Positions 1-64,000 of a DNA stretch of 64,000 nt are shown in pieces; the stretch's first letter is position 1; the number at the start of each line of letters is the position of its first letter. Origin of the DNA: Nocardioides marmorisolisilvae (lineage in GTDB: Bacteria > Actinomycetota > Actinomycetes > Propionibacteriales > Nocardioidaceae); the NCBI RefSeq assembly GCF_031656915.1, contig NZ_CP134227.1, forward strand, positions 1,364,001 to 1,428,000, written 5' to 3'. The notes under the pieces were generated by a model that was not told the DNA's origin, ran no database searches, and saw only the letters and a list, made by a program, of their open reading frames with translations. The position numbers and the translations under genes are program-made.

Positions 1-770
1 CGCTTGGCGATCTCCCGACGCAGGTCGTCGATGCCCTCGCCGGTGCGCGCCGAGATCGCCAGCAGCGGGACCTGGCCCAGTCCGTCGGCGGCGAGGAGCC
101 GCCGAACGTCGGACATGATCGTCTGCCGTCGTCCCGGCGCGACCTCGTCGATGTGGTTGAGCACCACCATCATCACGTCACGGTGGGCCGCCATCGGCCG
201 AAGGAAGCGGTCGTGGATCGCGGCGTCGGCGTACTTCTGCGGGTCCAGCACCCACACCATCAGGTCGGTCAGCTCGATCAGCCGGTCGACCTCGAGGTGG
301 TGGGCGGTCTCCGTCGAGTCGTGGTCGGGCAGGTCCAACAGCACCAGGCCATCGAGGTCGGCGACCTCCCGGCCGGTGTCGAGCATCGAGTCGCGCATCA
401 CCTGATGGCGCAGCGGGATGCCCAACCACTCGAGCAGATCTGACGGATTGTCGCGACCCCACACGCAGGCCGTCGTCCAGGAGGTGGTGGGGCGGCGGAC
501 CCCCACGGCAGCGACGTCGAGGCCGCTCAGCGCGTTGAACGTCGAGGACTTGCCCGATCCGGTGGCACCGGCGAGGGCGACGACGGTGTGCCGCGCCGAC
601 ATCCGCAGACGCTGACCGGCGCGAAGGGCGACGGTGCGTGCAGGTGCCAGGATCTCCTCGTCGATGCGGCCCTCAGACGCCTCCACCGCATCGTGCAGGC
701 CGTTGACGCGTGCGTCGAGATCGTTGCGCCGCCCGAGCCTGTCACGGGCAGCGTCCAGGAGTGCGGTCAC
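1..770 (-). CDS. Dynamin-like/YfjP-type GTPase, 3' part cut by window edge
   Basis: This is a membrane-remodelling or stress-type GTPase of the dynamin superfamily. The GTG start at 770 overlaps the stop of the upstream gene (GTGA), so the two are translationally coupled. The first 256 codons are visible: a G1 P-loop GATGSGKS at residues 68-75, a G3 motif DLPDHDS at 146-152, and NHID at 205-208 in the G4 position, where NKxD is usual. The C-terminal half, where helical and membrane segments would be expected, lies outside the window. Having two such GTPases side by side resembles paired bacterial dynamin-like proteins. The family call is firm; the cellular role is inferred. Confidence 0.8.
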   Translation of the reverse strand, partial: MTALLDAARDRLGRRNDLDARVNGLHDAVEASEGRIDEEILAPARTVALRAGQRLRMSARHTVVALAGATGSGKSSTFNALSGLDVAAVGVRRPTTSWTTACVWGRDNPSDLLEWLGIPLRHQVMRDSMLDTGREVADLDGLVLLDLPDHDSTETAHHLEVDRLIELTDLMVWVLDPQKYADAAIHDRFLRPMAAHRDVMMVVLNHIDEVAPGRRQTIMSDVRRLLAADGLGQVPLLAISARTGEGIDDLRREIAK

Positions 771-2488
771 AGCCCGTCCTCCTGGCGGTAGCGCAGATCG
801 TCGACCTGTCGGGCGAGGTTGCGCAACCTCTCCGAGGGGTCGTCACCGAGGCCGAGGTCGTCCAGCAACGCGGTATAGCGACCGCGCTCCTCGGCGAGCA
901 GTGCCTCGACCCGCCGACGAAGGTCCTTGCGGGCACGCTCGGCGAGGCGGCGGACGGCCTGGTCGCCGAAGACCGCCTCCAGCACCTTCTGACCGAGTAC
1001 GGCGCTGCCGCCCGCGATCCCGACCTCCGCACCGGTCACGCCACCGGTGGAGGCGAACACCACCACCATCAACGCGACGGCGAGCCCGTTGACGCCGTAC
1101 GCGAGGAAGCGGGCAGTGGCGCGCTTGTCTGCGCCCTCGGTGCGGATCAGGTCGAGCAGGTCGGCCTGCCAGTCACGCACCAGCCGCTCGGTCATCGGGC
1201 GGGCGCCCCGCGACGCCCGGGACAGGTCTGCCGAGGTGGTCTCGAGCAGCGCGCGTCCGGTCGCCGACGACCGCCAGCTCTTGTCCGTCCGCTCGGCGGC
1301 GGACTCGGCGTGCTCGAGGACCAATGTCTGCAGCCCGGACTCGACCGCGACGCTGACCCGGGTGGCTGCCTGCGGCTGGCCCTTCACGGCCCGCACGAGG
1401 CGGTCGCGAGCCCAGCTCACCTTGGACTCGAGCGTCTTGAGCAGCTCGCCCGTGCCGACGAAGTCGCTCCAGCGGGAGAGCACCTCGCCGCGCAGCAGGG
1501 TGCCGTCGGCACAGGCACGGTCCACGTCTTCTCCGGCCTGCTCGTAGCAGCGCACGACGTCGTTGCGCAGCTGCTGTGCGGCCTGTTGCTGCTCGGCGCT
1601 GGCGTCGGCGATCGTGTAGACCCGCCGGGCGATCGTCCTGATCGCGCCGCCGAGGGTCTGACGGACCACCCCCGACCGGGCATCGGTGTCGGCGGCGAGC
1701 GCTTCCAGCCACTCCTGGATCCGCTCCACTGACGCGATGGGCAGCAGCCCGCTCTCGTCCAACTCGGTCTCGGGCACTTGGAACAGCGGCGAGTCACGCA
1801 GCCCGCGGGCGCTCAGCATCCGGCTCAGATGGCTGGCCACCTCGGGCACGGCGGCCGGAGCGGTCCGGTCGAGCACGATCGCTACCGCGGCCGACCGTTC
1901 GGCTGCCTTGTGCAGGAACTCCCACGGGACCTGGTCGGCGTAGCGCGCAGCGGAGGTGACGAACAGCCACATGTCGGCAGCGGCGAGCAACTGGGCGGCA
2001 AGCTCGCGGTTCTGCTGCTCCACGGAGTCGATGTCTGGTGCGTCCAGGATCGCGAGGCCCTCCGGCACCCGGTCGGAGGCGACGAGCTGGAGTGCGCCGG
2101 GGTCGGCGGATGCCCGGCTGGTCCGCTGGAAGTCCGGGAGGATGCGGGACTGGTCGAACCAGTCCGCGTCGGTCGGGTGGTGCACCAGCACCGGCGAACG
2201 GGTGGTCGGGCGGAGCACGCCGGCCTCGGTGACGACCTCGCCGACGATGGAGTTCACCAGCGTGGACTTCCCGGCTCCGGTCGATCCCCCGACGACCGTG
2301 AGCAGCGGCGCGTCTATCTGGACGAGCCGGGGCAGGACGTAGTCCTCGAGCTGGGACACGATCTCGCTGCGCAGGGTGCGGACCTGCTCGACCTCGGGGA
2401 GCTCGAGGGGCAGCCGGGTGCCTTGGAGCGCCTCGTGCAGCCTGACCAGGGTGGTCAGCATCTGCGTCGCCGGATCAGACCCGCTCAC
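767..2488 (-). CDS. Dynamin-family GTPase
   Basis: A 573-aa GTPase, partner of the next gene downstream. The P-loop GGSTGAGKST is at residues 67-76, and a DAPDIDS motif fits the G3 position. A long helical region follows, then a hydrophobic hairpin near residues 460-505 that probably inserts in the membrane, then a basic, Arg-rich helical C-terminus. The GTG start at 2488 is chosen because it overlaps the PrsW stop (GTGA); an upstream ATG at 2554 would lie inside that gene. The order prsW - GTPase 2 - GTPase 1, with 4-bp overlaps, indicates one operon, possibly for membrane stress. Confidence 0.82.
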   Translation of the reverse strand: MSGSDPATQMLTTLVRLHEALQGTRLPLELPEVEQVRTLRSEIVSQLEDYVLPRLVQIDAPLLTVVGGSTGAGKSTLVNSIVGEVVTEAGVLRPTTRSPVLVHHPTDADWFDQSRILPDFQRTSRASADPGALQLVASDRVPEGLAILDAPDIDSVEQQNRELAAQLLAAADMWLFVTSAARYADQVPWEFLHKAAERSAAVAIVLDRTAPAAVPEVASHLSRMLSARGLRDSPLFQVPETELDESGLLPIASVERIQEWLEALAADTDARSGVVRQTLGGAIRTIARRVYTIADASAEQQQAAQQLRNDVVRCYEQAGEDVDRACADGTLLRGEVLSRWSDFVGTGELLKTLESKVSWARDRLVRAVKGQPQAATRVSVAVESGLQTLVLEHAESAAERTDKSWRSSATGRALLETTSADLSRASRGARPMTERLVRDWQADLLDLIRTEGADKRATARFLAYGVNGLAVALMVVVFASTGGVTGAEVGIAGGSAVLGQKVLEAVFGDQAVRRLAERARKDLRRRVEALLAEERGRYTALLDDLGLGDDPSERLRNLARQVDDLRYRQEDGL

Positions 2489-3642
2489 CGTGCTTCTCCG
2501 CTCCTGTGCGAGGGAACCGGGCGGGCTCCGCTGACGCCGTTCGCAACCGGCCACAGCAGTCTGGGCCGCAGTGCTCGCAGGGCCTCGACGTGCTGCTGGC
2601 CGAGCGCCTCGAAGCCGGCAGGCGCGGTCCCGCGCAGGTACCTGTGGTGCAGGTAGGCCAGCTCGATCGCCTCACGCTGATACGCCGCCATCGTCCGTCG
2701 GGCCGGCGTACCGCCCGCGCGCTGGGCATACCGGCGGCAGGCACGCCTCGCGGGCAGCCGGACGAGCCACGGGATCTCGGACGGATCGAGGAAGCCCCGC
2801 TTGGCGCAGTCGGCCAGCGCGGAGGTCAGCATCCGGCCCTCCCGCGCGCGGGCCCAGACTGCGAAACCGGCGAACAGCAGGAAGGCGGGCACCATCAAGA
2901 AGAGGTAGGCGGAGACCGCGCCGCGGCCGTGGTCGACCATCAGCGCCCCGTTCCACAGACCGTGCGCACAGACCGCCAGCAGGTAGCCCACGACCGGGGC
3001 GCCGAAGCGCACCATGCGTCGACGTGACGAGACGGCGATCCCGACACCGACCCCGGTGAAGGCGGTGAACAGCGGGTGCGCGAACGGCGAGAAGAGACAC
3101 CGGATCACAAACAGTCCGACGGCGCCCTCCAACCCACCGGTCGCTCCGTTGTCGCCCATGTACGCCGACGTCAGGTAGAGGATGTTCTCGACGAACGCGA
3201 AGCCGATGCCCACCATTCCGGCGTACACGATGCCGTCGAGGATGCCGTCGAGCTCCTGGCGTCGGTAGAAGAGCAGCAGCACGATGAAGAGACCCTTGGC
3301 GGCCTCCTCGGTGAGTGGTGCGACCACGACGGCCGTGATGGCCTGGCCGTCGCCGAACGCGAAGGTGTCGACCGCCTGCAGGACCAGCGCGATCGTGGTC
3401 GCCACGAACGCGCCCCATCCCAGCCCGAGCACCAGCAGCGAGCGCGGCTCGGGCTCGTAGCGGTCCAGCCACAGGTAGCAGGCGATCAACGGGGCGACGG
3501 GCACCGCGGCCAGCACGGTGCCGGTCACCAGCGCCAGTGGAGCGCCCGAGAGCAGCAGCACCACGCCGATCGCCAACGCACCGACGAGCATCACCGTGCT
3601 GACGAGCACGGTGAAGACGGTGGTGTTGTGGCGGGCCGGCAT
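2485..3642 (-). CDS. PrsW-family intramembrane metalloprotease
   Basis: A polytopic membrane protein of 385 aa in the PrsW family (B. subtilis PrsW makes the first cut in an anti-sigma factor). Visible family motifs are EEAAK at residues 112-116, FAFVEN at 148-153 and a later HPLF motif in another membrane helix; together these supply the putative metal ligands. The C-terminal ~110 residues are soluble and basic. The start codon is 6 nt after a TACGCT -10 box, so the mRNA is probably leaderless. It heads an operon with two dynamin-like GTPases. The substrate is unknown, and no anti-sigma factor gene is nearby. Confidence 0.85.
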   Translation of the reverse strand: MPARHNTTVFTVLVSTVMLVGALAIGVVLLLSGAPLALVTGTVLAAVPVAPLIACYLWLDRYEPEPRSLLVLGLGWGAFVATTIALVLQAVDTFAFGDGQAITAVVVAPLTEEAAKGLFIVLLLFYRRQELDGILDGIVYAGMVGIGFAFVENILYLTSAYMGDNGATGGLEGAVGLFVIRCLFSPFAHPLFTAFTGVGVGIAVSSRRRMVRFGAPVVGYLLAVCAHGLWNGALMVDHGRGAVSAYLFLMVPAFLLFAGFAVWARAREGRMLTSALADCAKRGFLDPSEIPWLVRLPARRACRRYAQRAGGTPARRTMAAYQREAIELAYLHHRYLRGTAPAGFEALGQQHVEALRALRPRLLWPVANGVSGARPVPSHRSGEAR

Positions 3643-3648
3643 GGCCGT

Positions 3649-3654
3649 AGCGTA
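3649..3654 (-). promoter_or_regulatory. -10 box of leaderless prsW promoter
   Basis: TACGCT on the minus strand ends 6 nt before the ATG at 3642, which places the start codon at the expected transcription start. No conserved -35 is obvious. Confidence 0.5.
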
Positions 3655-3680
3655 TCGACAGCGGCGGGTGCCGGCCGACG

Positions 3681-3686
3681 TAGAGT
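3681..3686 (+). promoter_or_regulatory. -10 box of leaderless aminopeptidase promoter
   Basis: TAGAGT lies 6 nt before the GTG start at 3693 and diverges from the prsW promoter across a 50-bp intergenic region. Confidence 0.5.
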
Positions 3687-3692
3687 TGCAGC

Positions 3693-5111
3693 GTGAGTGA
3701 GGACACCCAGCAGCACACCGACGAGCACACCGAGAGCCACGACCCCGCCGTACCCGAGGCCTACGCGGCTTTCATGCGCGAGGGGTGGGGCGAGCGCGAG
3801 CTCGACCTGCAGCGACACCCGGTCGCCGACTTCGCCGATCTGCGACGCAAGCGGCTGTCCGAGGCGTTCCCCGGCGAGCGCCTGGTCGTTCCCGCAGGGA
3901 CGTTCAAGGTGCGCGCCAACGACACCGACTACCGCTTCCGGGCCGACACCGCGCACACCTGGCTGAGCGGCAACCAGACCAGCGACGCCGTGGTCGTGAT
4001 CGACGACGGCCAGGCCGTGCTCTACGCGCGTCCGCGCAGCTCGCGTGAGACCGACGAGTTCTTCCGCGACCGGCAGTACGGCGAGCTCTGGGCCGGCCGT
4101 CGGCCGTCGCTGCGCGAGATCTCCGACTCGCTCGGCATCGAGACCCGGCACATCGCCGACCTGCCCGACGTACTTCGCAGCGGGCACCGCACCCGCGTGC
4201 ACCGCGGGGTGGACCCCTCGGTCGATCGTCTTGTCCTCGCCGACGACGACCGTGACGCTGAGCTGACCCGGGTGCTCGCCGAGCTGCGCCTGGTCAAGGA
4301 CGAGTGGGAGCTGGGCGAGCTCCAGCACGCCTGCGACATCACCACGCTGGGCTTCGAGGACAGCGTCCGCGACTGGGACAACGCGATCCGTTACGGCGAA
4401 CGCTGGATCGAGGGCACGTTCTTCCGTCGAGCGCGGGCCATGGGCAACGACATCGGCTACGACTCGATCGTCGGCGGCGGCCGGCACGCGACGACACTGC
4501 ACTGGATCGACAACACCGGACCGATCACGCCGGGTGACCTGGTGCTGCTCGACATGGGCGCCGAGGCGCCCTCGCTGTACACCGCGGACGTCACCCGCAC
4601 CCTCCCCGTGTCCGGCACGTTCACGCCGCTGCAGCGGGATCTCTACGCGCTCGTGCTCACCGCCCAGCAGCGCGGGATGGACGCGATCCAGCCCGGCGAG
4701 ACCTTCCGGGTGGCGCACCACGCCGCGATGGACGTGCTGGCCCATGGGCTGGCCGACCTGGGACTGCTGCCCTGCTCCGCGGAGGAGGCGCTCGACCCGC
4801 AGAGCCGAGTCCACGCCCGCTGGACGCTGCATGGGGTCAGCCACATGCTCGGGATGGACGTGCACGACTGTGCCCAGGCGGCCGCGGAGACCTATCCCGA
4901 GGGTGACCTCGCCGAGGGGATGGTGCTCACCGTCGAGCCGGGGCTCTACTTCCAGGAGGACGACCTGCTGGTACCCGAGGAGCTCCGAGGCATCGGCATC
5001 CGGATCGAGGACGACGTCGTCGTGACCGCCGAGGGCTGCCGCAACCTCTCCGCGGCGCTCCCCCGCGACCCCGGGGCCGTCGAGGAGTGGATGGGCTCCC
5101 TGCGCGGCTGA
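3693..5111 (+). CDS. pepP: Xaa-Pro aminopeptidase, M24B family
   Basis: A cytosolic metallo-aminopeptidase that removes N-terminal residues preceding proline. It has 472 aa: an N-terminal creatinase-like domain (about 1-200) and a C-terminal pita-bread domain. The five metal ligands are recognisable: the Asp pair around LLDMGAE and YTADVTRT, His in HGVSHMLG, Glu in VEPGLYF and Glu in IRIEDD. The GTG start is preceded by TAGAGT at -10 spacing, so it is probably leaderless. The first ~20 residues are rich in His, Glu and Thr and look disordered. The next gene starts 1 bp after the stop. Confidence 0.9.
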   Translation: MSEDTQQHTDEHTESHDPAVPEAYAAFMREGWGERELDLQRHPVADFADLRRKRLSEAFPGERLVVPAGTFKVRANDTDYRFRADTAHTWLSGNQTSDAVVVIDDGQAVLYARPRSSRETDEFFRDRQYGELWAGRRPSLREISDSLGIETRHIADLPDVLRSGHRTRVHRGVDPSVDRLVLADDDRDAELTRVLAELRLVKDEWELGELQHACDITTLGFEDSVRDWDNAIRYGERWIEGTFFRRARAMGNDIGYDSIVGGGRHATTLHWIDNTGPITPGDLVLLDMGAEAPSLYTADVTRTLPVSGTFTPLQRDLYALVLTAQQRGMDAIQPGETFRVAHHAAMDVLAHGLADLGLLPCSAEEALDPQSRVHARWTLHGVSHMLGMDVHDCAQAAAETYPEGDLAEGMVLTVEPGLYFQEDDLLVPEELRGIGIRIEDDVVVTAEGCRNLSAALPRDPGAVEEWMGSLRG

Positions 5112-5112
5112 G

Positions 5113-6240
5113 GTGGACTGCACCCACTACGACGCCGGCCGGTGTCGCTCATGCTCTTTGCTCGAGGTGCCCCGCGCCGAGCAGCTCACCCGCAAGGAAC
5201 TGGCCTGCCGCACCCTGGTGCCGGCGCAACGCTGGTTGCCGACGGCGGCCGGCCCCGACGCGGCGTTCCGCAACAAGGCGAAGATGGTGGTGGCCGGGAC
5301 CGTCGACCAACCGACCCTGGGGATCCTCGGCCCGAACGGGTCGGGGGTCGACCTGCGCGACTGCGGCCTGCACGCACCGGGCCTGCAGTCGGCCCTCCCC
5401 TCGCTGGCACGGTTCGTGACCAGGGCCGGCCTGACGCCGTACGACGTGCCTGCGCGCCGCGGCGAGCTCAAGCTGCTCATCGCCACGGAGTCCCCCGACG
5501 GAGAGCTGATGGTGCGCTTCGTCCTGCGGTCGCAGGAGCCGGTGGCTCGGATCCGCAAGCACCTGCCGCAGCTGCTGGGCGAGCTGCCCGGGCTGCGGGT
5601 CGTGACGGTGAACCTGCAGCCCGAGCACAAGGCCGTGCTGGAGGGAGAGCGCGAGATCGTGCTCACCGAGGCGGCCACCCTGCCGATGCGCGTCAACGAC
5701 GTCACGCTGCAGCTCCACCCGCAGGGCTTCTTCCAGACCAACACGCTGCTCGCCGCAGCGCTCTACCAGCAGGCACGCGACTGGGCGAACGAGGTCGGCC
5801 CACGCACGGTCTGGGACCTCTACTGCGGGGTGGGGGGCTTCGCCGCGCACCTCGTGGCCTCGGACCGTTCGATGCTCGGTGTCGAGGTCAGCGTCGGCGC
5901 CGTCGAGGGGGCGCGGGCAGCCTCGGGTCCATCGTCGGGCCCCGCTGCCGACTTCGTCGCCGCCGACGCCACGGCCTATGCGATCGCTGCCGCCACGTCT
6001 CCGGACCTGGTGGTGGTGAACCCGCCGCGTCGCGGTATCGGCCCGGAGCTGGCCGGCTGGCTGGACCAGTCGACCGTGGGTCACGTCATCTACTCCAGCT
6101 GCAACGCCACCACGCTGGCCCGGGACCTCGCCGCGATGCCCGCTTTCCAGGTGAGCCGGGCCCGGATGTTCGACATGTTCCCGCAGACCGACCATTACGA
6201 GGTGATGGTGCTTCTCGAACGGTCAGATCGACCGGACTGA
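5113..6240 (+). CDS. rlmC: 23S rRNA (uracil-5-)-methyltransferase, RlmC-like
   Basis: A SAM-dependent m5U methyltransferase with a [4Fe-4S] cluster, 375 aa. N-terminal cysteines at 3, 11 and 14 and one in DLRDCGL fit the RumA/RumB cluster site. The SAM-binding motif is DLYCGVGGFAAHL, and the catalytic Cys sits in YSSCNATTL near the C-terminus, followed by MFPQTDHYE, typical of the family. The short form without a TRAM domain favours RlmC (U747) over RlmD. The GTG start lies 1 bp after the aminopeptidase stop, implying coupled translation. Confidence 0.88.
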   Translation: MDCTHYDAGRCRSCSLLEVPRAEQLTRKELACRTLVPAQRWLPTAAGPDAAFRNKAKMVVAGTVDQPTLGILGPNGSGVDLRDCGLHAPGLQSALPSLARFVTRAGLTPYDVPARRGELKLLIATESPDGELMVRFVLRSQEPVARIRKHLPQLLGELPGLRVVTVNLQPEHKAVLEGEREIVLTEAATLPMRVNDVTLQLHPQGFFQTNTLLAAALYQQARDWANEVGPRTVWDLYCGVGGFAAHLVASDRSMLGVEVSVGAVEGARAASGPSSGPAADFVAADATAYAIAAATSPDLVVVNPPRRGIGPELAGWLDQSTVGHVIYSSCNATTLARDLAAMPAFQVSRARMFDMFPQTDHYEVMVLLERSDRPD

Positions 6241-6457
6241 ACGGCAGGGTCTCGAACCGGCCTCCGCCGGGCAGCAGCCATCTCCAGCGCGGTTCGAATC
6301 CAGCGTCCGCCTCCGACGAGGAGAGCGGGAGCTGATGCGCGCTCGGGCTGACCCGTCCCTCGGGCTCGCGCGGCGCGTGACGGGGGCTGGTGACGAGACA
6401 GCACAGCGGCCTGTGACAAAGGCAGGACATCCTGCCGCCCGTGTGTCAGCATCAGCC

Positions 6458-7993
6458 ATGTCCCAGACCAGCAAGGTCAGCGCGCGTCCATTGTTCTCAG
6501 TGCTTGCGATCGCGGGGCTGTCGCTCAGCGGCCTGGTGGCCGCCAGCCAGGCCGACGGGGCGTCGGCTGTGCCGCTGAACAGGTGCGCCGAACCCGACAA
6601 CGGCTTTCCCGTGATCGACGGGGTGAGCTTCGAACCGCCCGCGGTCGACGTGACGGAGGCGTCGAGCGAGGTGACGATGACCGTGCGCGTCCACGACACG
6701 GGCGGGCCGGGAGACCCCAGCGGGGTCCGGCACATCCTGACCGAGGTGAGAGCGGAGGACGGCCCACGCCTGTACCTCGACCTCGACCGCAAGACCGCGC
6801 AGTCGTTCTCCGCCACGTTCACGGTGCCGCGCCATGCTCGTGCCGGCGCGTGGAAGGTGGACGGGCTCGTCCGGCTCGAGGACGCCGCGGGCAACGACGC
6901 CGTCGACGACCGCGATCCCGATGCCGTCACCCAGGCGGCGCTGGACGCAGGCGTGCTCACCGTGACCTCCACGCCGGACACGACCGCGCCGGTGGTCAGC
7001 TCCTTCGACCTGCCGACGCGGCACGTCGACACTCGGACGCACTCGCGCCAGGTGCCCGTGGTGGTGCACGCCACCGACGACGACGCCGGGGTCCAGCAGG
7101 TCCTGGTCCAAGCGGCGCGGCATCGCCACATCCAGAGCGCCGCGCTCCACCGCAAGGAGGACGGGTCCTTCCGTGGGTCCCTGACGATCCCGCGCTGGCA
7201 GGGCACCGGCGACTGGAAGGTCCAGCGGATCGACCTGCTCGACAAGGTCGGCAACCAGGCTCTCTATTCTCGCGGACGGCTCGACTCGGTCGGGGATCCG
7301 GAGTTCGCGGTGAGGAGCGGCGACGACACCGCCGAGCCGCGGCTCGAGAAGGTCCGGACCAGGCCCACTCCGGTCGACATCCGGAGGCACGGCAGGACCG
7401 TCCACTTCGCCGCGCACATCCGCGACCGCGGGGCCGGGGTCGACACCGGCGAGATCGCCTTCGCCGGTCGGTCGATCGCCCTGAAGCGTACCGACGGCTC
7501 CCGCCGCCACGGCGTCTGGTCGGGCTCGATGCGCCTCGGTCGCTGCCAGACGCTGCCCAGACGCGCCGCGATGATCGTGCGCGCTACCGACAGGGCGGAC
7601 AACGAGATGGAGGTGCTCGGACCCAGGGTCAGGGTTCGCTCGGCTGACCATGCGATCCGCGGCGTGTCGCGATCGACCTCGACGCTTGCGCGACGTGGGC
7701 CGCTGGCCCTGCGGTTCCGCGAGGCGGTCAACGGCATCGGCGCACGCAGCGCGCCCGTCCGCCCGGGCACGGGGGGGCCCGGGCTCGCCGGCAGTTGGCG
7801 CTGCTTCAACGCACACGACCATCACACCTCGTGCCGGACCGGCAAGGTGCGGCGTGCGACCTGGCGACCGGACCATCGCCTGGCCGCGCACTCGGCGTAC
7901 CTCTTGGTTCTCAACCCGGAGCACAACCTGGGCATCAGGGATCTCGCCGGGAACCCCTTCCGGCGCGAGCGGCTCTCCTGGTCGACCCGCTGA
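6458..7993 (+). CDS. Secreted protein with Ig-like repeats, function unknown
   Basis: A 511-aa exported protein. The N-terminus has a positive stretch, a hydrophobic core and Ala-rich residues ending near ASQADGASA, a Sec signal peptide. The mature part contains about three beta-rich units, each with a V-x-D/H-x-x-D segment followed by a GxWKV-type strand (for example AGAWKVDG and GTGDWKVQR), as in bacterial Ig-like or cadherin-like modules. A final segment with NLGIRDLAGNPF resembles a bacterial Big-like domain end. No catalytic motif is visible. Start at 6458 is chosen for the signal peptide; an upstream in-frame ATG at 6335 would bury it. The 217 bp before it hold no gene. Confidence 0.72.
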   Translation: MSQTSKVSARPLFSVLAIAGLSLSGLVAASQADGASAVPLNRCAEPDNGFPVIDGVSFEPPAVDVTEASSEVTMTVRVHDTGGPGDPSGVRHILTEVRAEDGPRLYLDLDRKTAQSFSATFTVPRHARAGAWKVDGLVRLEDAAGNDAVDDRDPDAVTQAALDAGVLTVTSTPDTTAPVVSSFDLPTRHVDTRTHSRQVPVVVHATDDDAGVQQVLVQAARHRHIQSAALHRKEDGSFRGSLTIPRWQGTGDWKVQRIDLLDKVGNQALYSRGRLDSVGDPEFAVRSGDDTAEPRLEKVRTRPTPVDIRRHGRTVHFAAHIRDRGAGVDTGEIAFAGRSIALKRTDGSRRHGVWSGSMRLGRCQTLPRRAAMIVRATDRADNEMEVLGPRVRVRSADHAIRGVSRSTSTLARRGPLALRFREAVNGIGARSAPVRPGTGGPGLAGSWRCFNAHDHHTSCRTGKVRRATWRPDHRLAAHSAYLLVLNPEHNLGIRDLAGNPFRRERLSWSTR

Positions 7994-8163
7994 GTCCGGA
8001 TCGGCACGCGCCACAGACAGTGGCGGCTGCCTTTCCGTGCGCTGCGTCGGTCATGATCTGACGGGCGAGCGCTCATCGCCGGATGTGACGACTCGGCCCC
8101 TGGATGCGACCCGCATTGCGGCATACTCGTGCCTGGATCGGCGCCGCCCGAGTGCGCCCTCCG

Positions 8164-8237
8164 GCCCCCGTAGCTCAGCTGGATAGAGCAAGAGCCTTCT
8201 AATCTCTAGGTCGCAGGTTCGAGTCCTGCCGGGGGCG
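8164..8237 (+). tRNA. tRNA-Arg (anticodon UCU)
   Basis: A 74-nt cloverleaf. The acceptor stem GCCCCCG pairs with CGGGGGC, the D arm is GCTC/GAGC, the anticodon loop is CTTCTAA (UCU), and the T arm is GCAGG-TTCGAGT-CCTGC. The last base pair of the anticodon stem is a C-T mismatch. The CCA end is not encoded. It reads AGA codons, which are rare in such a genome. Confidence 0.93.
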
Positions 8238-8393
8238 CCGAGCTCCACCGCGATCACCCAGACCGGGCCGGACGACGCGCTCACTCAAGATTGACTCAGG
8301 ATCGCCGCAAGGTTGCCGCAGGTCCGCTCATTCCGGGCCGACCCTCGCGCACAGTGGGTCCAGCGACTTCCGCTGGACCGAACGGAGAGCACC

Positions 8394-9908
8394 GTGCTGA
8401 CAACCCCACGACGGATGGCAACCATCCTCGCCGCCGCCCTGCTCGGCGTCGGCGTCCTGGTCCTCGGCGCCACCGTGCTGCCGGCAACCGCCACTCAGGT
8501 CCAGGCGACCGACGGTGACAACCCCATCCCGGTGGGAGCGAACACCTGTCCGGTGCTGGACGGCAAGGTCGACGTGAACGGCAGCCACACCTCGCTGCAG
8601 GTCACCACCGCCGGGCTCGGCGCCCCGGCCGGCGCCCTCATCTCCGGCTACTGCGTGAAGTCGGGCTCGACCAAGCAGGGCTTCGGCCCTCGCTGGGTGA
8701 CGGTCGACCCGCCCTCGGCAAGCGTGGTGATCACCTATCCGGGCCTCACGCCGCACGGACAGATGTTCGCAATCTCGCACTACTCGGTGCAGTACACCTA
8801 CGCCGGGTCGACCCCGACACAGACCCCGACGGACACGCCGACCAGCACACCCACCGACACACCCACCGACACACCCACCGACACACCGACCGACACGCCA
8901 CCGTCGACCGGTCCGTTCGACTGGAACTGGAAGTACGCCGGCCCGAGCTGCTCGGCGCTGACCGTGACCTACCCGAGCAACATCCCCGCGCACCAGTCCA
9001 ACGACGTCAACGTCCGCTTCGAGACTCCCGACGGCAAGACCTTCACGCTGAACTTCCACAACAACAGCGCGGACTGGACCGGCACCGTCACCTTCGACTT
9101 CACCCACCACCCCGCCTGGCCGGCCGGACTGACCGTCTACAAGGTGGTCTGGGTCCAGGTCTCCGGCACCAATTACCACTGGCAGGGCAAGCTGTCCTGC
9201 CCCGGCGGTCAGCCCGACCCGGCGCCGGTAACCACCCCGACCGGCACCGGTACGACGACGACCGCGGGCTCGACTTCGGGATCCTTCAACTGGGACTGGA
9301 CCTACCCCGACCCGACCTGTGACTCGCTCACCGTCGGCTACCCCTCCGACCTGCCGGCCGGACAGGCCAACGACGCGAACATCCGCTTCCGCACGGCGAC
9401 CGGGTCGTTCACGCTCAACTTCCACAACGACTACGAGACCTGGTCGGGCTACCGGCAGTTCGACTTCCTGGCCCACCCGGACTGGCCGGCCGGCCTGAGC
9501 AGCTACGCGATCACCTGGGTGAGCGTGGCCGGCACCAACTACCACTGGCAGGGCAACGTCACCTGCCAGACCCAGCAGCTCACCCAGGCGGGCGCCACCC
9601 AGACCTTCGCGACCGCACTGACGTCGGTGTCCCGGTGGCACACCGGCACGGCCAGGCTGCGCAAGGGACGGGCGCTGGCGGCCCGCACGGTCACCGTCCG
9701 GCAGACCGACGGAACACCGGTGGCGCTGCAGCGTCGTACGACGGGCACGTGGCACACCGTGCGCCGGATCACTCCGACCGCCGACAAGGTGCGGGTCAAG
9801 TTCCCCCGCGAGACCCACAAGCGCAGGGTCGCCTACCGGCTCGACGTCCCGGACACGGGGCTGGTCACCGGCACGACCACGCAGCCGCTGACGGTGCACG
9901 TCCGCTGA
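8394..9908 (+). CDS. Secreted protein with two copies of a novel ~95-aa domain
   Basis: A 504-aa exported protein. GTG start with GGAGAG 4 nt upstream; the signal peptide core runs from MATILAAALLG to about PATATQV. Order after the signal: an N-terminal domain (to ~140); a Thr/Pro/Asp linker made of TPTD repeats; domain copy A (starting FDWNWKY, ending NYHWQGKLSC); a short Thr-rich linker; copy B (starting FNWDWTY, ending NYHWQGNVTC); and a basic C-terminal beta domain. The two copies share LNFHN, HP-WPAGL and GTNYHWQG blocks and a conserved pair of cysteines. I recognise no family; it could be carbohydrate- or surface-binding. Confidence 0.72.
   Translation: MLTTPRRMATILAAALLGVGVLVLGATVLPATATQVQATDGDNPIPVGANTCPVLDGKVDVNGSHTSLQVTTAGLGAPAGALISGYCVKSGSTKQGFGPRWVTVDPPSASVVITYPGLTPHGQMFAISHYSVQYTYAGSTPTQTPTDTPTSTPTDTPTDTPTDTPTDTPPSTGPFDWNWKYAGPSCSALTVTYPSNIPAHQSNDVNVRFETPDGKTFTLNFHNNSADWTGTVTFDFTHHPAWPAGLTVYKVVWVQVSGTNYHWQGKLSCPGGQPDPAPVTTPTGTGTTTTAGSTSGSFNWDWTYPDPTCDSLTVGYPSDLPAGQANDANIRFRTATGSFTLNFHNDYETWSGYRQFDFLAHPDWPAGLSSYAITWVSVAGTNYHWQGNVTCQTQQLTQAGATQTFATALTSVSRWHTGTARLRKGRALAARTVTVRQTDGTPVALQRRTTGTWHTVRRITPTADKVRVKFPRETHKRRVAYRLDVPDTGLVTGTTTQPLTVHVR
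8811..8899 (+). repeat. Tandem 12-bp repeat coding a TPTD linker
   Basis: Imperfect tandem copies of a 12-bp unit (ACACCCACCGAC) encode Thr-Pro-Thr-Asp repeats between the N-terminal and first duplicated domain of the secreted protein. The copy number is likely to vary between strains. Confidence 0.8.
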
Positions 9909-9994
9909 TCGAAGCGACCTGGCGGCGTGATTCGGGCCACGCTGCCAGCGTGTCGCTGTCATCGCCCCGCAGCCGCTCGTAATACAAAGGAGGC

Positions 9995-10023
9995 GGCCCT
10001 GCGGAGTATGAGACCGCAGGGCC
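9995..10023 (+). terminator. Hairpin terminator candidate
   Basis: A perfect 10-bp stem GGCCCTGCGG / CCGCAGGGCC with a 9-nt loop lies 86 bp after the secreted-protein stop. There is no U-tract, as is common in actinobacteria. Confidence 0.6.
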
Positions 10024-10120
10024 TGAACCGTTCGTGGGCTGCAAATGGCCCGATCCGGCCATTGCGCGTCTTCGCCGCGCGGCACTAGCGTCGGATGGTT
10101 CCTCGCCGCCAGGGGGCCAC

Positions 10121-11995
10121 ATGAACGTCTCGGCCGCGCGTCTTGCAGGTATCGCCGTCGCCGCCACTCTCGCCACGCTCGTCGCTGGCACCGCGCCACC
10201 GGCGGTCGCACTCGTCCGGACCTCGCCTTCGTCCTCGGCGCGAGTGAGGCCGACAACCGCACCGGCGGCACGCCGCAGCGTCTGGCGTGCCCCGAGTCCG
10301 GCGAAGCTCACCAGGGCTGTGCTGCATGCCCGCACGACGAAGGCCCGGGTCAAGGCCATCGACAAGGTCCTCAAGGGTGTTGGCATCGGCGTCTACACCG
10401 GCGCGGGCAGGAAGGTCGTCGGCGGGTTCGAGCGTGGCCCGAGGGACATCTACCTCTACACCGGCGAGGTGAAGGCCCTGGCCGCCCAGCTCGGCCGCAA
10501 GCAGGACGGCAGCTTCGCCCAGGTCGCGGCACAGCTCGCGCTGGCCAAGGAGACCCTCCACGGCAAGAAGGTCACCGGGAGCCGGCTCGCCTCGGCAGTC
10601 GCCGCCGGCATCAAGAGGCTCGCCAGGAAGAAGTGGAAGCACCGGCCAGAGGGCGTCCTCGCCGCCGTCGTACGCAAACTCGGTCAGGCCCGGCACCACG
10701 ATCCGGCTCACAGCGCGGCAGCCAACGCACTCGTCCTCGATCCGCTGCAACGGCTCCTCATCGGCATCGACGCGACTCGGTCGGCCACGAAGAAGACGCG
10801 GGTCGCGGCGCGCACGACGGCTGGCGGACCATCGGCCCGCAGGCTGTCCGGGTCCGACTGCGGCTCGTTCGGCGGTGGCTCCAGCTACGGGGTCGCCACG
10901 GGGGTGATGGTGGCGACGAAGGGTGCAGTCAAGGGCGCGCCGAACGGGGTCATCGCCCAGGAGATCTTCGACGGCGTCGACGGGAGCGCGATCGCCTACT
11001 CCGTCGGTGTCGCACCGGTGAAGCCGGACCTCACCGGAGCGTTCGGCACCGACGGTCCGCAGTCGGCCGACCCGATGAAATTCCAGGTGCGCGTGTCGAT
11101 GCGCGACGACTACGGCAAGTTCACCTGCGGTCGCGGCGTGCACTACAACTTCCCGCAGAAGGGCGGGATCTCCGGCGTCACCGTGACCTGGGATCCCGAT
11201 GCGGTCAGTCACCTGACTTACCTGGGCCACATCGTCGGCTGCTCGAACTCGTGCACGAGCGTGACCGACACCAACGGCGTCGCCACCATGACCTTCCAGC
11301 CCGACGACGAGTACCTCCCCGGCGTGGGACCGAAGATCATCCAGCACGGCACCAGCACCGGAGCGGCGCTGATCCAGCGCGCAGCGCACAACTACCTCGG
11401 GATGATCGCCGAGGCACTGGGGTTCACCAAGCAGGCCGAGATCGGATGGGAGATCAGCTATCACCATCCAGCGGGCTACCGAGTCGACCTGCCCGCACAG
11501 ACACTGCCGCTTCAAGACGGCGCCACCCAGACCTACCGCACCGACGGGCTGGAGATCTGTCTGGCGCCGTCGACCCAGGACGTGCCACACCCGCTCAAAC
11601 CGGGGCTGACCCCTCGCCCGCCGGGCATCGGCGACCAGAGCGGACGCGGGCCCGAACTCGGACTCCAGGGTGCCTGGTCCCAGCAGCCGGTCCCGACCGG
11701 GCAGGCCACGAGCCCCTACTACGGGAGCCTTCGGCAGACCTTCCACATCGACGGCCACACCCAGGTCGTCAACGAACCGGTGATGGCGGTGCCGATCGAC
11801 TTCACCCAATCAGCTCGGGAGAGCGACACGGGCGGCGTCGACTCGGTCGCTCAGTGGGTTTTCGACCAACCGACGCTGCACGCGCACATCACCTTGTACT
11901 ACGTCACCCAGGAGGAGGCGGGCATGACGCCGTCGTCACACGCGTTCGACGTACCGATCACCCAAGCGCGCTACTGCCCGGCGCCCCTGGGCTGA
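10121..11995 (+). CDS. Large secreted protein, function unknown
   Basis: A 624-aa exported protein. ATG start with AGGGGG 4 nt upstream. The N-terminus MNVSAARLAGIAVAATLATLVAGT is split here as signal core MNVSAARLAG plus hydrophobic IAVAATLATLV, with cleavage likely near PPAVA. Residues ~50-240 are a basic, Lys/Arg/Ala-rich helical region; residues ~250-620 are beta-rich with a GGGSSYGVATG turn and paired cysteines (CSNSC). The final third contains SYHHPAGYRVDLPA and ends with a Cys. No enzyme motif is seen. It meets the adenosine deaminase gene tail to tail with no gap. Confidence 0.68.
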   Translation: MNVSAARLAGIAVAATLATLVAGTAPPAVALVRTSPSSSARVRPTTAPAARRSVWRAPSPAKLTRAVLHARTTKARVKAIDKVLKGVGIGVYTGAGRKVVGGFERGPRDIYLYTGEVKALAAQLGRKQDGSFAQVAAQLALAKETLHGKKVTGSRLASAVAAGIKRLARKKWKHRPEGVLAAVVRKLGQARHHDPAHSAAANALVLDPLQRLLIGIDATRSATKKTRVAARTTAGGPSARRLSGSDCGSFGGGSSYGVATGVMVATKGAVKGAPNGVIAQEIFDGVDGSAIAYSVGVAPVKPDLTGAFGTDGPQSADPMKFQVRVSMRDDYGKFTCGRGVHYNFPQKGGISGVTVTWDPDAVSHLTYLGHIVGCSNSCTSVTDTNGVATMTFQPDDEYLPGVGPKIIQHGTSTGAALIQRAAHNYLGMIAEALGFTKQAEIGWEISYHHPAGYRVDLPAQTLPLQDGATQTYRTDGLEICLAPSTQDVPHPLKPGLTPRPPGIGDQSGRGPELGLQGAWSQQPVPTGQATSPYYGSLRQTFHIDGHTQVVNEPVMAVPIDFTQSARESDTGGVDSVAQWVFDQPTLHAHITLYYVTQEEAGMTPSSHAFDVPITQARYCPAPLG

Positions 11996-13030
11996 TCAGC
12001 TGGGCGTCGCGCAGTAGTCGTCGATCTCGTCGAGCAGCCGACGCTTGCCCGCATCGTCCTGGAACGAGGCCCGTACGGCGGCACGCGCCAGCTCGGCCAC
12101 GCCTGGCTCGTCGAGATCGAGCAGCTCGGCCGCCAGCTCGTACTCGTGGTCCAGGGTCGTGTTGAACATCGGCGGATCGTCGGAGTTGACGGTGATCGTC
12201 ACGCCGGCATCACGGAACACGCGGATCGGGTGCTCCTCGATCCGGTCGACCGCCCTGGTCGCGACGTTCGACGACGGGCACACCTCGAGCGGGATGCCGT
12301 GGTCGGCGAGGTGGGCCAGCAGCGCCGGGTCCTGCGCCGCCGACGTACCATGCCCGATCCGCTCGGCACCCAGCAGCCGGATCGCGTCCCACACGGTCTG
12401 CGGTCCGGTGGTCTCCCCGGCGTGCGGCACGCTGCGCAACCCGGCGGAGCGTGCGGCGTCGAAGTGCGGCTGGAACTGCGGCCGCGACACTCCGACCTCG
12501 GGGCCGCCGAGCCCGAAGCCGATCAGTCCGTCGCACGGATGACGCAGCGCGAAGTCCAAGGTGGCGTCCGCCGCGGGCAGCCCGGACTCCCCCGGGATGT
12601 CGTAGATCCACCGGAGCACGACGCCGAGATCCCGCTCGGCGGCGACGCGCGCATCCTCGATGGCCTCGGTGTAGGCCTCGATGGGCATCCCGCGCTCGTC
12701 GTCGTGCGGCAGCACCGAGGTGTACGGCGTGCAGGTGAGCTCGGCGTATCGGATGTTCTGAGCGGCCATGTCACGGGCGACCTCCATCGTCAGCAGCCGG
12801 ACGTCCTCGGGGGTCCGGACCAGGTCGACGACCGCGAGGTAGACCTCGATGAAGTGCGCGAAGTCCCGGAAGGCGAAGAACTCGGCGAGCTGCGCGGGGT
12901 CGCTGGGGACCACGCCCGGGTGCCGGGCCGCGAGCTCCGCGACGATCCGGGGCGACGCCGAGCCGACATGGTGCACATGCAGCTCGGCCTTGGGCAGCCC
13001 TGCGACGAAGTCGGTGAGCCCGCCGTTCAT
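11996..13030 (-). CDS. add: Adenosine deaminase
   Basis: Hydrolytic deamination of adenosine (or a related aminopurine) to inosine in purine salvage. It has 344 aa, a usual length. Zn ligands are visible: HVH in AELHVHHVGS near the N-terminus, His in HAGETTG, the catalytic His in RIGHGTS and the Asp pair in NSDDPPMF. The N-terminal motif reads HVHHVGS where HLHLEGS is usual, so substrate preference could differ from classical ADA. The ATG overlaps the stop of the DsbA-like gene upstream (ATGA). Confidence 0.85.
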   Translation of the reverse strand: MNGGLTDFVAGLPKAELHVHHVGSASPRIVAELAARHPGVVPSDPAQLAEFFAFRDFAHFIEVYLAVVDLVRTPEDVRLLTMEVARDMAAQNIRYAELTCTPYTSVLPHDDERGMPIEAYTEAIEDARVAAERDLGVVLRWIYDIPGESGLPAADATLDFALRHPCDGLIGFGLGGPEVGVSRPQFQPHFDAARSAGLRSVPHAGETTGPQTVWDAIRLLGAERIGHGTSAAQDPALLAHLADHGIPLEVCPSSNVATRAVDRIEEHPIRVFRDAGVTITVNSDDPPMFNTTLDHEYELAAELLDLDEPGVAELARAAVRASFQDDAGKRRLLDEIDDYCATPS

Positions 13031-13767
13031 TTCTTCGCGATCTGCGTCTCGAGCTGGTCCGCGATCTGGGTGGCTGAGCCCTGGACCTGCTTGCCGTTCA
13101 AGTAGACCGTCGGCGTGCCCTGGACGTTCGCCTTCTGCGCCGCCGCGTTCGCAGCAGTCTCGAAGGCGGGATCGGCGGCGTTCACCGCGGCCTCGACCTT
13201 GGACTTGTCCGCCCCGACGCTGGCCGCCCAGTCCGCGAGCTGCGACGCGTTCGGCTTGTTGGCCGCCGCCTCGTAGGGCTGCTTGTCGTAGAGCAGGTCG
13301 TGGAACTTCATCGCAACGCCCGGGCTCTCCGACAGCACTTCGGCGAACGCGTTGAGCGCCCGGGTCGAGTAGTCGTCCTGGAGCAGGTGGAAGGGCCGGT
13401 ACTCCACCTCGACGAGGCCCTTGGCCGCGTCGGCGTGCAGGAAGTCACGGGAGGCGGTCTCGAACTCCCGGCAGTAGGGGCACAGGAAGTCCTCGTAGAC
13501 GACGACGTGGTCCTTCGCGCTCTTCGGACCGATCACCAGTGAGTGGTCGCCCGCACGCGGATGCAGCTTCGCGACGTCCTTCGTCGTGGCGGTCGAGCTC
13601 CCCCCGCTGCCTCCGGAATACCAGAAGACGGCGGCGGCGATGATCGCCAGCACCACGACCACGGCGCCACCGATGGCGATTCGGCGGTTGCGCTCCGCCC
13701 GTGCGTGAGCCGCCTGGATCGCAGCTGCCCGTTCGGCGCGTCCCTGCTCACGGTTGCTCTTGGACAT
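13027..13767 (-). CDS. DsbA-like thioredoxin-fold protein, membrane anchored
   Basis: A 246-aa thiol-disulfide oxidoreductase facing outside. The basic N-terminus (~35 aa) is followed by one transmembrane segment (RIAIGGAVVVVLAIIAAAVF) and a thioredoxin fold with the active site LCPYC, an inserted helical domain (residues ~120-190) and the cis-Pro loop GTPTVYLNG. ATG start at 13767 inside the end of the MauE gene (20-bp overlap). It likely forms disulfides in exported proteins, with the MauE-like membrane protein as redox partner. Confidence 0.85.
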   Translation of the reverse strand: MSKSNREQGRAERAAAIQAAHARAERNRRIAIGGAVVVVLAIIAAAVFWYSGGSGGSSTATTKDVAKLHPRAGDHSLVIGPKSAKDHVVVYEDFLCPYCREFETASRDFLHADAAKGLVEVEYRPFHLLQDDYSTRALNAFAEVLSESPGVAMKFHDLLYDKQPYEAAANKPNASQLADWAASVGADKSKVEAAVNAADPAFETAANAAAQKANVQGTPTVYLNGKQVQGSATQIADQLETQIAKK

Positions 13768-14242
13768 GGGGGGTCCCTTTCTCGAGGGGCGGGAAGAGGA
13801 GGTTGTCGAGGGCCAGGACGGTGCGTGGCCGCACCACCATGTAGGCCGAGACCAGGAACAGGCCCACGTCGCGAGCGATCTCCCAGGGGTACGTCGCCTT
13901 GGCGTGCGCCCAGGAGGTGGCACCGCCGTTGCCGAAGCAACCGCAGTCGATCGGGATGCCGCGCGCCCACACCGACGAGATGCCGATGATGAAGGCCAGC
14001 TGGAGCAGAGCCGAGAGGACACCGCCCAGCCGCACCAGCACGCCCAGCACGAGGACCACGCCGATCAGCACCTCCACGATCGGGAGGAGGTGGCCGACGA
14101 AGTTCGTCGTACTCAACGGCAGCAGCTGGTAGGCCCGGACTGCGGCCACGCTGGCCTCGGGGTGGGGCAGCTTGATGACCCCGGCCGCGATCCACACGCC
14201 GCCCACCAGCAGGCGCGCGACGAGTCCCACCCAACGCAGCAT
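13748..14242 (-). CDS. MauE/DoxX-family redox membrane protein
   Basis: A 164-aa protein with four hydrophobic helices and a CGCFG motif between helices 3 and 4, as in MauE-type partners of periplasmic thiol oxidoreductases. The start is set at the second ATG (14242) because a TAAGGT -10 box ends 6 nt before it, the leaderless spacing seen throughout the window; the first ATG (14248) directly abuts the -10 box. It is transcribed with the DsbA-like gene and add. Confidence 0.8.
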   Translation of the reverse strand: MLRWVGLVARLLVGGVWIAAGVIKLPHPEASVAAVRAYQLLPLSTTNFVGHLLPIVEVLIGVVLVLGVLVRLGGVLSALLQLAFIIGISSVWARGIPIDCGCFGNGGATSWAHAKATYPWEIARDVGLFLVSAYMVVRPRTVLALDNLLFPPLEKGTPHVQEQP

Positions 14243-14294
14243 GCCCATACCTTAGGAAACCCACATGTGGAGAGCCTGAGTAGGCTCGACCTTC

Positions 14295-14936
14295 GTGGCT
14301 GAGAGACTGGTGTGGATCGACTGTGAGATGACTGGCCTCGACCTGGGCGCGGACGCACTGATCGAGGTGGCGGCCTTGGTCACCGACTTCGACCTCAACG
14401 TCCTCGGCGACGGGGTCGACATCGTGGTGAAGCCGTCCGCGGCCGCTCTCGACCAGATGGTGCCGTTCGTGCGGGACATGCACGTCACGTCCGGCCTCCT
14501 CGATGAGCTCGACGCGGGCACCACCCTCGACGACGCCCAGGCCCAGGTCCTCGACTACGTCCGGCAACACTGCCCTGATGGCAGCCGCCCACCGCTGGCC
14601 GGCAACACCGTCGGGACCGACCGACTCTTCATCGCACGGGACATGCCCGAGCTCGAGGCGTTCCTGCACTACCGGATCGTCGATGTGTCCTCGATCAAGG
14701 AGCTCGCCCGGCGCTGGTACCCGCGCGCCTACTACGCCGCTCCGTCGAAGAGCGGGAACCACCGTGCGCTCGCCGACATCCGGGAGAGCATCGAGGAGCT
14801 GCGCTACTACCGGGAAGCGATCTTCGTACCCCCGCCGGGCCCCGACAACGACACCTCACGGGAGATCGCCGCGCGCCACCAGGGCAGCCTGACCGGCGCC
14901 GACGACGGGAGCCGACCCGATTCGGTGGACGACTGA
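14295..14936 (+). CDS. orn: Oligoribonuclease
   Basis: A 3'-to-5' exonuclease that degrades 2-5 nt RNAs and pGpG, 213 aa. The DEDDh residues are clear: [10 protein letters not shown] near the N-terminus supplies D and E, a middle Asp follows, and HRALADI supplies the final His and Asp. The C-terminal ~25 residues after YYREAIFVP are an acidic, disordered tail. GTG start 8 nt after TAGGCT, so probably leaderless. Confidence 0.93.
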
Positions 14937-14962
14937 TCGACCGCTACACTCATCCCTCGCAT

Positions 14963-15036
14963 GGTGGGCGTAGCTCAGCTGGTAGAGCATCGCGTTGTGG
15001 TCGCGAGGGTCGCGGGTTCAAGCCCCGTCGCTCACC
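14963..15036 (+). tRNA. tRNA-His (anticodon GUG)
   Basis: The acceptor GTGGGCG pairs with CGCTCAC (one G-T), with the extra 5' G of tRNA-His at 14963 facing discriminator C. The anticodon loop is TTGTGGT, and the T arm is GCGGG-TTCAAGC-CCCGT. CCA is not encoded. Confidence 0.93.
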
Positions 15037-15040
15037 CCAA

Positions 15041-15089
15041 GCAGTGCCGCGCTCCGGTGTCACGTCGTGACACCGGAGCGCGGCACTGT
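15041..15089. terminator. Long perfect hairpin, bidirectional terminator
   Basis: A 22-bp perfect stem (arms 15042-15063 and 15067-15088) with a 3-nt loop lies between tRNA-His and the convergent pirin gene. Its position 5 nt after the tRNA and 7 nt beyond the pirin stop fits termination from both sides. Confidence 0.85.
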
Positions 15090-15095
15090 GACGAC

Positions 15096-16076
15096 TCAGC
15101 CCTCCTGGAGCGTGGTGGGTGCACCGTGGACCGACGGGATCGTGCCGAGTCGACCCTTCTGGAAGTCCTCGTAGGCCTGGAGCACCTCGGCCTTGGTGTT
15201 CATCACGAACGGCCCCGCCCAGGCGACCGGCTCACGGATCGGGCGGCCGCCCATGATCACGACGTCGAGGGCCGGCGTACGGCTCTCCTGTCGCGCCGAG
15301 GCGGCCAGGGTGATGAAGTCGCCGGCTCCCAGCACCGCGAGGTTGCCGGTGCGCACGGCGACGCCGTCGGTGCCGACAGAGCCCTCGCCCGACAGCACGT
15401 AGACCAACGCGTTGTACGACGGCTCCCAAGGCAGGTCCAGCCGCGCACCGGGGGTGACGGTGGCGTGCACCATCGTCATCGGCGTGTGGGTCGAGCCCGG
15501 CCCTTCGGTGGAGCCGACCCGGCCGGCGATCACCCTCACCAAGGCACCGGCGTCGGCCGAGGTGGTCAGCCCGACCTGACCGGAGCGGATGTCCTGGTAG
15601 TGCGGCGGCTTCATCTTGTCCGCCCCTGGCAGGTTCACCCACAGCTGCAGGCCGTGGAAGAGACCGCCCTTCTGCACCAGCCACTCCGGCGGCGCCTCGA
15701 TGTGCAGCAGCCCGGCACCGGCCGTCATCCACTGGGTGTCGCCGTTCGTGATGGTGCCGCCACCCCCGTGGGAGTCCTGGTGGTCGAAGACGCCATCGAT
15801 GATGTAGGTCACAGTCTCGAAGCCGCGGTGCGGATGCCACGGCGTGCCCTTGGGCTCCCCCGGTGCGTACTCCACCTCACCCATCTGGTCGAGATGGATG
15901 AACGGGTCCAGGTCGCGCAGGTCGACGCCGGCAAAGGCACGGCGCACAGGAAAGCCCTCTCCCTCGAAGCCCCTCGGGGCATCGGTCAACTGCTTGACCG
16001 GTCGCACGGTGTCGCCGAGTCCGGGCACGGCGAGTCGCTGCAGCACGGTCAGATCGTCCACGGTCACTGCTGGCAT
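15096..16076 (-). CDS. Pirin-family cupin protein
   Basis: A 326-aa double cupin. The metal-binding cupin 1 motif is WHPHRGFETVTY, with a later HIEAPPEW segment, typical of pirins; YhaK/YhhW members have quercetinase activity. The ATG at 16076 is chosen because GAGGAGG sits 8 nt upstream; an ATG at 16100 precedes this ribosome site. A transcription-factor role is known only for eukaryotic pirin. Confidence 0.85.
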   Translation of the reverse strand: MPAVTVDDLTVLQRLAVPGLGDTVRPVKQLTDAPRGFEGEGFPVRRAFAGVDLRDLDPFIHLDQMGEVEYAPGEPKGTPWHPHRGFETVTYIIDGVFDHQDSHGGGGTITNGDTQWMTAGAGLLHIEAPPEWLVQKGGLFHGLQLWVNLPGADKMKPPHYQDIRSGQVGLTTSADAGALVRVIAGRVGSTEGPGSTHTPMTMVHATVTPGARLDLPWEPSYNALVYVLSGEGSVGTDGVAVRTGNLAVLGAGDFITLAASARQESRTPALDVVIMGGRPIREPVAWAGPFVMNTKAEVLQAYEDFQKGRLGTIPSVHGAPTTLQEG

Positions 16077-16175
16077 GGCTGCCACCTCCTCTGACTCCAC
16101 AAGGGTAGTTGAAGTCTAAATATTCCGGTAGGGAAGCCGAGCGGCGCCATGGGCCGCGTTCGTTACGGTGATTCC

Positions 16176-17753
16176 ATGCCACCAGCCGAGCGCACGGAGT
16201 ACGACGTCGTCATCGTCGGCGGCGGACACAACGGCCTCGCGGCGGCCGCCTACCTGGCGCGGGCAGGGTTGAGCACCCTGCTGCTCGAGCGACTCCCCCA
16301 TGTGGGCGGAGCCGCGGTCAGCGCCGAGGCCTTCCCGCAGACCGGTGCCAAGCTGTCGCGGTACTCCTACCTCGTGTCGCTGCTGCCCGAGTCGATCGCG
16401 CAAGAGCTCGACCTGGGTGTCGAACTGCGCTCGCGACGGACCGCTTCGTACTCGCCCACCGTCCGGGATGGCCGCGCGACCGGCCTCCTCGTGGAGCATG
16501 ACGAGGGTGACGCCACCGCTGCATCGTTCCGCGAGCTCACCGGCAGCGACGAGGAGTACGCCGCCTGGCGCCGGTTCTACGGCGAGGTGAGCGATCTGGC
16601 CGATGTGGTGGCACCCACGCTCACCCAGCCGCTGCCCACCGAACCCGCGCTGCGTGAGCAGGTGGATGCCGAGATCTGGCGAAGCCTGGTGCAGCGCCCG
16701 CTGGGCGAGGTCATCGAGGAGCGCTTCACCGACGACCTGGTCCGCGGCGTCGTGGCCACCGACGGGCTGATCGGCACCTTCGCCGACCTGCACGACCCCT
16801 CGCTGATCCAGAACCGATGCTTCCTCTACCACCTGATCGGCAACGGCACCGGCGAGTGGCGGGTGCCGGTCGGCGGGATGGGTGCGGTGACCGATGCACT
16901 GGCCCGCTCGGCGGGTGCGGCCGGCGCCGAGCTGATGACCGGCGCCGGTGTCAGCAGCATCACCGCAGGGACGGACGGGGCTGAGGTGCGGTGGCACGAC
17001 GGCGTACGAAATCACGGGGTGCGTGCCCGGTTCGTGCTCGCGAACGTGGCCCCGTGGGTGCTGCGGATCCTGATGGGAGAGTCGCCCGAGAGCGGGACCA
17101 AGCCGGTCGGCGCCCAGCTCAAGATCAACTTCCTCCTGTCCCGCCTCCCTCGGCTGCGCAGCGGCGCCGACCCCCGGGAGGCGTTCGCCGGGACCTTCCA
17201 CGTCGCCGAGGAGTACTCCGCGCTGGCGCATGCGTATGCCGAGGCCGCCCGCGGGGAGGTTCCGAGCGCGCCACCCGGGGAGTTCTACTGCCACTCGCTG
17301 ACCGACCCGTCGATCCTGGGCGAGCTCGCCGACTTCGGGGTGCACACCCTGACCTACTTCGGGCTGCACATGCCCGAGCCGCTCTTCGCCCAGGACACCG
17401 AGGGGCAGAAGCTGCGGGCGGTCAGCCGTGCCCTGGCCGCGATCGACCAGCACCTCGCCGAGCCGCTGCTGGACTGCGTGCTCGTCGGGCCGAACGGTGA
17501 GCTCTGCGTCGAGGCCAAGGTGCCCCAGGACATCGAGCGCGACCTGGCCATGCCTGGCGGCCACATCTTCCACGGCGACCTGAGCTGGCCCTGGGCCTCA
17601 CATCGGGAGTCGTTGACCACCCCGGCGCAGCAGTGGGGCGTGGCCACCGAGGTGCCCTCGATCCTGCTGTGCGGCTCGGGCGCGCGCCGCGGCGGCGCCG
17701 TCAGCGGCCTGGGCGGCCACAACGCAGCCCATGCCGTGATCGCGATGCGCTAG
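16176..17753 (+). CDS. FAD-dependent oxidoreductase, phytoene desaturase-like
   Basis: A 525-aa flavoprotein. The N-terminal Rossmann motif is VVIVGGGHNGLAAA, followed by an acidic strand end LLLER and GGAAVS, as in CrtI-like and retinol saturase-like proteins. The C-terminal FAD motif is GSGARRGGAVSGLGGHNAA. No carotenoid genes are adjacent, so the substrate is unknown. ATG 6 nt after TACGGT suggests leaderless transcription, diverging from pirin. Confidence 0.82.
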   Translation: MPPAERTEYDVVIVGGGHNGLAAAAYLARAGLSTLLLERLPHVGGAAVSAEAFPQTGAKLSRYSYLVSLLPESIAQELDLGVELRSRRTASYSPTVRDGRATGLLVEHDEGDATAASFRELTGSDEEYAAWRRFYGEVSDLADVVAPTLTQPLPTEPALREQVDAEIWRSLVQRPLGEVIEERFTDDLVRGVVATDGLIGTFADLHDPSLIQNRCFLYHLIGNGTGEWRVPVGGMGAVTDALARSAGAAGAELMTGAGVSSITAGTDGAEVRWHDGVRNHGVRARFVLANVAPWVLRILMGESPESGTKPVGAQLKINFLLSRLPRLRSGADPREAFAGTFHVAEEYSALAHAYAEAARGEVPSAPPGEFYCHSLTDPSILGELADFGVHTLTYFGLHMPEPLFAQDTEGQKLRAVSRALAAIDQHLAEPLLDCVLVGPNGELCVEAKVPQDIERDLAMPGGHIFHGDLSWPWASHRESLTTPAQQWGVATEVPSILLCGSGARRGGAVSGLGGHNAAHAVIAMR

Positions 17754-17905
17754 CAGTTGCGCGCGTCGACCGGCAGCGGCTCTGCCACGAGCAGCGCGAG
17801 AGCCGCCGCAGCCGGACCTTCGGCCGGCGAGATGCCGACCCCAGCGGACCGTGGCCTCGATTTCAGATCCGGCCCGACAGACTGCTAAGGTTCCACACGC
17901 TTCAC

Positions 17906-17978
<73 letters not shown>

Positions 17979-17987
17979 CACATTCGC

Positions 17988-18015
17988 AGGTCAGGCCGCT
18001 CACACGGCCTGACCT
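17988..18015 (+). terminator. Terminator after tRNA-Lys
   Basis: A perfect 11-bp stem AGGTCAGGCCG / CGGCCTGACCT with a 6-nt loop, 9 nt after the tRNA, followed by a T-containing stretch (TCGTGCTTCT). Confidence 0.8.
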
Positions 18016-18121
18016 TCGTGCTTCTCGGACCTGGCCGACGACGACGCTGCGGGGCAGGGGGGTGTCCGCGACCGGCGGCTATGGTCGAGGTGTCCATCAC
18101 CTTTGTGTCCCGGGAGTTGCG

Positions 18122-18538
18122 ATGAAGCTGCGAAACGTCCCCCTCCGCCTTGCCACCGGCGCCTACGTCCTCCACAGCGGTTGGGAGAAGTGGCACGGGA
18201 ACGAAGCACAGGCAACGGGGCTCCACGGCATGGCCTCGGGCGCGTTCCCAGCCTTCAAGCCGATGAAGCCCACCGATTTCCTCCGGATGCTCTCCGTCGG
18301 CGAGATCGCGCTGGGCTCCGCGCTGTTGGCCCCGTTCGTTCCGGCTGCGGTGGTCGGCATCGGCCTGACCGGGTTCTCGGGGGCACTGGTGACCATGTAC
18401 CTGCGTACCGACGGCCTGCACCGGCCGGGCACCGTGTGGCCGACCTCCCAGGGCACCGCGATCTCCAAGGACGTCTGGATGCTCGGCATCGGGCTGTCCC
18501 TCATCGCCGATGGAGCGTCGCGGCGCGCCCACGAATGA
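18122..18538 (+). CDS. Small membrane protein, DoxX-like
   Basis: A 138-aa protein with about three or four hydrophobic segments (around residues 5-20, 60-75, 78-95 and 118-132) and an N-terminal helix containing SGWEKWHG, compatible with a DoxX-like family. ATG start preceded by GGGAG at 7 nt. No catalytic residues are seen and the function is unknown. Confidence 0.7.
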   Translation: MKLRNVPLRLATGAYVLHSGWEKWHGNEAQATGLHGMASGAFPAFKPMKPTDFLRMLSVGEIALGSALLAPFVPAAVVGIGLTGFSGALVTMYLRTDGLHRPGTVWPTSQGTAISKDVWMLGIGLSLIADGASRRAHE

Positions 18539-18622
18539 GACGCCGGGCGTGGTGTCGCCGTACGCATGTCCGGTGGCGTCACCACCGCGGGCCCCGCTCG
18601 CCCTCATCGCTACCCTGAGCCG

Positions 18623-19057
18623 ATGGCAACGGTGAAGCACGTGCAGGTGACCTTCGACTGCGCGCAGCCGCGGGCGGTCGCGGAGTTCTGGAAGGCCGCG
18701 CTCGGATACGTCGACCCTCCCGCCCCGCCGGGCTTCGATTCCTGGGACGCGTTCGAGGCCACGCTCCCTGCGGAGCGCCGAGGCGCGACATGGGCGTGCC
18801 AGGACCCGGACGGAGTCGGTCCGCGGCTGTTCTTCCAGCGGGTGCCGGAGCCCAAGACGGTGAAGAACCGGCTCCATCTCGACGTACGCGTGGGCACCGG
18901 GCTCACCGGCGATGAGCGAGTCTCTGCGCTCGAGGCCGAAGCGACTCGGCTCGAGACATTCGGGGCTCGGCGTCAGTGGCTGCTCCCTGCCGACGAGGAG
19001 AACGAGGCGTGCCTGGTGATGCAGGACGTGGAAGGCAACGAGTTCTGCCTCGACTGA
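18623..19057 (+). CDS. VOC-fold (glyoxalase-like) protein
   Basis: A 144-aa protein with two beta-alpha-beta-beta-beta units of the vicinal oxygen chelate fold: VKHVQVTFDC...AEFWKAALGY at the start and MQDVEGNEFCLD at the end, plus RLHLDVRV in the middle. It resembles the Glyoxalase_6 group of unknown substrate. ATG 6 nt after TACCCT fits a leaderless mRNA. Confidence 0.8.
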   Translation: MATVKHVQVTFDCAQPRAVAEFWKAALGYVDPPAPPGFDSWDAFEATLPAERRGATWACQDPDGVGPRLFFQRVPEPKTVKNRLHLDVRVGTGLTGDERVSALEAEATRLETFGARRQWLLPADEENEACLVMQDVEGNEFCLD

Positions 19058-19158
19058 CGGACCTCGGGGCCGGTCATTGTCCCGGCGCCACCCGCGCGGC
19101 AAGGTGGGTACGGCGGCGCCGGCGACCCATCCCCCGGCGAGAGCGCCAAGGAGGAGCC

Positions 19159-19719
19159 ATGGAACCCACTCAGCGGACCCGGCCGCTCGTCGCGTGGACC
19201 CGAGGCCTGGAGGAGGCGAGCGCGCTCGACGGACCGGTGCGAGCGATGGAGCCCACCATCCAGCAGATCTTCGGACAGGGCGCGCGGGGCTCGATGCTGC
19301 GCGGCGACTGGTTGGGCCACGCCCTCCACCCGTCGCTGACGGACCTGGTCCTCGGCACCTGGACCTCGGCCACCATCCTCGACCTGTTCGGGGGCGCCGA
19401 GTCCTCGCGACCGGCCCAGCGGCTCATTGCCACCGGCCTGCTCGCCGCAGGCCCGACGGCATGGACCGGGTGGGCCGAGTGGAGTGCCGCAGGCGCCCGG
19501 GACAAGCGCGTGGGTCTCGTCCATGCGGTCACCAACGGGCTAGCGATCAGCATGTACGCCGCCTCCTGGCTGGCCCGCCGCCGCGGACGGCAAGGCTCCG
19601 GCACGGGCCTGGCCCTCGCCGGAGCCGCCGTCTCCGCCGCCGGCGGCTACCTCGGCGGCCACCTCGCGCTGGCACGCAAGGTGGGCAGCCACGATGCCCG
19701 CTTCGATCAGACGAGCTAG
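19159..19719 (+). CDS. DUF2231-like membrane protein
   Basis: A 186-aa protein. After ~40 polar residues comes GHALHPSLTDLVLGTW, then four hydrophobic segments and a C-terminal AGGYLGGHLALARKVG, the usual block order of DUF2231 proteins. A strong AAGGAGGAG ribosome site precedes the ATG. The last 4 bp overlap the convergent YwaF-like gene. Confidence 0.72.
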   Translation: MEPTQRTRPLVAWTRGLEEASALDGPVRAMEPTIQQIFGQGARGSMLRGDWLGHALHPSLTDLVLGTWTSATILDLFGGAESSRPAQRLIATGLLAAGPTAWTGWAEWSAAGARDKRVGLVHAVTNGLAISMYAASWLARRRGRQGSGTGLALAGAAVSAAGGYLGGHLALARKVGSHDARFDQTS

Positions 19720-20420
19720 GCGGAAGGGTCGGTCTTCGTCCGCCGGTTCCAAGGCCAGGTGATGAGCGCCCAACCCGCCGCCACCAGAGCCACCTCGACC
19801 ACGACGTACCACGGCCACGGACCGAGCAGGTCCAGCAGGGAGTGCGACACCGGCTTGGCGTTCAGGTAGCCGTAGTTGCTGCCCAGGGCACGGTTGAGCG
19901 CGATCATTCCTGCGGCCCACACCGAGGTCACCATGAGTGCGAAGCGATAGTCACGCCAGGTCGGGCCGATCCGTGCACCGACCAGGTACACCGCCGCCCA
20001 CACCGGGACGAGGTGACGCACCCAATAGCCGAAGAACTGCACATCGGGGAACGCCTGGTCCAGGTCGGGGGTCAGCACACCCTGCAGACTCAGTGTGAGC
20101 CCCCAGTAGTAGAGGATCGCCGTCCAACGCCTGCTCCGGGTGAGCAGTGCCACCCCGGCCACCAGCCACGCCACGTCACAGATCTGGAGGGGCAGCGACG
20201 TGCGCCAGTGCGCGATCCCGTGGATCCAGTCGACAACCTCGAACGGACCGCAGACCAGGAGGGTCAGGGCACCGAAGGCCCGGACGAGTCGCCTGCGCGC
20301 GATGGGTCCGAGCCGGCGTCCCGACCACCACATGAGCGCACAGCCGCCGACGAACACGGCCAGGATGACGAGGTGCTGCGCCCCGAACAGCACGAACCGT
20401 GCCTGCAGGACCGCAGCCAT
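19716..20420 (-). CDS. TIGR02206/YwaF-type integral membrane protein
   Basis: A 234-aa polytopic protein with about seven hydrophobic helices. Family-like features are the N-terminal HLVILAVF segment, LPLQICDVAW in helix 3, and NYGYLNAKP before the last helix. The biochemical role of the family is unknown. The start is 21 bp from the next gene's stop, so the two genes may be co-transcribed. Confidence 0.78.
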   Translation of the reverse strand: MAAVLQARFVLFGAQHLVILAVFVGGCALMWWSGRRLGPIARRRLVRAFGALTLLVCGPFEVVDWIHGIAHWRTSLPLQICDVAWLVAGVALLTRSRRWTAILYYWGLTLSLQGVLTPDLDQAFPDVQFFGYWVRHLVPVWAAVYLVGARIGPTWRDYRFALMVTSVWAAGMIALNRALGSNYGYLNAKPVSHSLLDLLGPWPWYVVVEVALVAAGWALITWPWNRRTKTDPSA

Positions 20421-20441
20421 GCCACCAGTCTCTCGCGCAGA

Positions 20442-21974
20442 TCAGCGGCCGTGCGCCGCCGCCGCCTCCGTGGCTGCCGCAAGCGCCTTCGCGCCGACGG
20501 ACTTCGCGATCCACCAGGTCCAACCCGGACCTCCACCGACGTTGCGATAGTCACGATTCAGCAGTGGCATGATCCACGGCTCGGTGTGCATGGTCCCCAC
20601 CGAGATCACCGTGGGGTGTCGGGCCCCGATGTCGTCGCGGAGACCGACCAGTCCCCCGGGATAGGAGTGGTCGACGTAGTCCGCCAGGCCGGCACTGAAC
20701 ATCTGGTGTCGGAACGGGTCGGTGCTCCCGGACAGCACGAGCGGCTGTGGACCCTCGATCGACACGATCGTCGCCTTCCCGGGCAGCGCAGCCAGGACCG
20801 CGTGCACGTTGGCGCGCTGGACGAGCAGGAGGTTGTTGCGGGTGTTCACCGCATAGGCCACCGCTCCCACCGTGGCGAGGACCGCCCAGACCAGTACGAC
20901 GGACAGCGCAGCCCGGCCGGGAAGCCGCAGCGTGACCTCGTGAGAGATCAACCCGACCCCGAGCAGGATCGACGGCAGCATGAAGAACAGGTCCGGCCAT
21001 CCGTTGAACACCCAGGTCGACCAGATCAGCCCGGCCACGAACGAGATCCCGAAGGCCGCCTCCATCCGGCGCTGGGGCAGCGCCCGCCGCTCGGCGGAGA
21101 ACAGGGTCCACGCCGTGAACGCCAGGATCGACACCGACCCGACCGCCAGTGTCACCAGCGAGATCCCATAGGCGTCGCGGAGCGAACCGAGCACTGCTCC
21201 GAAGTCCGAGTAGAGACCGGGCTGGTGCGTGTAGCCGACATGGATCAGCACGAAGCACTCGAGGAACGCGTGCAGGTGGCCGATCGCGGCGTACCACACG
21301 ATGAACACGGCCAGCGGGAGCAGCCCGCCCAGGGTGATCCGCCAGAAGCCGCGCAGCCGGGTCCCCCGGGGTAGCACCCACAGGCCGGCGAGCGCGGCGA
21401 CGACCCCACCGAAGAAGGCGGGCTGCCAGGTCAGCGTGGCGAGCGAGACGAAGAATCCCGACCAGAAGAACCGCCGATGGACCAGCGCCAGTGAGGCCAG
21501 CAGCATGCAGAGCACCATCGTGGTCTTCTCGCGCGGCCCGTCGGAGGCGTACTGCGTGAAGCCGTTGACGTACAGCAGCGCCATCGCCATGGCCAACCCG
21601 ACCAGACGGTTGCTCAGCAGGTCGCGGCCCAGCAGGTAGGCCACCCAGATGGACGCAGCAGCCAACAGCAGGAAGAAGACCCGCTCGGCACGGACGTCGT
21701 CTGCCCCGACCAACCGACCGAGCCATGCTCCGATACCCGGGACGAGGTGGCTCAGCGGGCCGGATCGGTTCACCACGGCGAGGTACGGCGGCACCCCGTC
21801 GGCCTGCTGCTGGCCGGCATAGGCGTACAGGCTGAGGTCACGACTCAGGTAGCCGTTGAAGCCGTGCAGCCAGTAGATCAGACCCGCCACGACCGCGAGG
21901 AACGGACCGACGAGGTCCGGTCGCGATGTCGGGCGAGAGCTCGTCGTCGACGCGACCGGACCGTTGCTGGGCAC
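20442..21974 (-). CDS. Polytopic membrane protein, GT-C glycosyltransferase-like
   Basis: A 510-aa protein with about ten transmembrane helices. The first large loop after helix 1 contains SRDLSLYAYAGQQ, resembling the acidic loop-1 motif of GT-C (lipid-phosphosugar-dependent) mannosyl- or arabinosyltransferases. The C-terminal ~130 residues form a soluble extracytoplasmic domain. GT-C assignment is inferred from topology and the loop motif only. An ATG at 21974 is used as start. Confidence 0.65.
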   Translation of the reverse strand: MPSNGPVASTTSSRPTSRPDLVGPFLAVVAGLIYWLHGFNGYLSRDLSLYAYAGQQQADGVPPYLAVVNRSGPLSHLVPGIGAWLGRLVGADDVRAERVFFLLLAAASIWVAYLLGRDLLSNRLVGLAMAMALLYVNGFTQYASDGPREKTTMVLCMLLASLALVHRRFFWSGFFVSLATLTWQPAFFGGVVAALAGLWVLPRGTRLRGFWRITLGGLLPLAVFIVWYAAIGHLHAFLECFVLIHVGYTHQPGLYSDFGAVLGSLRDAYGISLVTLAVGSVSILAFTAWTLFSAERRALPQRRMEAAFGISFVAGLIWSTWVFNGWPDLFFMLPSILLGVGLISHEVTLRLPGRAALSVVLVWAVLATVGAVAYAVNTRNNLLLVQRANVHAVLAALPGKATIVSIEGPQPLVLSGSTDPFRHQMFSAGLADYVDHSYPGGLVGLRDDIGARHPTVISVGTMHTEPWIMPLLNRDYRNVGGGPGWTWWIAKSVGAKALAAATEAAAAHGR

Positions 21975-22027
21975 CCGCGAAGGCTAACGAACCGCCCCGA
22001 ACAACCTGTGGCCGAGGTAGGCGAGCG

Positions 22028-22399
22028 TCAACGGCAGAACGCGTAGACGGTCAGGCCGTGCGGCGTGCCCGCGAAGACCTGGTCGAGGGCCAGGTGCACC
22101 ATCCGGGCTCCGCCGTACACCGGGCCGGCACCGCGCCCGGCCACCACGTGGCCCGGCACCGAGACGTCGTCGGGCGCGGACCCGGTCCAGCAGTCGTGGG
22201 CTCGCACCAACGCTGACACGGACCCGGGCTCAGTCGCGCCTCCGGCCAGGACGTCGCCGTCCGAGACCGAGACCGCACCTCGCGCCGCGAGCCCGACTGC
22301 CGAGCCGATGATCCAGGCGGCCACGACGACGAAGAGCACCAGCTTGACCCGAGTCGCACGCCACAGGAGCGTTCGCAGGCCTGAGGGAGCAGGACGCAC
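22028..22399 (-). CDS. Small single-pass membrane protein, unknown
   Basis: A 123-aa protein with one N-terminal transmembrane segment (VKLVLFVVVAAWIIGSAVGL) and an extracytoplasmic part with a conserved-looking Cys (HDCWTG) and a terminal Cys. I do not recognise the family. It lies between the GT-C-like gene and the exporter, same strand, with 53-bp and 138-bp gaps. No feature is seen in these gaps. Confidence 0.5.
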   Translation of the reverse strand: MRPAPSGLRTLLWRATRVKLVLFVVVAAWIIGSAVGLAARGAVSVSDGDVLAGGATEPGSVSALVRAHDCWTGSAPDDVSVPGHVVAGRGAGPVYGGARMVHLALDQVFAGTPHGLTVYAFCR

Positions 22400-22537
22400 G
22401 CGGCGCTCGTTTCCGCCACCACCGAGCTGGGAGGCACTGGTCGGGACGCCGAAGCGTCATCGGGCCCTCCCCGCGACTATCAACGAGACACCAGCCGCGA
22501 AGTTCCGCGCCGGACCGCGCTCAGCTCGTACGCCTGC

Positions 22538-24334
22538 TCACTCCGCGCCTTCGGCCACCAGCTCCGCCGGCACGGTCGAGTCGGCGTCGACCAGGTTCTC
22601 GACCTCGTCGGTGTGGACGTACTTGCCGCCCCGGAACGCCGACGCCAGTGCCGCGATCAGGCAGGCCGCGATCGCGAAGCTGAAGGCCACTCCGAGGCCG
22701 TCGGAGAACGGTCCGGAGATCAGGGACGGGAAGAACTGATGCCCGGTCAGGTGCGCCTGGGTCGCGGCCGGCAGATGGTGCAGCACGTCGGGGCCCAGCA
22801 GCGACTGGATCGGGTTGTAACCCAGCAGCGACGCGAAGAGCACCCCCACAGGTGGCAGCGCGGCCACCTTGGCCGCCGCATCGTGGGGTACGCCGTTGAC
22901 GGTGAGCCCGTGCATCATCGTCTGCGGCAACGACGACGCCAGACCGGTGATCATCAGCGAGAAGAAGATGCCGATGGAGAGCACCATGGCGGCGTTGCTG
23001 AACACCGTGCTCATGCCCGCACCGACACCGCGCTGGTGCGCGGGCAGGCTGTTCATGATGCCGGTCCGGTTGGGCGCCGCGAACAGGCCCATCCCCAGCC
23101 CGTTGATCAGCAGCGCAAGGGCGAACTGCCAGTAGCTGAAGTTGACCGGCAACAGCCACAGCCACACGAAGCTCGCCGAGGCGACCAGCATGCCACCGGT
23201 CGCGAACGTGCGGGCGCCGAACCTGTCGGACAGCCAGCCGGAGGTCGGACCGGCCACGAGGAAGCCCGCAGTCATCGGCAGCATGAAGATTCCCGCCCAC
23301 AAAGGGGTGGACGCGAAGCTGTAGCCGTGGCGGGGCAGCCAGATGCCCTGCAGCCAGATGATCAGGATGAACATCAGACCGCCACGCCCGAGGGCGCCGA
23401 GCAGGCTGGCGAAGTTTCCGAACGTGAACGCGCGGATCTTGAACAGGCTCAGCCGGAACATCGGCTCGGCGACCCTGGTCTCGACCCAGCAGAAGACTCC
23501 CAGCACCACGCAACCGCCGATCATGGCGGTGAGCACCCACGGGTTGGTCCAGCCCATCGTGTGCCCGCCGTGCGGCTGGATGCCGTAGGTGATGCCGACC
23601 AGGACCGCGATCAGGCCGACCGCGAAGGTCAGGTTGCCCCACCAGTCCATCGTCGCGTGTCGCCGGATGCCGGTGTCGTGCAGCTTGTAGTAGGCCCAGA
23701 CCGTGCCGAACACGCCGATCGGGACCGAGACGAGGAAGACCAGGTGCCACTCGATCGGTGCCAGCACGCCGCCGACGATCAGGCCGATGAAGGAGCCGGC
23801 GATCGCGGCGACCATGTTCAGGCCCAGCCCCAGTCCGCGCTCGTTGACGGGGAACGCATCGGTGATGATCGCGCTGGAGTTGGCCATCAGCATCGCGCCG
23901 CCGATGCCCTGGAAGATCCGCATCGCCACCAGCCACAGCCCGGCCGGGGTGCCGTGCATCCAGGTGATCGCCAGCATCACGGAGAAGAACGTGAAGATCG
24001 CGAATCCCGCGTTGTAGATCTTCACCCGGCCGTACATGTCACCGAGCCTCCCCAGCCCGACGACCAGGACCGCGGTGACGACCATGTAGCCCATGATCAG
24101 CCAGAGCAGGAGGCTGGTGTTCCCAGGCGCGAGTGGGTCGATCTTGATGCCGCGGAAGATGTCTGGAAGGGCGATCAACAGGATGGAGGAGTTGATCGTG
24201 GCGATCAGCACGCCCAGCGTCGTGTTGGACAGCACCACCCACTTGTAGCGCGGGCTCGCGGTGTCGCGGAGAGCTCGTGCATGAGCGCGCTCGCGGCGGC
24301 CGTCGGCGCGCTGTCTCGTGCTTGGGTCGGTCAT
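22538..24334 (-). CDS. MFS multidrug exporter, EmrB/QacA (DHA2) type
   Basis: A 598-aa proton-driven exporter with 14 predicted transmembrane helices. Motif A variant GRLGDMYGR lies between helices 2 and 3; the motif C-like region and long central loop fit DHA2. An N-terminal basic tail of ~30 aa and a C-terminal acidic tail are present. ATG with GGGAG 3-8 nt upstream. The promoter region carries inverted repeats but no regulator gene is adjacent; the next sequence upstream is the mobile island. Confidence 0.88.
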   Translation of the reverse strand: MTDPSTRQRADGRRERAHARALRDTASPRYKWVVLSNTTLGVLIATINSSILLIALPDIFRGIKIDPLAPGNTSLLLWLIMGYMVVTAVLVVGLGRLGDMYGRVKIYNAGFAIFTFFSVMLAITWMHGTPAGLWLVAMRIFQGIGGAMLMANSSAIITDAFPVNERGLGLGLNMVAAIAGSFIGLIVGGVLAPIEWHLVFLVSVPIGVFGTVWAYYKLHDTGIRRHATMDWWGNLTFAVGLIAVLVGITYGIQPHGGHTMGWTNPWVLTAMIGGCVVLGVFCWVETRVAEPMFRLSLFKIRAFTFGNFASLLGALGRGGLMFILIIWLQGIWLPRHGYSFASTPLWAGIFMLPMTAGFLVAGPTSGWLSDRFGARTFATGGMLVASASFVWLWLLPVNFSYWQFALALLINGLGMGLFAAPNRTGIMNSLPAHQRGVGAGMSTVFSNAAMVLSIGIFFSLMITGLASSLPQTMMHGLTVNGVPHDAAAKVAALPPVGVLFASLLGYNPIQSLLGPDVLHHLPAATQAHLTGHQFFPSLISGPFSDGLGVAFSFAIAACLIAALASAFRGGKYVHTDEVENLVDADSTVPAELVAEGAE

Positions 24335-24360
24335 CGACTCCCTTTACTCCATGATTGCGT

Positions 24361-24387
24361 CTCAATTGGTTGAGTTACACACCAATT
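24361..24387 (-). promoter_or_regulatory. Inverted-repeat operator upstream of the exporter
   Basis: Two overlapping dyads: CTCAA-TTGG-TTGAG (24361-24374) and AATTGGT-N10-ACCAATT (24364-24370/24381-24387). The AT-rich stretch stands out from the surroundings and includes a TAAAAT -10 candidate on the minus strand. It looks like a TetR- or MarR-type operator for the exporter. Confidence 0.6.
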
Positions 24388-24468
24388 TTAGCAAAGGAGC
24401 AGGGGGCTACGTGAACGGGTCCTGACTAGAAGGCTTGGTCCGGCGGAGCCGGAATTTCGGGTCAAGTC

Positions 24469-26088
24469 TCAGGCTGCGAGTCCAGATTCCTTCGTGAGTT
24501 GGTCGAGGGCGTGCTGGTAGGTGCGGCTCGCGGCCTGTAGGGGGTGGGGTTCGGGTCCGGCGAGTTGGGCCATGCCGGTGCGCAGCAGTCGGTCATGGGC
24601 GCGGGTGAGGAACAGGGCGTGCTCGATTCCGGTGTCGGTGACTTGGTAGTGGTTGCTGTGCGCACGACGGACGATGAGTCCGTGGACGCGGAGTCTGCGC
24701 AGGTCGTAGGTCATTTGCCCTGCCGACATGACGGTGCCGAGCAGTTGCCCAACGAGGTCGCGCAGGTCGCGGTTGGTGAACCCGTCGGGTAGCAGCCGGA
24801 ATACCAGGAGGGCGTGCAGCAACGCCATCGCGCGGGTATCGGCGAACTTCAGCCCGGCGACCCGGGCCCCGGTCTCGGTGGTGACCGGGTCGTTGAGCGT
24901 GGTGAAGACCTGTTGTCCTCGGGCCGGGTCGTGGCTGAGTCGTTGGACGTCGAGCAGACGCCTGTTGGCGGTGAAGCCGATCTCGCACAGGGCGGGCAGA
25001 TTGGTCAGTCGTTTCCGGATGTCGAAGTCGTAGGTGTTGTTGATCGTGGTCTCGGTGCGCAGCGCTCTCCCTTCCTTGTGGTACTGCTTGATGGTGGTCG
25101 CCTTGTAGTCCACGTGCAGGCTGGGAGTCACGCCTTGGGTGATCACTCGAGTCCGGAACCGTCCTGGCGTCTGGTGCTTCTTCCCGGCGTGGATGCGGCG
25201 GTTGAAGACCAACCCGACCTGGTCGGGGCGGCCCAGGTCGAGGTTGTCGCGGATGACTTGTTCGAAGAAGATCCGCCCGCTCACGGGCCGGTCCAGCATC
25301 TGGGTCAGCGAGAACTCCGCCTGCAGGATCGAGATGTCGTAGCGGTAGCCGGCCGCCCGGTCCGCCTTCGAGTAGGGGTGTGGCACCTTGGCCAGCCACT
25401 TGCGCAGCAGCGCATCGATCTGGTCGGGGCCCAGACTGGCGCAGATTGCCTGAACGGTGGCGACATCGGCGGGGTCATCGAAGGAGGCAAACGCGTTGTC
25501 CAACGCGGTGAACCCGATCCCCGCCTTCGCGGCCTGTCGCTTGGCCCACTCGTTGCCGTTGATGCACAACCGGGCGTTGTAGGGAAAGTAGGAACAGAAC
25601 TTGAGGAAGAACGGCCCGAAGTCGGCATCGACGGCGTAGACGTAGAAGTGGTTGACCATCCCGGTGGTCTTCACGATCCACGGATACGCCCGCCCCTCGA
25701 CGTTGCGGCGCTTCTCGGTGCGAAACAGCGACGTCTTCTCCTGCGCACGGCCGATGAACAACACTCCCTCGGTGTGCCCGGCTGCTTCGAACCGCGCCAG
25801 ACGCTCGTGCATGATGTCGTCCTTGCGTTGGCCCTTGACGAAGTCGACCCACGGCACGCCCTGGTCCACCGCGAAGCGGCGCATCTGTTTGCTGAACGCA
25901 TCGGTGATCTTGCTCAGCGGCGCGGTCGAGGCGACCGGAAGCCCGAGCTGGCGCTGCACATAGCCCACCAGTCCGGCCGCGTACTGCAACTGCGGAACGT
26001 AGACGTTGAGATACATCCGATCGATGCACTCGACCTCAAAGACGGTGTGCTCGGAAACGACATCGGACACGGTGCGCGGTAGCGTCAT
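24469..26088 (-). CDS. Element E protein, copy 1, unknown family
   Basis: A 539-aa protein, the only gene of the element and hence the candidate mobility protein. Conserved-looking blocks: CIDRMYLNVYVPQLQ (21-35), GQRKDD (86-91), FIGRAQEKT (111-119) with FRTEKRR (122-128), VNHFYVYAVDADFGPFFLKF (145-164), then SYFPYNARLCINGNE (166-180). The block at 145-164 has a D-x-D pair after a His. The C-terminal part (~425-500) looks like a winged helix (TYDLRRLRVHGLI ... HYQVTDTG). No DDE/RNase H pattern, HUH plus Tyr, serine or tyrosine recombinase signature, or reverse transcriptase motif is seen. I recall similar uncharacterised proteins in other bacteria but cannot name the family. Confidence 0.75.
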   Translation of the reverse strand: MTLPRTVSDVVSEHTVFEVECIDRMYLNVYVPQLQYAAGLVGYVQRQLGLPVASTAPLSKITDAFSKQMRRFAVDQGVPWVDFVKGQRKDDIMHERLARFEAAGHTEGVLFIGRAQEKTSLFRTEKRRNVEGRAYPWIVKTTGMVNHFYVYAVDADFGPFFLKFCSYFPYNARLCINGNEWAKRQAAKAGIGFTALDNAFASFDDPADVATVQAICASLGPDQIDALLRKWLAKVPHPYSKADRAAGYRYDISILQAEFSLTQMLDRPVSGRIFFEQVIRDNLDLGRPDQVGLVFNRRIHAGKKHQTPGRFRTRVITQGVTPSLHVDYKATTIKQYHKEGRALRTETTINNTYDFDIRKRLTNLPALCEIGFTANRRLLDVQRLSHDPARGQQVFTTLNDPVTTETGARVAGLKFADTRAMALLHALLVFRLLPDGFTNRDLRDLVGQLLGTVMSAGQMTYDLRRLRVHGLIVRRAHSNHYQVTDTGIEHALFLTRAHDRLLRTGMAQLAGPEPHPLQAASRTYQHALDQLTKESGLAA

Positions 26089-26093
26089 GAGAA

Positions 26094-26192
26094 GGCTCCG
26101 GTCAGGCGGGACGGCTCACCTTGAGCCAACCACCGCCAAGCAGGCGGTCACAACACGGGCCCCCGGGCACCGTCAACCCGCCGACCGGAGCC
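26094..26192 (-). ncRNA. Structured leader RNA of element E, copy 1
   Basis: Ten-base arms GGCTCCGGTC and GACCGGAGCC (26094-26103 and 26183-26192) pair exactly and enclose two hairpins: GGCTCA-CCT-TGAGCC (26113-26127) and ACCGCC-AAGCA-GGCGGT (26132-26148). The fold closes 5 nt before the start codon and could hide the ribosome site or act as an element RNA. Seen by eye only; not tested for covariation. Confidence 0.5.
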
Positions 26193-26251
26193 GCCAGCAC
26201 CACCCCGGGACACCACGCACGGCTCGTCGGGCTGGGGCGATGCCCCGTTAG

Positions 26252-27715
26252 TACTACAGCCGCACTTAGGGAACAGCGCTGCGCCTGGCGTAGTGGCATC
26301 GTCGGGCGCGGGCTTGGTGGCGGCGTCGCCAGCGTGACCAGTCCAGGACGACGGTGGTGTCTGGCTGGCGCTGCCAGATCAGGGCAGCGAGGAGCCGTCT
26401 GACTTCGGGCACGGTGAGGGGGATCAGTTCCTCGACCGGCCGGAGGTCCCCCTTTTTCCGCCGCCGGCGGCGGTGTTGGTCTGGGCGGTGGTGATGGTCA
26501 AGAAGGCGTGCGCGAGCATCGCCAAGGTGATGTGCCGATACCAGGAGTCGTAGCGGCGTACCTGGTACTGGTCGAGGCCGACTTGGCCCTTGGCTGTTTG
26601 GAACGTCTCCTCGATCGCCCAGCGGGCACCGGCCACCCGGACCAGTTCACGCAATGGGGTGCGTTCGGGCCCGAAGCACAGGTAGTAGGCGACATCATCG
26701 GGGTCGGTCAGGCTGCGGCGGGCCAGCAACCAGTAGCTGGGGCTGTCCTCCAGGGGGCGGATCGGCGCCCGGGCCCAGTGATACAGGCGCGGACCCTTGG
26801 CGCCGCGCCCGGCGGAGATCTTCTTCCACGCCTGGGCGGGAAGCATCGCGGCCAGCGCATCGGCGCGCAGTTCACGCACTTTCGGTCCGTCACCGTCGTC
26901 GACGGCGGCGATGACGCGCTGGTTCACCGGAACCGCCATCACGTAAGGCATCTGACGTTCTTCAAGCATCGCGCGCAATCGGTAGTGCTGGCCATAGACC
27001 TCATCGCCGGTGACCCACCCAGCCGGCACCCCGGCGTCGATCGCGCGCCCGATCATCCGCATCGCCAGCTCCGGCTTGGTCGCGAACTCCACCTCGTCCC
27101 CGATATGCGCCTCAGCGCGTCGGGCAGCATCCTCGGCCCAGGCCTTGGGCAGGTAGAGCTCACGGTCCAAGAACGTCCGTGCGGATCCCTGGCCAGGACC
27201 AGTGGCATAGCCGAGGAAGACGCCGATCTGGCAGTTCTCGATTCGTCCCGCAGTGCCGGAGTACATCCGCGCCACCCCCGCGGACTTCGTGCCCTTCTTC
27301 AAGAAGCCAGTCTCATCAACCACCAGCACCCCAGCAGGGTCGCCAGGCGCAGGGGCGAGGTGCTCGACCACGTAGTCACGCACATCGTCGCGCACCGCGT
27401 CGGCGTCCCAATCGGCATAGGCCAACAATCGCTGCATCCCGTCGGGGATCGCCTCACCTGCAGACTCGGCCAGCGTCCAGGAGTTCTTCTTCTCCAACGG
27501 CGCCAACAACCCCCGCACATAGGCCAACACCCGCTCACGCGGCTCCGAGCGCGCGAACCGCGGCGCGATCCGGGCATGCACCTCCGCAAGCCCCGCCGCC
27601 CACTCCTCGACCTCAGACACACAAACCTCACCAGTCACACCAGCAACATGCCGGCGAACACCAGTCTCACACAGGCGACACACCGATCACGGCCAAAATA
27701 AGTGCGGCTGTAGTA
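26252..27715 (-). mobile_element. IS701-family insertion sequence, left copy
   Basis: 1464 bp with 17-bp perfect terminal inverted repeats TACTACAGCCGCACTTA. The flanks are TTAG (26248-26251, the end of element E) and CTAG (27716-27719). The family duplicates a 4-bp YTAR target; the mismatch between flanks shows the left junction was altered after insertion. It is an inverted copy of 28667-30130. Confidence 0.9.
26266..27683 (-). CDS. IS701-family transposase, left copy, with -1 frame C-terminus
   Basis: DDE transposase of 419 aa in the main frame (26424-27683). Catalytic residues: D in VLVVDETGF, D in VTGDEVYG and E in AIEETFQTAKG. The main frame ends soon after an A5G5 run (T5C5 on the plus strand at 26448-26457). 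The usual family C-terminus (ELIPLTVPEVRRLLAALI ... RRRHQARARRCHY) continues in the -1 frame to 26266. It could be programmed frameshifting or an old deletion. The true start may be a GTG downstream of 27683. Confidence 0.8.
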
Positions 27716-27719
27716 CTAG

Positions 27720-28662
27720 AGCGTGTCTGCTAATGATCTGGCTGTCGGTCCGCGAGTGTGGGAGACATGCTGCGAACCGATGTCATCAGCGATGAGCTGT
27801 GGGCCGTTCTCGAGCCCCTGATGCCGTCCTCGCGCCGGCCTGGTCGACCTTGGAATGACCACCGGTTGACGATGGAGGGCATCGTGTGGCGTTTCCGGAC
27901 CGGCTCGCCGTGGCGAGATCTTCCCGAGCACTTCGGTGCTTGGCAGTCGGTCGCGGAACGGCATCTGCGCTGGTCCAAGGACGGCACCTATGCCCGGATG
28001 CTGCATGCGGTCCAGGCCGAGACCGGCGGGGTCGAGGAGGATCTGGCCGCGTTGTTGAGCGTGGACTCCACCAGCGTCCGAGCCCATCAGCACGCCGCAG
28101 GAGCGCGAACCGGCCAGGCAGTCCTGGCCAGCACAGGGGGCTGAATCGAGTTACAGGTTTTCGCCCGATGAGCCCGAGGATCATGCGATCGGACGCTCGC
28201 GCGGCGGCCTGACCACCAAGATCCACGCCCTCACCGACACCACCTGCTCGCCGGTCACCTTGTTGCTGACCCCCGGCCAGGCGGGGGACAACCCGCAACT
28301 GTGGCCGCTGCTGGAACAACACCGGGCGGCCTCGAAGTCCGGGTTCCGACTGCTGGCGGACAAGGCGTACTCCCACAACTCCACGCGCGCCAGGTTGCGG
28401 ACGATGAAGATCGCGCACACCATCCCCGAGAAGAGCGACCAGATCGCGTACCGCAAGGCCAAGGGCGCCTCGGGTGGTCGACCGCCGGCCTTCGACCCTG
28501 TGCTCTACAGCGAACGCAACACCGTCGAGCGAGGCTTCAACCGACTCAAGCAGTGGCGCGGCATCGCGACCAGGTATGACAAGTACGCGCTGACCTACCT
28601 CGGTGGCGTCACCCTCGCAGCCTTGGTGATCCACCACCGCGTCCGCCATTAGCAGACACGCT
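27720..28662 (+). mobile_element. IS5-family insertion sequence
   Basis: 943 bp with 16-bp perfect terminal inverted repeats AGCGTGTCTGCTAATG, flanked on both sides by CTAG (27716-27719 and 28663-28666), a 4-bp target duplication. It lies exactly between the two inverted IS701 copies. Confidence 0.9.
27767..28652 (+). pseudogene. IS5-family transposase, split in two frames
   Basis: The N-terminal part (27767-28144) holds the IS5-type start region WRDLPEHFGAW and the first catalytic Asp (SVDSTSVRAHQ), then ends at TGA 28142 just after a G5 run. The rest continues in the +1 frame: HAIGRSRGGLTTK, second Asp in LLADKAY, Glu in NTVERGFNRLKQ. Beyond the TGA the original frame still gives IELQVFAR, so a nonsense change plus a later frameshift is a plausible reading. 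Programmed frameshifting, common in IS5 relatives, is the alternative. Confidence 0.7.
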
Positions 28663-28666
28663 CTAG

Positions 28667-30130
28667 TACTACAGCCGCACTTATTTTGGCCGTGATCGGT
28701 GTGTCGCCTGTGTGAGACTGGTGTTCGCCGGCATGTTGCTGGTGTGACTGGTGAGGTTTGTGTGTCTGAGGTCGAGGAGTGGGCGGCGGGGCTTGCGGAG
28801 GTGCATGCCCGGATCGCGCCGCGGTTCGCGCGCTCGGAGCCGCGTGAGCGGGTGTTGGCCTATGTGCGGGGGTTGTTGGCGCCGTTGGAGAAGAAGAACT
28901 CCTGGACGCTGGCCGAGTCTGCAGGTGAGGCGATCCCCGACGGGATGCAGCGATTGTTGGCCTATGCCGATTGGGACGCCGACGCGGTGCGCGACGATGT
29001 GCGTGACTACGTGGTCGAGCACCTCGCCCCTGCGCCTGGCGACCCTGCTGGGGTGCTGGTGGTTGATGAGACTGGCTTCTTGAAGAAGGGCACGAAGTCC
29101 GCGGGGGTGGCGCGGATGTACTCCGGCACTGCGGGACGAATCGAGAACTGCCAGATCGGCGTCTTCCTCGGCTATGCCACTGGTCCTGGCCAGGGATCCG
29201 CACGGACGTTCTTGGACCGTGAGCTCTACCTGCCCAAGGCCTGGGCCGAGGATGCTGCCCGACGCGCTGAGGCGCATATCGGGGACGAGGTGGAGTTCGC
29301 GACCAAGCCGGAGCTGGCGATGCGGATGATCGGGCGCGCGATCGACGCCGGGGTGCCGGCTGGGTGGGTCACCGGCGATGAGGTCTATGGCCAGCACTAC
29401 CGATTGCGCGCGATGCTTGAAGAACGTCAGATGCCTTACGTGATGGCGGTTCCGGTGAACCAGCGCGTCATCGCCGCCGTCGACGACGGTGACGGACCGA
29501 AAGTGCGTGAACTGCGCGCCGATGCGCTGGCCGCGATGCTTCCCGCCCAGGCGTGGAAGAAGATCTCCGCCGGGCGCGGCGCCAAGGGTCCGCGCCTGTA
29601 TCACTGGGCCCGGGCGCCGATCCGCCCCCTGGAGGACAGCCCCAGCTACTGGTTGCTGGCCCGCCGCAGCCTGACCGACCCCGATGATGTCGCCTACTAC
29701 CTGTGCTTCGGGCCCGAACGCACCCCATTGCGTGAACTGGTCCGGGTGGCCGGTGCCCGCTGGGCGATCGAGGAGACGTTCCAAACAGCCAAGGGCCAAG
29801 TCGGCCTCGACCAGTACCAGGTACGCCGCTACGACTCCTGGTATCGGCACATCACCTTGGCGATGCTCGCGCACGCCTTCTTGACCATCACCACCGCCCA
29901 GACCAACACCGCCGCCGGCGGCGGAAAAAGGGGGACCTCCGGCCGGTCGAGGAACTGATCCCCCTCACCGTGCCCGAAGTCAGACGGCTCCTCGCTGCCC
30001 TGATCTGGCAGCGCCAGCCAGACACCACCGTCGTCCTGGACTGGTCACGCTGGCGACGCCGCCACCAAGCCCGCGCCCGACGATGCCACTACGCCAGGCG
30101 CAGCGCTGTTCCCTAAGTGCGGCTGTAGTA
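28667..30130 (+). mobile_element. IS701-family insertion sequence, right copy
   Basis: 1464 bp, inverted relative to the left copy, same 17-bp terminal repeats, with CTAG on both sides (28663-28666 and 30131-30134), a clean 4-bp YTAR duplication. The right CTAG is also the sequence after which element E copy 2 begins. Confidence 0.92.
28699..30116 (+). CDS. IS701-family transposase, right copy, with -1 frame C-terminus
   Basis: The protein is identical to the left copy. The main frame runs 28699-29958 (419 aa) and contains the full DDE triad. The family C-terminal block lies in the -1 frame and ends with TAA at 30114-30116. The shift point is A5G5 at 29925-29934, codons GGA AAA AGG GGG. Because both copies carry the same arrangement, the element probably moved or duplicated in this state. 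Confidence 0.8.
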
Positions 30131-30173
30131 CTAGAAGGCTTGGTCCGGCGGAGCCGGAATTTCGGGTCAAGTC

Positions 30174-31793
30174 TCAGGCTGCGAGTCCAGATTCCTTCGT
30201 GAGTTGGTCGAGGGCGTGCTGGTAGGTGCGGCTCGCGGCCTGTAGGGGGTGGGGTTCGGGTCCGGCGAGTTGGGCCATGCCGGTGCGCAGCAGTCGGTCA
30301 TGGGCGCGGGTGAGGAACAGGGCGTGCTCGATTCCGGTGTCGGTGACTTGGTAGTGGTTGCTGTGCGCACGACGGACGATGAGTCCGTGGACGCGGAGTC
30401 TGCGCAGGTCGTAGGTCATTTGCCCTGCCGACATGACGGTGCCGAGCAGTTGCCCAACGAGGTCGCGCAGGTCGCGGTTGGTGAACCCGTCGGGTAGCAG
30501 CCGGAATACCAGGAGGGCGTGCAGCAACGCCATCGCGCGGGTATCGGCGAACTTCAGCCCGGCGACCCGGGCCCCGGTCTCGGTGGTGACCGGGTCGTTG
30601 AGCGTGGTGAAGACCTGTTGTCCTCGGGCCGGGTCGTGGCTGAGTCGTTGGACGTCGAGCAGACGCCTGTTGGCGGTGAAGCCGATCTCGCACAGGGCGG
30701 GCAGATTGGTCAGTCGTTTCCGGATGTCGAAGTCGTAGGTGTTGTTGATCGTGGTCTCGGTGCGCAGCGCTCTCCCTTCCTTGTGGTACTGCTTGATGGT
30801 GGTCGCCTTGTAGTCCACGTGCAGGCTGGGAGTCACGCCTTGGGTGATCACTCGAGTCCGGAACCGTCCTGGCGTCTGGTGCTTCTTCCCGGCGTGGATG
30901 CGGCGGTTGAAGACCAACCCGACCTGGTCGGGGCGGCCCAGGTCGAGGTTGTCGCGGATGACTTGTTCGAAGAAGATCCGCCCGCTCACGGGCCGGTCCA
31001 GCATCTGGGTCAGCGAGAACTCCGCCTGCAGGATCGAGATGTCGTAGCGGTAGCCGGCCGCCCGGTCCGCCTTCGAGTAGGGGTGTGGCACCTTGGCCAG
31101 CCACTTGCGCAGCAGCGCATCGATCTGGTCGGGGCCCAGACTGGCGCAGATTGCCTGAACGGTGGCGACATCGGCGGGGTCATCGAAGGAGGCAAACGCG
31201 TTGTCCAACGCGGTGAACCCGATCCCCGCCTTCGCGGCCTGTCGCTTGGCCCACTCGTTGCCGTTGATGCACAACCGGGCGTTGTAGGGAAAGTAGGAAC
31301 AGAACTTGAGGAAGAACGGCCCGAAGTCGGCATCGACGGCGTAGACGTAGAAGTGGTTGACCATCCCGGTGGTCTTCACGATCCACGGATACGCCCGCCC
31401 CTCGACGTTGCGGCGCTTCTCGGTGCGAAACAGCGACGTCTTCTCCTGCGCACGGCCGATGAACAACACTCCCTCGGTGTGCCCGGCTGCTTCGAACCGC
31501 GCCAGACGCTCGTGCATGATGTCGTCCTTGCGTTGGCCCTTGACGAAGTCGACCCACGGCACGCCCTGGTCCACCGCGAAGCGGCGCATCTGTTTGCTGA
31601 ACGCATCGGTGATCTTGCTCAGCGGCGCGGTCGAGGCGACCGGAAGCCCGAGCTGGCGCTGCACATAGCCCACCAGTCCGGCCGCGTACTGCAACTGCGG
31701 AACGTAGACGTTGAGATACATCCGATCGATGCACTCGACCTCAAAGACGGTGTGCTCGGAAACGACATCGGACACGGTGCGCGGTAGCGTCAT
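30174..31793 (-). CDS. Element E protein, copy 2, unknown family
   Basis: The same 539-aa protein as the copy at 24469-26088, with identical sequence. Both copies are intact with no frameshift, so both may be active. The motifs described there (GQRKDD, FIGRAQEKT, VNHFYVYAVDADFG, C-terminal winged helix) are unchanged. Confidence 0.75.
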   Translation of the reverse strand: MTLPRTVSDVVSEHTVFEVECIDRMYLNVYVPQLQYAAGLVGYVQRQLGLPVASTAPLSKITDAFSKQMRRFAVDQGVPWVDFVKGQRKDDIMHERLARFEAAGHTEGVLFIGRAQEKTSLFRTEKRRNVEGRAYPWIVKTTGMVNHFYVYAVDADFGPFFLKFCSYFPYNARLCINGNEWAKRQAAKAGIGFTALDNAFASFDDPADVATVQAICASLGPDQIDALLRKWLAKVPHPYSKADRAAGYRYDISILQAEFSLTQMLDRPVSGRIFFEQVIRDNLDLGRPDQVGLVFNRRIHAGKKHQTPGRFRTRVITQGVTPSLHVDYKATTIKQYHKEGRALRTETTINNTYDFDIRKRLTNLPALCEIGFTANRRLLDVQRLSHDPARGQQVFTTLNDPVTTETGARVAGLKFADTRAMALLHALLVFRLLPDGFTNRDLRDLVGQLLGTVMSAGQMTYDLRRLRVHGLIVRRAHSNHYQVTDTGIEHALFLTRAHDRLLRTGMAQLAGPEPHPLQAASRTYQHALDQLTKESGLAA

Positions 31794-31798
31794 GAGAA

Positions 31799-31897
31799 GG
31801 CTCCGGTCAGGCGGGACGGCTCACCTTGAGCCAACCACCGCCAAGCAGGCGGTCACAACACGGGCCCCCGGGCACCGTCAACCCGCCGACCGGAGCC
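31799..31897 (-). ncRNA. Structured leader RNA of element E, copy 2
   Basis: Same predicted fold as at 26094-26192: ten-base closing arms (31799-31808 and 31888-31897) around two hairpins, just upstream of the E gene. Confidence 0.5.
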
Positions 31898-31952
31898 GCC
31901 AGCACCACCCCGGGACACCACGCACGGCTCGTCGGGCTGGGGCGATGCCCCG

Positions 31953-32303
31953 TTAGAGATAGAGGCCGGTCTGCACATCACCGAGGCGATCAGCCGCGAC
32001 GGCATGGATGTCACGCTCGCGCACCACGACGTACAGCTCGCCCTGCACCTCGACCTCGGCCTTGTCCTCAGGGTCGAAGAGCACCCGGTCGTCGACCTCG
32101 ACGGTACGCACGTGCGACCCGATGGACACCACGCGGTACCAGGACAGCCGCTTGCCGCCCATCGCCGCGGTCGCCGGGATCAGGATGCCGCCCGACGAGC
32201 GCCGCTCCCCCTGCTCGGTCTCCACGGCCACCAGCACCCGGTCGTGCAGCATCTTGATCGGCGTGCGCACGCCGTCCGTCGTCACCGGCGCCGTCTTGCC
32301 CAC
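31953..32303 (-). CDS. GroES-like co-chaperonin-family protein
   Basis: A 116-aa protein with the GroES beta-barrel pattern: PIKMLHDRVLVAVE at the start, the mobile-loop region GERRSSGGILIPATA, DRVLFDPEDKAEVEVQGELYVVVRERDI at the end. A C-terminal extension LGDVQTGLYL goes beyond a standard ~97-aa GroES. No groEL is nearby, so it is a secondary paralogue. The stop codon TAA is made by the TTAG end of element E; the rejoined empty site gives TAG at the same place, so the protein is unchanged. Confidence 0.82.
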   Translation of the reverse strand: MGKTAPVTTDGVRTPIKMLHDRVLVAVETEQGERRSSGGILIPATAAMGGKRLSWYRVVSIGSHVRTVEVDDRVLFDPEDKAEVEVQGELYVVVRERDIHAVAADRLGDVQTGLYL

Positions 32304-32305
32304 GC

Positions 32306-32560
32306 TCAGCGAGCGACCTTGCGGACCAGGGCGAACAGCGCCACCACCCCGACGACACCACCGACGACCTTGGCGATGTTCTCGGTCCGCGGCGCGCCCG
32401 AGCCATCGACGAAGAATGCCTTCACCGAGCTGATCTCGCGCTTGGCGATCGTCTTCGGGCTTGCCCGGTAGGCGAGCTGGTCGATCGTCGCCGCGAGTCG
32501 TTCGCGGGTCTCCTCGATCTCCCGCTCGAGGGAGCTCAACTGCTTGTCGGCCACGTTCAC
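32306..32560 (-). CDS. DUF3618 small membrane protein
   Basis: An 84-aa protein: an N-terminal amphipathic helix SLEREIEETRERLAATIDQLAYRASPK (given here as two parts: SLEREIEETRER and LAATIDQLAYRASPK), typical of DUF3618, and one C-terminal transmembrane helix (AKVVGGVVGVVALFALV). It ends 3 bp before the GroES-like start, so it is likely co-transcribed. Function unknown. Confidence 0.8.
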   Translation of the reverse strand: MNVADKQLSSLEREIEETRERLAATIDQLAYRASPKTIAKREISSVKAFFVDGSGAPRTENIAKVVGGVVGVVALFALVRKVAR

Positions 32561-32602
32561 TCCTTGGTCGCCGGTCTCGAGGGCAGACGTTACCGTGTGC
32601 GC

Positions 32603-33091
32603 ATGCCCGACAGACCTGTGCCCAGACTGCAGCCCGGTGACACGGCCCCCGACTTCACCCTGCCCACTGACGACGGGAGCACCGTCTCACTGTCCGGCCT
32701 CCGCGGTCGCAAGGTGATCGTCTACTTCTATCCCGCCGCGATGACGCCCGGCTGCACGAAGCAGGCCTGCGACTTCACCGACTCCCTCGAGTCGCTGCGC
32801 AGCGCCGGCTACGAGGTGGTCGGCATCTCCCCCGACAAGCCGGCCAAGCTCGCCAGATTCCGCGAGCGGGACGCGCTGAGGATCGCCCTCGCCTCCGACG
32901 AGGATCGCTCGGTGATGACGGCGTACGGCGCCTTCGGCGAGAAGAAGCTCTACGGCAAGGTCGTCCAGGGCGTGATCCGATCCACGTTCGTGGTCGACGA
33001 GCAGGGTCGCATCCAGCTCGCGCAGTACAACGTCAAAGCCACCGGTCACGTCGCCAAGCTGCGCCGCGATCTGGGCCTGGATGCCGCCTGA
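32603..33091 (+). CDS. bcp: Peroxiredoxin, BCP/PrxQ type
   Basis: A thiol peroxidase, 162 aa, reducing H2O2 and organic peroxides with thioredoxin. The active site TPGCTKQACDF has the peroxidatic and resolving Cys five residues apart, the atypical 2-Cys BCP arrangement. ATG lies 6 nt after TACCGT, so probably leaderless. It diverges from DUF3618. Confidence 0.92.
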   Translation: MPDRPVPRLQPGDTAPDFTLPTDDGSTVSLSGLRGRKVIVYFYPAAMTPGCTKQACDFTDSLESLRSAGYEVVGISPDKPAKLARFRERDALRIALASDEDRSVMTAYGAFGEKKLYGKVVQGVIRSTFVVDEQGRIQLAQYNVKATGHVAKLRRDLGLDAA

Positions 33092-33160
33092 GACGTCGTC
33101 GGTGCCCTCTGGGGCTCGCAGCGGGGGCGTGCGGGCCTCCCCCCTAGACTCAGCAAGCCC

Positions 33161-33241
33161 GCCGGAGTGGTGGAACGGTAGACACGCGGCGCTTAGGACG
33201 CCGTGCCTTCGGGCGTGGGGGTTCGACTCCCCCCTCCGGCA
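33161..33241 (+). tRNA. tRNA-Leu (anticodon UAG)
   Basis: Class II tRNA. Acceptor GCCGGAG/CTCCGGC, anticodon stem CGGCG/CGCCG with loop CTTAGGA (UAG), variable-arm hairpin around GCCTTCGGGC, T arm with GGTTCGACTCC, discriminator A. Confidence 0.92.
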
Positions 33242-33270
33242 CCGTGGCAGCGGCTGCCCGCGGGACCGGC

Positions 33271-33876
33271 TCAGCCCACCAGGGCGGCCACCCGCGGAGC
33301 GATCGTCCGCAGCGCCCTGCCCCGGTGGGAGATCGCGTCCTTGGCCACCGCATCCATCTCCGCCGAGGTCAGATCGCCATCCTGGTCATCGGGCACGAAG
33401 ACGACGTCGTAGCCGAACCCGTTGCTGCCGCGCGGCTGGCGGATCACCCGCCCCGCCATCTCGCCCTCGACCGTGGCCTCCCCACCGGGGTGGCAGAACG
33501 CCACCGCGCACCGGAACCGTGCACCGCGGCGCTCGTCGGGGACGTCCTCCAGCTGCTCCAGCAGCAGCCGGTTGTTGCGGGCGTCGTCCTTGGGACGGCC
33601 CGACCACCGCGCGGAGAGCACCCCCGGCATCTGGTTGAGCGCGTCGACGCACAGCCCGCTGTCATCTGCCAGGGACGGGAGTCCGGTCGCGGCCAGACCC
33701 GCGCGGGCCTTGACCAGCGCGTTGCCCTCGAAGGTGGGCTGGTCCTCGACCGGCTCGTCGTACGGCGCGACGTCGTCCAGGCCCAGGACCCGGACGCCGG
33801 GCAGGTGCGCCTCGAGGATGCGCTGCATCTCCGCGAGCTTCTTGGCGTTCCGGGAGGCCAGGAAGATCTCAGCCAC
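33271..33876 (-). CDS. rdgB: dITP/XTP pyrophosphatase
   Basis: Hydrolyses non-canonical purine NTPs (ITP, dITP, XTP) to monophosphates. 201 aa, family length. Motifs: [13 protein letters not shown] at the N-terminus, [13 protein letters not shown] (catalytic Asp) in the middle and [13 protein letters not shown]. It overlaps rph by 8 bp and follows it in the same operon, an order shared with other actinobacteria. Confidence 0.93.
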
Positions 33877-34597
33877 GCAGGGACTCCTCCTGGATCCTGG
33901 TGAGGTCGGCGCAACCCTTCTCGGCCAGTGCCAGCAATGCGTCCAGCTCGGAGCGGTCGAACGCAGCCCCCTCGGCGGTGCCCTGCACCTCGACGAAGCT
34001 CCCTGTGCCGGTCATCACCACGTTCATGTCGGTCTCCGCGCGGACGTCCTCCTCGTAGGGGAGGTCGAGTCGCGGCACACCGTCGATGATGCCCACGGAG
34101 ACCGCGGCGACGGAACCGGTCAGCGGCTCGCCGGCCAGCGCGCCCTCGGCCCGGAGGTGGGCGACCGCGTCGGCCAGGGCGACGTACGCGCCCGTGATCG
34201 AGGCGGTGCGGGTGCCGCCATCGGCCTGCAGCACATCGCAGTCGAGGACGATGGTGTTCTCGCCGAGCGCCTTGTAGTCGATGACGGCGCGCAGCGAGCG
34301 ACCGATCAGCCGCGAGATCTCGTGGGTGCGGCCACCGATGCGGCCCTTGACCGACTCGCGGTCCGAGCGCGTGTTCGTCGACGACGGCAGCATGGCGTAC
34401 TCGGCGGTGACCCAGCCCAGGCCGGAGCCCTTGCGCCACCGCGGGACGCCCTCGGACGCGGACGCCGCGCACAGCACGCGTGTCCGGCCGAACTCGACCA
34501 GCACCGAGCCTGCGGGGTGGTCCTGCCAGTGCCGGGTGATCTTGATCGGACGCAGCTCGTCGTTCGCGCGGCCGTCGGAACGTGCGGTCTCAGTCAT
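33869..34597 (-). CDS. rph: Ribonuclease PH
   Basis: A phosphorolytic exoribonuclease that trims tRNA 3' ends, 242 aa. Family blocks: [31 protein letters not shown] with the Arg-rich segment [15 protein letters not shown], and [18 protein letters not shown] carrying the metal-site Asp residues. ATG 7 nt after TAAGGT, leaderless type. Confidence 0.95.
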
Positions 34598-34620
34598 GGC
34601 GCCGACCTTATCGACGCAGC

Positions 34621-34660
34621 GGACGGGGCCTGCCTCCCCCCGTGGAAGCAGGCCCCGTCC
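34621..34660 (-). terminator. Terminator downstream of the ABC exporter
   Basis: A perfect 13-bp stem GGACGGGGCCTGC / GCAGGCCCCGTCC with a 14-nt loop lies between the permease stop (34679) and the rph start (34597). It separates the ABC operon from rph-rdgB. Confidence 0.78.
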
Positions 34661-34678
34661 TCCGGGGAGGGATCGTTG

Positions 34679-35464
34679 CTACTTGACCTCCGAGCGCAGC
34701 ACCCGCCAGGTGCCGACGACCGCGGGGATCCCGATCCAGACCAGGAACCCGACGATCAGCTGTCCCCAGTCGTCGCCGGTCATCTGCTTCTCATAGAGGT
34801 GGCTGGTGGCCTGGTTGAGGTCGATCCAGACCAGCTTGTCCCCGACGGATGCCCAGATCCCGCCGACGATGCTGAGGACGGTCGGGACCAGGTAGTAGGC
34901 GACGATCGCGAAGGCAGAGTTGAGCAGCGCTGAGCCGAACGCGAGGCCCCACATCACGCCGATCTCGACCCCGAGGAGGACGCGGAGCATCAGACCGACC
35001 GAGACGTCCTGGAACGGGTGGGACGCGCCCCCGAACGGCACCAGCACGGCGGCGACCACGGCGATGGCGATCAACGCGGCGAGCGCGAACCCGAGGGCCG
35101 CGGCGACCTTGGCGCCGAGCACCCTGCGGCGGTGCGGCACGTGGGTGAACGTCACGAGCGCGGTCCGCTGGCCCCACTCCTGGGTCACCAGCAGGATGCC
35201 GAGCACCGGGAGCAGCATCGCCAGCGGGATCCCGCCGAAGGACATCAGCGACAGGAAGGTGCGATCACTGGACTTGCCCCAGATGAAGAATCCGGCGGTG
35301 ACCAGCACCGAGATGGCGCCGATCGCGATCAGCAACCACTGGCCGGCGCGGGTGTCGTACATCTTGCGCACCTCGACGCGGACCAGCCTGGCCATCGGGA
35401 TCCGCGGAGTGCCCGTGACGTCGAGCGTGGGTGCGGACGGAGGAACGAGGGTCTGGGCGCTCAT
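34679..35464 (-). CDS. ABC-2 type exporter permease
   Basis: A 261-aa permease with six predicted membrane helices and a cytoplasmic N-terminus containing RLVRVEVRKMYDTR, the amphipathic elbow helix of ABC-2 permeases. ATG at 35464 overlaps the stop of the ATPase gene (ATGA); a longer open frame upstream is read-through of the ATPase gene region in another frame. Substrate unknown; a peptide or antibiotic exporter is plausible given the adjacent two-component system. Confidence 0.85.
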   Translation of the reverse strand: MSAQTLVPPSAPTLDVTGTPRIPMARLVRVEVRKMYDTRAGQWLLIAIGAISVLVTAGFFIWGKSSDRTFLSLMSFGGIPLAMLLPVLGILLVTQEWGQRTALVTFTHVPHRRRVLGAKVAAALGFALAALIAIAVVAAVLVPFGGASHPFQDVSVGLMLRVLLGVEIGVMWGLAFGSALLNSAFAIVAYYLVPTVLSIVGGIWASVGDKLVWIDLNQATSHLYEKQMTGDDWGQLIVGFLVWIGIPAVVGTWRVLRSEVK

Positions 35465-36375
35465 GCGTGTGCTCCCTGGGTGATCGCGACGTCCTCGCGG
35501 GCGTCGTCGGCGGTGAGTTGCAAGAAGAGCTCCTCCAGGCCGGCGCCGTCGGCGGGCCGGAGCTCGGTGAGTACGACGTCGGCAGCGGCCGCGGCACGGC
35601 CCACCTCGACCGGGTCGACCTCGGCGCGCAGGCCGTCCCCTGAGGGGACCGCGGTCACACCGGCGCTGTCGAGCGCCTTGGCGAGGAGCTCGGTGTCGAG
35701 CGCGCGCACGAACGTGCCCTTGGTCTGGAGCAGCTCCTGCTTGGTGCCCTGCGCGACGATCCGGCCGCGCCCGATGAGCACCATGTCGTCGGCGATCATC
35801 TCCACTTCGTGGAGCAGGTGGGACGACAGCAGCACCGTGCCCCCCTCGGCGGCGTAGCTGCGCAGCAGGCCGCGCATCCAGCGGATGCCGGCCGGGTCGA
35901 GGCCGTTGGCCGGCTCGTCGAGGATCAGCACCGACGGGTCGCCCATCAAAGACGCGGCGATGCCCAGCCGCTGGCGCATGCCCAGCGAGTAGTTCTTCAC
36001 CCGCCGCTTGGACTCGGCCTCGGTGAGCCCGACCATCGCGAGCATCTCGTCGACCCGTGAGTCGGGCAGGCCCATCGTGAGCGCGCTGAGCGCGAGGACC
36101 TCGCGGCCGGTGCGGCCTGCGTGCTGCGCGGAGGCGTCCAGCAGGACCCCCACGTGCCGGCCGGGGTTGGGGATGTCGTGGTAGCGCAGCCCACCGATGG
36201 TGGCCGACCCAGCGTCGGGCGGAGTCAGGCCGGCCATGATCCGCATGCTCGTCGACTTGCCCGCCCCGTTCGGCCCCAGGAACCCGGTCACCCGCCCCGG
36301 CTGTGCCACGAACGAGACGCCGTCGACGGCGGTGAATGCGCCGTACTTCTTGGAGACGTTCTCGAGCTTGATCAT
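35461..36375 (-). CDS. ABC transporter ATP-binding protein
   Basis: A 304-aa ATPase partner of the permease. Walker A GPNGAGKST, signature NYSLGMRQRLG, Walker B VLILDEPANGLD, and the His switch in LLSSHLLHEVE. The C-terminal ~90 residues form the accessory domain common in drug-export ATPases. ATG at 36375 begins MIKLENVSKKYG. It diverges from the histidine kinase gene across a 132-bp region. Confidence 0.92.
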   Translation of the reverse strand: MIKLENVSKKYGAFTAVDGVSFVAQPGRVTGFLGPNGAGKSTSMRIMAGLTPPDAGSATIGGLRYHDIPNPGRHVGVLLDASAQHAGRTGREVLALSALTMGLPDSRVDEMLAMVGLTEAESKRRVKNYSLGMRQRLGIAASLMGDPSVLILDEPANGLDPAGIRWMRGLLRSYAAEGGTVLLSSHLLHEVEMIADDMVLIGRGRIVAQGTKQELLQTKGTFVRALDTELLAKALDSAGVTAVPSGDGLRAEVDPVEVGRAAAAADVVLTELRPADGAGLEELFLQLTADDAREDVAITQGAHA

Positions 36376-36494
36376 GGTCCGAAGTCTTTCGGACCGCACG
36401 TGCGCGCACATCAGGCAAAGGACTGATTTCGCCCTATACCTGGGTAGGGGGCATCCCCGACCTCCGCCAGTGGTACCCCGCACGCACGGGGGCC

Positions 36495-36500
36495 TAGGGT
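36495..36500 (+). promoter_or_regulatory. -10 box of leaderless kinase promoter
   Basis: TAGGGT lies 7 nt before the GTG start of the histidine kinase. Further upstream, near 36431-36437, CCCTATACC is an AT-richer patch that may serve the divergent ABC operon. Confidence 0.45.
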
Positions 36501-36507
36501 TTCCTGC

Positions 36508-37659
36508 GTGCAGCAGCCCACGCCCGAGCAGTACAACCTGCCGCTGACCCGGTGGCAGAACGTTTGGCGGTTCGCGCTCGCACTGGCCATCTCGGGTCTG
36601 GTCTGGTCACAGGTCGCACTCCGCGAGTGGCGGCACGACCCCGTCCTGCTCTGGATCGACCTCGGTCTGGGCGCGGTCTCCCTGTCGCTGGCGCCGTACC
36701 GTCGCCGCTGGCCGATGCCGGTGGCCCTCCTCGGTGCCGCCTTCGGCGTGCTGTCCGCGTCGTGCTCCGGACCGGCGACCCTGGCCGCGGTGTCGCTGGC
36801 GACCCGTCGTGACCTGCCCAAGATCATCACCGTCGGCGTGGTCGGGGTCGCCGGGTCCATCGCGATGAACGCGCTCGAGCCCTGGGCCACCGACGGCCCG
36901 TGGTGGGTGGACCTGGCCTTCGCAGTCGTGTTCACCATCGCCATGATGGCCACCGGGATGTACGTCGGGTCCCGGCGCGAGCTGGTCTGGTCGCTGCGCG
37001 AGCGGGCCGAGCAGGCGGAGCAGCAGCAGCAGCTGCAGGTGGGGCAGGCCCGCGCCCTGGAGCGGGAGCGGATCGCACGGGAGATGCACGACGTGCTGGC
37101 CCACCGGATCTCCCTGGTCACCATGCACGCCGGCGCGCTCGCCTACCGCACGGACCTGAGCCCCGAGCAGGTCCGGGAGACGGCCGAGATCATCTCCGGC
37201 AAGGCCCACGAAGCACTCAGCGACCTGCGCACCATCCTCGGCACCCTGCGCGAGGACGAGCCGATGCGGCCGCAGCCCACCCTGGTCGACCTGCGCGACC
37301 TGATCGCGGAGGCGACCACGTCGGGGATGACCGTCAGGCTGGACGACGCGCTCCTCGACCTGCGGGCCGTGCCGGAGAGCACGGGCCGGACGGTGTACCG
37401 CATCGTCCAGGAGGCGCTGACCAACGCACGCAAGCACGCGCCCGGCGCTGCGGTCGAGATCGGCGTGTGCGGTGCCCTCGGCGAGGGGCTCACGGTGGCG
37501 GTGCGCAACAACCGCACACGACTGGCGCCCTCGGCAGAGGGTTCAGGCCTCGGGCTGGTCGGCATGCGGGAGCGCGCCGAGCTCGCCGGCGGCCGCCTCG
37601 ACGTCCGTGACGACGGGAGCACGTTCGCTCTCGAGGGATGGCTGCCGTGGCCGACCTGA
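36508..37659 (+). CDS. NarL-type sensor histidine kinase
   Basis: A 383-aa membrane sensor. Four to six helices in residues ~20-155, a short coiled coil rich in Gln (~165-180), then the HisKA_3 dimerisation domain with phospho-acceptor His194 in REMHDVLAHR, and an HATPase domain with EALTNARKHAP and GLGLVGMRER. The sensor has almost no extracellular loop, as in intramembrane-sensing kinases that control adjacent ABC exporters. The response regulator overlaps it by 22 bp. Confidence 0.9.
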   Translation: MQQPTPEQYNLPLTRWQNVWRFALALAISGLVWSQVALREWRHDPVLLWIDLGLGAVSLSLAPYRRRWPMPVALLGAAFGVLSASCSGPATLAAVSLATRRDLPKIITVGVVGVAGSIAMNALEPWATDGPWWVDLAFAVVFTIAMMATGMYVGSRRELVWSLRERAEQAEQQQQLQVGQARALERERIAREMHDVLAHRISLVTMHAGALAYRTDLSPEQVRETAEIISGKAHEALSDLRTILGTLREDEPMRPQPTLVDLRDLIAEATTSGMTVRLDDALLDLRAVPESTGRTVYRIVQEALTNARKHAPGAAVEIGVCGALGEGLTVAVRNNRTRLAPSAEGSGLGLVGMRERAELAGGRLDVRDDGSTFALEGWLPWPT

Positions 37660-38339
37660 GCACCGATGGAACCAGCGCGCCAGGCGCACCCATCCGGGTG
37701 GTCCTCGTCGACGACGACCCGCTGGTGCGCAGCGGCCTCGCGCTGATCCTCGGCGGCGCCGACGACCTGGCCGTCGTGGGCCAGGCCGAGAACGGCCAAG
37801 CCGCCCTCGACGTGGTCGCCGTCGCATCGCCCGATGTCGTGCTGATGGACATCCGGATGCCGGTCCTCGACGGGATCGAGGCCACCGGCCGGATGCTGGC
37901 GGCGACGGCACCGCCGAAGGTCATCGTGCTGACCACCTTCGGGGCCGACGACCACGTGCTGCGGGCGTTGCGCGCCGGGGCGCACGGGTTCCTGCTCAAG
38001 GACACTGCGCCGGTGGACATCGTCGAGGCGATCCGCCGCGTCGCGGCCGGTGAGCCGATGCTGTCGCCTGCCGTGCTCTCCCGGCTCATCGAGAAGGTCG
38101 CCGGCCACGGCGCACCGGATCGCTCGGCTGTGGCGCGGCAGCGACTCGCTGCCCTCACCGAGCGGGAGCGCGAGATCGCGGACGCGGTCGGCCGTGGGCT
38201 CAGCAACGCCGAGGTCGCCGCCGAGCTGTTCCTGAGTGTGCCCACCGTCAAGGCGCACGTGGGTCGGGTGTTCAGCAAACTGGGGGTCGAGAACCGCGTC
38301 CAGGTCGCGCTGTGCGTGCACGACGCCCGCGAGGGGTGA
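37638..38339 (+). CDS. NarL/LuxR-family response regulator
   Basis: 233 aa. Receiver domain with acidic pocket VLVDDDP and phospho-acceptor Asp71 (VLMDIRMPVLDG), conserved Thr and Lys (VLTTFG, LLKDTAP), and a C-terminal LuxR-type HTH (LTEREREIADAVGRG, SNAEVAAELFLS, TVKAHVGRVF). Probably controls the divergent ABC exporter. Confidence 0.93.
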   Translation: MAAVADLSTDGTSAPGAPIRVVLVDDDPLVRSGLALILGGADDLAVVGQAENGQAALDVVAVASPDVVLMDIRMPVLDGIEATGRMLAATAPPKVIVLTTFGADDHVLRALRAGAHGFLLKDTAPVDIVEAIRRVAAGEPMLSPAVLSRLIEKVAGHGAPDRSAVARQRLAALTEREREIADAVGRGLSNAEVAAELFLSVPTVKAHVGRVFSKLGVENRVQVALCVHDAREG

Positions 38340-38343
38340 CGGG

Positions 38344-39102
38344 TCAGATCTCGTAGCTGCGCCCCGGGGCCGCCAGCTCCAGCGGGCCGGCATAGGTCCC
38401 CTTGGCCTCGGCGAGCATGACGCCGGCGTCGTGCCACGGCGGGACGTGCGTGAGCACCAACCGATCAACGCCGGCATCGGTGCCGATCCGGCCGGCCTCG
38501 GCGCCGGTCAGGTGCAGGTCGGGCGGGTTGTCCTCGCCCTCGACGAACGACGCCTCGCAGAGGAACAGGTTGCTGTGCGCGGCTGCCTCACGCACGCCTG
38601 CGCAGACGCCGGTGTCGCCGGAGTAGGCGAGCGTGCGGCCGCCCGCACTGATCCGCAGGGCGTACGCCGGCACCGGGTGCTTGACCTCGACGGCTCGGAC
38701 CGCGAAAGGACCGATCGTGACCGTCGCGTCCGGATAGTGGTGGAAGGTGAACTCCTCGGTCATCCCCGGCGACTTCGGCAGGTCGTAGGCACGGGCGAGG
38801 CGTCCCGGCGTGCCGTCCGGGCCGTAGACAGGGATCGGCGGGCTGGAGCCGGCCGGATGATATTTGCGGAGCACGTAGTAGCTCGTCAGGTCGATGCAGT
38901 GGTCCGCGTGCAGGTGGCTGAGCAGCACCGCGTCGATGGTCAGCGGGTCGGCGTACCGGTGCAGCGCGCCGAGCGCTCCGTTGCCCAGGTCGAGGACCAG
39001 GCGCCACGTGCGACCGAGGTGCTCCTGCTCGAGCAGGTAGCAGCTCGCCGGCGAGTCCGGTCCCGGGTAGGAGCCCGAGCAGCCGACGACGGTGAGCCTC
39101 AC
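38344..39102 (-). CDS. MBL-fold hydrolase, Rv1339-like phosphodiesterase
   Basis: A 252-aa metallo-beta-lactamase-fold protein. The zinc motif HLHADH is at residues 63-68, with further ligands in AYSGDTG and the terminal VLTHVPPW. By position (next to murI, near rph and rdgB) it corresponds to M. tuberculosis Rv1339, reported as a cAMP phosphodiesterase; RNase Z-like folds are the alternative. GTG start overlaps the murI stop (GTGA). Confidence 0.82.
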
Positions 39103-39953
39103 TGGACGGCCACCGGTCCGGCAGCGGCGCCACCGTCCACGTACCGGCTGCTGCTGACGGGACCCCCGGTGTACTGGGCGACCCCGGCGAGCTCCGGACC
39201 GAGGAAGCGCTGGCCGATGCGGGCGAACTCCTCGGGCTGGCCGGTGGTGAGGAACGTGTGGACCGGCGCGGACTCGTCGCCCATCTCGCCGCGCTCGGCG
39301 AGCACCCGATAGACCTCCTTGGCGCACTCCTCGGCGCTGGAGACCAGGGTGACCTGGTCGCCGACGACGTAGGAGATGATCCCGGTCAGCAGCGGGTAGT
39401 GCGTGCAGCCGAGGATCAGGGTGTCCACACCCGCTCCGACCAGGGGGTCGAGGTACTCGTGGGCGGCGTCGAGCAGCTCGGGCCCGCTGGTGACACCGGC
39501 CTCGACGAACTCGACGAAGCGCGGGCACGCGCGAGTGGTCAGCTCAACGTGCGGGGCGGCCGCGAACGCGTCGTCGTAGGCAAGCGACTCCGCCGTCGCG
39601 CGCGTGCAGATCACACCGATGCGCCCTGTCCGGCTGGCCGCGACCGCGCGCCGGGTGGCCGGCAGGATCACCTCGACCACCGGCACGTCGTACCGCTCAC
39701 GCGCGTCGCGCAGCATCGCAGCGCTCGCGGAGTTGCAGGCGATCACGAGCATCTTCACACCCTCGGCGACCAAGCGGTCCAGGCATTCCAGGGCGTACTC
39801 CCGCACCTCGCCGATCGGCTTGGAGCCGTAGGGCTGCCGTGCGGTGTCCCCGAGGTAGACGATCGGCTCGTGCGGGAGCTGGTCGATCACGGCCCGGACC
39901 ACGGTGAGACCCCCGAAGCCCGAGTCGAAGATGCCGATCGGTGCCGCTGCCAT
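39099..39953 (-). CDS. murI: Glutamate racemase
   Basis: Makes D-glutamate for peptidoglycan. 284 aa, with both catalytic cysteines: Cys73 in IACNSAS and Cys183 in GCTHYP, plus the N-terminal [10 protein letters not shown] signature. ATG is 6 nt after TAGCCT, leaderless type. The gene is the first of a pair with the MBL phosphodiesterase. Confidence 0.95.
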
Positions 39954-40050
39954 GAATGCAGGCTAGTTGCCCGAGGCCCCGCAGGCTGTCATCCACGACA
40001 CATCACCTCACCGGGCCTCCGCCGAGACCCGCCGCTGGACGGCCGAGCGG

Positions 40051-40434
40051 TCAGTTGCTGGTGGCTGTCCCGCGGTTGTGCCACAGCCACCAGATGACCA
40101 CGAACGGCAGCAGCAGCGGCACGTAGCCATAGTTGCTGCCGAAGTCCGTCCACACCGTCTGCTTGTCCAGGGGTACGGAGGACGAGTGGGTGGCGCCGAC
40201 GACCAGCACGCCGAAGAACTCCACGGTCACCACCGCGACCGCCATCGGCTTCCGGTTGGTGCCCAGCGCCCAGGTCGCGAGGATGTAGATCACCGCGGCG
40301 ACCGCCGAGAGCGAGTAGGCCAGCGGAGCCTTCGACGCCTTGGTCACCAGCTGCACCGATGCCCGCCCGGTCGCGCTCAGCGCCAGCACGCCGTACACGA
40401 AGACCAGGATCCGACCGAAGTTCCGGTTGAGCAT
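40051..40434 (-). CDS. Small integral membrane protein, unknown
   Basis: 127 aa with about four helices; starts MLNRNFGRILVFVYG and has an NYGYVPLLLPF segment before the last helix. A TTG at 40476 would extend it by 14 residues and overlap the preceding gene; the ATG at 40434 is preferred. It sits with its neighbour in the place where M. tuberculosis has a rhomboid gene, but no rhomboid Ser or His motif is seen. Confidence 0.65.
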   Translation of the reverse strand: MLNRNFGRILVFVYGVLALSATGRASVQLVTKASKAPLAYSLSAVAAVIYILATWALGTNRKPMAVAVVTVEFFGVLVVGATHSSSVPLDKQTVWTDFGSNYGYVPLLLPFVVIWWLWHNRGTATSN

Positions 40435-40468
40435 GCCGGCTCCCGTGCGCAGCCGACCCGGGCGGCGC

Positions 40469-40825
40469 TCAGCCAACGTTCCACACCTGGTGCAGCCGGA
40501 GGAACAGGAACGGCACCACGGCCAGGCCGACGAGGAGAACGCCGAGGCCGCTGCGGCTCCGCTCGGCCTGCGCCCAGATCCACGCGGCCGGGAGGATCAG
40601 CAACGAGCCGATCAAGTAGCCGACGTACGTCACCACCGAGACACCTGGCGGTGCGTGGCCGACGCGCACGATGCCCACCCCCAGCTGCACCACGAGGCCC
40701 ACCTCGATGAGGGCCAGCAGCCCGTCGCCGAGGTTTCCCGGCGGGCGGTTGCGAACCATCTGCACGACGATCACGACGGCGGCCAGCGCGCACAACGCCC
40801 CGACGACTGCCTGGACGAACGTCAT
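40469..40825 (-). CDS. Small integral membrane protein, unknown
   Basis: 118 aa with four predicted helices (about 5-22, 36-53, 62-80, 92-110). It contains PPGNLGDGLLALIEVGLV between helices 1 and 2. ATG at 40825 lies 32 bp after the cysM stop, so co-transcription with mec-cysO-cysM is possible. No family recognised. Confidence 0.65.
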   Translation of the reverse strand: MTFVQAVVGALCALAAVVIVVQMVRNRPPGNLGDGLLALIEVGLVVQLGVGIVRVGHAPPGVSVVTYVGYLIGSLLILPAAWIWAQAERSRSGLGVLLVGLAVVPFLFLRLHQVWNVG

Positions 40826-40856
40826 CGGCCGGCCGCCGCTGTCCGCACGACGGACC

Positions 40857-42088
<1,232 letters not shown>

Positions 42089-42089
42089 G

Positions 42090-42524
42090 TCAGCTCTCCT
42101 GGTCTGTGGTGGTGACGATGACCTCTTCCTCGGTCACCTCGCCGTCGATGATTCTGTAGGACCTGAACTCCACCGGCCCGTCGCTATTCCCGTGCTCGCG
42201 TGTGGAGACCAGCACATAGTGGGCGCCGGGCTCGTTGGCGAGGCCGATGTCGGTGCGGCTGGGGTGGGCCTCGGTGGCGGTGTGCGAGTGGTAGATCACG
42301 ACGGGCTCCTCGCCGTCGGCCCACATCTGCTTGTAGAGCGCCAGCAGCTCCGAGGAGTCGAACTCGTAGAACGTCGGACTGCCCGCCGCATTGGTCATCG
42401 GCACGAACCGCTCCGGACGATCGCTGCCCTCAGGTCCGGCGACGATGCCACAGGCCTCGTCCGGGTGGTCCCGGCGAGCGTGCGCGACGATCTCGTCGAC
42501 GATGTCCTGGCTGATGGTCAGCAT
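42090..42524 (-). CDS. mec: Mec: JAMM metalloprotease for CysO-cysteine
   Basis: 144 aa. The JAMM/MPN+ zinc motif is complete: His79 and His81 in YHSHT, Ser89 and Asp92 in HPSRTD, and an N-terminal Glu in DEACG. In mycobacteria it releases cysteine from CysO-Cys. A leaderless promoter is likely: TAACCT ends 7 nt before the ATG. This is the first gene of mec-cysO-cysM. Confidence 0.92.
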   Translation of the reverse strand: MLTISQDIVDEIVAHARRDHPDEACGIVAGPEGSDRPERFVPMTNAAGSPTFYEFDSSELLALYKQMWADGEEPVVIYHSHTATEAHPSRTDIGLANEPGAHYVLVSTREHGNSDGPVEFRSYRIIDGEVTEEEVIVTTTDQES

Positions 42525-42531
42525 GGACCCA

Positions 42532-42537
42532 AGGTTA
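42532..42537 (-). promoter_or_regulatory. -10 box of the mec-cysO-cysM operon
   Basis: TAACCT on the minus strand, 7 nt before the mec ATG. Confidence 0.5.
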
Positions 42538-42629
42538 GGTGAGCCGCGGGCAGGCGCCGGCCCCGGGACCACCACGCGGAAGGCGGTGGCTCCAGGGCCG
42601 ACGGTCAGCTCAGATCCGCGGCTCGCCGG

Positions 42630-43493
42630 CTAGGGCAGGTAGTACATCGGGTTCGGGATCTTGAAGGTCTTGTCGGCGTACCCGCCCTTGAGGTCGCTGA
42701 ACTGGTCACCGAAGTTCGCCACGATGTCGTAGCCCTGCGACTCGATGTACTTCCGGGTCAGCGACTTGTACTGGATCGTGGTGCACGTCGGCGCGCAGGA
42801 CGAGAGCCACGGCTTGGTCTGGTCCTTGAGGTAGATGTTGCCGCCGTCCCACGTGTAGCCGGCATCGGTGAGGTTCGCCTCGGTCCCGTCCAGCTGGCTG
42901 GCCGGCCGGCCGGTCAGGAAGAACACCGTGTAACCGTGCTTGACCGCGGCGGCCTCGAGCTGCGGCATCCCCGGCACGGCCGGGAAGACCGTCGCCGAAC
43001 CGGCGTTGACGAAGCTCGCATTGGTGGCCGGGTTGTAGACGAAGTTGCTGTAGATCTCGTAGCTGTAGGTGTTCAACGTGGTGTCGTCGACGTCGAAGAG
43101 GATCGCGGGCTTGGTCGACTGCCGCTGGGGCTGCTTCGCGGCGAGGTGCGCCTCCTTGCGCAGGTACGCACGAGCGCGGTCGGCGATCTGTGAGGTCTCT
43201 GCCGCGTAGGCGCCGTCCGGGGAGAACTGGTGCAGGGTGACGCCCGGGTCGCCCGGTGCTGGCGTCGTCGTCTTGGTGTCGCCGTAGTAGGCCTTGATGG
43301 CCGTCTTGACCTGGTCGACGTTCTGGATCTGGTCCGCCGAGGTGGGCTGCGCCGGCGGCGCCGGTACGGCGTGCGGCTGGTGGGTGTGGCCGGTCGATGC
43401 GAGGGCCGACCCGGTGAGGGTGAGGCTGACGGTGGCGGCGACGGATGCGGCGACGATCGAGACCGTCCGGGCGCGTCTGGGCAGTGTGAACAC
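42630..43493 (-). CDS. Secreted HAD-family acid phosphatase
   Basis: 287 aa with a Sec signal peptide (core VSIVAASVAATVSLTL, cleavage near ALAS). HAD motif I is FDVDDTT at residues 133-139, motif II is FFLTGRP, later Lys and Asp in YKSLTRKY and FGDQFSDL, as in the plant-type/class B acid phosphatase group. GTG start with GGAGG 7 nt upstream. It interrupts an otherwise conserved gene order. Confidence 0.85.
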   Translation of the reverse strand: MFTLPRRARTVSIVAASVAATVSLTLTGSALASTGHTHQPHAVPAPPAQPTSADQIQNVDQVKTAIKAYYGDTKTTTPAPGDPGVTLHQFSPDGAYAAETSQIADRARAYLRKEAHLAAKQPQRQSTKPAILFDVDDTTLNTYSYEIYSNFVYNPATNASFVNAGSATVFPAVPGMPQLEAAAVKHGYTVFFLTGRPASQLDGTEANLTDAGYTWDGGNIYLKDQTKPWLSSCAPTCTTIQYKSLTRKYIESQGYDIVANFGDQFSDLKGGYADKTFKIPNPMYYLP

Positions 43494-43625
43494 GAGTTCC
43501 TCCGAGATGAGAGATGTTGCGTGCCCAGCACGGTCGCACGAGCATGACCTACGTCACAAGAGGGACGCGACGGGAAGTTCTCCCGTTCTTCCGCCGCCGC
43601 GCCAACCGCGGAGGAGGCAAGCAGC

Positions 43626-44204
43626 CTAGGAGGCCGCCTCGACCAGGGTCTCCTGCAAGTAGCCCAGCCAGAGGTAGATGTCGTGCACCTGTGCCCGCGG
43701 GTCGTCGTCGGGGAGCGAGTCCCAGAAGTCCTCGTCCTCGTCCTCGATCTCCAGCCTGGTGGCGATCGCGAGCCGCATGTCGGTGAAGCTGCGCAGCCAG
43801 GACAGTGCGTCGGGCTCGGCGAGCTCCACGTCGATGAACAGCCCGTCCTCGGGCTCGGCGGGCAGGCCCGCCTCCTCCAGAGCGTCGATGACGCTGGCCG
43901 CTGCCTCCGCCTTGCCGTTGCGCAGCCTGCTCTCGGTGAAGCGGCGGAAGTCAGCGGCCGCCTCGTCGTCATCCGGGTAGGCGGTGGGGAACAGCCTGGC
44001 CAGCACCGGATCCTCCGGCTCGGTGGTCGGGCCCGAGAAGTCCAGGAGGTCCTCGAGATCGTCGGTTTTGGCCGGTGTCGCCTCCTCGTTGCGCAGCAAC
44101 TCGATCAGCTGTGCCGCCAGTGAGCGGAGCAGGTCGGCCTCGAAGACCGAGAACGTCGCCGCGCACGCACCGGTACGGCGGTGCCGGGTGAAGCCTGAGC
44201 TCAT
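43626..44204 (-). CDS. DUF2017 protein
   Basis: A 192-aa acidic protein that follows clpS, as in M. tuberculosis (Rv1332 after clpS). The C-terminal half includes SWLRSFTDMRLAIATRL and DIYLWLGYLQETLVEA. The first ~20 residues are basic. No catalytic motif; by position it may act with ClpS. Confidence 0.82.
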   Translation of the reverse strand: MSSGFTRHRRTGACAATFSVFEADLLRSLAAQLIELLRNEEATPAKTDDLEDLLDFSGPTTEPEDPVLARLFPTAYPDDDEAAADFRRFTESRLRNGKAEAAASVIDALEEAGLPAEPEDGLFIDVELAEPDALSWLRSFTDMRLAIATRLEIEDEDEDFWDSLPDDDPRAQVHDIYLWLGYLQETLVEAAS

Positions 44205-44216
44205 CGGACCATGCCT

Positions 44217-44510
44217 CTACGCGTCGGCCTTCTGCATCGTCGCCCACAGGCCGTACTCATGCATGGCCTGCACGTCACGCTCCATCTCCTCGCGGCTGCC
44301 GGTCGAGACCACGGACTTGCCGTCGTGATGGACCTCCAGCATCAGCTTCTCGGCCTTGGCTCGCGCGTAGCCGAAGTACTTGCAGAACACGAAGGTCACG
44401 TAGGACATCAGGTTGACCGGGTCGTTCCACACGATCGTGACCCACGGCTTGGCGAGCATGGTGACATCGTCGAGCTGCGGCTCGTCGAGCTCGACCGGAC
44501 TCGTGGACAT
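44217..44510 (-). CDS. clpS: Clp protease adaptor ClpS
   Basis: 97 aa. Delivers N-degron substrates to ClpAP/ClpCP. Family blocks are [16 protein letters not shown] and the C-terminal [22 protein letters not shown] is 7 nt after TACGCT on the minus strand; GGAG also lies just upstream. It diverges from pncB, as in mycobacteria. Confidence 0.93.
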
Positions 44511-44553
44511 GGACTCCAGCGTAATCGGCGGCTGGAGCGGCGGGCGTACTGCG

Positions 44554-44559
44554 TAGGCT
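44554..44559 (+). promoter_or_regulatory. -10 box of leaderless pncB promoter
   Basis: TAGGCT, 7 nt before the ATG at 44567. Confidence 0.5.
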
Positions 44560-44566
44560 CCCGGTC

Positions 44567-45883
44567 ATGACCTCGACGGCCATGTTGACCGACCACTACG
44601 AGCTGACCATGCTGCAGGCGTCGCTGGAGTCCGGCGCCGCCTCGCGCCGCTCGGTGTTCGAGCTCTTCGCGCGCCGGCTGCCCGGCGGGCGGCGGTACGG
44701 CGTGGTGGCGGGCATCGGTCGTGTCCTCGATGCGATCGAGCGGTTCCGGTTCGGTCCCGAGGAGCTGGAGTGGCTGCGCGCGCACCAGGTGGTCGACGAG
44801 ACCACCCTGGACTTCCTGGCCTCCTACCGGTTCTCCGGGGACGTCTGGGGCTACCCGGAGGGCGAAACCTACTTCCCGCACTCACCGGTCCTCGTGGTCG
44901 AGTCCAGCTTCGCCGAGGCCGTGCTGCTGGAGACCCTGGTCCTGTCCATCCTCAACCACGACTCGGCGATCGCCTCGGCGGCCTCACGGATGATCGTCGC
45001 CGCCGGTGACCGGCCGTGCATCGAGATGGGCTCGCGTCGCACCCATGAGGAGGCGGCCGTCGCGTGCGCTCGTGCGGCGTACGTCGCCGGCTTCGCGACC
45101 ACCTCCAACCTCGAGGCCGGGCGCCGTCACGGCATCCCTACAGCGGGCACCAGCGCGCACAGCTTCACCCTGCTCCACGACACGGAGACCGATGCGTTCC
45201 GCGCCCAGATCCGCTCGTTGGGCAGGGGCACCACGCTGCTGGTCGACACCTACGACGTGGCCGAGGCGGTCGCCCTCGGCGTCGAGCTCGCCGGCCCGGA
45301 GCTCGGTGCGGTACGGCTGGACTCCGGTGACCTCGGCGTGCTCGCCCAGCAGGTGCGCACCCAGCTGGACTCCCTCGGTGCCACGGGGACCCGCATCGTG
45401 GTGACCTCCGACCTCGACGAGTACGCCATCGCGGCTCTCGCGGCGGCCCCGGTGGACAGCTACGGCGTCGGCACCCAGCTGGTCACCGGGAGCGGGCACC
45501 CGACCTGCGGCTTCGTCTACAAGCTGGTCGCGCACCAGGACGACTCCGGTCGCTGGGTCGATGTGGCCAAGAAGAGCAAGGACAAGGAATCCCTGGGTGG
45601 TCGCAAGCACGCGCTCCGACGGGTCGTGGACGGCGTCGCCGAGGCCGAGGTGATCGCAGTCGGGGCGCCACCCGCAGCCGCGCACGACGATGCGCCGATC
45701 ACCACCGGCGAGCGCCTGCTCCTCGTCCCTCTGGTCAGGGGTGGCGAGACCGTCAGCGCCGAACCACTCGAGCGGGCACGCGCGCGACGTGCGCGCAGCG
45801 TCGCCGAGCTCCCCATGCGTGGCCGGCAGCTGCAGAAGGGCGATCCGGCGATCCCGGTGGAGCTGCCGCACCAGCGCGCCTGA
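44567..45883 (+). CDS. pncB: Nicotinate phosphoribosyltransferase
   Basis: Converts nicotinate and PRPP to NaMN in NAD salvage. 438 aa. Blocks: TDHYELTMLQASLESG at the start, GTSAHSFTLLHD with the catalytic His, RLDSGDLG for the phosphate site, GVGTQLVTGSG. A short C-terminal extension after VPLVRGGE is normal. Together with pncA 2.5 kb away it allows NAD recycling from nicotinamide. Confidence 0.94.
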   Translation: MTSTAMLTDHYELTMLQASLESGAASRRSVFELFARRLPGGRRYGVVAGIGRVLDAIERFRFGPEELEWLRAHQVVDETTLDFLASYRFSGDVWGYPEGETYFPHSPVLVVESSFAEAVLLETLVLSILNHDSAIASAASRMIVAAGDRPCIEMGSRRTHEEAAVACARAAYVAGFATTSNLEAGRRHGIPTAGTSAHSFTLLHDTETDAFRAQIRSLGRGTTLLVDTYDVAEAVALGVELAGPELGAVRLDSGDLGVLAQQVRTQLDSLGATGTRIVVTSDLDEYAIAALAAAPVDSYGVGTQLVTGSGHPTCGFVYKLVAHQDDSGRWVDVAKKSKDKESLGGRKHALRRVVDGVAEAEVIAVGAPPAAAHDDAPITTGERLLLVPLVRGGETVSAEPLERARARRARSVAELPMRGRQLQKGDPAIPVELPHQRA

Positions 45884-45907
45884 GGACTCGCCCTCAACGA
45901 CGCACCG

Positions 45908-47017
45908 TCAACGGCGCCGCAGGGATCGCCACCGGGCGTGCACACCCGCCCGCAGCCGGACCATCGGGCGATCGGGTACCGGCGGCCTGCTGACCTCGGC
46001 GATGGTCGCCGCGAGGGCGTCCACGGCCGCCCCAGCCACCTCGGCGGGCACCGGCTCGTCGGGGTCGCGCCACTCGCCCTGCGTCGGGCGCGGGCGCAGG
46101 TCGTCGAGATCGCCGGAGACCGGCACTCCACGTTCCCGGACCCAGCCGATCCACCGTTCGGCCAGCTCGGCCACCCAGGCGTGGTCCTCCGGCGGCAGCA
46201 GGATCGGCATCGAGTCGCGCAGGCTCAGAGCACCTTCGGCGACGACGTACTTGAGCAGCCGATGGGCCTCGGGGTTACGGCGCCCGTGCCGCCGGTTCAC
46301 CCGGCGCAGCAGCTGGGTCTCGGCGATGCCGAGCGACTCGTTGGACCGGTCGGCCGGCAGCGGCCCCGAGTCCGGGTCGATACCGAGGGCGTCGCAGAAC
46401 CGCTGCCAGAGCAGGTCCCGGTCCGCGCCCGGTCGAGGCAGCGTGACCAGGTGCAACCGGTCGGCTGGGAGGTCGGCGCCCCACGACTCCAGCACGGCGT
46501 CGACATCCATCGCACGGGCCAACCAGACCTCGCCCTCGCGTGCCCGGTCGAGGAACTGCCGGTAGGTGAGCCGGCGCCCCTGCTTCACGCTCTCCTGCCA
46601 GGCCGCCGGGAGCGCCCGGGCCGGGTCGCGGGCGGTCACCACCACGTGCAGCTCCGCGTCCGCCAGGTCTGCCCGCGCGCGGCGGATCACGTCGGCGTCC
46701 GCGGTGGCCAGCAGCTCGTGGCTGATCACCGTCACCCGCTGGCGCCGCGACTGTCGTACCGCGCGAGCCCATGCCCCGCGGGCGTGCCCCGGCGGGCCGC
46801 CGAAGTCCTGCCCGGTGAGGTCGAGGGCCGCCCGGAAGCTCGCGTCGATCCCCCGCGCGCGCCGTGGATTGCGCGGAATCCCCACGCCGTGGGCACGGAG
46901 CGTCTCGGCATTGCGACGCAGCCGCCGCTGCAGGTGGGTGGTGCCGCTCTTGGGCGTCCCCACGTGCAGATAGACGCGCCGCACCTCTGTCCCCATGCCC
47001 GCACGCATGTCCGTCAT
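45908..47017 (-). CDS. Sulfotransferase-like P-loop protein
   Basis: A 369-aa protein. The N-terminus YLHVGTPKSGTTHLQ is a PAPS-binding 5'-phosphosulfate loop (PKSGTT), with a later ARDPARALPAAW segment resembling the 3'-phosphate-binding motif. Middle and C-terminal regions are unlike the well-known families. Several in-frame ATGs (47017, 47008, 46996) are possible. It lies between pncB and pncA on the opposite strand; substrate unknown. Confidence 0.72.
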   Translation of the reverse strand: MTDMRAGMGTEVRRVYLHVGTPKSGTTHLQRRLRRNAETLRAHGVGIPRNPRRARGIDASFRAALDLTGQDFGGPPGHARGAWARAVRQSRRQRVTVISHELLATADADVIRRARADLADAELHVVVTARDPARALPAAWQESVKQGRRLTYRQFLDRAREGEVWLARAMDVDAVLESWGADLPADRLHLVTLPRPGADRDLLWQRFCDALGIDPDSGPLPADRSNESLGIAETQLLRRVNRRHGRRNPEAHRLLKYVVAEGALSLRDSMPILLPPEDHAWVAELAERWIGWVRERGVPVSGDLDDLRPRPTQGEWRDPDEPVPAEVAGAAVDALAATIAEVSRPPVPDRPMVRLRAGVHARWRSLRRR

Positions 47018-47117
47018 TTCACCAAAGGTCGGACTGCCCCGGCGATCCGGGGTCCTCCCCTGCCGGCCGGACTCTCGCTCCGAGCGGTCCGGGTCGCCTC
47101 CGAGTAGCCTTGCGGCC

Positions 47118-47693
47118 ATGGCTCGCGGTCTGATCGTGGTCGACGTGCAGAACGACTTCTGCGAGGGCGGCTCGCTGCCTGTCACCGGCGGCGCCCGGGC
47201 CGCCAGCCGGATCGCGGAGCTGCTGCACCACTGGACCCGACAGGATCCGAAGGCGCCGCCGTACGACGTCGTGGTGGCGACCAAGGACCATCATGTCGAC
47301 CCGGGGGACCACTGGTCACGTGAGCCCGACTTCGTGACGTCCTGGCCGGTGCACTGCCGGGTCGGCACCGACGGTGAGGCCTTCCATCCCAACCTCGACC
47401 CGCAGCCCTTCGACGCGGTGTTCCTCAAGGGGGAGCACGCGGCCGCCTACTCCGGTTTCGAGGGCACCTGCCTCGACGGCACCGGCCTGGCCGACTGGTT
47501 GCACCGGCACCAGGTCGACACCGTCGACGTGTGCGGCATCGCCACCGACCACTGCGTGCGCGCCACCGCACTGGACGCCGTGCGTGAGGGCTTCGCCACG
47601 ACGCTGCTGCTGGAGCTGTGCGCGGGCGTGGCGCCGGAGACGACCGCTGCCGCGCTCACCGAGATGGAGTCCGCCGGCGTTGTCCTGGGTTGA
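47118..47693 (+). CDS. pncA: Nicotinamidase
   Basis: Hydrolyses nicotinamide to nicotinate, feeding PncB; also the enzyme that activates pyrazinamide in mycobacteria. 191 aa. Catalytic triad Asp9, Lys104 (FLKGEH) and Cys146 (TDHCVRAT); metal-binding region KDHHVDPGDHW. ATG 7 nt after TAGCCT, leaderless type. Confidence 0.93.
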   Translation: MARGLIVVDVQNDFCEGGSLPVTGGARAASRIAELLHHWTRQDPKAPPYDVVVATKDHHVDPGDHWSREPDFVTSWPVHCRVGTDGEAFHPNLDPQPFDAVFLKGEHAAAYSGFEGTCLDGTGLADWLHRHQVDTVDVCGIATDHCVRATALDAVREGFATTLLLELCAGVAPETTAAALTEMESAGVVLG

Positions 47694-47696
47694 GGC

Positions 47697-48467
47697 TCAG
47701 CGGCCCCGGAAGTCCGGACGCCGCTTCTCCAGGAACGCCCGCATCCCCTCGCCGGCGTCCTTGGTCCGGAGCAGCACCGACTGCCCCCGACGCTCTTGGG
47801 CGTGAGCCTCCGACAGCCGGTCCAGGGTCGCGGCGTTGATCGCCCGCTTGGTGGCTGCGAAGGCCAGCGGTGGGCCGCTGGCGAGCCGCTGCAGGATCCG
47901 CTCCAGCTGATCGGCGTACTCCGTGTCGGGGAAGACGTGGGTGACCAGGCCGGCGTCGTACGCCTCGGCCGCACTGAGCATGTCGGAGGTGAGGGCCAGC
48001 CGCATCGCGCGGGCACGTCCGACCGACGCAGCGAGGGTGGCGGTCGCGCCGCCGTCCGGCATCAGGCCGACCCGTGCGAAGGCGAGCGTGAGAGCCGCAG
48101 ACTCCGTCGCGACGACCAGGTCACAGGCCAGGGCCAGCGACATGCCGACCCCGGCCGCTACGCCGTTGAGCCCACAGACCACGGGCTTGTCGCAGCCGAT
48201 GACCGCGTCGACCATCACCGCGGCGCCGTCCACCGAGCCCGCGTCGTACTTCGCAGCCGGGTCTGCTCCCTCGAGGTCCGCGCCCGCGCTGAACGCCGCG
48301 CCGGTGCCGGTGACCAGCACCACCCGGACGGCTTCCTCGGCGGTGGCCCGGTGCAGCCGGTCCACCAGCGCGACGACCATCTCACCGGTCAGCGCGTTGA
48401 ACTGGTCGGGGCGGTTCAGACGCAGCCGGAGGACACCGGCGTCCTCACTGATCTCCAGCGCGCTCAT
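47697..48467 (-). CDS. Enoyl-CoA hydratase/isomerase family protein
   Basis: 256 aa, crotonase fold. The oxyanion-hole segments are AFSAGADL and CGLNGVAAGVGMSLA. At the usual first catalytic Glu position the sequence reads FARVGLMPDGGATATL, and the second Glu position holds Asp (PDGG), so a typical hydratase Glu pair is not complete; isomerase or another crotonase reaction is possible. Converges with pncA. Confidence 0.85.
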   Translation of the reverse strand: MSALEISEDAGVLRLRLNRPDQFNALTGEMVVALVDRLHRATAEEAVRVVLVTGTGAAFSAGADLEGADPAAKYDAGSVDGAAVMVDAVIGCDKPVVCGLNGVAAGVGMSLALACDLVVATESAALTLAFARVGLMPDGGATATLAASVGRARAMRLALTSDMLSAAEAYDAGLVTHVFPDTEYADQLERILQRLASGPPLAFAATKRAINAATLDRLSEAHAQERRGQSVLLRTKDAGEGMRAFLEKRRPDFRGR

Positions 48468-48542
48468 GGCGGTCCTCACCTGCGCTCGACGATGGTGGTG
48501 CGGGCGCGGCCCACACGGCGAAGGTGCCACTCCGTCTCATGG

Positions 48543-49079
48543 TCAGCACCACTTCTGGACCAGTGCGCGCACCACCGTGACATTGCGGTTGGTGGAGACG
48601 CCCAGAGCGCGCTTGACGGCGGCGCTGGGTGGTTTGGCCTGGTGGAAGGGGAGGTCGAAGAGCAGGTGCACGGCCCGTCCTCGGACCACGGCGCGCTGGC
48701 CGGGGTGGCGAGGCTCCTCGATCACTGCGGTGGCCTCCGCCGACGGGGGCGAGCGCAACAGCTCGACGTAGTGGCCGAACTCCGGAGCACCGAGCTCGGC
48801 GACGACCTCGTCCGCCTCGGCGGCGACGGCGCCCAGCTCGGCCGGCGCCATCGCCACGGTGCCAACGTCGAACCCACGGTCCGCTTCGAAGAGTGCCTCG
48901 AGGTCCTTCTCCAGCCTCGCCTGCGAGCGCAGCGGCGAGGTCAGTCGGATGTTGCCGGTCTGGATGTGGGTGGCGACGTCGCCGTACCCCGCCTCGGTCA
49001 GCATCTGGCGGAGCTCCGCCATCGGGTACTTGCGGCCGCCGACGTTCACCGCCCGCTGGAAGACGATCCAGGTCGACAT
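48543..49079 (-). CDS. DUF1697 protein
   Basis: 178 aa with the DUF1697 start (FQRAVNVGGRKYPMAELRQML) described here in two parts FQRAVNVGGRK and YPMAELRQML, the segment HIQTGNIRL, and the C-terminal TNRNVTVVRALV. Family function unknown. Its ATG overlaps the stop of the homogentisate dioxygenase gene (ATGA), so the two are co-translated. Confidence 0.85.
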   Translation of the reverse strand: MSTWIVFQRAVNVGGRKYPMAELRQMLTEAGYGDVATHIQTGNIRLTSPLRSQARLEKDLEALFEADRGFDVGTVAMAPAELGAVAAEADEVVAELGAPEFGHYVELLRSPPSAEATAVIEEPRHPGQRAVVRGRAVHLLFDLPFHQAKPPSAAVKRALGVSTNRNVTVVRALVQKWC

Positions 49080-50311
49080 CAGCTGTTGGAGAACATCGCC
49101 GGGCTGTCGCTACCCGGGCCACGGCCGGCCCAGGTCCACGCGTACGCCGGGTCCTCGGTCGCGAGCGCGGCCTCGCCAAGCTCCAGCGGACGGAACGTGT
49201 CCACCATGACCGCGGTCTCGTCGAAGAACTCCACCCCGATGGAGGCCTCCACCGCGGACGGCTGCGGCCCGTGCGCGAACCCGCCCGGGTGCAGCGAGAT
49301 CGAGCCCAGGTTGATGCCCGAGCCCTTGCGGGCCTCGTAGTCGCCGCCGACGTAGAACATCACCTCATCGGAGTCGACGTTCGAGTGGTAGTAGGGCACC
49401 GGGATCGAGCCCTCGTGGTAGTCGACCTTGCGGGGCAGGAAGTTGCACACCACGAAGTTCGATCCCTCGAAGACCTGGTGCACCGGCGGCGGCTGGTGGA
49501 TCTTGCCGGTGATCGGACAGAAGTCCTCGACGTTGAACGTGTACGGGTAGAGGCAGCCGTCCCAGCCGACCACGTCGAAGGGGTGAGTGGCGTAGGTGAG
49601 CCGGCTGCCCACCAACCCGCCCTGAGAGTGCTGCCCGGTGCCCCGATGCTTGACCAGTACCTCCACCTCGCTGCCCTGCTCGAGCAACGGCGTGGCCGGT
49701 CCGTGCAGGTCGCGTTCGCAGTAGGGGGCGTGCTCGAGGAACTGGCCGAAACGGGACAGGTACCGCTTCGGCGGGGCGATGTGGCCGTTCGCCTCGATCA
49801 CATAGAGCCTCGAGACCTCGCCGTCGACGTCCGAGGGCACCCAGCGGTGCGTGGTCGCCCGCGGGATCAGCACGTAGTCGCCCGGACGGTAGTCGAGGGC
49901 ACCGAAGACGGTCTCGACCGTGCCGGTCCCGGCCTCGACGAACACGCACTCGTCGCCGACAGCGTTGCGATAGAGCGGGGACGGCGCGTCGGTGACGACG
50001 TAGCACAGGCGTACGTCGCCGTTGCCCAACACCAGCCGGCGACCGGTCACCGGGTCGCCACCCGCCGGCACCTCGTGCAGCCGCAGGTGCCGCGGCTTGA
50101 GGGGATGGTTCGCCGTGGTGGCCAGGTCGGGGAGCTCCCAGGGCTGGCTGTCGGTGATCGCGGACGGCACCCCGGTGTGGTAGAGCAGCGAGGAGTCGGA
50201 GGAGAAGCCCTCCTCCCCCATCAGCTCCTCGAAGCGGAGGTTGCCCGCATCGTCCCGAAAAGCGGTGTGCCGCGTCGGCGGCACCTCTCCCACACGCCGG
50301 TAGTAGGCCAC
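49079..50311 (-). CDS. hmgA: Homogentisate 1,2-dioxygenase
   Basis: 410 aa. Ring-cleaving iron enzyme of tyrosine and phenylalanine breakdown. Recognisable blocks: VGDECVFVEAGTG, HPFDVVGWDG, and the C-terminal iron-site region PYYHSNVDSDEVMFYVGG (residues of the His-Glu-His set), then HPGGFAHGPQP. A much longer open frame continues upstream, but the GTG at 50311 starts the family-typical YYRRVGEVP and leaves room for the divergent gene at 50348. Confidence 0.9.
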   Translation of the reverse strand: MAYYRRVGEVPPTRHTAFRDDAGNLRFEELMGEEGFSSDSSLLYHTGVPSAITDSQPWELPDLATTANHPLKPRHLRLHEVPAGGDPVTGRRLVLGNGDVRLCYVVTDAPSPLYRNAVGDECVFVEAGTGTVETVFGALDYRPGDYVLIPRATTHRWVPSDVDGEVSRLYVIEANGHIAPPKRYLSRFGQFLEHAPYCERDLHGPATPLLEQGSEVEVLVKHRGTGQHSQGGLVGSRLTYATHPFDVVGWDGCLYPYTFNVEDFCPITGKIHQPPPVHQVFEGSNFVVCNFLPRKVDYHEGSIPVPYYHSNVDSDEVMFYVGGDYEARKGSGINLGSISLHPGGFAHGPQPSAVEASIGVEFFDETAVMVDTFRPLELGEAALATEDPAYAWTWAGRGPGSDSPAMFSNS

Positions 50312-50347
50312 ACCTCCACCCTGCCCGGCATGATCTAGCCTCGCAAC

Positions 50348-51238
50348 ATGAATGCCGCAGGAGGCTCTTCGTCCGACACTCCGGGCACGCCGGAGTTCCT
50401 CAGCGAGATCATCGACGACGCCGCGATCTTTCCCCCGGGCAACGCCCCGCTCGACCGCGCCGTCGAGGACTACCTCGCCCGACGTCCCGAGCCGCACGGC
50501 GGCCTGGTCGGCGGTTTCGTCGTCAGTGACGTGAAGCTGCCGGAGCTGGTGGACCTGGTCGCTGCGAGGGACCCGTTGCGCCTCAACCTCGTCGTGACCG
50601 GCGGCGCCGGAGCGATCGAGGGAGCGGTCCGGTGGGCGACCCGCGCCGAGGGACTGCACCTCGAAGCGCTCGAGTTCGCGCTGCGCGACGAGGAGGATCT
50701 CGCCCACAACGCCCAGCGGGTGTTGGCTGCGGTCGACGCGCTGGACACGGAGCTCGAGGACGTCGACCTGTACGTCGAGCCACCTCGGGTGCACGGCTCG
50801 CCGACCGCGGGCTGGCTGGCGGCGCTCGACGAGCTGGCTACCCGCGAGGTCCGACTGAAGTTCCGCACCGGCGGCGTGCACGCTGACGACTTCCCCACGT
50901 CCGCGGAGCTGTCGAGCTGCATCGGGGCCGCTCTCGACCGCGAGCTGCCGTTCAAGTGCACCGCCGGGCTGCATCACGCTGTGCGCCAGCGGGCCGCGCT
51001 TCCCGACGGGACCGAGCCCTGGCAGCACGGGTTCCTCAACGTCCTGCGCGCGACCCGCGCCAACCTCGACGGCGAGGACACGGTCGCGGTGCTCGAGGCG
51101 ACCGATGCCGAGTCGCTGCTGGACGGGCTCGACCCGGACGCGATGACCCGTACCAGGAGGTGGTTCACCTCGTTCGGCAGCTGCAGCGTCCTCGAGCCCC
51201 ACGACGACCTGGTCGAGCTCGGGCTGGTGCACGCATGA
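50348..51238 (+). CDS. Uncharacterised protein coupled to fumarylacetoacetase
   Basis: 296 aa, family not recognised. Begins with EIIDDAAIFPPGNAPLDRAVEDY (split: EIIDDAAIF, PPGNAPLDRAVEDY) and contains alternating beta-strand/helix blocks (LRLNLVVTGG, LEDVDLYVEPP, REVRLKFRTGG, LPFKCTAGLHHAVR), suggesting a TIM-barrel-like fold. ATG 6 nt after TAGCCT; stop overlaps fahA start (ATGA). Position between hmgA and fahA suggests a role in homogentisate breakdown, perhaps at the maleylacetoacetate isomerase step, for which no gene is seen here. Confidence 0.75.
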   Translation: MNAAGGSSSDTPGTPEFLSEIIDDAAIFPPGNAPLDRAVEDYLARRPEPHGGLVGGFVVSDVKLPELVDLVAARDPLRLNLVVTGGAGAIEGAVRWATRAEGLHLEALEFALRDEEDLAHNAQRVLAAVDALDTELEDVDLYVEPPRVHGSPTAGWLAALDELATREVRLKFRTGGVHADDFPTSAELSSCIGAALDRELPFKCTAGLHHAVRQRAALPDGTEPWQHGFLNVLRATRANLDGEDTVAVLEATDAESLLDGLDPDAMTRTRRWFTSFGSCSVLEPHDDLVELGLVHA

Positions 51239-52464
51239 ACGCCGTCGCGACCACGTGGGTGTCCGGCGCCGCCGGCTCGCCGTACGACGTCGACAACCTG
51301 CCGTACGGCGTCTTCTCGCGCGAGGGCCAGCCCCCACGCGTGGGCGTACGGATCGGCGACTTCGTGCTGGACGTGGCGACGGTGGCGGCATACGGCCGCG
51401 ATCGCGCCAGTGAAGGCGATCTCGACCTCGCGTCCGTCTGGGCGCAACCGACGCTCAACGCGTTCCTGGCCCTCGGCCGGCCGGCCTGGGACGCCGCCCG
51501 CACGTGGCTCGTCGAGGTGCTCGGCAACGAGGTGCACCGCGCCCGCACCGAGCCGCACCTCATGCCCGTCGACGCTGTGACGATGCACCTGCCGTTCGAG
51601 GTCGCCGACTACGTCGACTTCTACTGCTCGATCCAGCACGCCACCAACGTCGGGCGGATCTTCCGCCCCGACGGCGACGCGCTGCTGCCGAACTGGCGGC
51701 ACCTGCCGGTCGGCTATCACGGTCGGGCCGGCACCGTCGTGGTGAGTGGTACGCCGGTGCTCCGGCCCTCCGGCCAGCGCAAGCGCCCCGACGAGGTCGC
51801 GCCTACCTACGGCCCGTCGCGACGTCTCGACATCGAGGCGGAGCTGGGCTTCGTGGTCGGGGCCCCGACCGCGCTCGGCAGCAGCGTCGCGACCGGTGCG
51901 TTCGCCGAGCACGTCTTCGGCGTGACCCTGCTCAACGACTGGTCCGCGCGCGACATCCAGGCCTGGGAGTACGTCCCCCTCGGGCCGTTCCTGGGCAAGT
52001 CGTTCGCGACCTCGATCTCGGCCTGGGTGACCCCGCTGGCCGCGTTGGACGCCGCCCGGACACCCCTGCCCGGGCAGGACCCCGCACCGCTGGACTACCT
52101 GAGGGTCGAGGAGCCGGCCGGGCTCGACATCGCACTGGAGGTTCTCCTCAACGGGGAGGTCGTCAGCCGGCCGCCGTACGCCGCGATGTACTGGTCACCC
52201 GCGCAGATGCTCGCGCACCTGACCGTGAACGGCGCCAGCCTGCGCAGCGGTGACCTGTTCGCCAGCGGCACGATCAGCGGCGACGAGCGGGACCAGCGCG
52301 GCTCGTTCCTCGAGCTGTCGTGGGGTGGCGCCGAGCCCTTCGCCGCTGCCCGCACGTTCCTCGAGGACGGCGACGAAGTGACCCTGCGCGCGACCGCCCC
52401 CGGTACTGCGGGCGGTCGGATCGCGCTCGGTGAGGTGATCGGCCGGATCGCGCCGGCGCGCTGA
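51235..52464 (+). CDS. fahA: Fumarylacetoacetase
   Basis: 409 aa. Last step of tyrosine breakdown: fumarylacetoacetate to fumarate and acetoacetate. Blocks: DFYCSIQHATNVGRIFRP, YHGRAGTVVVSGTP with the catalytic His, LDIEAELGFVVG with metal-binding Glu residues, LNDWSARDIQAWEYVPLGPF (split: LNDWSARDIQAWEY, VPLGPF). Coupled to the 296-aa gene and divergent from hmgA. Confidence 0.93.
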   Translation: MNAVATTWVSGAAGSPYDVDNLPYGVFSREGQPPRVGVRIGDFVLDVATVAAYGRDRASEGDLDLASVWAQPTLNAFLALGRPAWDAARTWLVEVLGNEVHRARTEPHLMPVDAVTMHLPFEVADYVDFYCSIQHATNVGRIFRPDGDALLPNWRHLPVGYHGRAGTVVVSGTPVLRPSGQRKRPDEVAPTYGPSRRLDIEAELGFVVGAPTALGSSVATGAFAEHVFGVTLLNDWSARDIQAWEYVPLGPFLGKSFATSISAWVTPLAALDAARTPLPGQDPAPLDYLRVEEPAGLDIALEVLLNGEVVSRPPYAAMYWSPAQMLAHLTVNGASLRSGDLFASGTISGDERDQRGSFLELSWGGAEPFAAARTFLEDGDEVTLRATAPGTAGGRIALGEVIGRIAPAR

Positions 52465-52478
52465 TCGGGTCGGTCTGC

Positions 52479-53402
52479 TCAGGGCAGCAGCAGCGAGGCG
52501 CGCCAGACCTTCTCCTGGCTCCTCGGCAGCAGGCCGTTCTCGCGGAGGAAGGCCAGTGGCTTCTCCCCCATCCACTGCATGGTGGCGCGGTAGTGCGGGT
52601 TCCCCAGCGCAGCGCGGCGCCCCACCCCGGGATCGATGCCGACGCTGCGGTAGATCTCCGGGTTGACCAACGCGCGCGCCACCATGAAGCACGTCTGCGC
52701 GGTCACGGTCTGATGCCATAGCAGTTTGGAGCCGGAGAGCCCGGCGAGCTGGCGTCGTACCTCGTCGCGAGCGAAGCTCATGTGGCGGGCCTCCTCCAGC
52801 ACATGGATCCGCGACACCATCCGGACCACGGGTTGGATCCGCACGTCGTCGACGACCTCCCGCTGCCAGGTGTCGAGGACCTCCTCGGCCACCAGGATCG
52901 ACGCGTACGCCGACGGCCCTCGGACGACGTAGTTGAACAGCCTGCCCAGTTGATGGATCCGCCGCTGCGGGCCGTACGGCGGGACCCCGAAGCGACCGAT
53001 CGCCTTGCCGAACATCGTGGAGTGCCGGCACTCGTCCGCCACCTCCGTGAGTGCGTACTGCATGTGCGCACCGGTCGGGTCGTCGTCGTAGGCGTCGCGC
53101 AGCATCATCTGCATGAGCAGCAGCTCGAACCAGAGGCCGACACTCGCCACCGAGGCGACCTCGTGGAACGACAGGGTCTGCCGCTGCTCCTCGGTGAGCC
53201 GCTCCCACAGCGGCGTGCCGTAGAGCGACATCCGCTCGGGCTGCATGCCCCAGAGGCCTTCGACGAGAGGGGCGTCCCAGTCGATGTCCACTTCGGGGTC
53301 GTAGGACTGCTTCGCCGACGACCTCAACAGTCGCTGGGCGAGCGCATCCCCCGGCTCCGCCCCCGGCTCGCTCCGGGCACCGGTCAGCACGGTCGCCGTC
53401 AT
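52479..53402 (-). CDS. AurF-like diiron oxygenase
   Basis: 307 aa, ferritin-like helical bundle. Diiron ligands: Glu in FHEVASVAS, ExxH in ADECRHS, Glu in VAEEVLDTW, ExxH in LEEARHMSF. The family includes N-oxygenases such as AurF, but many members are uncharacterised. ATG at 53402 with GAGGAGG 8 nt upstream. It diverges from a TetR gene with an operator between them. Confidence 0.82.
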   Translation of the reverse strand: MTATVLTGARSEPGAEPGDALAQRLLRSSAKQSYDPEVDIDWDAPLVEGLWGMQPERMSLYGTPLWERLTEEQRQTLSFHEVASVASVGLWFELLLMQMMLRDAYDDDPTGAHMQYALTEVADECRHSTMFGKAIGRFGVPPYGPQRRIHQLGRLFNYVVRGPSAYASILVAEEVLDTWQREVVDDVRIQPVVRMVSRIHVLEEARHMSFARDEVRRQLAGLSGSKLLWHQTVTAQTCFMVARALVNPEIYRSVGIDPGVGRRAALGNPHYRATMQWMGEKPLAFLRENGLLPRSQEKVWRASLLLP

Positions 53403-53435
53403 CGGCCCGACCTCCTCAAACTGTCTGTGACTCGG

Positions 53436-53448
53436 AGTAACACTTACT
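53436..53448. promoter_or_regulatory. TetR operator candidate
   Basis: AGTAA-CAC-TTACT, a perfect 5-bp dyad with a 3-bp centre, lies between the divergent diiron oxygenase and tetR genes and just upstream of the TAGGAT -10 box (53451-53456) of tetR. Confidence 0.6.
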
Positions 53449-53463
53449 GCTAGGATTGCTCGC

Positions 53464-54147
53464 ATGGCACCCGAAGTCAAGGGTCTCCACGGCAGGTCCA
53501 AGGACGAGTCCGAGGATGACCGCAGCGATGGTCGCAGCACCCGTTGGGACGATCACCGCGACCATCGTCGCGAGCAGCTGGTGATGGCCGCGATCTCCGC
53601 CATCGACGAGCATGGCCCGGCGACGAGCGTCGCCGACATCGCCGCTGCCGCCGGGGTCAGCAAGCCGGTCCTCTACCGCTACTTCACCGACAAGGACGAC
53701 CTCTACCGCTCCGTCGGACGATGGGGCGCCGCCGAGGTGCTCCGCGCACTCCGTCCGACCCTCGCCAGTGACAGGTCCATCCGGGAGAAGGTGGAGCAGG
53801 GCGCAGAGGACTACCTGGCCCTGATCGCCGAGCACCCTCAGGTGTTCCTGCTGCTCGTCGAGCACCGCACCGCGGACGACCCGCTCGTCGACGGCAAGGA
53901 GATGCTCACCGCCGCCTTCGCCCGGAGCATGGGCAACGCGCTCAGGGCGCTCGGGGCAGACACCGGCGCGGCCGAGCCCTGGGCTCACGGCGTGGTCGGA
54001 CAGGGCCTGGCCATCGGGGAGTGGTGGCTGCGCCGCCGCACGATGAGCCAGTCGGTGGTCGCGAGCCACCTCGCGTCGTTCATCTGGCACTCGTTCTCGG
54101 GCATGGCGACCGACTACGGCGTGACACTGGAGCCAGCCGATGCCTGA
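53464..54147 (+). CDS. TetR-family transcriptional regulator
   Basis: 227 aa. An acidic/polar N-terminal extension (~35 aa) precedes the HTH: TSVADIAAAAGVSKPVLYRYF at residues ~53-73 (quoted as TSVADIAAAAG and VSKPVLYRYF). The ligand domain follows. ATG 7 nt after TAGGAT, so leaderless. Likely represses the divergent diiron oxygenase and itself. Confidence 0.9.
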   Translation: MAPEVKGLHGRSKDESEDDRSDGRSTRWDDHRDHRREQLVMAAISAIDEHGPATSVADIAAAAGVSKPVLYRYFTDKDDLYRSVGRWGAAEVLRALRPTLASDRSIREKVEQGAEDYLALIAEHPQVFLLLVEHRTADDPLVDGKEMLTAAFARSMGNALRALGADTGAAEPWAHGVVGQGLAIGEWWLRRRTMSQSVVASHLASFIWHSFSGMATDYGVTLEPADA

Positions 54148-54424
54148 GCGCGAGCCCCGCGAGGAGTACGACGGACCCGCGACGCTGGTCACCGATGAGT
54201 CCGGCGTGGAGGTGACGGTGCGGCTGCGCGGCCACTTCGAGCCCATCGACGGTCGCTTCCACTGGTGGGGCCGGATCACCGCGGACCGCGGGGTCGAGGA
54301 CCACTTCCGCTCTGGCGACACGATCGTGCTGCGCACGCCGTACGGCGACGCACCGGCCCGGCTGTCCGACGTCGACCCCTGGGGGCGCTTCCGCATCGCG
54401 GGCACGGGCCGGCCCCCGTTCTGA
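54140..54424 (+). CDS. DUF4873 protein
   Basis: 94 aa. Beta-rich, with EEYDGPATL, VRLRGHFEPIDGRFHWWGRI (20-residue block) and LSDVDPWGRFRI, typical of DUF4873. Overlaps the tetR end by 8 bp. Family function unknown; its placement with a TetR and an oxygenase suggests an accessory role. Confidence 0.82.
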   Translation: MPEREPREEYDGPATLVTDESGVEVTVRLRGHFEPIDGRFHWWGRITADRGVEDHFRSGDTIVLRTPYGDAPARLSDVDPWGRFRIAGTGRPPF

Positions 54425-54499
54425 TCCGGTCCCCACACAGCCCGGCCGGGATGAGCGAGGTCACACCGAGAATCGTCCCCATTGCATAGGTTTCCGATG

Positions 54500-54505
54500 T
54501 ATATT
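54500..54505 (+). promoter_or_regulatory. -10 box of leaderless marR promoter
   Basis: TATATT in an AT-rich patch, 7 nt before GTG 54513. The upstream sequence (ATTGCATAGG ... GATGTATATTGC) is the likely regulator-binding region. Confidence 0.5.
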
Positions 54506-54512
54506 GCGGGAC

Positions 54513-54962
54513 GTGGACAGTGCAGACGAGCTCCGTGACGCCGGCAGCGACCTCGTCACGCATGCGGCCCGCCTGGTCCGCGCGATCCGGCGCGCCATTC
54601 CTCAGCAGACCGGCATCCGGGTGCTGTCGCTGCTCGACGAACACGGCGCGCTCGGGGTCACCCAGCTCGCCGAGATGGACCGCTGCTCGCAGCCGACCAT
54701 GTCCGGCACCGTCAACGTCCTGCTCGAGCAGGGCCTGGTGCTGAAGGCCCCACATCCCGACGACGCGCGGAGCACCCTGGTCAGCCTGACCGCGTCCGGA
54801 CGCCGGACGCTGGGCGACTACCGCAAGCAGAGCGGCGCGCTCGTCGCAGACCGGCTGACCACCCACGGTCAGCACACCGCCGAGGACGTCGCGATTGCCG
54901 TCTCGGTGATGCGTGCCGTGCTCGCCCCCGAACCCGACGAAGCCCAGGAAGGCATCTCGTGA
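54513..54962 (+). CDS. MarR-family transcriptional regulator
   Basis: 149 aa winged-helix regulator. Recognition region VTQLAEMDRCSQPTMSGTVNVLLEQGLV (as VTQLAEMDRCSQPTMSG and TVNVLLEQGLV), wing DDARSTLVSLTASGR. GTG at 54513 is preferred to a TTG at 54504 because it lies 7 nt after the -10 TATATT. Its stop overlaps the MFS start (GTGA), so it probably autoregulates the exporter operon. Confidence 0.9.
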   Translation: MDSADELRDAGSDLVTHAARLVRAIRRAIPQQTGIRVLSLLDEHGALGVTQLAEMDRCSQPTMSGTVNVLLEQGLVLKAPHPDDARSTLVSLTASGRRTLGDYRKQSGALVADRLTTHGQHTAEDVAIAVSVMRAVLAPEPDEAQEGIS

Positions 54963-56233
54963 ACCACACCACCGGCGGTGCGACCGCCAGCCCGTTCCGG
55001 CAACCGAAGGCTGTCTGGGCCGTCGCGTTCGCCTGTGTCATCTCGTTCATGGGCATCGGCCTGGTGGACCCGATCCTGCCCTCACTGGCCAGCAAGCTGC
55101 ACGCCAGCACCAGCCAGGTGGAGCTGCTCTTCACCAGCTACCTGGTCGTCACGGCGGTGATGATGCTGGTCACCGGCTGGGTGTCGAGCCGGATCGGTGC
55201 CAAGCGCACCCTGCTGGTGGGCCTGGTCCTCATCGTCGTCTTCGCTGCCTTGGCCGGGTCGGCCGGCAGCATCGACGGCATCGTCGGCTTCCGCGCCGGC
55301 TGGGGTCTGGGCAACGCGCTGTTCATCGCGACCTCGCTCTCGGTGATCGTCAGCTCGGCGACCAGCGGCTTCGCGGGCGCCATCGTCCTCTACGAGACGG
55401 CGCTGGGCATCGGCATCGCCTCCGGGCCGATCCTCGGAGGCGAGCTGGGCAGCCTGAGCTGGCGCGGTCCGTTCTACGGCGTGGCCGTTCTGATGGCGAT
55501 CTCGCTGGTGGCGACCTTCTTCCTGCTTCCCGCGACGCCCCCGCCGGCCCGCAAGGAGAGAATCAGCGAGCCGATCAAGGCCCTTCGGCACCGTAGCCTG
55601 GCCACCACCAGCGTCGTCGGCCTGCTCTACAACTGGGGCTTCTTCACGATGTTGGGCTACTCGCCCTTCCTGATGAGGCCGATCTCCCCGCAGCAGCTGG
55701 GCCTGGTGTTCTGCGGATGGGGCATCTTCGTGGCGATCTTCGCGATCTGGGGTGCGCCGATGCTGCGCGAGCGCTTCGGTACGGCGAGGACCCTCTACGG
55801 CAACTTCACGCTGATGGCGGTCGACCTGCTCGTGATCGGGATCTGGCCCGACAACCGGGTCGCCGTGATCGTGGCGGTGATCCTCTCCGGCGCCTTCATC
55901 GGTGTGAACAACACGCTCGTGACGACCGCGGTGATGAGCATTGCGCCGGTCGAGCGGCCGGTCGCGTCGGCGACGTACGGCTTCGTCCGCTTCATCGGCG
56001 GCGGCCTCGCCCCCTTCGCAGCGAGCAAGCTCGTCGAGCACTACAACGCCCACGTGCCCTTCGTCATCGGTGCCGGCGCGCTCGTCGCTGCCGGAGTGGT
56101 GCTCTCGACGGTGCATCGCTCCCTGGCAGCCGCGGACCGCGGCGAGGTGGTGCAGCCCGAGCTGGACGAGCTGGACCGCATCGAGCGCGAGGACGACCTC
56201 GAGATCGGCGCGGGGCTCGGCAGCGGCAGCTGA
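54959..56233 (+). CDS. MFS transporter, DHA1-like
   Basis: 424 aa, 12 predicted helices. Motif A variant GWVSSRIGAKRTLL after helix 2, long central loop around residues 195-215, acidic C-terminal tail. Coupled to marR, so a drug or metabolite exporter controlled by it is likely. GTG start. Confidence 0.87.
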   Translation: MNHTTGGATASPFRQPKAVWAVAFACVISFMGIGLVDPILPSLASKLHASTSQVELLFTSYLVVTAVMMLVTGWVSSRIGAKRTLLVGLVLIVVFAALAGSAGSIDGIVGFRAGWGLGNALFIATSLSVIVSSATSGFAGAIVLYETALGIGIASGPILGGELGSLSWRGPFYGVAVLMAISLVATFFLLPATPPPARKERISEPIKALRHRSLATTSVVGLLYNWGFFTMLGYSPFLMRPISPQQLGLVFCGWGIFVAIFAIWGAPMLRERFGTARTLYGNFTLMAVDLLVIGIWPDNRVAVIVAVILSGAFIGVNNTLVTTAVMSIAPVERPVASATYGFVRFIGGGLAPFAASKLVEHYNAHVPFVIGAGALVAAGVVLSTVHRSLAAADRGEVVQPELDELDRIEREDDLEIGAGLGSGS

Positions 56234-56252
56234 CCCGGCGCCCTGCGCCCAC

Positions 56253-57470
56253 TCAGCGGCAGCGCACCAGCGCGCCGTCGCGTAGTCCTGCGGCGAGCGC
56301 CACCCACGCGTCGCCGTAGTACGTCGGCGTCGTCTGTGCCTGGGCCGTGGCCTGCCCGGTCAGCTCGGAGGCGTGTGCGGTGTCGCCGGCAGCGCGTGCC
56401 GCCGCCGCGGCGGCGAGCATCGACACCGGGCTCGGGCTGCCGTTGACGACCGAGCCGTCGGTGCCGAGGGCGAGCGCCGTCGGCCGGCCCGGCTGACTGA
56501 GGATGCTCCACCAGGCAGCCGCGAGCTTCCGCGCCGACCCGTCGCAGGCGGCCGCGAGCCACAGCGGCAGCCGGGCCGCATCCTGTCCGTACTGCACCGG
56601 CGCGGACCCGTCCGGCGCCGCCGTCGAGTGCAGGGCTCCGCCATCGAGCACGGCCCAGTCCGGGGGCAGGACGGTGCCGCCACGCGTCGCCTGCGCGAGG
56701 ATCCGCACCGTAGCCCCGGCCATCGCGCTCCACCGCTCGTCGCCGGTCAGCCGGGCGAGGTCGCTGAAGACACCGGGCATCCAGTACGACGGATCCACCA
56801 CCGCCGGTGGCCCGACGGCCCAGGTGCCGGCCACCGGCACCAGCGCGTCACCCACCCGGACCGTCTCATGGGCGAGCACCGCATCGGACAGCGTCCGGCC
56901 GTCCCGGTGCAGCTGGCCGGCACCCGGTCCGTCGTACCGCAGCAGTGCGAAGGCGGCGAGAACATCCGCGTCGGCGGCCGGCTCGTGGTCCTGGACCACG
57001 CCGTTGCTGTCGGCATGGAAGCTGAGCAGCTTGTCGGGGCGCTGGAGGTGCGACTTCGTCCAGGACCAGATCGTGCGCACCGAGTCCGGCCGTCCGGCGA
57101 GCTCGGCAATCAGCATCCCGTAGGCCTCCCCCTCGCTGACGATGTCATCACCCTGGTCGTGTCGGAGCACCCGTCCGTCCCCCGTCACATAGGCGTCCAG
57201 GAAGTGCGCCACCGCCGAGCCGAGGTCGACGCTGACTCCCGACGAGGGGCTCGGTGGTGCCGAGGACGACGGAGTGGTCGACGGCGAGGACGCTGCCGAC
57301 GGGGATGCGGACGACGGGGATGCGGAGAGGGAGGGCGAGGCCGGCGCCGATCGCTGTCCGCCGGAGGAACATGCCCCCACCGCGGCCAGCACCGCAACGA
57401 GCACGATAAGGGGCAGCACCCGGGCCATACCCGGCAGTCCCCGCGTCGCACACCGTGGATCGCGCCTCAT
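56253..57470 (-). CDS. GH8-family glycoside hydrolase lipoprotein
   Basis: 405 aa. N-terminal lipoprotein signal with lipobox LAAVGAC (Cys34), a Ser/Pro/Thr-rich linker (~40-80), then an (alpha/alpha)6 GH8 domain: general acid Glu115 in VSEGEAYGM, Asp168 in AADADVLAAFALL, and later WAVGPPAVVDPSYWMPG. GH8 enzymes include BcsZ-type cellulases. Start may be 57470 or 57428. It lies 16 bp after the GT2 gene, suggesting a role in trimming or releasing a beta-glucan. Confidence 0.82.
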   Translation of the reverse strand: MRRDPRCATRGLPGMARVLPLIVLVAVLAAVGACSSGGQRSAPASPSLSASPSSASPSAASSPSTTPSSSAPPSPSSGVSVDLGSAVAHFLDAYVTGDGRVLRHDQGDDIVSEGEAYGMLIAELAGRPDSVRTIWSWTKSHLQRPDKLLSFHADSNGVVQDHEPAADADVLAAFALLRYDGPGAGQLHRDGRTLSDAVLAHETVRVGDALVPVAGTWAVGPPAVVDPSYWMPGVFSDLARLTGDERWSAMAGATVRILAQATRGGTVLPPDWAVLDGGALHSTAAPDGSAPVQYGQDAARLPLWLAAACDGSARKLAAAWWSILSQPGRPTALALGTDGSVVNGSPSPVSMLAAAAAARAAGDTAHASELTGQATAQAQTTPTYYGDAWVALAAGLRDGALVRCR

Positions 57471-57486
57471 GGATCACCTCGATCGG

Positions 57487-59895
57487 TCAGGGCGACGGAG
57501 ACCCGGTCGGGCTCGCCGAGGTGCGGGACGACGAGCGGCTGGCCGGCGCCGTCTGGCCAGTCGGCGAGGGTGACGGCGTTGAGCTGGTCGTGGGTGAGGG
57601 CGTGGGAGTGGGTGACGGCGTGGTCGACGTGGGGGACGGGGTCGGTGACGTCGTCCCCGAGGCACCGGTGGACGGCGTCGGGGAGATGCTACTTCCGGGC
57701 GTGGGCGATCCCGGAGCAGCGGGGCCCGATCTGTGTTCGCCCGGCCGGCCGCGATGGCTCCTGCTCCGGTGCCCCGGCTGGTTGCCGCTGCCGGCCGAGT
57801 GCTGGTGCGGGTTCCCCAGGCTGGGCGGCCGCACGTCCTGGCCGCCCGGCGAGAGCAGGCCGAGGACGACGACCGCCCCCACCGCGATCGTTCCCGCCGC
57901 GGCGACCGCGGCCGCGCTCCGGCGTACGTAGTAGCCACGACGCAGCTCGCTTCGACGGCGGGCGGCGAGCTCCGGGGACAAGGCAGCGCGCTGTGCCGAG
58001 AGGCTGTTCAGCGGCGCACTGGCGTAGGCGATCGTGGGAAGCAGCAGCAGGCCGGCGAGCAGTGGTCCGCTGAGCGCCTGGGCGTGCATCAGTGCGGCGA
58101 TGATGCCGAGAATCCCCAGGACGGCGAGGAAGGTCTCGCTGCGGTTCCCCCGGAGCGCGTCGATCGCGCGGGCGTCCTCACTCGTCTTGGGAGTCCTCAG
58201 GAACTCGGCCTTGCGCGCGTAGAGCGCCTGGACCGAGGCGCGCGCGACCACCAGTGACGTCGACTGCCAGATGAAGAACGCCCCGAGGGCGTCACGCCAG
58301 GACGCACCGGTCCCCCGGCGGATCAGAGCCACCGCCCGGACGAAGCCGAGCAGCACCAGCACGGGGATCGCGGCGAGCAGGAACGGCGTCAGCTTGCGGA
58401 ACAGCAGACCGCCGCCGAGGGCGATGTTGACCGCACCGCCGAGCAGGAAGAAGAAGAAGACCAGGGAGATCAGGTCGCCGTACCACTGCAGGGCGCCGGA
58501 GAGGTAGGCCCAGCGCTGGCCCGCCGTCATCCGGTTCTCGGCGGTCACCGGGCCGGGCATCATCGAGCGCCAGTGCATCCGCAGGATCTGGATGCCTCCG
58601 AAGCACCACCGGAAGCGCTGGCCCTTGAGGGCCTCGAAGGACAAGGGCATCAGGCCATGCCCGTAGGAGGCGTCGATGTGCGTGCCCGACCAGCCGGCTC
58701 GGAGCAGACGCAGCGACAGCTCGGCGTCCTCGGTGATGCACCACTCGTCCCAGCCCCCGAGCTCGACGAGCGCCTGCCGCCGGATCAGGCCCATGGTGCC
58801 GGCGAAGATCGCGCCATCCCGCTCGTTGCGCGAGGGTTGGGAGACCGTGAAGAAGTACTTGTAGGAGTAGTAAAGCTGCCGGAAGAACGGCGCATCGGCC
58901 CACTCGCGGTAGTCCTGCGGACTCTGCACGAAGCCGACGGTCGGGTCGTTGAACATCGGGGCGCAGCGGAGCAGGAAGTCGGGCTCGATCTGGTAGTCGG
59001 AGTCGATCACACCGACGACCTCGGCGCGCTCGTCCGTCAGCTCCTGCAGTGCGTAGTTCAGCGCGCCGGACTTGTAGCCCGGCCAGTCCTGCAGATGCGC
59101 GAACTTCACACCGTGCTCCAGGCACCACGCCTCGACCGGCCGCCACAGCGACTCGTCCGTGGTGTTGTCGTCGATCGCCACGATCTCGTAGTTGTCGTAG
59201 TCGAGCCGGGAGAGGGAAGCCAGCGTGCCGATCACCATGTCGGGAGGCTCCTCGTACGAAGGCACGTGCAGGCTGACGAACGGGTGCCGGACGTCCGCGG
59301 CGGCGGTCGGCTCCACGCCGGATCCGCTCCGACGGGCCCAGTGCTCGCGTCCCAGGACGTCACACAGCTCCCACAGGTAGGCACAGGCCAGCACCGCCGC
59401 GAACGCCTCGAGGGCGAGCAGCACGAACGCGCCCACCGTGCCCGACACCCCCAGCGGGCTTGCCAGGGTCCACTGGAACATGAACGCCAGGTAGACCACG
59501 AAGAGTGCGACGTTCATCGACCAGCACAGGTGCCCGCGCGCGTTCCATCGCCGGGTCAGCGGCAGCCATATCGCGCTCCCCGCCAGCAGCAGCACGAATG
59601 CGACCTCGACCGTGCGCATCCCGTGGTGGTACAGACGGATCCCGGCCGCACCCAGCACGGCGAGCACCACCGTGCCGAGGACGCTCAGCGCAAGCCGTCG
59701 CGTCCATAGCCACGCGCTGCTGCCGAAGCGCTGGGGCAGGGGCAGGAAGAGAGCGGCCGTGGCGAGCACCGCGGCGATGATCGCGGACAGCAGAAGACCG
59801 GAGAACACGGTCGCCGCGTACCCAATCGTCGTGCTGATGATCCCGTGTGCTGCGACACGCCGAGGACGGGCCGATGGTCCCTTGCCCGGATGCAC
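57487..59895 (-). CDS. Cellulose synthase-like membrane glycosyltransferase (GT2)
   Basis: 802 aa. Four N-terminal membrane helices (~28-175), then a cytosolic GT2 domain with IDDN (241-244), DSD (298-300), TED (388-390) and QRFRW (426-430), the D, DxD, TED and QxxRW set of processive beta-glycan synthases, then more helices. The C-terminal ~120 residues after the last helix (AVVVLGLLSPGG) are Ser/Thr/Pro-rich and predicted outside. No PilZ domain or BcsB partner is seen. Probably makes and exports a beta-glucan; GTG start. Confidence 0.88.
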   Translation of the reverse strand: MHPGKGPSARPRRVAAHGIISTTIGYAATVFSGLLLSAIIAAVLATAALFLPLPQRFGSSAWLWTRRLALSVLGTVVLAVLGAAGIRLYHHGMRTVEVAFVLLLAGSAIWLPLTRRWNARGHLCWSMNVALFVVYLAFMFQWTLASPLGVSGTVGAFVLLALEAFAAVLACAYLWELCDVLGREHWARRSGSGVEPTAAADVRHPFVSLHVPSYEEPPDMVIGTLASLSRLDYDNYEIVAIDDNTTDESLWRPVEAWCLEHGVKFAHLQDWPGYKSGALNYALQELTDERAEVVGVIDSDYQIEPDFLLRCAPMFNDPTVGFVQSPQDYREWADAPFFRQLYYSYKYFFTVSQPSRNERDGAIFAGTMGLIRRQALVELGGWDEWCITEDAELSLRLLRAGWSGTHIDASYGHGLMPLSFEALKGQRFRWCFGGIQILRMHWRSMMPGPVTAENRMTAGQRWAYLSGALQWYGDLISLVFFFFLLGGAVNIALGGGLLFRKLTPFLLAAIPVLVLLGFVRAVALIRRGTGASWRDALGAFFIWQSTSLVVARASVQALYARKAEFLRTPKTSEDARAIDALRGNRSETFLAVLGILGIIAALMHAQALSGPLLAGLLLLPTIAYASAPLNSLSAQRAALSPELAARRRSELRRGYYVRRSAAAVAAAGTIAVGAVVVLGLLSPGGQDVRPPSLGNPHQHSAGSGNQPGHRSRSHRGRPGEHRSGPAAPGSPTPGSSISPTPSTGASGTTSPTPSPTSTTPSPTPTPSPTTSSTPSPSPTGQTAPASRSSSRTSASPTGSPSP

Positions 59896-59931
59896 GGATG
59901 TCGGGTTTGGTGGGGCATCGGGAGGACACAG

Positions 59932-61170
59932 ATGAGAGAAGCCGCGAACAAGGCCCTGAGCACCGATGCGGTCGGGAGCGAGCGCGGGGGGTCACCCGGC
60001 AGGATGCTCGGGCTCGCGACCGTGGGATTCGCGGTGAACTTCTGGGCATGGGCGCTGCTCAGCCCACTGGGCCCGATGTTCCGCACCCAGGGGACCCTCG
60101 GCGCGCTGAGCGACTCGGACGTGGCGCTGCTGGTCGCCGTGCCGGTCATCGTCGGGTCGCTCGGACGCATCGTCGTGGGTGCCCTGACCGACAGGTTCGG
60201 CGGTCGCGTGATGTTCCCGCTGGTCACCGCGGCGACCATCGTGCCCGTCCTGTTCATCGCGTTCTTCGCGCTGGACTCCTACGCCCTGCTGCTGGTCGGA
60301 GGCTTCTTCCTCGGCATCGGCGGCACATCGTTCGCGATCGGCGTGCCGTTCGTCAACGCATGGTTCCCCCCGGAGCGGCGCGGCCTGGCCGTCGGCGTCT
60401 TCGGCGCAGGCATGGGCGGGACGGCGGTCAGCGCGCTGACCACCGTTCGGCTCGTCGACGGTCTCGGCTCCCGCGCACCGTTCCTGATCACGGCAGTGGC
60501 GCTGGCCCTGTACGCCGTCGCGTCGGCGCTGCTGCTCCGCGACGCCCCCGGCAGGCAGCGCCCCACCACCGGGTTGCTGGCCCGGATGCGCTCCAACGCC
60601 GTGCTGCCCATCACCTGGCAGGCGTGCATCCTCTACGCGGTCGCCTTCGGCGGGTACGTCGCGTTCTCGGTCTACCTACCGGCCTACCTGAAGACCCAGC
60701 ACCACCTCACCCCGACCGACGCCGCCAACCGGATGGCCGGGTTCGTGGTGGTGGCGGTGCTGGCCCGCCCGGTGGGCGGTTGGGTCGCTGACCGGCTCGG
60801 ACCGATCCCCGTGCTCGGCAGCTGCTTCGCCGTCGTCACGGTGTGCGCCGCGCTGGACTCGGGAGCGCCGCCGTTGCACATCGCGGGCACGATCATCTTC
60901 CTGCTGATGGCGGCTGCACTCGGGGCCGGCAGTGGCGCCACCTTCGCGCTGATCGCGCGCAGCACCGACCCGACGCGGGTCGGCGGAGTCACCGGCCTCG
61001 TCGGCGCGGCGGGCGGGCTCGGGGGCTTCGTGCCACCCCTCGTCATGGGCTACGTCTATGGTCGAACTGAGTCCTACGCGATCGGACTCTGGTTGCTGGC
61101 AGTCACCGCAGCACTGACTCTCTTGCTGACGGTGACCGTCGTACGCCGAACGGCACAGGAGGCATCATGA
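59932..61170 (+). CDS. narK: NarK-type nitrate/nitrite transporter
   Basis: 412 aa, 12-helix MFS protein of the nitrate/nitrite porter family. Typical signature near helix 5: FGAGMGGTAVSALT, with AGGLGGFVPP in the C-terminal half. GGGAGG 7 nt before the ATG. The stop overlaps the narG ATG (ATGA), so transport and reduction are co-expressed. Confidence 0.9.
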   Translation: MREAANKALSTDAVGSERGGSPGRMLGLATVGFAVNFWAWALLSPLGPMFRTQGTLGALSDSDVALLVAVPVIVGSLGRIVVGALTDRFGGRVMFPLVTAATIVPVLFIAFFALDSYALLLVGGFFLGIGGTSFAIGVPFVNAWFPPERRGLAVGVFGAGMGGTAVSALTTVRLVDGLGSRAPFLITAVALALYAVASALLLRDAPGRQRPTTGLLARMRSNAVLPITWQACILYAVAFGGYVAFSVYLPAYLKTQHHLTPTDAANRMAGFVVVAVLARPVGGWVADRLGPIPVLGSCFAVVTVCAALDSGAPPLHIAGTIIFLLMAAALGAGSGATFALIARSTDPTRVGGVTGLVGAAGGLGGFVPPLVMGYVYGRTESYAIGLWLLAVTAALTLLLTVTVVRRTAQEAS

Positions 61171-64000
61171 CCGCAGATCCCCGGCCCGAGCCGGGACTGG
61201 ACAACGACCTCGTCGACGCACTCGTGCGGACCCGGCGGTTCTTCACCCGGAGCGAGGTCAGTCCCGATCTGCGGACCATGCACAAGTCGGGCGGCCGCAC
61301 CGCCGACGACTTCTACCGCGACCGGTGGAGCCACGACAAGGTCGTCCGCTCCACCCACGGCGTCAACTGCACCGGCTCCTGCTCGTGGAAGGTGTACGTC
61401 AAGGACGGCATCATCACCTGGGAGACCCAGCAGACCGACTACCCCACGACCGGTCCGGACCGCCCCGAGTACGAGCCGCGCGGCTGCCCTCGAGGGGCAG
61501 CGTTCTCCTGGTACACCTACTCCCCCACCCGGGTCCGCTACCCCTACGTCCGCGGCGTGCTGCTGCAGATGTTCCGCGAGGCCAAGCAGACCCACGGCGG
61601 CGACCCGGTGGCGGCCTGGGCCGATATCGTCGAGGACGCCGATCGCGCGCGCAGCTACAAGTCGGCGCGCGGCAAGGGCGGTCTGGTCCGCGCGACCTGG
61701 GACGAGGCCGTCGAGCTGATCTCCGCGGCGTACGTGCACACCATCGAGAAGTGGGGCCCGGACCGGGTCGCGGGGTTCTCGCCGATCCCGGCGATGTCGA
61801 TGGTCTCGCACGCCTCGGGTGCCCGGTTCACCTCGCTGGTCGGCGGCGAGATGCTGTCGTTCTACGACTGGTACGCCGATCTGCCGGTCGCCTCGCCGCA
61901 GGTCTTCGGCGACCAGACCGACGTGCCCGAGTCCGGCGACTGGTGGGACGCGGGCTATCTGATCATGTGGGGCACCAACGTGCCCCAGACCCGCACCCCG
62001 GACGCGCATTGGATGACCGAGGCCCGCTACCGCGGCCAGAAGGTCGTGGTGGTGGCCCCCGACTATGCCGACAACGTGAAGTTCGCCGACGAGTGGCTGG
62101 CCGCGAACCCGGGCACTGACGCTGCGCTCGCGATGGCGATGGGTCACGTGATCCTCAAGGAGTTCTTCGTCGACCGCAGCACGCCGTACTTCGACGACTA
62201 CGTCAAGAGGTTCAGCGACCTGCCCTACCTCGTCGAGGTGGTCGATGGGAGACCCGGCAAGTTCCTCACCGCGAGCGACGTCCCCGAGCTGGCCGGGGCC
62301 GAGAACGCGACGTTCAAGACCGTCCTGGTCGACGCGAGGAACGGCGAGCTGTTCGTGCCGAACGGATCCCTGGGACACCGGTTCTCAGCGTCGGACCGCG
62401 GCCGCTGGAACCTCGACCTCGGCGATGTCGACCCGCTGCTCACCTTGATCGGCTCCCCGGAGTCGACCGAGGTGCGGCTGCCTCGCTTCGACGGGGTCGA
62501 GGGCGCCACCGTGACGCGCGGCGTCCCGGTTCGTCGCATCGGCGACCGCATGGTCACCACCGTCTTCGACCTGCTGCTCGCCCAGTACGGCGTGGCGAGG
62601 CCCGGTCTGCCCGGTGAGTGGCCCACGTCGTACGACGACCCCAGCCAACCGGGCACTCCTGCCTGGCAGCAGACGATCACCGGCGTCCCGTCGGCCGCGG
62701 CGGAGCGGATCGGGCGGGAGTTCGCCCAGAACGCCGAGGAGTCGAGGGGCCGGTCGATGATCCTGATGGGCGCCGGCACCAACCACTGGTTCCACTCCGA
62801 CACGATCTACCGCACCTTCCTCGCGCTGACCACGATGACCGGCTGTCAGGGCGTCAACGGCGGAGGGTGGGCGCACTACGTCGGCCAGGAGAAGGTCCGG
62901 CCCCTGACCGGCTACAACCAGCTCGCCAACGCACTCGACTGGTCGCGCCCGCCGCGCACGATGATCGGCACCGCGTTCTTCTACCTGCACACCGACCAGT
63001 TCCGCTACGACCACTTCGGGGCCGACGTGCTCAGCGCCGACGGACATGGGGGTCGGTTCGAGGGACTGACCGCGGCCGACCTGATCGCCAAGAGCGCTCG
63101 GATGGGCTGGATGCCGTCGTACCCGACGTTCAACCGCAACCCGCTCGACCTCGCGGACGAGGCCGCCGCTGCCGGGCGCGACGCGGCCGACCATGTCGTC
63201 GCCGGGCTCCGATCGGGTGAGCTGTCGTTCGCGGCCGAGGATCCTGATGCGCCGGAGAACTATCCCCGGGTGCTGTCGGTGTGGCGCTCGAACCTGCTGG
63301 GCTCGTCGGCGAAGGGCGATGAGTACTTCCTCAAGCATCTCCTCGGCGCGGACCACTCGCTTCGTGCGTCCGAGGCGCCCGAGGACCGACGGCCCCGCGA
63401 TGTCCGATGGCGCGATGCCCCCGAGGGCAAGCTCGACCTGCTGATGACGATCGACTTCCGGCAGACCAGCACGACCGTGTTCTCCGACGTCGTACTGCCG
63501 GCAGCCACCTGGTACGAGAAGCACGACCTGAACACCACCGATATGCATCCCTTCGTGCACTCGTTCAACCCGGCGATCGCGCCACCGTGGCAGACCCGCA
63601 CCGACTGGGACATCTGGCAGACGATCGCGGCGAAGTTCTCCGAGCTGGCCGGGCCACGGCTGGGCACCCGCACCGACGTGGTCGCCGTACCGCTGATGCA
63701 CGACACCCCGGACGAGCTGGCCAACCCGCACGGCGCGGTGCGGGACTGGAAGTTCGGCGAGTGCGAACCGGTCCCGGGCAGCACGATGCCCAGGATCGTC
63801 ACCGTCGAGCGGGACTACGGAGCGATCGCCGACAAGATGGCCTCGCTCGGCCCGCTGATGGACAGTCTCGGAGCCACGACCAAGGGCGTCACGTTCGATG
63901 AGTCCGGGCCGGTCGACTACCTCGGCAGGAAGAACGGGCTGCGCCGAGGCGGGGCTGGCAACGGTCGCCCCTCGCTGCTGCACGCCCATGAGGCCTGCGA
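61167..64000 (+). CDS. narG: Respiratory nitrate reductase alpha subunit, 5' part
   Basis: The first 944 codons of the Mo-bisMGD subunit that reduces nitrate with quinol electrons via NarHI. FS0 cluster ligands His64, Cys68, Cys72 and Cys107; the Mo-coordinating Asp is Asp238 in WYADLP. No twin-Arg signal beyond the usual NarG remnant RTRRFF, fitting a cytoplasm-facing enzyme. The open frame continues past 64000; narH, narJ and narI are expected outside. Confidence 0.95.
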   Translation, partial: MTADPRPEPGLDNDLVDALVRTRRFFTRSEVSPDLRTMHKSGGRTADDFYRDRWSHDKVVRSTHGVNCTGSCSWKVYVKDGIITWETQQTDYPTTGPDRPEYEPRGCPRGAAFSWYTYSPTRVRYPYVRGVLLQMFREAKQTHGGDPVAAWADIVEDADRARSYKSARGKGGLVRATWDEAVELISAAYVHTIEKWGPDRVAGFSPIPAMSMVSHASGARFTSLVGGEMLSFYDWYADLPVASPQVFGDQTDVPESGDWWDAGYLIMWGTNVPQTRTPDAHWMTEARYRGQKVVVVAPDYADNVKFADEWLAANPGTDAALAMAMGHVILKEFFVDRSTPYFDDYVKRFSDLPYLVEVVDGRPGKFLTASDVPELAGAENATFKTVLVDARNGELFVPNGSLGHRFSASDRGRWNLDLGDVDPLLTLIGSPESTEVRLPRFDGVEGATVTRGVPVRRIGDRMVTTVFDLLLAQYGVARPGLPGEWPTSYDDPSQPGTPAWQQTITGVPSAAAERIGREFAQNAEESRGRSMILMGAGTNHWFHSDTIYRTFLALTTMTGCQGVNGGGWAHYVGQEKVRPLTGYNQLANALDWSRPPRTMIGTAFFYLHTDQFRYDHFGADVLSADGHGGRFEGLTAADLIAKSARMGWMPSYPTFNRNPLDLADEAAAAGRDAADHVVAGLRSGELSFAAEDPDAPENYPRVLSVWRSNLLGSSAKGDEYFLKHLLGADHSLRASEAPEDRRPRDVRWRDAPEGKLDLLMTIDFRQTSTTVFSDVVLPAATWYEKHDLNTTDMHPFVHSFNPAIAPPWQTRTDWDIWQTIAAKFSELAGPRLGTRTDVVAVPLMHDTPDELANPHGAVRDWKFGECEPVPGSTMPRIVTVERDYGAIADKMASLGPLMDSLGATTKGVTFDESGPVDYLGRKNGLRRGGAGNGRPSLLHAHEAC

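What the first reader, a model, noticed from the sequence alone, without database searches (positions are those of the whole stretch)
24430..31956. Element E: a mobile element with an unrecognised mobility protein
Two identical 1.82-kb direct repeats each encode the same intact 539-aa protein, which has no transposase, recombinase, HUH or reverse transcriptase motif I can see. The ends lack inverted repeats but carry small hairpins close to each tip (24439-24453, 26234-26246), TTAG at the right end and CTAG just outside the left end. This end layout resembles IS200/IS605 elements, but the protein does not. The sequence AGAAGGCT next to the left tip (24428-24435) recurs at the gene start (26090-26097).
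Basis: partly seen in the sequence, partly recalled or inferred. Interest (0 to 1): 0.85.

Follow-up and report, generated by a model that had tools for sequence, protein, structure and literature searches.

The report
Jumping gene with unrecognised tyrosine nuclease
A 1.8-kb jumping DNA element, found patchily in at least two bacterial phyla, slips into the rare sequence CTAG without evident copying of it and carries a protein that no database searched recognises but that looks like a plasmid-replication nicking enzyme, which would make it a new kind of transposase.

Summary
Element E is a real, independently mobile insertion sequence. The two 1,827-bp repeats are identical; five copies lie in this genome, none in 23 of 23 same-genus genomes searched. 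Relatives share the ends: a C(T/C)A tip beside a GC-rich hairpin at the gene's 5' side (43 of 43 left ends) and mostly a CTAR tip at the 3' side. Empty sites show insertion within one CTAG-like site, with no inverted repeats and no evident duplication. The 539-aa protein matches no Pfam, NCBIfam or PHROG family above threshold. Forty homologues share invariant E258, Y336, K338, R344 and E346, resembling Rep_trans nicking enzymes, whose published nic site CT'AA equals the element's tip. E's AlphaFold model has a Rep_trans initiator as best PDB match, E 0.013. Against this, a second, distant model did not find it, and profile comparison is not significant. A structured leader hides the ribosome-binding site. 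Best reading: a single-strand, tyrosine-nuclease transposon of a new enzyme class. Mobility is near certain; the enzyme class about 60% likely.

The parts
24428..26249 (-). Element E, copy 1 (about 1,822 bp under the CT^AR cut model; exact cut ambiguous within C-T-A)
   Evidence: 100% identical to copy 2; tips placed by comparison with copies at unrelated sites
30133..31954 (-). Element E, copy 2
24469..26088 (-). 539-aa putative transposase, copy 1: candidate active site D23, E258, Y336, K338, R344, E346; C-terminal MarR-like winged helix
   Evidence: no family match above threshold
30174..31793 (-). 539-aa putative transposase, copy 2 (identical)
26234..26246 (-). GC-rich hairpin GGGGC-ATC-GCCCC, 3 nt inside the gene-5' tip (copy 2: 31939-31951)
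   Evidence: covariation over 21 distinct left ends
26248..26251 (-). CTAA at the gene-5' tip, predicted nick CT'AA (copy 2: 31953-31956)
   Evidence: C[T/C]A precedes the hairpin in 43 of 43 distinct left ends (counted by eye); CT'AA is the published Rep_trans/MOBT nic site (PMC9371924, passages)
24439..24453 (-). hairpin TCCGGC-GGA-GCCGGA near the gene-3' tip (copy 2: 30144-30158)
   Evidence: sequence; relatives vary here; covariation not tested
24426..24429 (-). CTAG at the gene-3' tip (copy 2: 30131-30134)
26094..26192 (-). structured leader: closing stem GGCTCCGGTC/GACCGGAGCC around three hairpins; the 3' strand of the stem holds GGAG, 7 nt before the ATG (copy 2: 31799-31897)
   Evidence: z -4.52, 0 of 200 shuffles; GGAG invariant in 20 of 20 aligned leaders; outer stem
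26252..27715 (-). IS701-family element at the tip of E copy 1 (neighbour, not part of E); transposase 26424-27683
   Evidence: NCBIfam NF033540, E 1.3e-137; 9 copies in the genome
28667..30130 (+). second, inverted IS701-family copy (neighbour); transposase 28699-29958
27720..28662 (+). IS5-family element between them (neighbour), transposase split over two ORFs
   Evidence: NF033580 matched in two pieces

Best explanation
E is an autonomous insertion sequence whose 539-aa protein is a single-tyrosine DNA nicking-joining enzyme of the Rep_trans (TBP-like fold) type, not HUH, DDE, serine or tyrosine recombinase. Inferred cycle: the protein recognises the end hairpins (and perhaps other end sequence), probably helped by its C-terminal winged helix; it nicks the gene strand at CT'AA on the left tip and CT'AG on the right tip, is held on the 5' end through Y336, and joins the element's own ends into a single-stranded circle whose junction is again CT'AA. 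It then nicks a target like CT'AG and joins the circle in, and host replication makes the second strand. This predicts what is seen: no inverted repeats, no evident target duplication, clean insertion within CTAG. The leader RNA hides the ribosome-binding site and should keep expression low. Shown: mobility, ends, target, absence of known families in the libraries searched, invariant residues; leader structure by prediction. Inferred: fold class, nucleophile, strand, single-stranded circle, expression control.
For: Mobility: five copies in the own genome, four identical over the protein; no match in 23 of 23 same-genus genomes, and in 5 of 98 genomes in all, the own genome being one of the five; three full-length copies in G069 at unrelated sites with the same ends. 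Empty sites: joined flanks of the Arthrobacter copy match over 1-604 in one piece in 5 of 22 other genomes of the genus, with one CTAG at the join, cleanest in L215 and L216; a Caballeronia SBC2 copy against C. zhejiangensis. Active site: E258, Y336, K338, R344, E346 in 40 of 40, K334 in 39 of 40, D23 in 35 of 36 with a residue there; Rep_trans has R-x-Y-x-K, R-x-E and metal ligands D, D, E on separate strands (PMC4797284, passages), and here D23, E258, Y336 and E346 lie on four separate strands of the model. Rep_trans R-x-D-x-A-x-D resembles Q-x-E-x-S/A-x-D in distant members (by eye). Fold: model pLDDT 85.6, pTM 0.79; best PDB match 4cij, a Rep_trans initiator, E 0.013, probability 0.89, four chains in the top five; top viral-library match A0A2N9QVX7, a TBP also named as a match of the archaeal Rep_trans-like Rep-Arvir (PMC13107129, passages). 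Nic site: CT'AA in Rep_trans/MOBT (PMC9371924, passages) equals the element's tip.
Against: No PDB match reaches E 0.001, and TM-scores are low (0.18-0.20 by query length). The core of a distant member (L164, pLDDT 85.6, pTM 0.85) did not have 4cij among its 50 listed matches of 448; its best was E 0.14, and a TBP came 24th. Profile comparison with six Rep_trans proteins is not significant: probability 0.2%, E 0.35, and 0.1%, E 0.62, though the better one lies in register over motifs II-III. No member scanned matches PF02486. Spacing differs: Y to E is 10 residues here, 17 or 23 in Rep_trans (numbers). CTAR is also the target of the DDE element IS701 here, so the target alone does not prove a Rep_trans mechanism; the tip reads CCA in 7 of 43 left ends. 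A 3-bp CTA duplication cannot be told from none in the CTA clade. No circle or activity was observed.
Confidence: 0.6

Rival explanations
1. E is an insertion sequence of a new family, single-strand or not, but its protein belongs to some other fold or catalytic class (a very divergent HUH, a LAGLIDADG-like saddle nuclease, or an unknown nuclease); the likeness to Rep_trans is convergent.
For: Rep_trans relation not significant by sequence profile and not repeated with the second model; one LAGLIDADG_1 match at E 1 among 33 members.
Against: Invariant tyrosine and acidic residues on separate strands as in Rep_trans, 4cij as best PDB match, CT'AA tip. No H-x-H motif is conserved at the one candidate place looked at: H147 is present in 24 of 40.
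Confidence: 0.3
2. E is only a passenger: the flanking IS701-family copies move it as a composite transposon.
For: Two own-genome copies are IS701-E-IS701 with matching outer CTAA and CTAG repeats; 17 of 43 distinct left ends follow an IS701-like AGTA tip (by eye).
Against: The lone own copy (L051), the three G069 copies, the Caballeronia/Paraburkholderia and the Arthrobacter copies have the same kind of ends with no IS701-like AGTA tip beside the left end. Ends are conserved across hosts. Both elements use the same rare site, which can explain the neighbours: CTAG occurs 16 times in the window against 66.5 expected.
Confidence: 0.06
3. E is a chromosomal gene or a decayed replicon (an integrated rolling-circle plasmid) rather than a transposon.
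For: The protein resembles plasmid initiators.
Against: One gene only, fixed ends, several identical copies per genome, precise empty sites.
Confidence: 0.03

Closest known systems
Rep_trans family (PF02486): pT181-type plasmid initiators, RepSTK1 (4cij), MOBT relaxases (NicK, RelSt3)
   Same: Y-x-K and R-x-E with acidic residues on separate strands; nic site CT'AA with a GC-rich hairpin; a helix-turn-helix domain outside the core in some members
   Different: No PF02486 match, no significant profile match, larger protein, shorter motif III-IV spacing; here it is the sole gene of an insertion sequence, a role not seen for Rep_trans in the listings or in passages of six papers
Rep-Arvir (archaeal TBP-fold initiators, PMC13107129, passages)
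   Same: TBP-like core plus MarR-like winged helix; A0A2N9QVX7 as a viral structure match
   Different: Archaeal virus and plasmid replication; its domain DUF7845 (PF25227) is not among the matches of the E family
IS200/IS605 (Y1 HUH single-strand transposons)
   Same: No inverted repeats, hairpins near both ends, insertion at a short fixed target without duplication (family features recalled)
   Different: Protein matches none of those families; hairpin 3 nt from the left tip; no TnpB gene in the element
IS91 / Helitron (Y2 HUH rolling-circle transposons)
   Same: No inverted or direct repeats, initiator-like enzyme (PMC5714925, passages); tetranucleotide target (recalled)
   Different: Two-tyrosine HUH enzymes; E has one invariant tyrosine, in K-x-Y-x-K on a strand
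IS701 family
   Same: Shares the CTAR target and often sits beside E
   Different: DDE transposase, inverted tips and 4-bp duplications

Membership tests
Rep_trans (PF02486) | Match to the Pfam model | tested here: not met
   0 of 40 members (E up to 0.1) and 0 of 33 (E up to 10; the tool's filters drop most matches above 0.1)
Rep_trans (PF02486) | Profile similarity to known members | tested here: not met
   hhalign probability 0.2% and 0.1% against six Rep_trans proteins
Rep_trans (PF02486) | Same fold (TBP-like) | tested here: inconclusive
   4cij best PDB match, E 0.013; not among 50 listed for the distant member
Rep_trans (PF02486) | Tyrosine in R/K-x-Y-x-K, then R-x-E, and acidic motifs N' and I | tested here: met
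   40 of 40 for E258, Y336, K338, R344, E346; D23 35 of 36; the D of motif I is E here; motif equivalence is by eye
Rep_trans (PF02486) | nic site CT'AA with a GC-rich hairpin | tested here: inconclusive
   CTA beside the hairpin in 36 of 43 left ends, CTAA in the window, CCA in 7; the hairpin lies beside the site, not around it as in MOBT; no cut was mapped
IS200/IS605 | Y1 HUH transposase | tested here: not met
   no such family match; no conserved H-x-H at residue 147
IS200/IS605 | subterminal hairpins and insertion without duplication at a short target | tested here: met
   right hairpin not tested for covariation
IS91 | Y2 HUH transposase | tested here: not met
   no family match; one invariant tyrosine
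DDE insertion sequences | DDE domain, terminal inverted repeats, target duplication | tested here: not met
   no DDE family match; no inverted repeat of 18 or more between the tips; single CTAG at empty sites
Rep-Arvir | DUF7845 (PF25227) match | tested here: not met
   not among matches of 40 or 33 members
Single-strand transposons by mechanism | single-stranded circular intermediate | not testable with these tools
   needs a bench assay

The most novel reading that the evidence does not exclude
A new class of transposase: a Rep_trans/TBP-fold single-tyrosine nicking enzyme that acts alone as the transposase of a family of insertion sequences in at least two phyla by record taxonomy (a third, Acidobacteriota, by organism name), moving one DNA strand between CT'AR sites, with expression held down by a conserved structured leader RNA that hides the ribosome-binding site.
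Probability: 0.58. Interest if true: 0.93.

Novelty: categorically new. Interest (0 to 1): 0.86.

Why it matters
Transposases are sorted into a handful of enzyme classes. Rep_trans nicking enzymes are known for plasmid and phage replication and for conjugation, but in the passages seen not for transposition. If right, the family shows a second, non-HUH route to single-strand transposition, gives a testable link between rolling-circle replicons and insertion sequences, and turns many 'hypothetical proteins' into transposases. Insertion within one CTAG without evident duplication would also interest people who build DNA-insertion tools. In the six plasmid records fetched with annotation, five call the protein 'hypothetical protein' and one 'ArsR family transcriptional regulator'; two more had no annotation.

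Tried and rejected
Passenger of IS701: rejected as a general account, see rivals. Octamer repeat as a regulatory site: not kept in most relatives printed, dropped. Viral carriers: no match in 50,697 phage records and none from P0001 in viral contigs; one weak match from the profile. PF02486 in the window's phylum: 0 of 149 genomes, with Bacillus subtilis found among 14 control genomes. Empty site of the window copy: the right flank matched relatives (at the stop CTAG in 4 of 11 printed, CTGA in 4, GTAG in 3), but left-flank matches lay elsewhere in them, so no joined empty site. Empty site of the G069 copy L053: none in 19 other genomes of that genus. Paraburkholderia pBN2 and the other SBC2 copy: no match across the join. 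Rfam: one match, below its threshold and outside the element's ends. Folding of single tips against shuffles: not significant. Two of six leaders folded (L018, L036) gave z -1.45 and -1.98; my coordinates left out the 5' half of their closing stem. RNAalifold placed only the outer stem, with a small covariation term of -0.62. One of 40 members has a weak match to a phage 'replication initiation protein' family (phrog_2880, E 0.053; 25 of 29 families were listed); two of 33 match Replic_Relax weakly (best E 0.051). Several members match winged-helix families, best E 4.8e-07.

Counts to read with care: the 40 rows of A2 were chosen from 58 distinct ORFs, leaving out near-duplicates, fragments and frameshifted ones; 7 of the 40 were dropped for the structure job. 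The 25 left ends and the 20 leaders were chosen by me. The 43 left ends were picked by a pattern that fixes the hairpin and the motif after it but not the tip, and were de-duplicated on 30 flanking letters; G069 copies were missed by it. Genome tallies scored only 3 or 5 candidates a genome and are lower bounds. Novelty searches saw listings (20 of 37 papers) and passages of six papers; I found no such element there, which is not proof.
Full report
What is there. The finding spans two identical 1,827-bp direct repeats, 24425-26251 and 30130-31956, each with one intact 539-aa ORF on the minus strand. Between them lie two inverted copies of an IS701-family element (NF033540, E 1.3e-137) around an IS5-family element whose transposase is split over two ORFs. 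The 539-aa protein has no match at E up to 1 in NCBIfam or PHROGs, one sub-threshold winged-helix match in Pfam (E 0.092), and no PDB sequence match better than E 0.24.

It is mobile. The own genome (one contig, 4,228,226 bases) has five copies: the two in the window, two more with the identical protein, and one 99% copy with a frameshift. Of 98 genomes searched, the own one included, 5 have a match, so 4 of 97 others; 0 of 23 others of the same genus do. In G069 three full-length copies (two alike, the third differing in a short stretch) and a broken fourth sit at unrelated places; the three share exact ends. Over a phylum sample 15 of 396 genomes match, the own one included; over the phylum of G522, the genome of a Sulfopaludibacter relative, 17 of 247, G522 included. 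All 27 records or genomes reached through loci match, as expected from how they were chosen; 22 of the 27 list two or more matches (some are pieces of one copy), up to 30 in one. Hosts by record taxonomy or title: Actinomycetota, Pseudomonadota (Betaproteobacteria), and Sulfopaludibacter and Bryobacterales, which I recall as Acidobacteriota. The plasmid collection holds 25 records with a match, the phage collection none.

The ends. In gene orientation the window element starts CTAACGGGGCATCGCCCC and ends CCGGCTCCGCCGGACCAAGCCTTCTAG. G069, whose protein is 41% identical, has CTAACGAGGCTCCGCCTCGG and ...GACCAAGGATCGCTAG. In 43 distinct left ends the tip reads CTA in 36 and CCA in 7, followed within two letters or so by the hairpin and then, mostly, AGCCCGACGAG or a close form (by eye). 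The hairpin covaries: G-C to A-T at one pair in 6 of 21 distinct sequences and C-G to T-A at another in 2 of 21; 98.1% of cells pair, 0 of 500 shuffles as good on that measure; 91 of 500 shuffles reach the number of pairs with a two-sided change and 500 of 500 the number of pair types. The right tip reads CTAR in 18 of 19 loci printed, by eye.

Empty sites. The Arthrobacter wenxiniae copy (L030) lies at the stop codon of an OsmC-like gene (named by eye). Its joined flanks match five of 22 other genomes of the genus in one piece over 1-604; all five show a single CTAG at the join, clean in L215 and L216, gap-rich in L218-L220; of two more that match the left half well, L213 has CTAG and L214 TTAG. 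So the last A of the left CTAA comes from the element and the target was most likely CTAG. A copy in Caballeronia SBC2 interrupts a hypothetical gene within its first five codons; C. zhejiangensis has that stretch uninterrupted, reading CTGG at the place, 71% identical. In the window the outer right flank is the end of a GroES-like gene (by eye), where 4 of 11 relatives printed have CTAG at the stop. In the clade with CCA at the left tip the right tip reads CTA (L023, L191, L192), so the two tips need not match and a target duplication is unlikely, though a 3-bp CTA duplication cannot be told from none in the CTA clade alone.

IS701 neighbours. Two own copies are IS701-E-IS701 with outer repeats CTAA/CTAA and CTAG/CTAG: IS701 can carry E as a composite. 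But E copies elsewhere lack an IS701-like tip beside them and have the same kind of ends. Both use a site that is rare in this DNA: CTAG 16 seen, 66.5 expected from trinucleotides. The window array E-IS701-IS5-IS701-E is probably a recombination product or nested insertions at shared CTAG sites; this was not resolved.

The protein. An alignment of 40 homologues, 20-71% identical to E, chosen from 58 distinct ORFs, has five invariant residues: E258, Y336, K338, R344, E346; K334 is K in 39 and R in 1, D23 is D in 35 and H in 1 of 36 present. The AlphaFold model of the whole protein (33 rows, pLDDT 85.6, pTM 0.79) places D23, E258, Y336 and E346 on strands 15-30, 251-265, 331-338 and 342-349. The C-terminal part is a winged helix, by Foldseek matches to MarR-type regulators and Pfam matches of several members. 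Its best PDB match is 4cij, RepSTK1 of Geobacillus stearothermophilus, E 0.013, probability 0.89, with four chains in the top five; nothing passes E 0.001. In RepSTK1 and RepDE the nucleophile is Y179/Y191 with R and K two residues either side, then R-x-E, and the metal is held by D, D and E, each on its own strand (PMC4797284, passages). The top viral-library match is A0A2N9QVX7 (E 8.5e-5), which PMC13107129 (passages) calls a phycodnavirus TBP and names among the matches of the archaeal Rep-Arvir initiators, which also carry a MarR-like domain.

Results against the class. A model of the core of a distant member (L164, 410 aa, pLDDT 85.6, pTM 0.85) gave no PDB match better than E 0.14; 4cij is not in its 50 listed rows of 448 and a TBP is 24th. 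Profile comparison with six Rep_trans proteins, one of them confirmed here as PF02486, is not significant; the better piece does align K-x-Y-D-K with the Rep_trans Y-E-K. So the family is not a member of PF02486 by sequence; whether it works like one rests on the active-site pattern, one weak fold match and the nic site.

The nic site. MOBT relaxases and Rep_trans initiators nick at CT'AA in a GC-rich hairpin loop (PMC9371924, passages). E's left tip is CTAA beside a GC-rich hairpin, and joining E's two ends would recreate CT'AA. I therefore place the cut at CT'AR by analogy; the sequence data alone place it only within C-T-A.

The leader. The 99 nt from 26192 down to 26094 fold into a closing stem around three hairpins: z -4.52 for E, -4.82, -3.13 and -5.93 for L095, L022 and L024, no shuffle of 200 as good in these four; L018 and L036, given without the 5' half of the stem, reach -1.45 and -1.98. 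The stem's 3' strand carries GGAG, invariant in 20 of 20 aligned leaders and 7 nt from the ATG; 9 stem pairs are predicted, 4 with a kept two-sided change, in one sequence each. Hiding of the ribosome-binding site is the simplest reading, as I recall for IS200 and IS10/IS50; a guide role is possible but untested.

Known or new. Listings from the open library for Rep_trans or TBP-fold transposases and for such elements showed none (not every paper was opened); a review names HUH enzymes as transposases and, in the passages seen, gives Rep_trans only replication and conjugation (PMC5714925, passages). Subscription papers, preprints and ISfinder were not searched. I rate it categorically new as a transposase class, with the class at about 0.6, and at least a new insertion-sequence family at about 0.95.

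Noticed in passing
window 26249-30133: Two inverted identical IS701-family copies flank an IS5-family element whose transposase is split over two ORFs; the whole lies between the two E copies, joined at CTAG/TTAG sites.
   Followed up: partly
L049 and L050 (own genome 1991000-2006000 and 4039000-4055000): IS701-E-IS701 composites with the IS701 copies in direct orientation and matching outer CTAA and CTAG repeats, as if E had become cargo.
   Followed up: partly
right ends of L092, L019, L024, L026, L027, L035: Right tips in Rhodococcus and Mycobacterium sp. SM1 copies carry short runs of CTAC/CTAG or CTAR beyond the tip, perhaps footprints of repeated insertion and excision at one place.
   Followed up: no
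right ends of L095, L096, L137, L146 and others: After the stop codon most relatives carry CTTGACTC, and several have a complementary AGTCAAG, GAGTAAG or CAAG close to the tip, a possible conserved right-end stem (by eye).
   Followed up: no
L097 2986-4602 and 4745-6406: Two family members stand side by side on a Mycobacterium riyadhense plasmid, 43% and 23% identical to E.
   Followed up: no
G069, many places: About 30 matches of a dispersed repeat of roughly 75 bases lie in this genome, one next to a family element.
   Followed up: no
window 26094-26192: Conserved structured leader upstream of the transposase with no Rfam match; it may be more than a translation control.
   Followed up: partly
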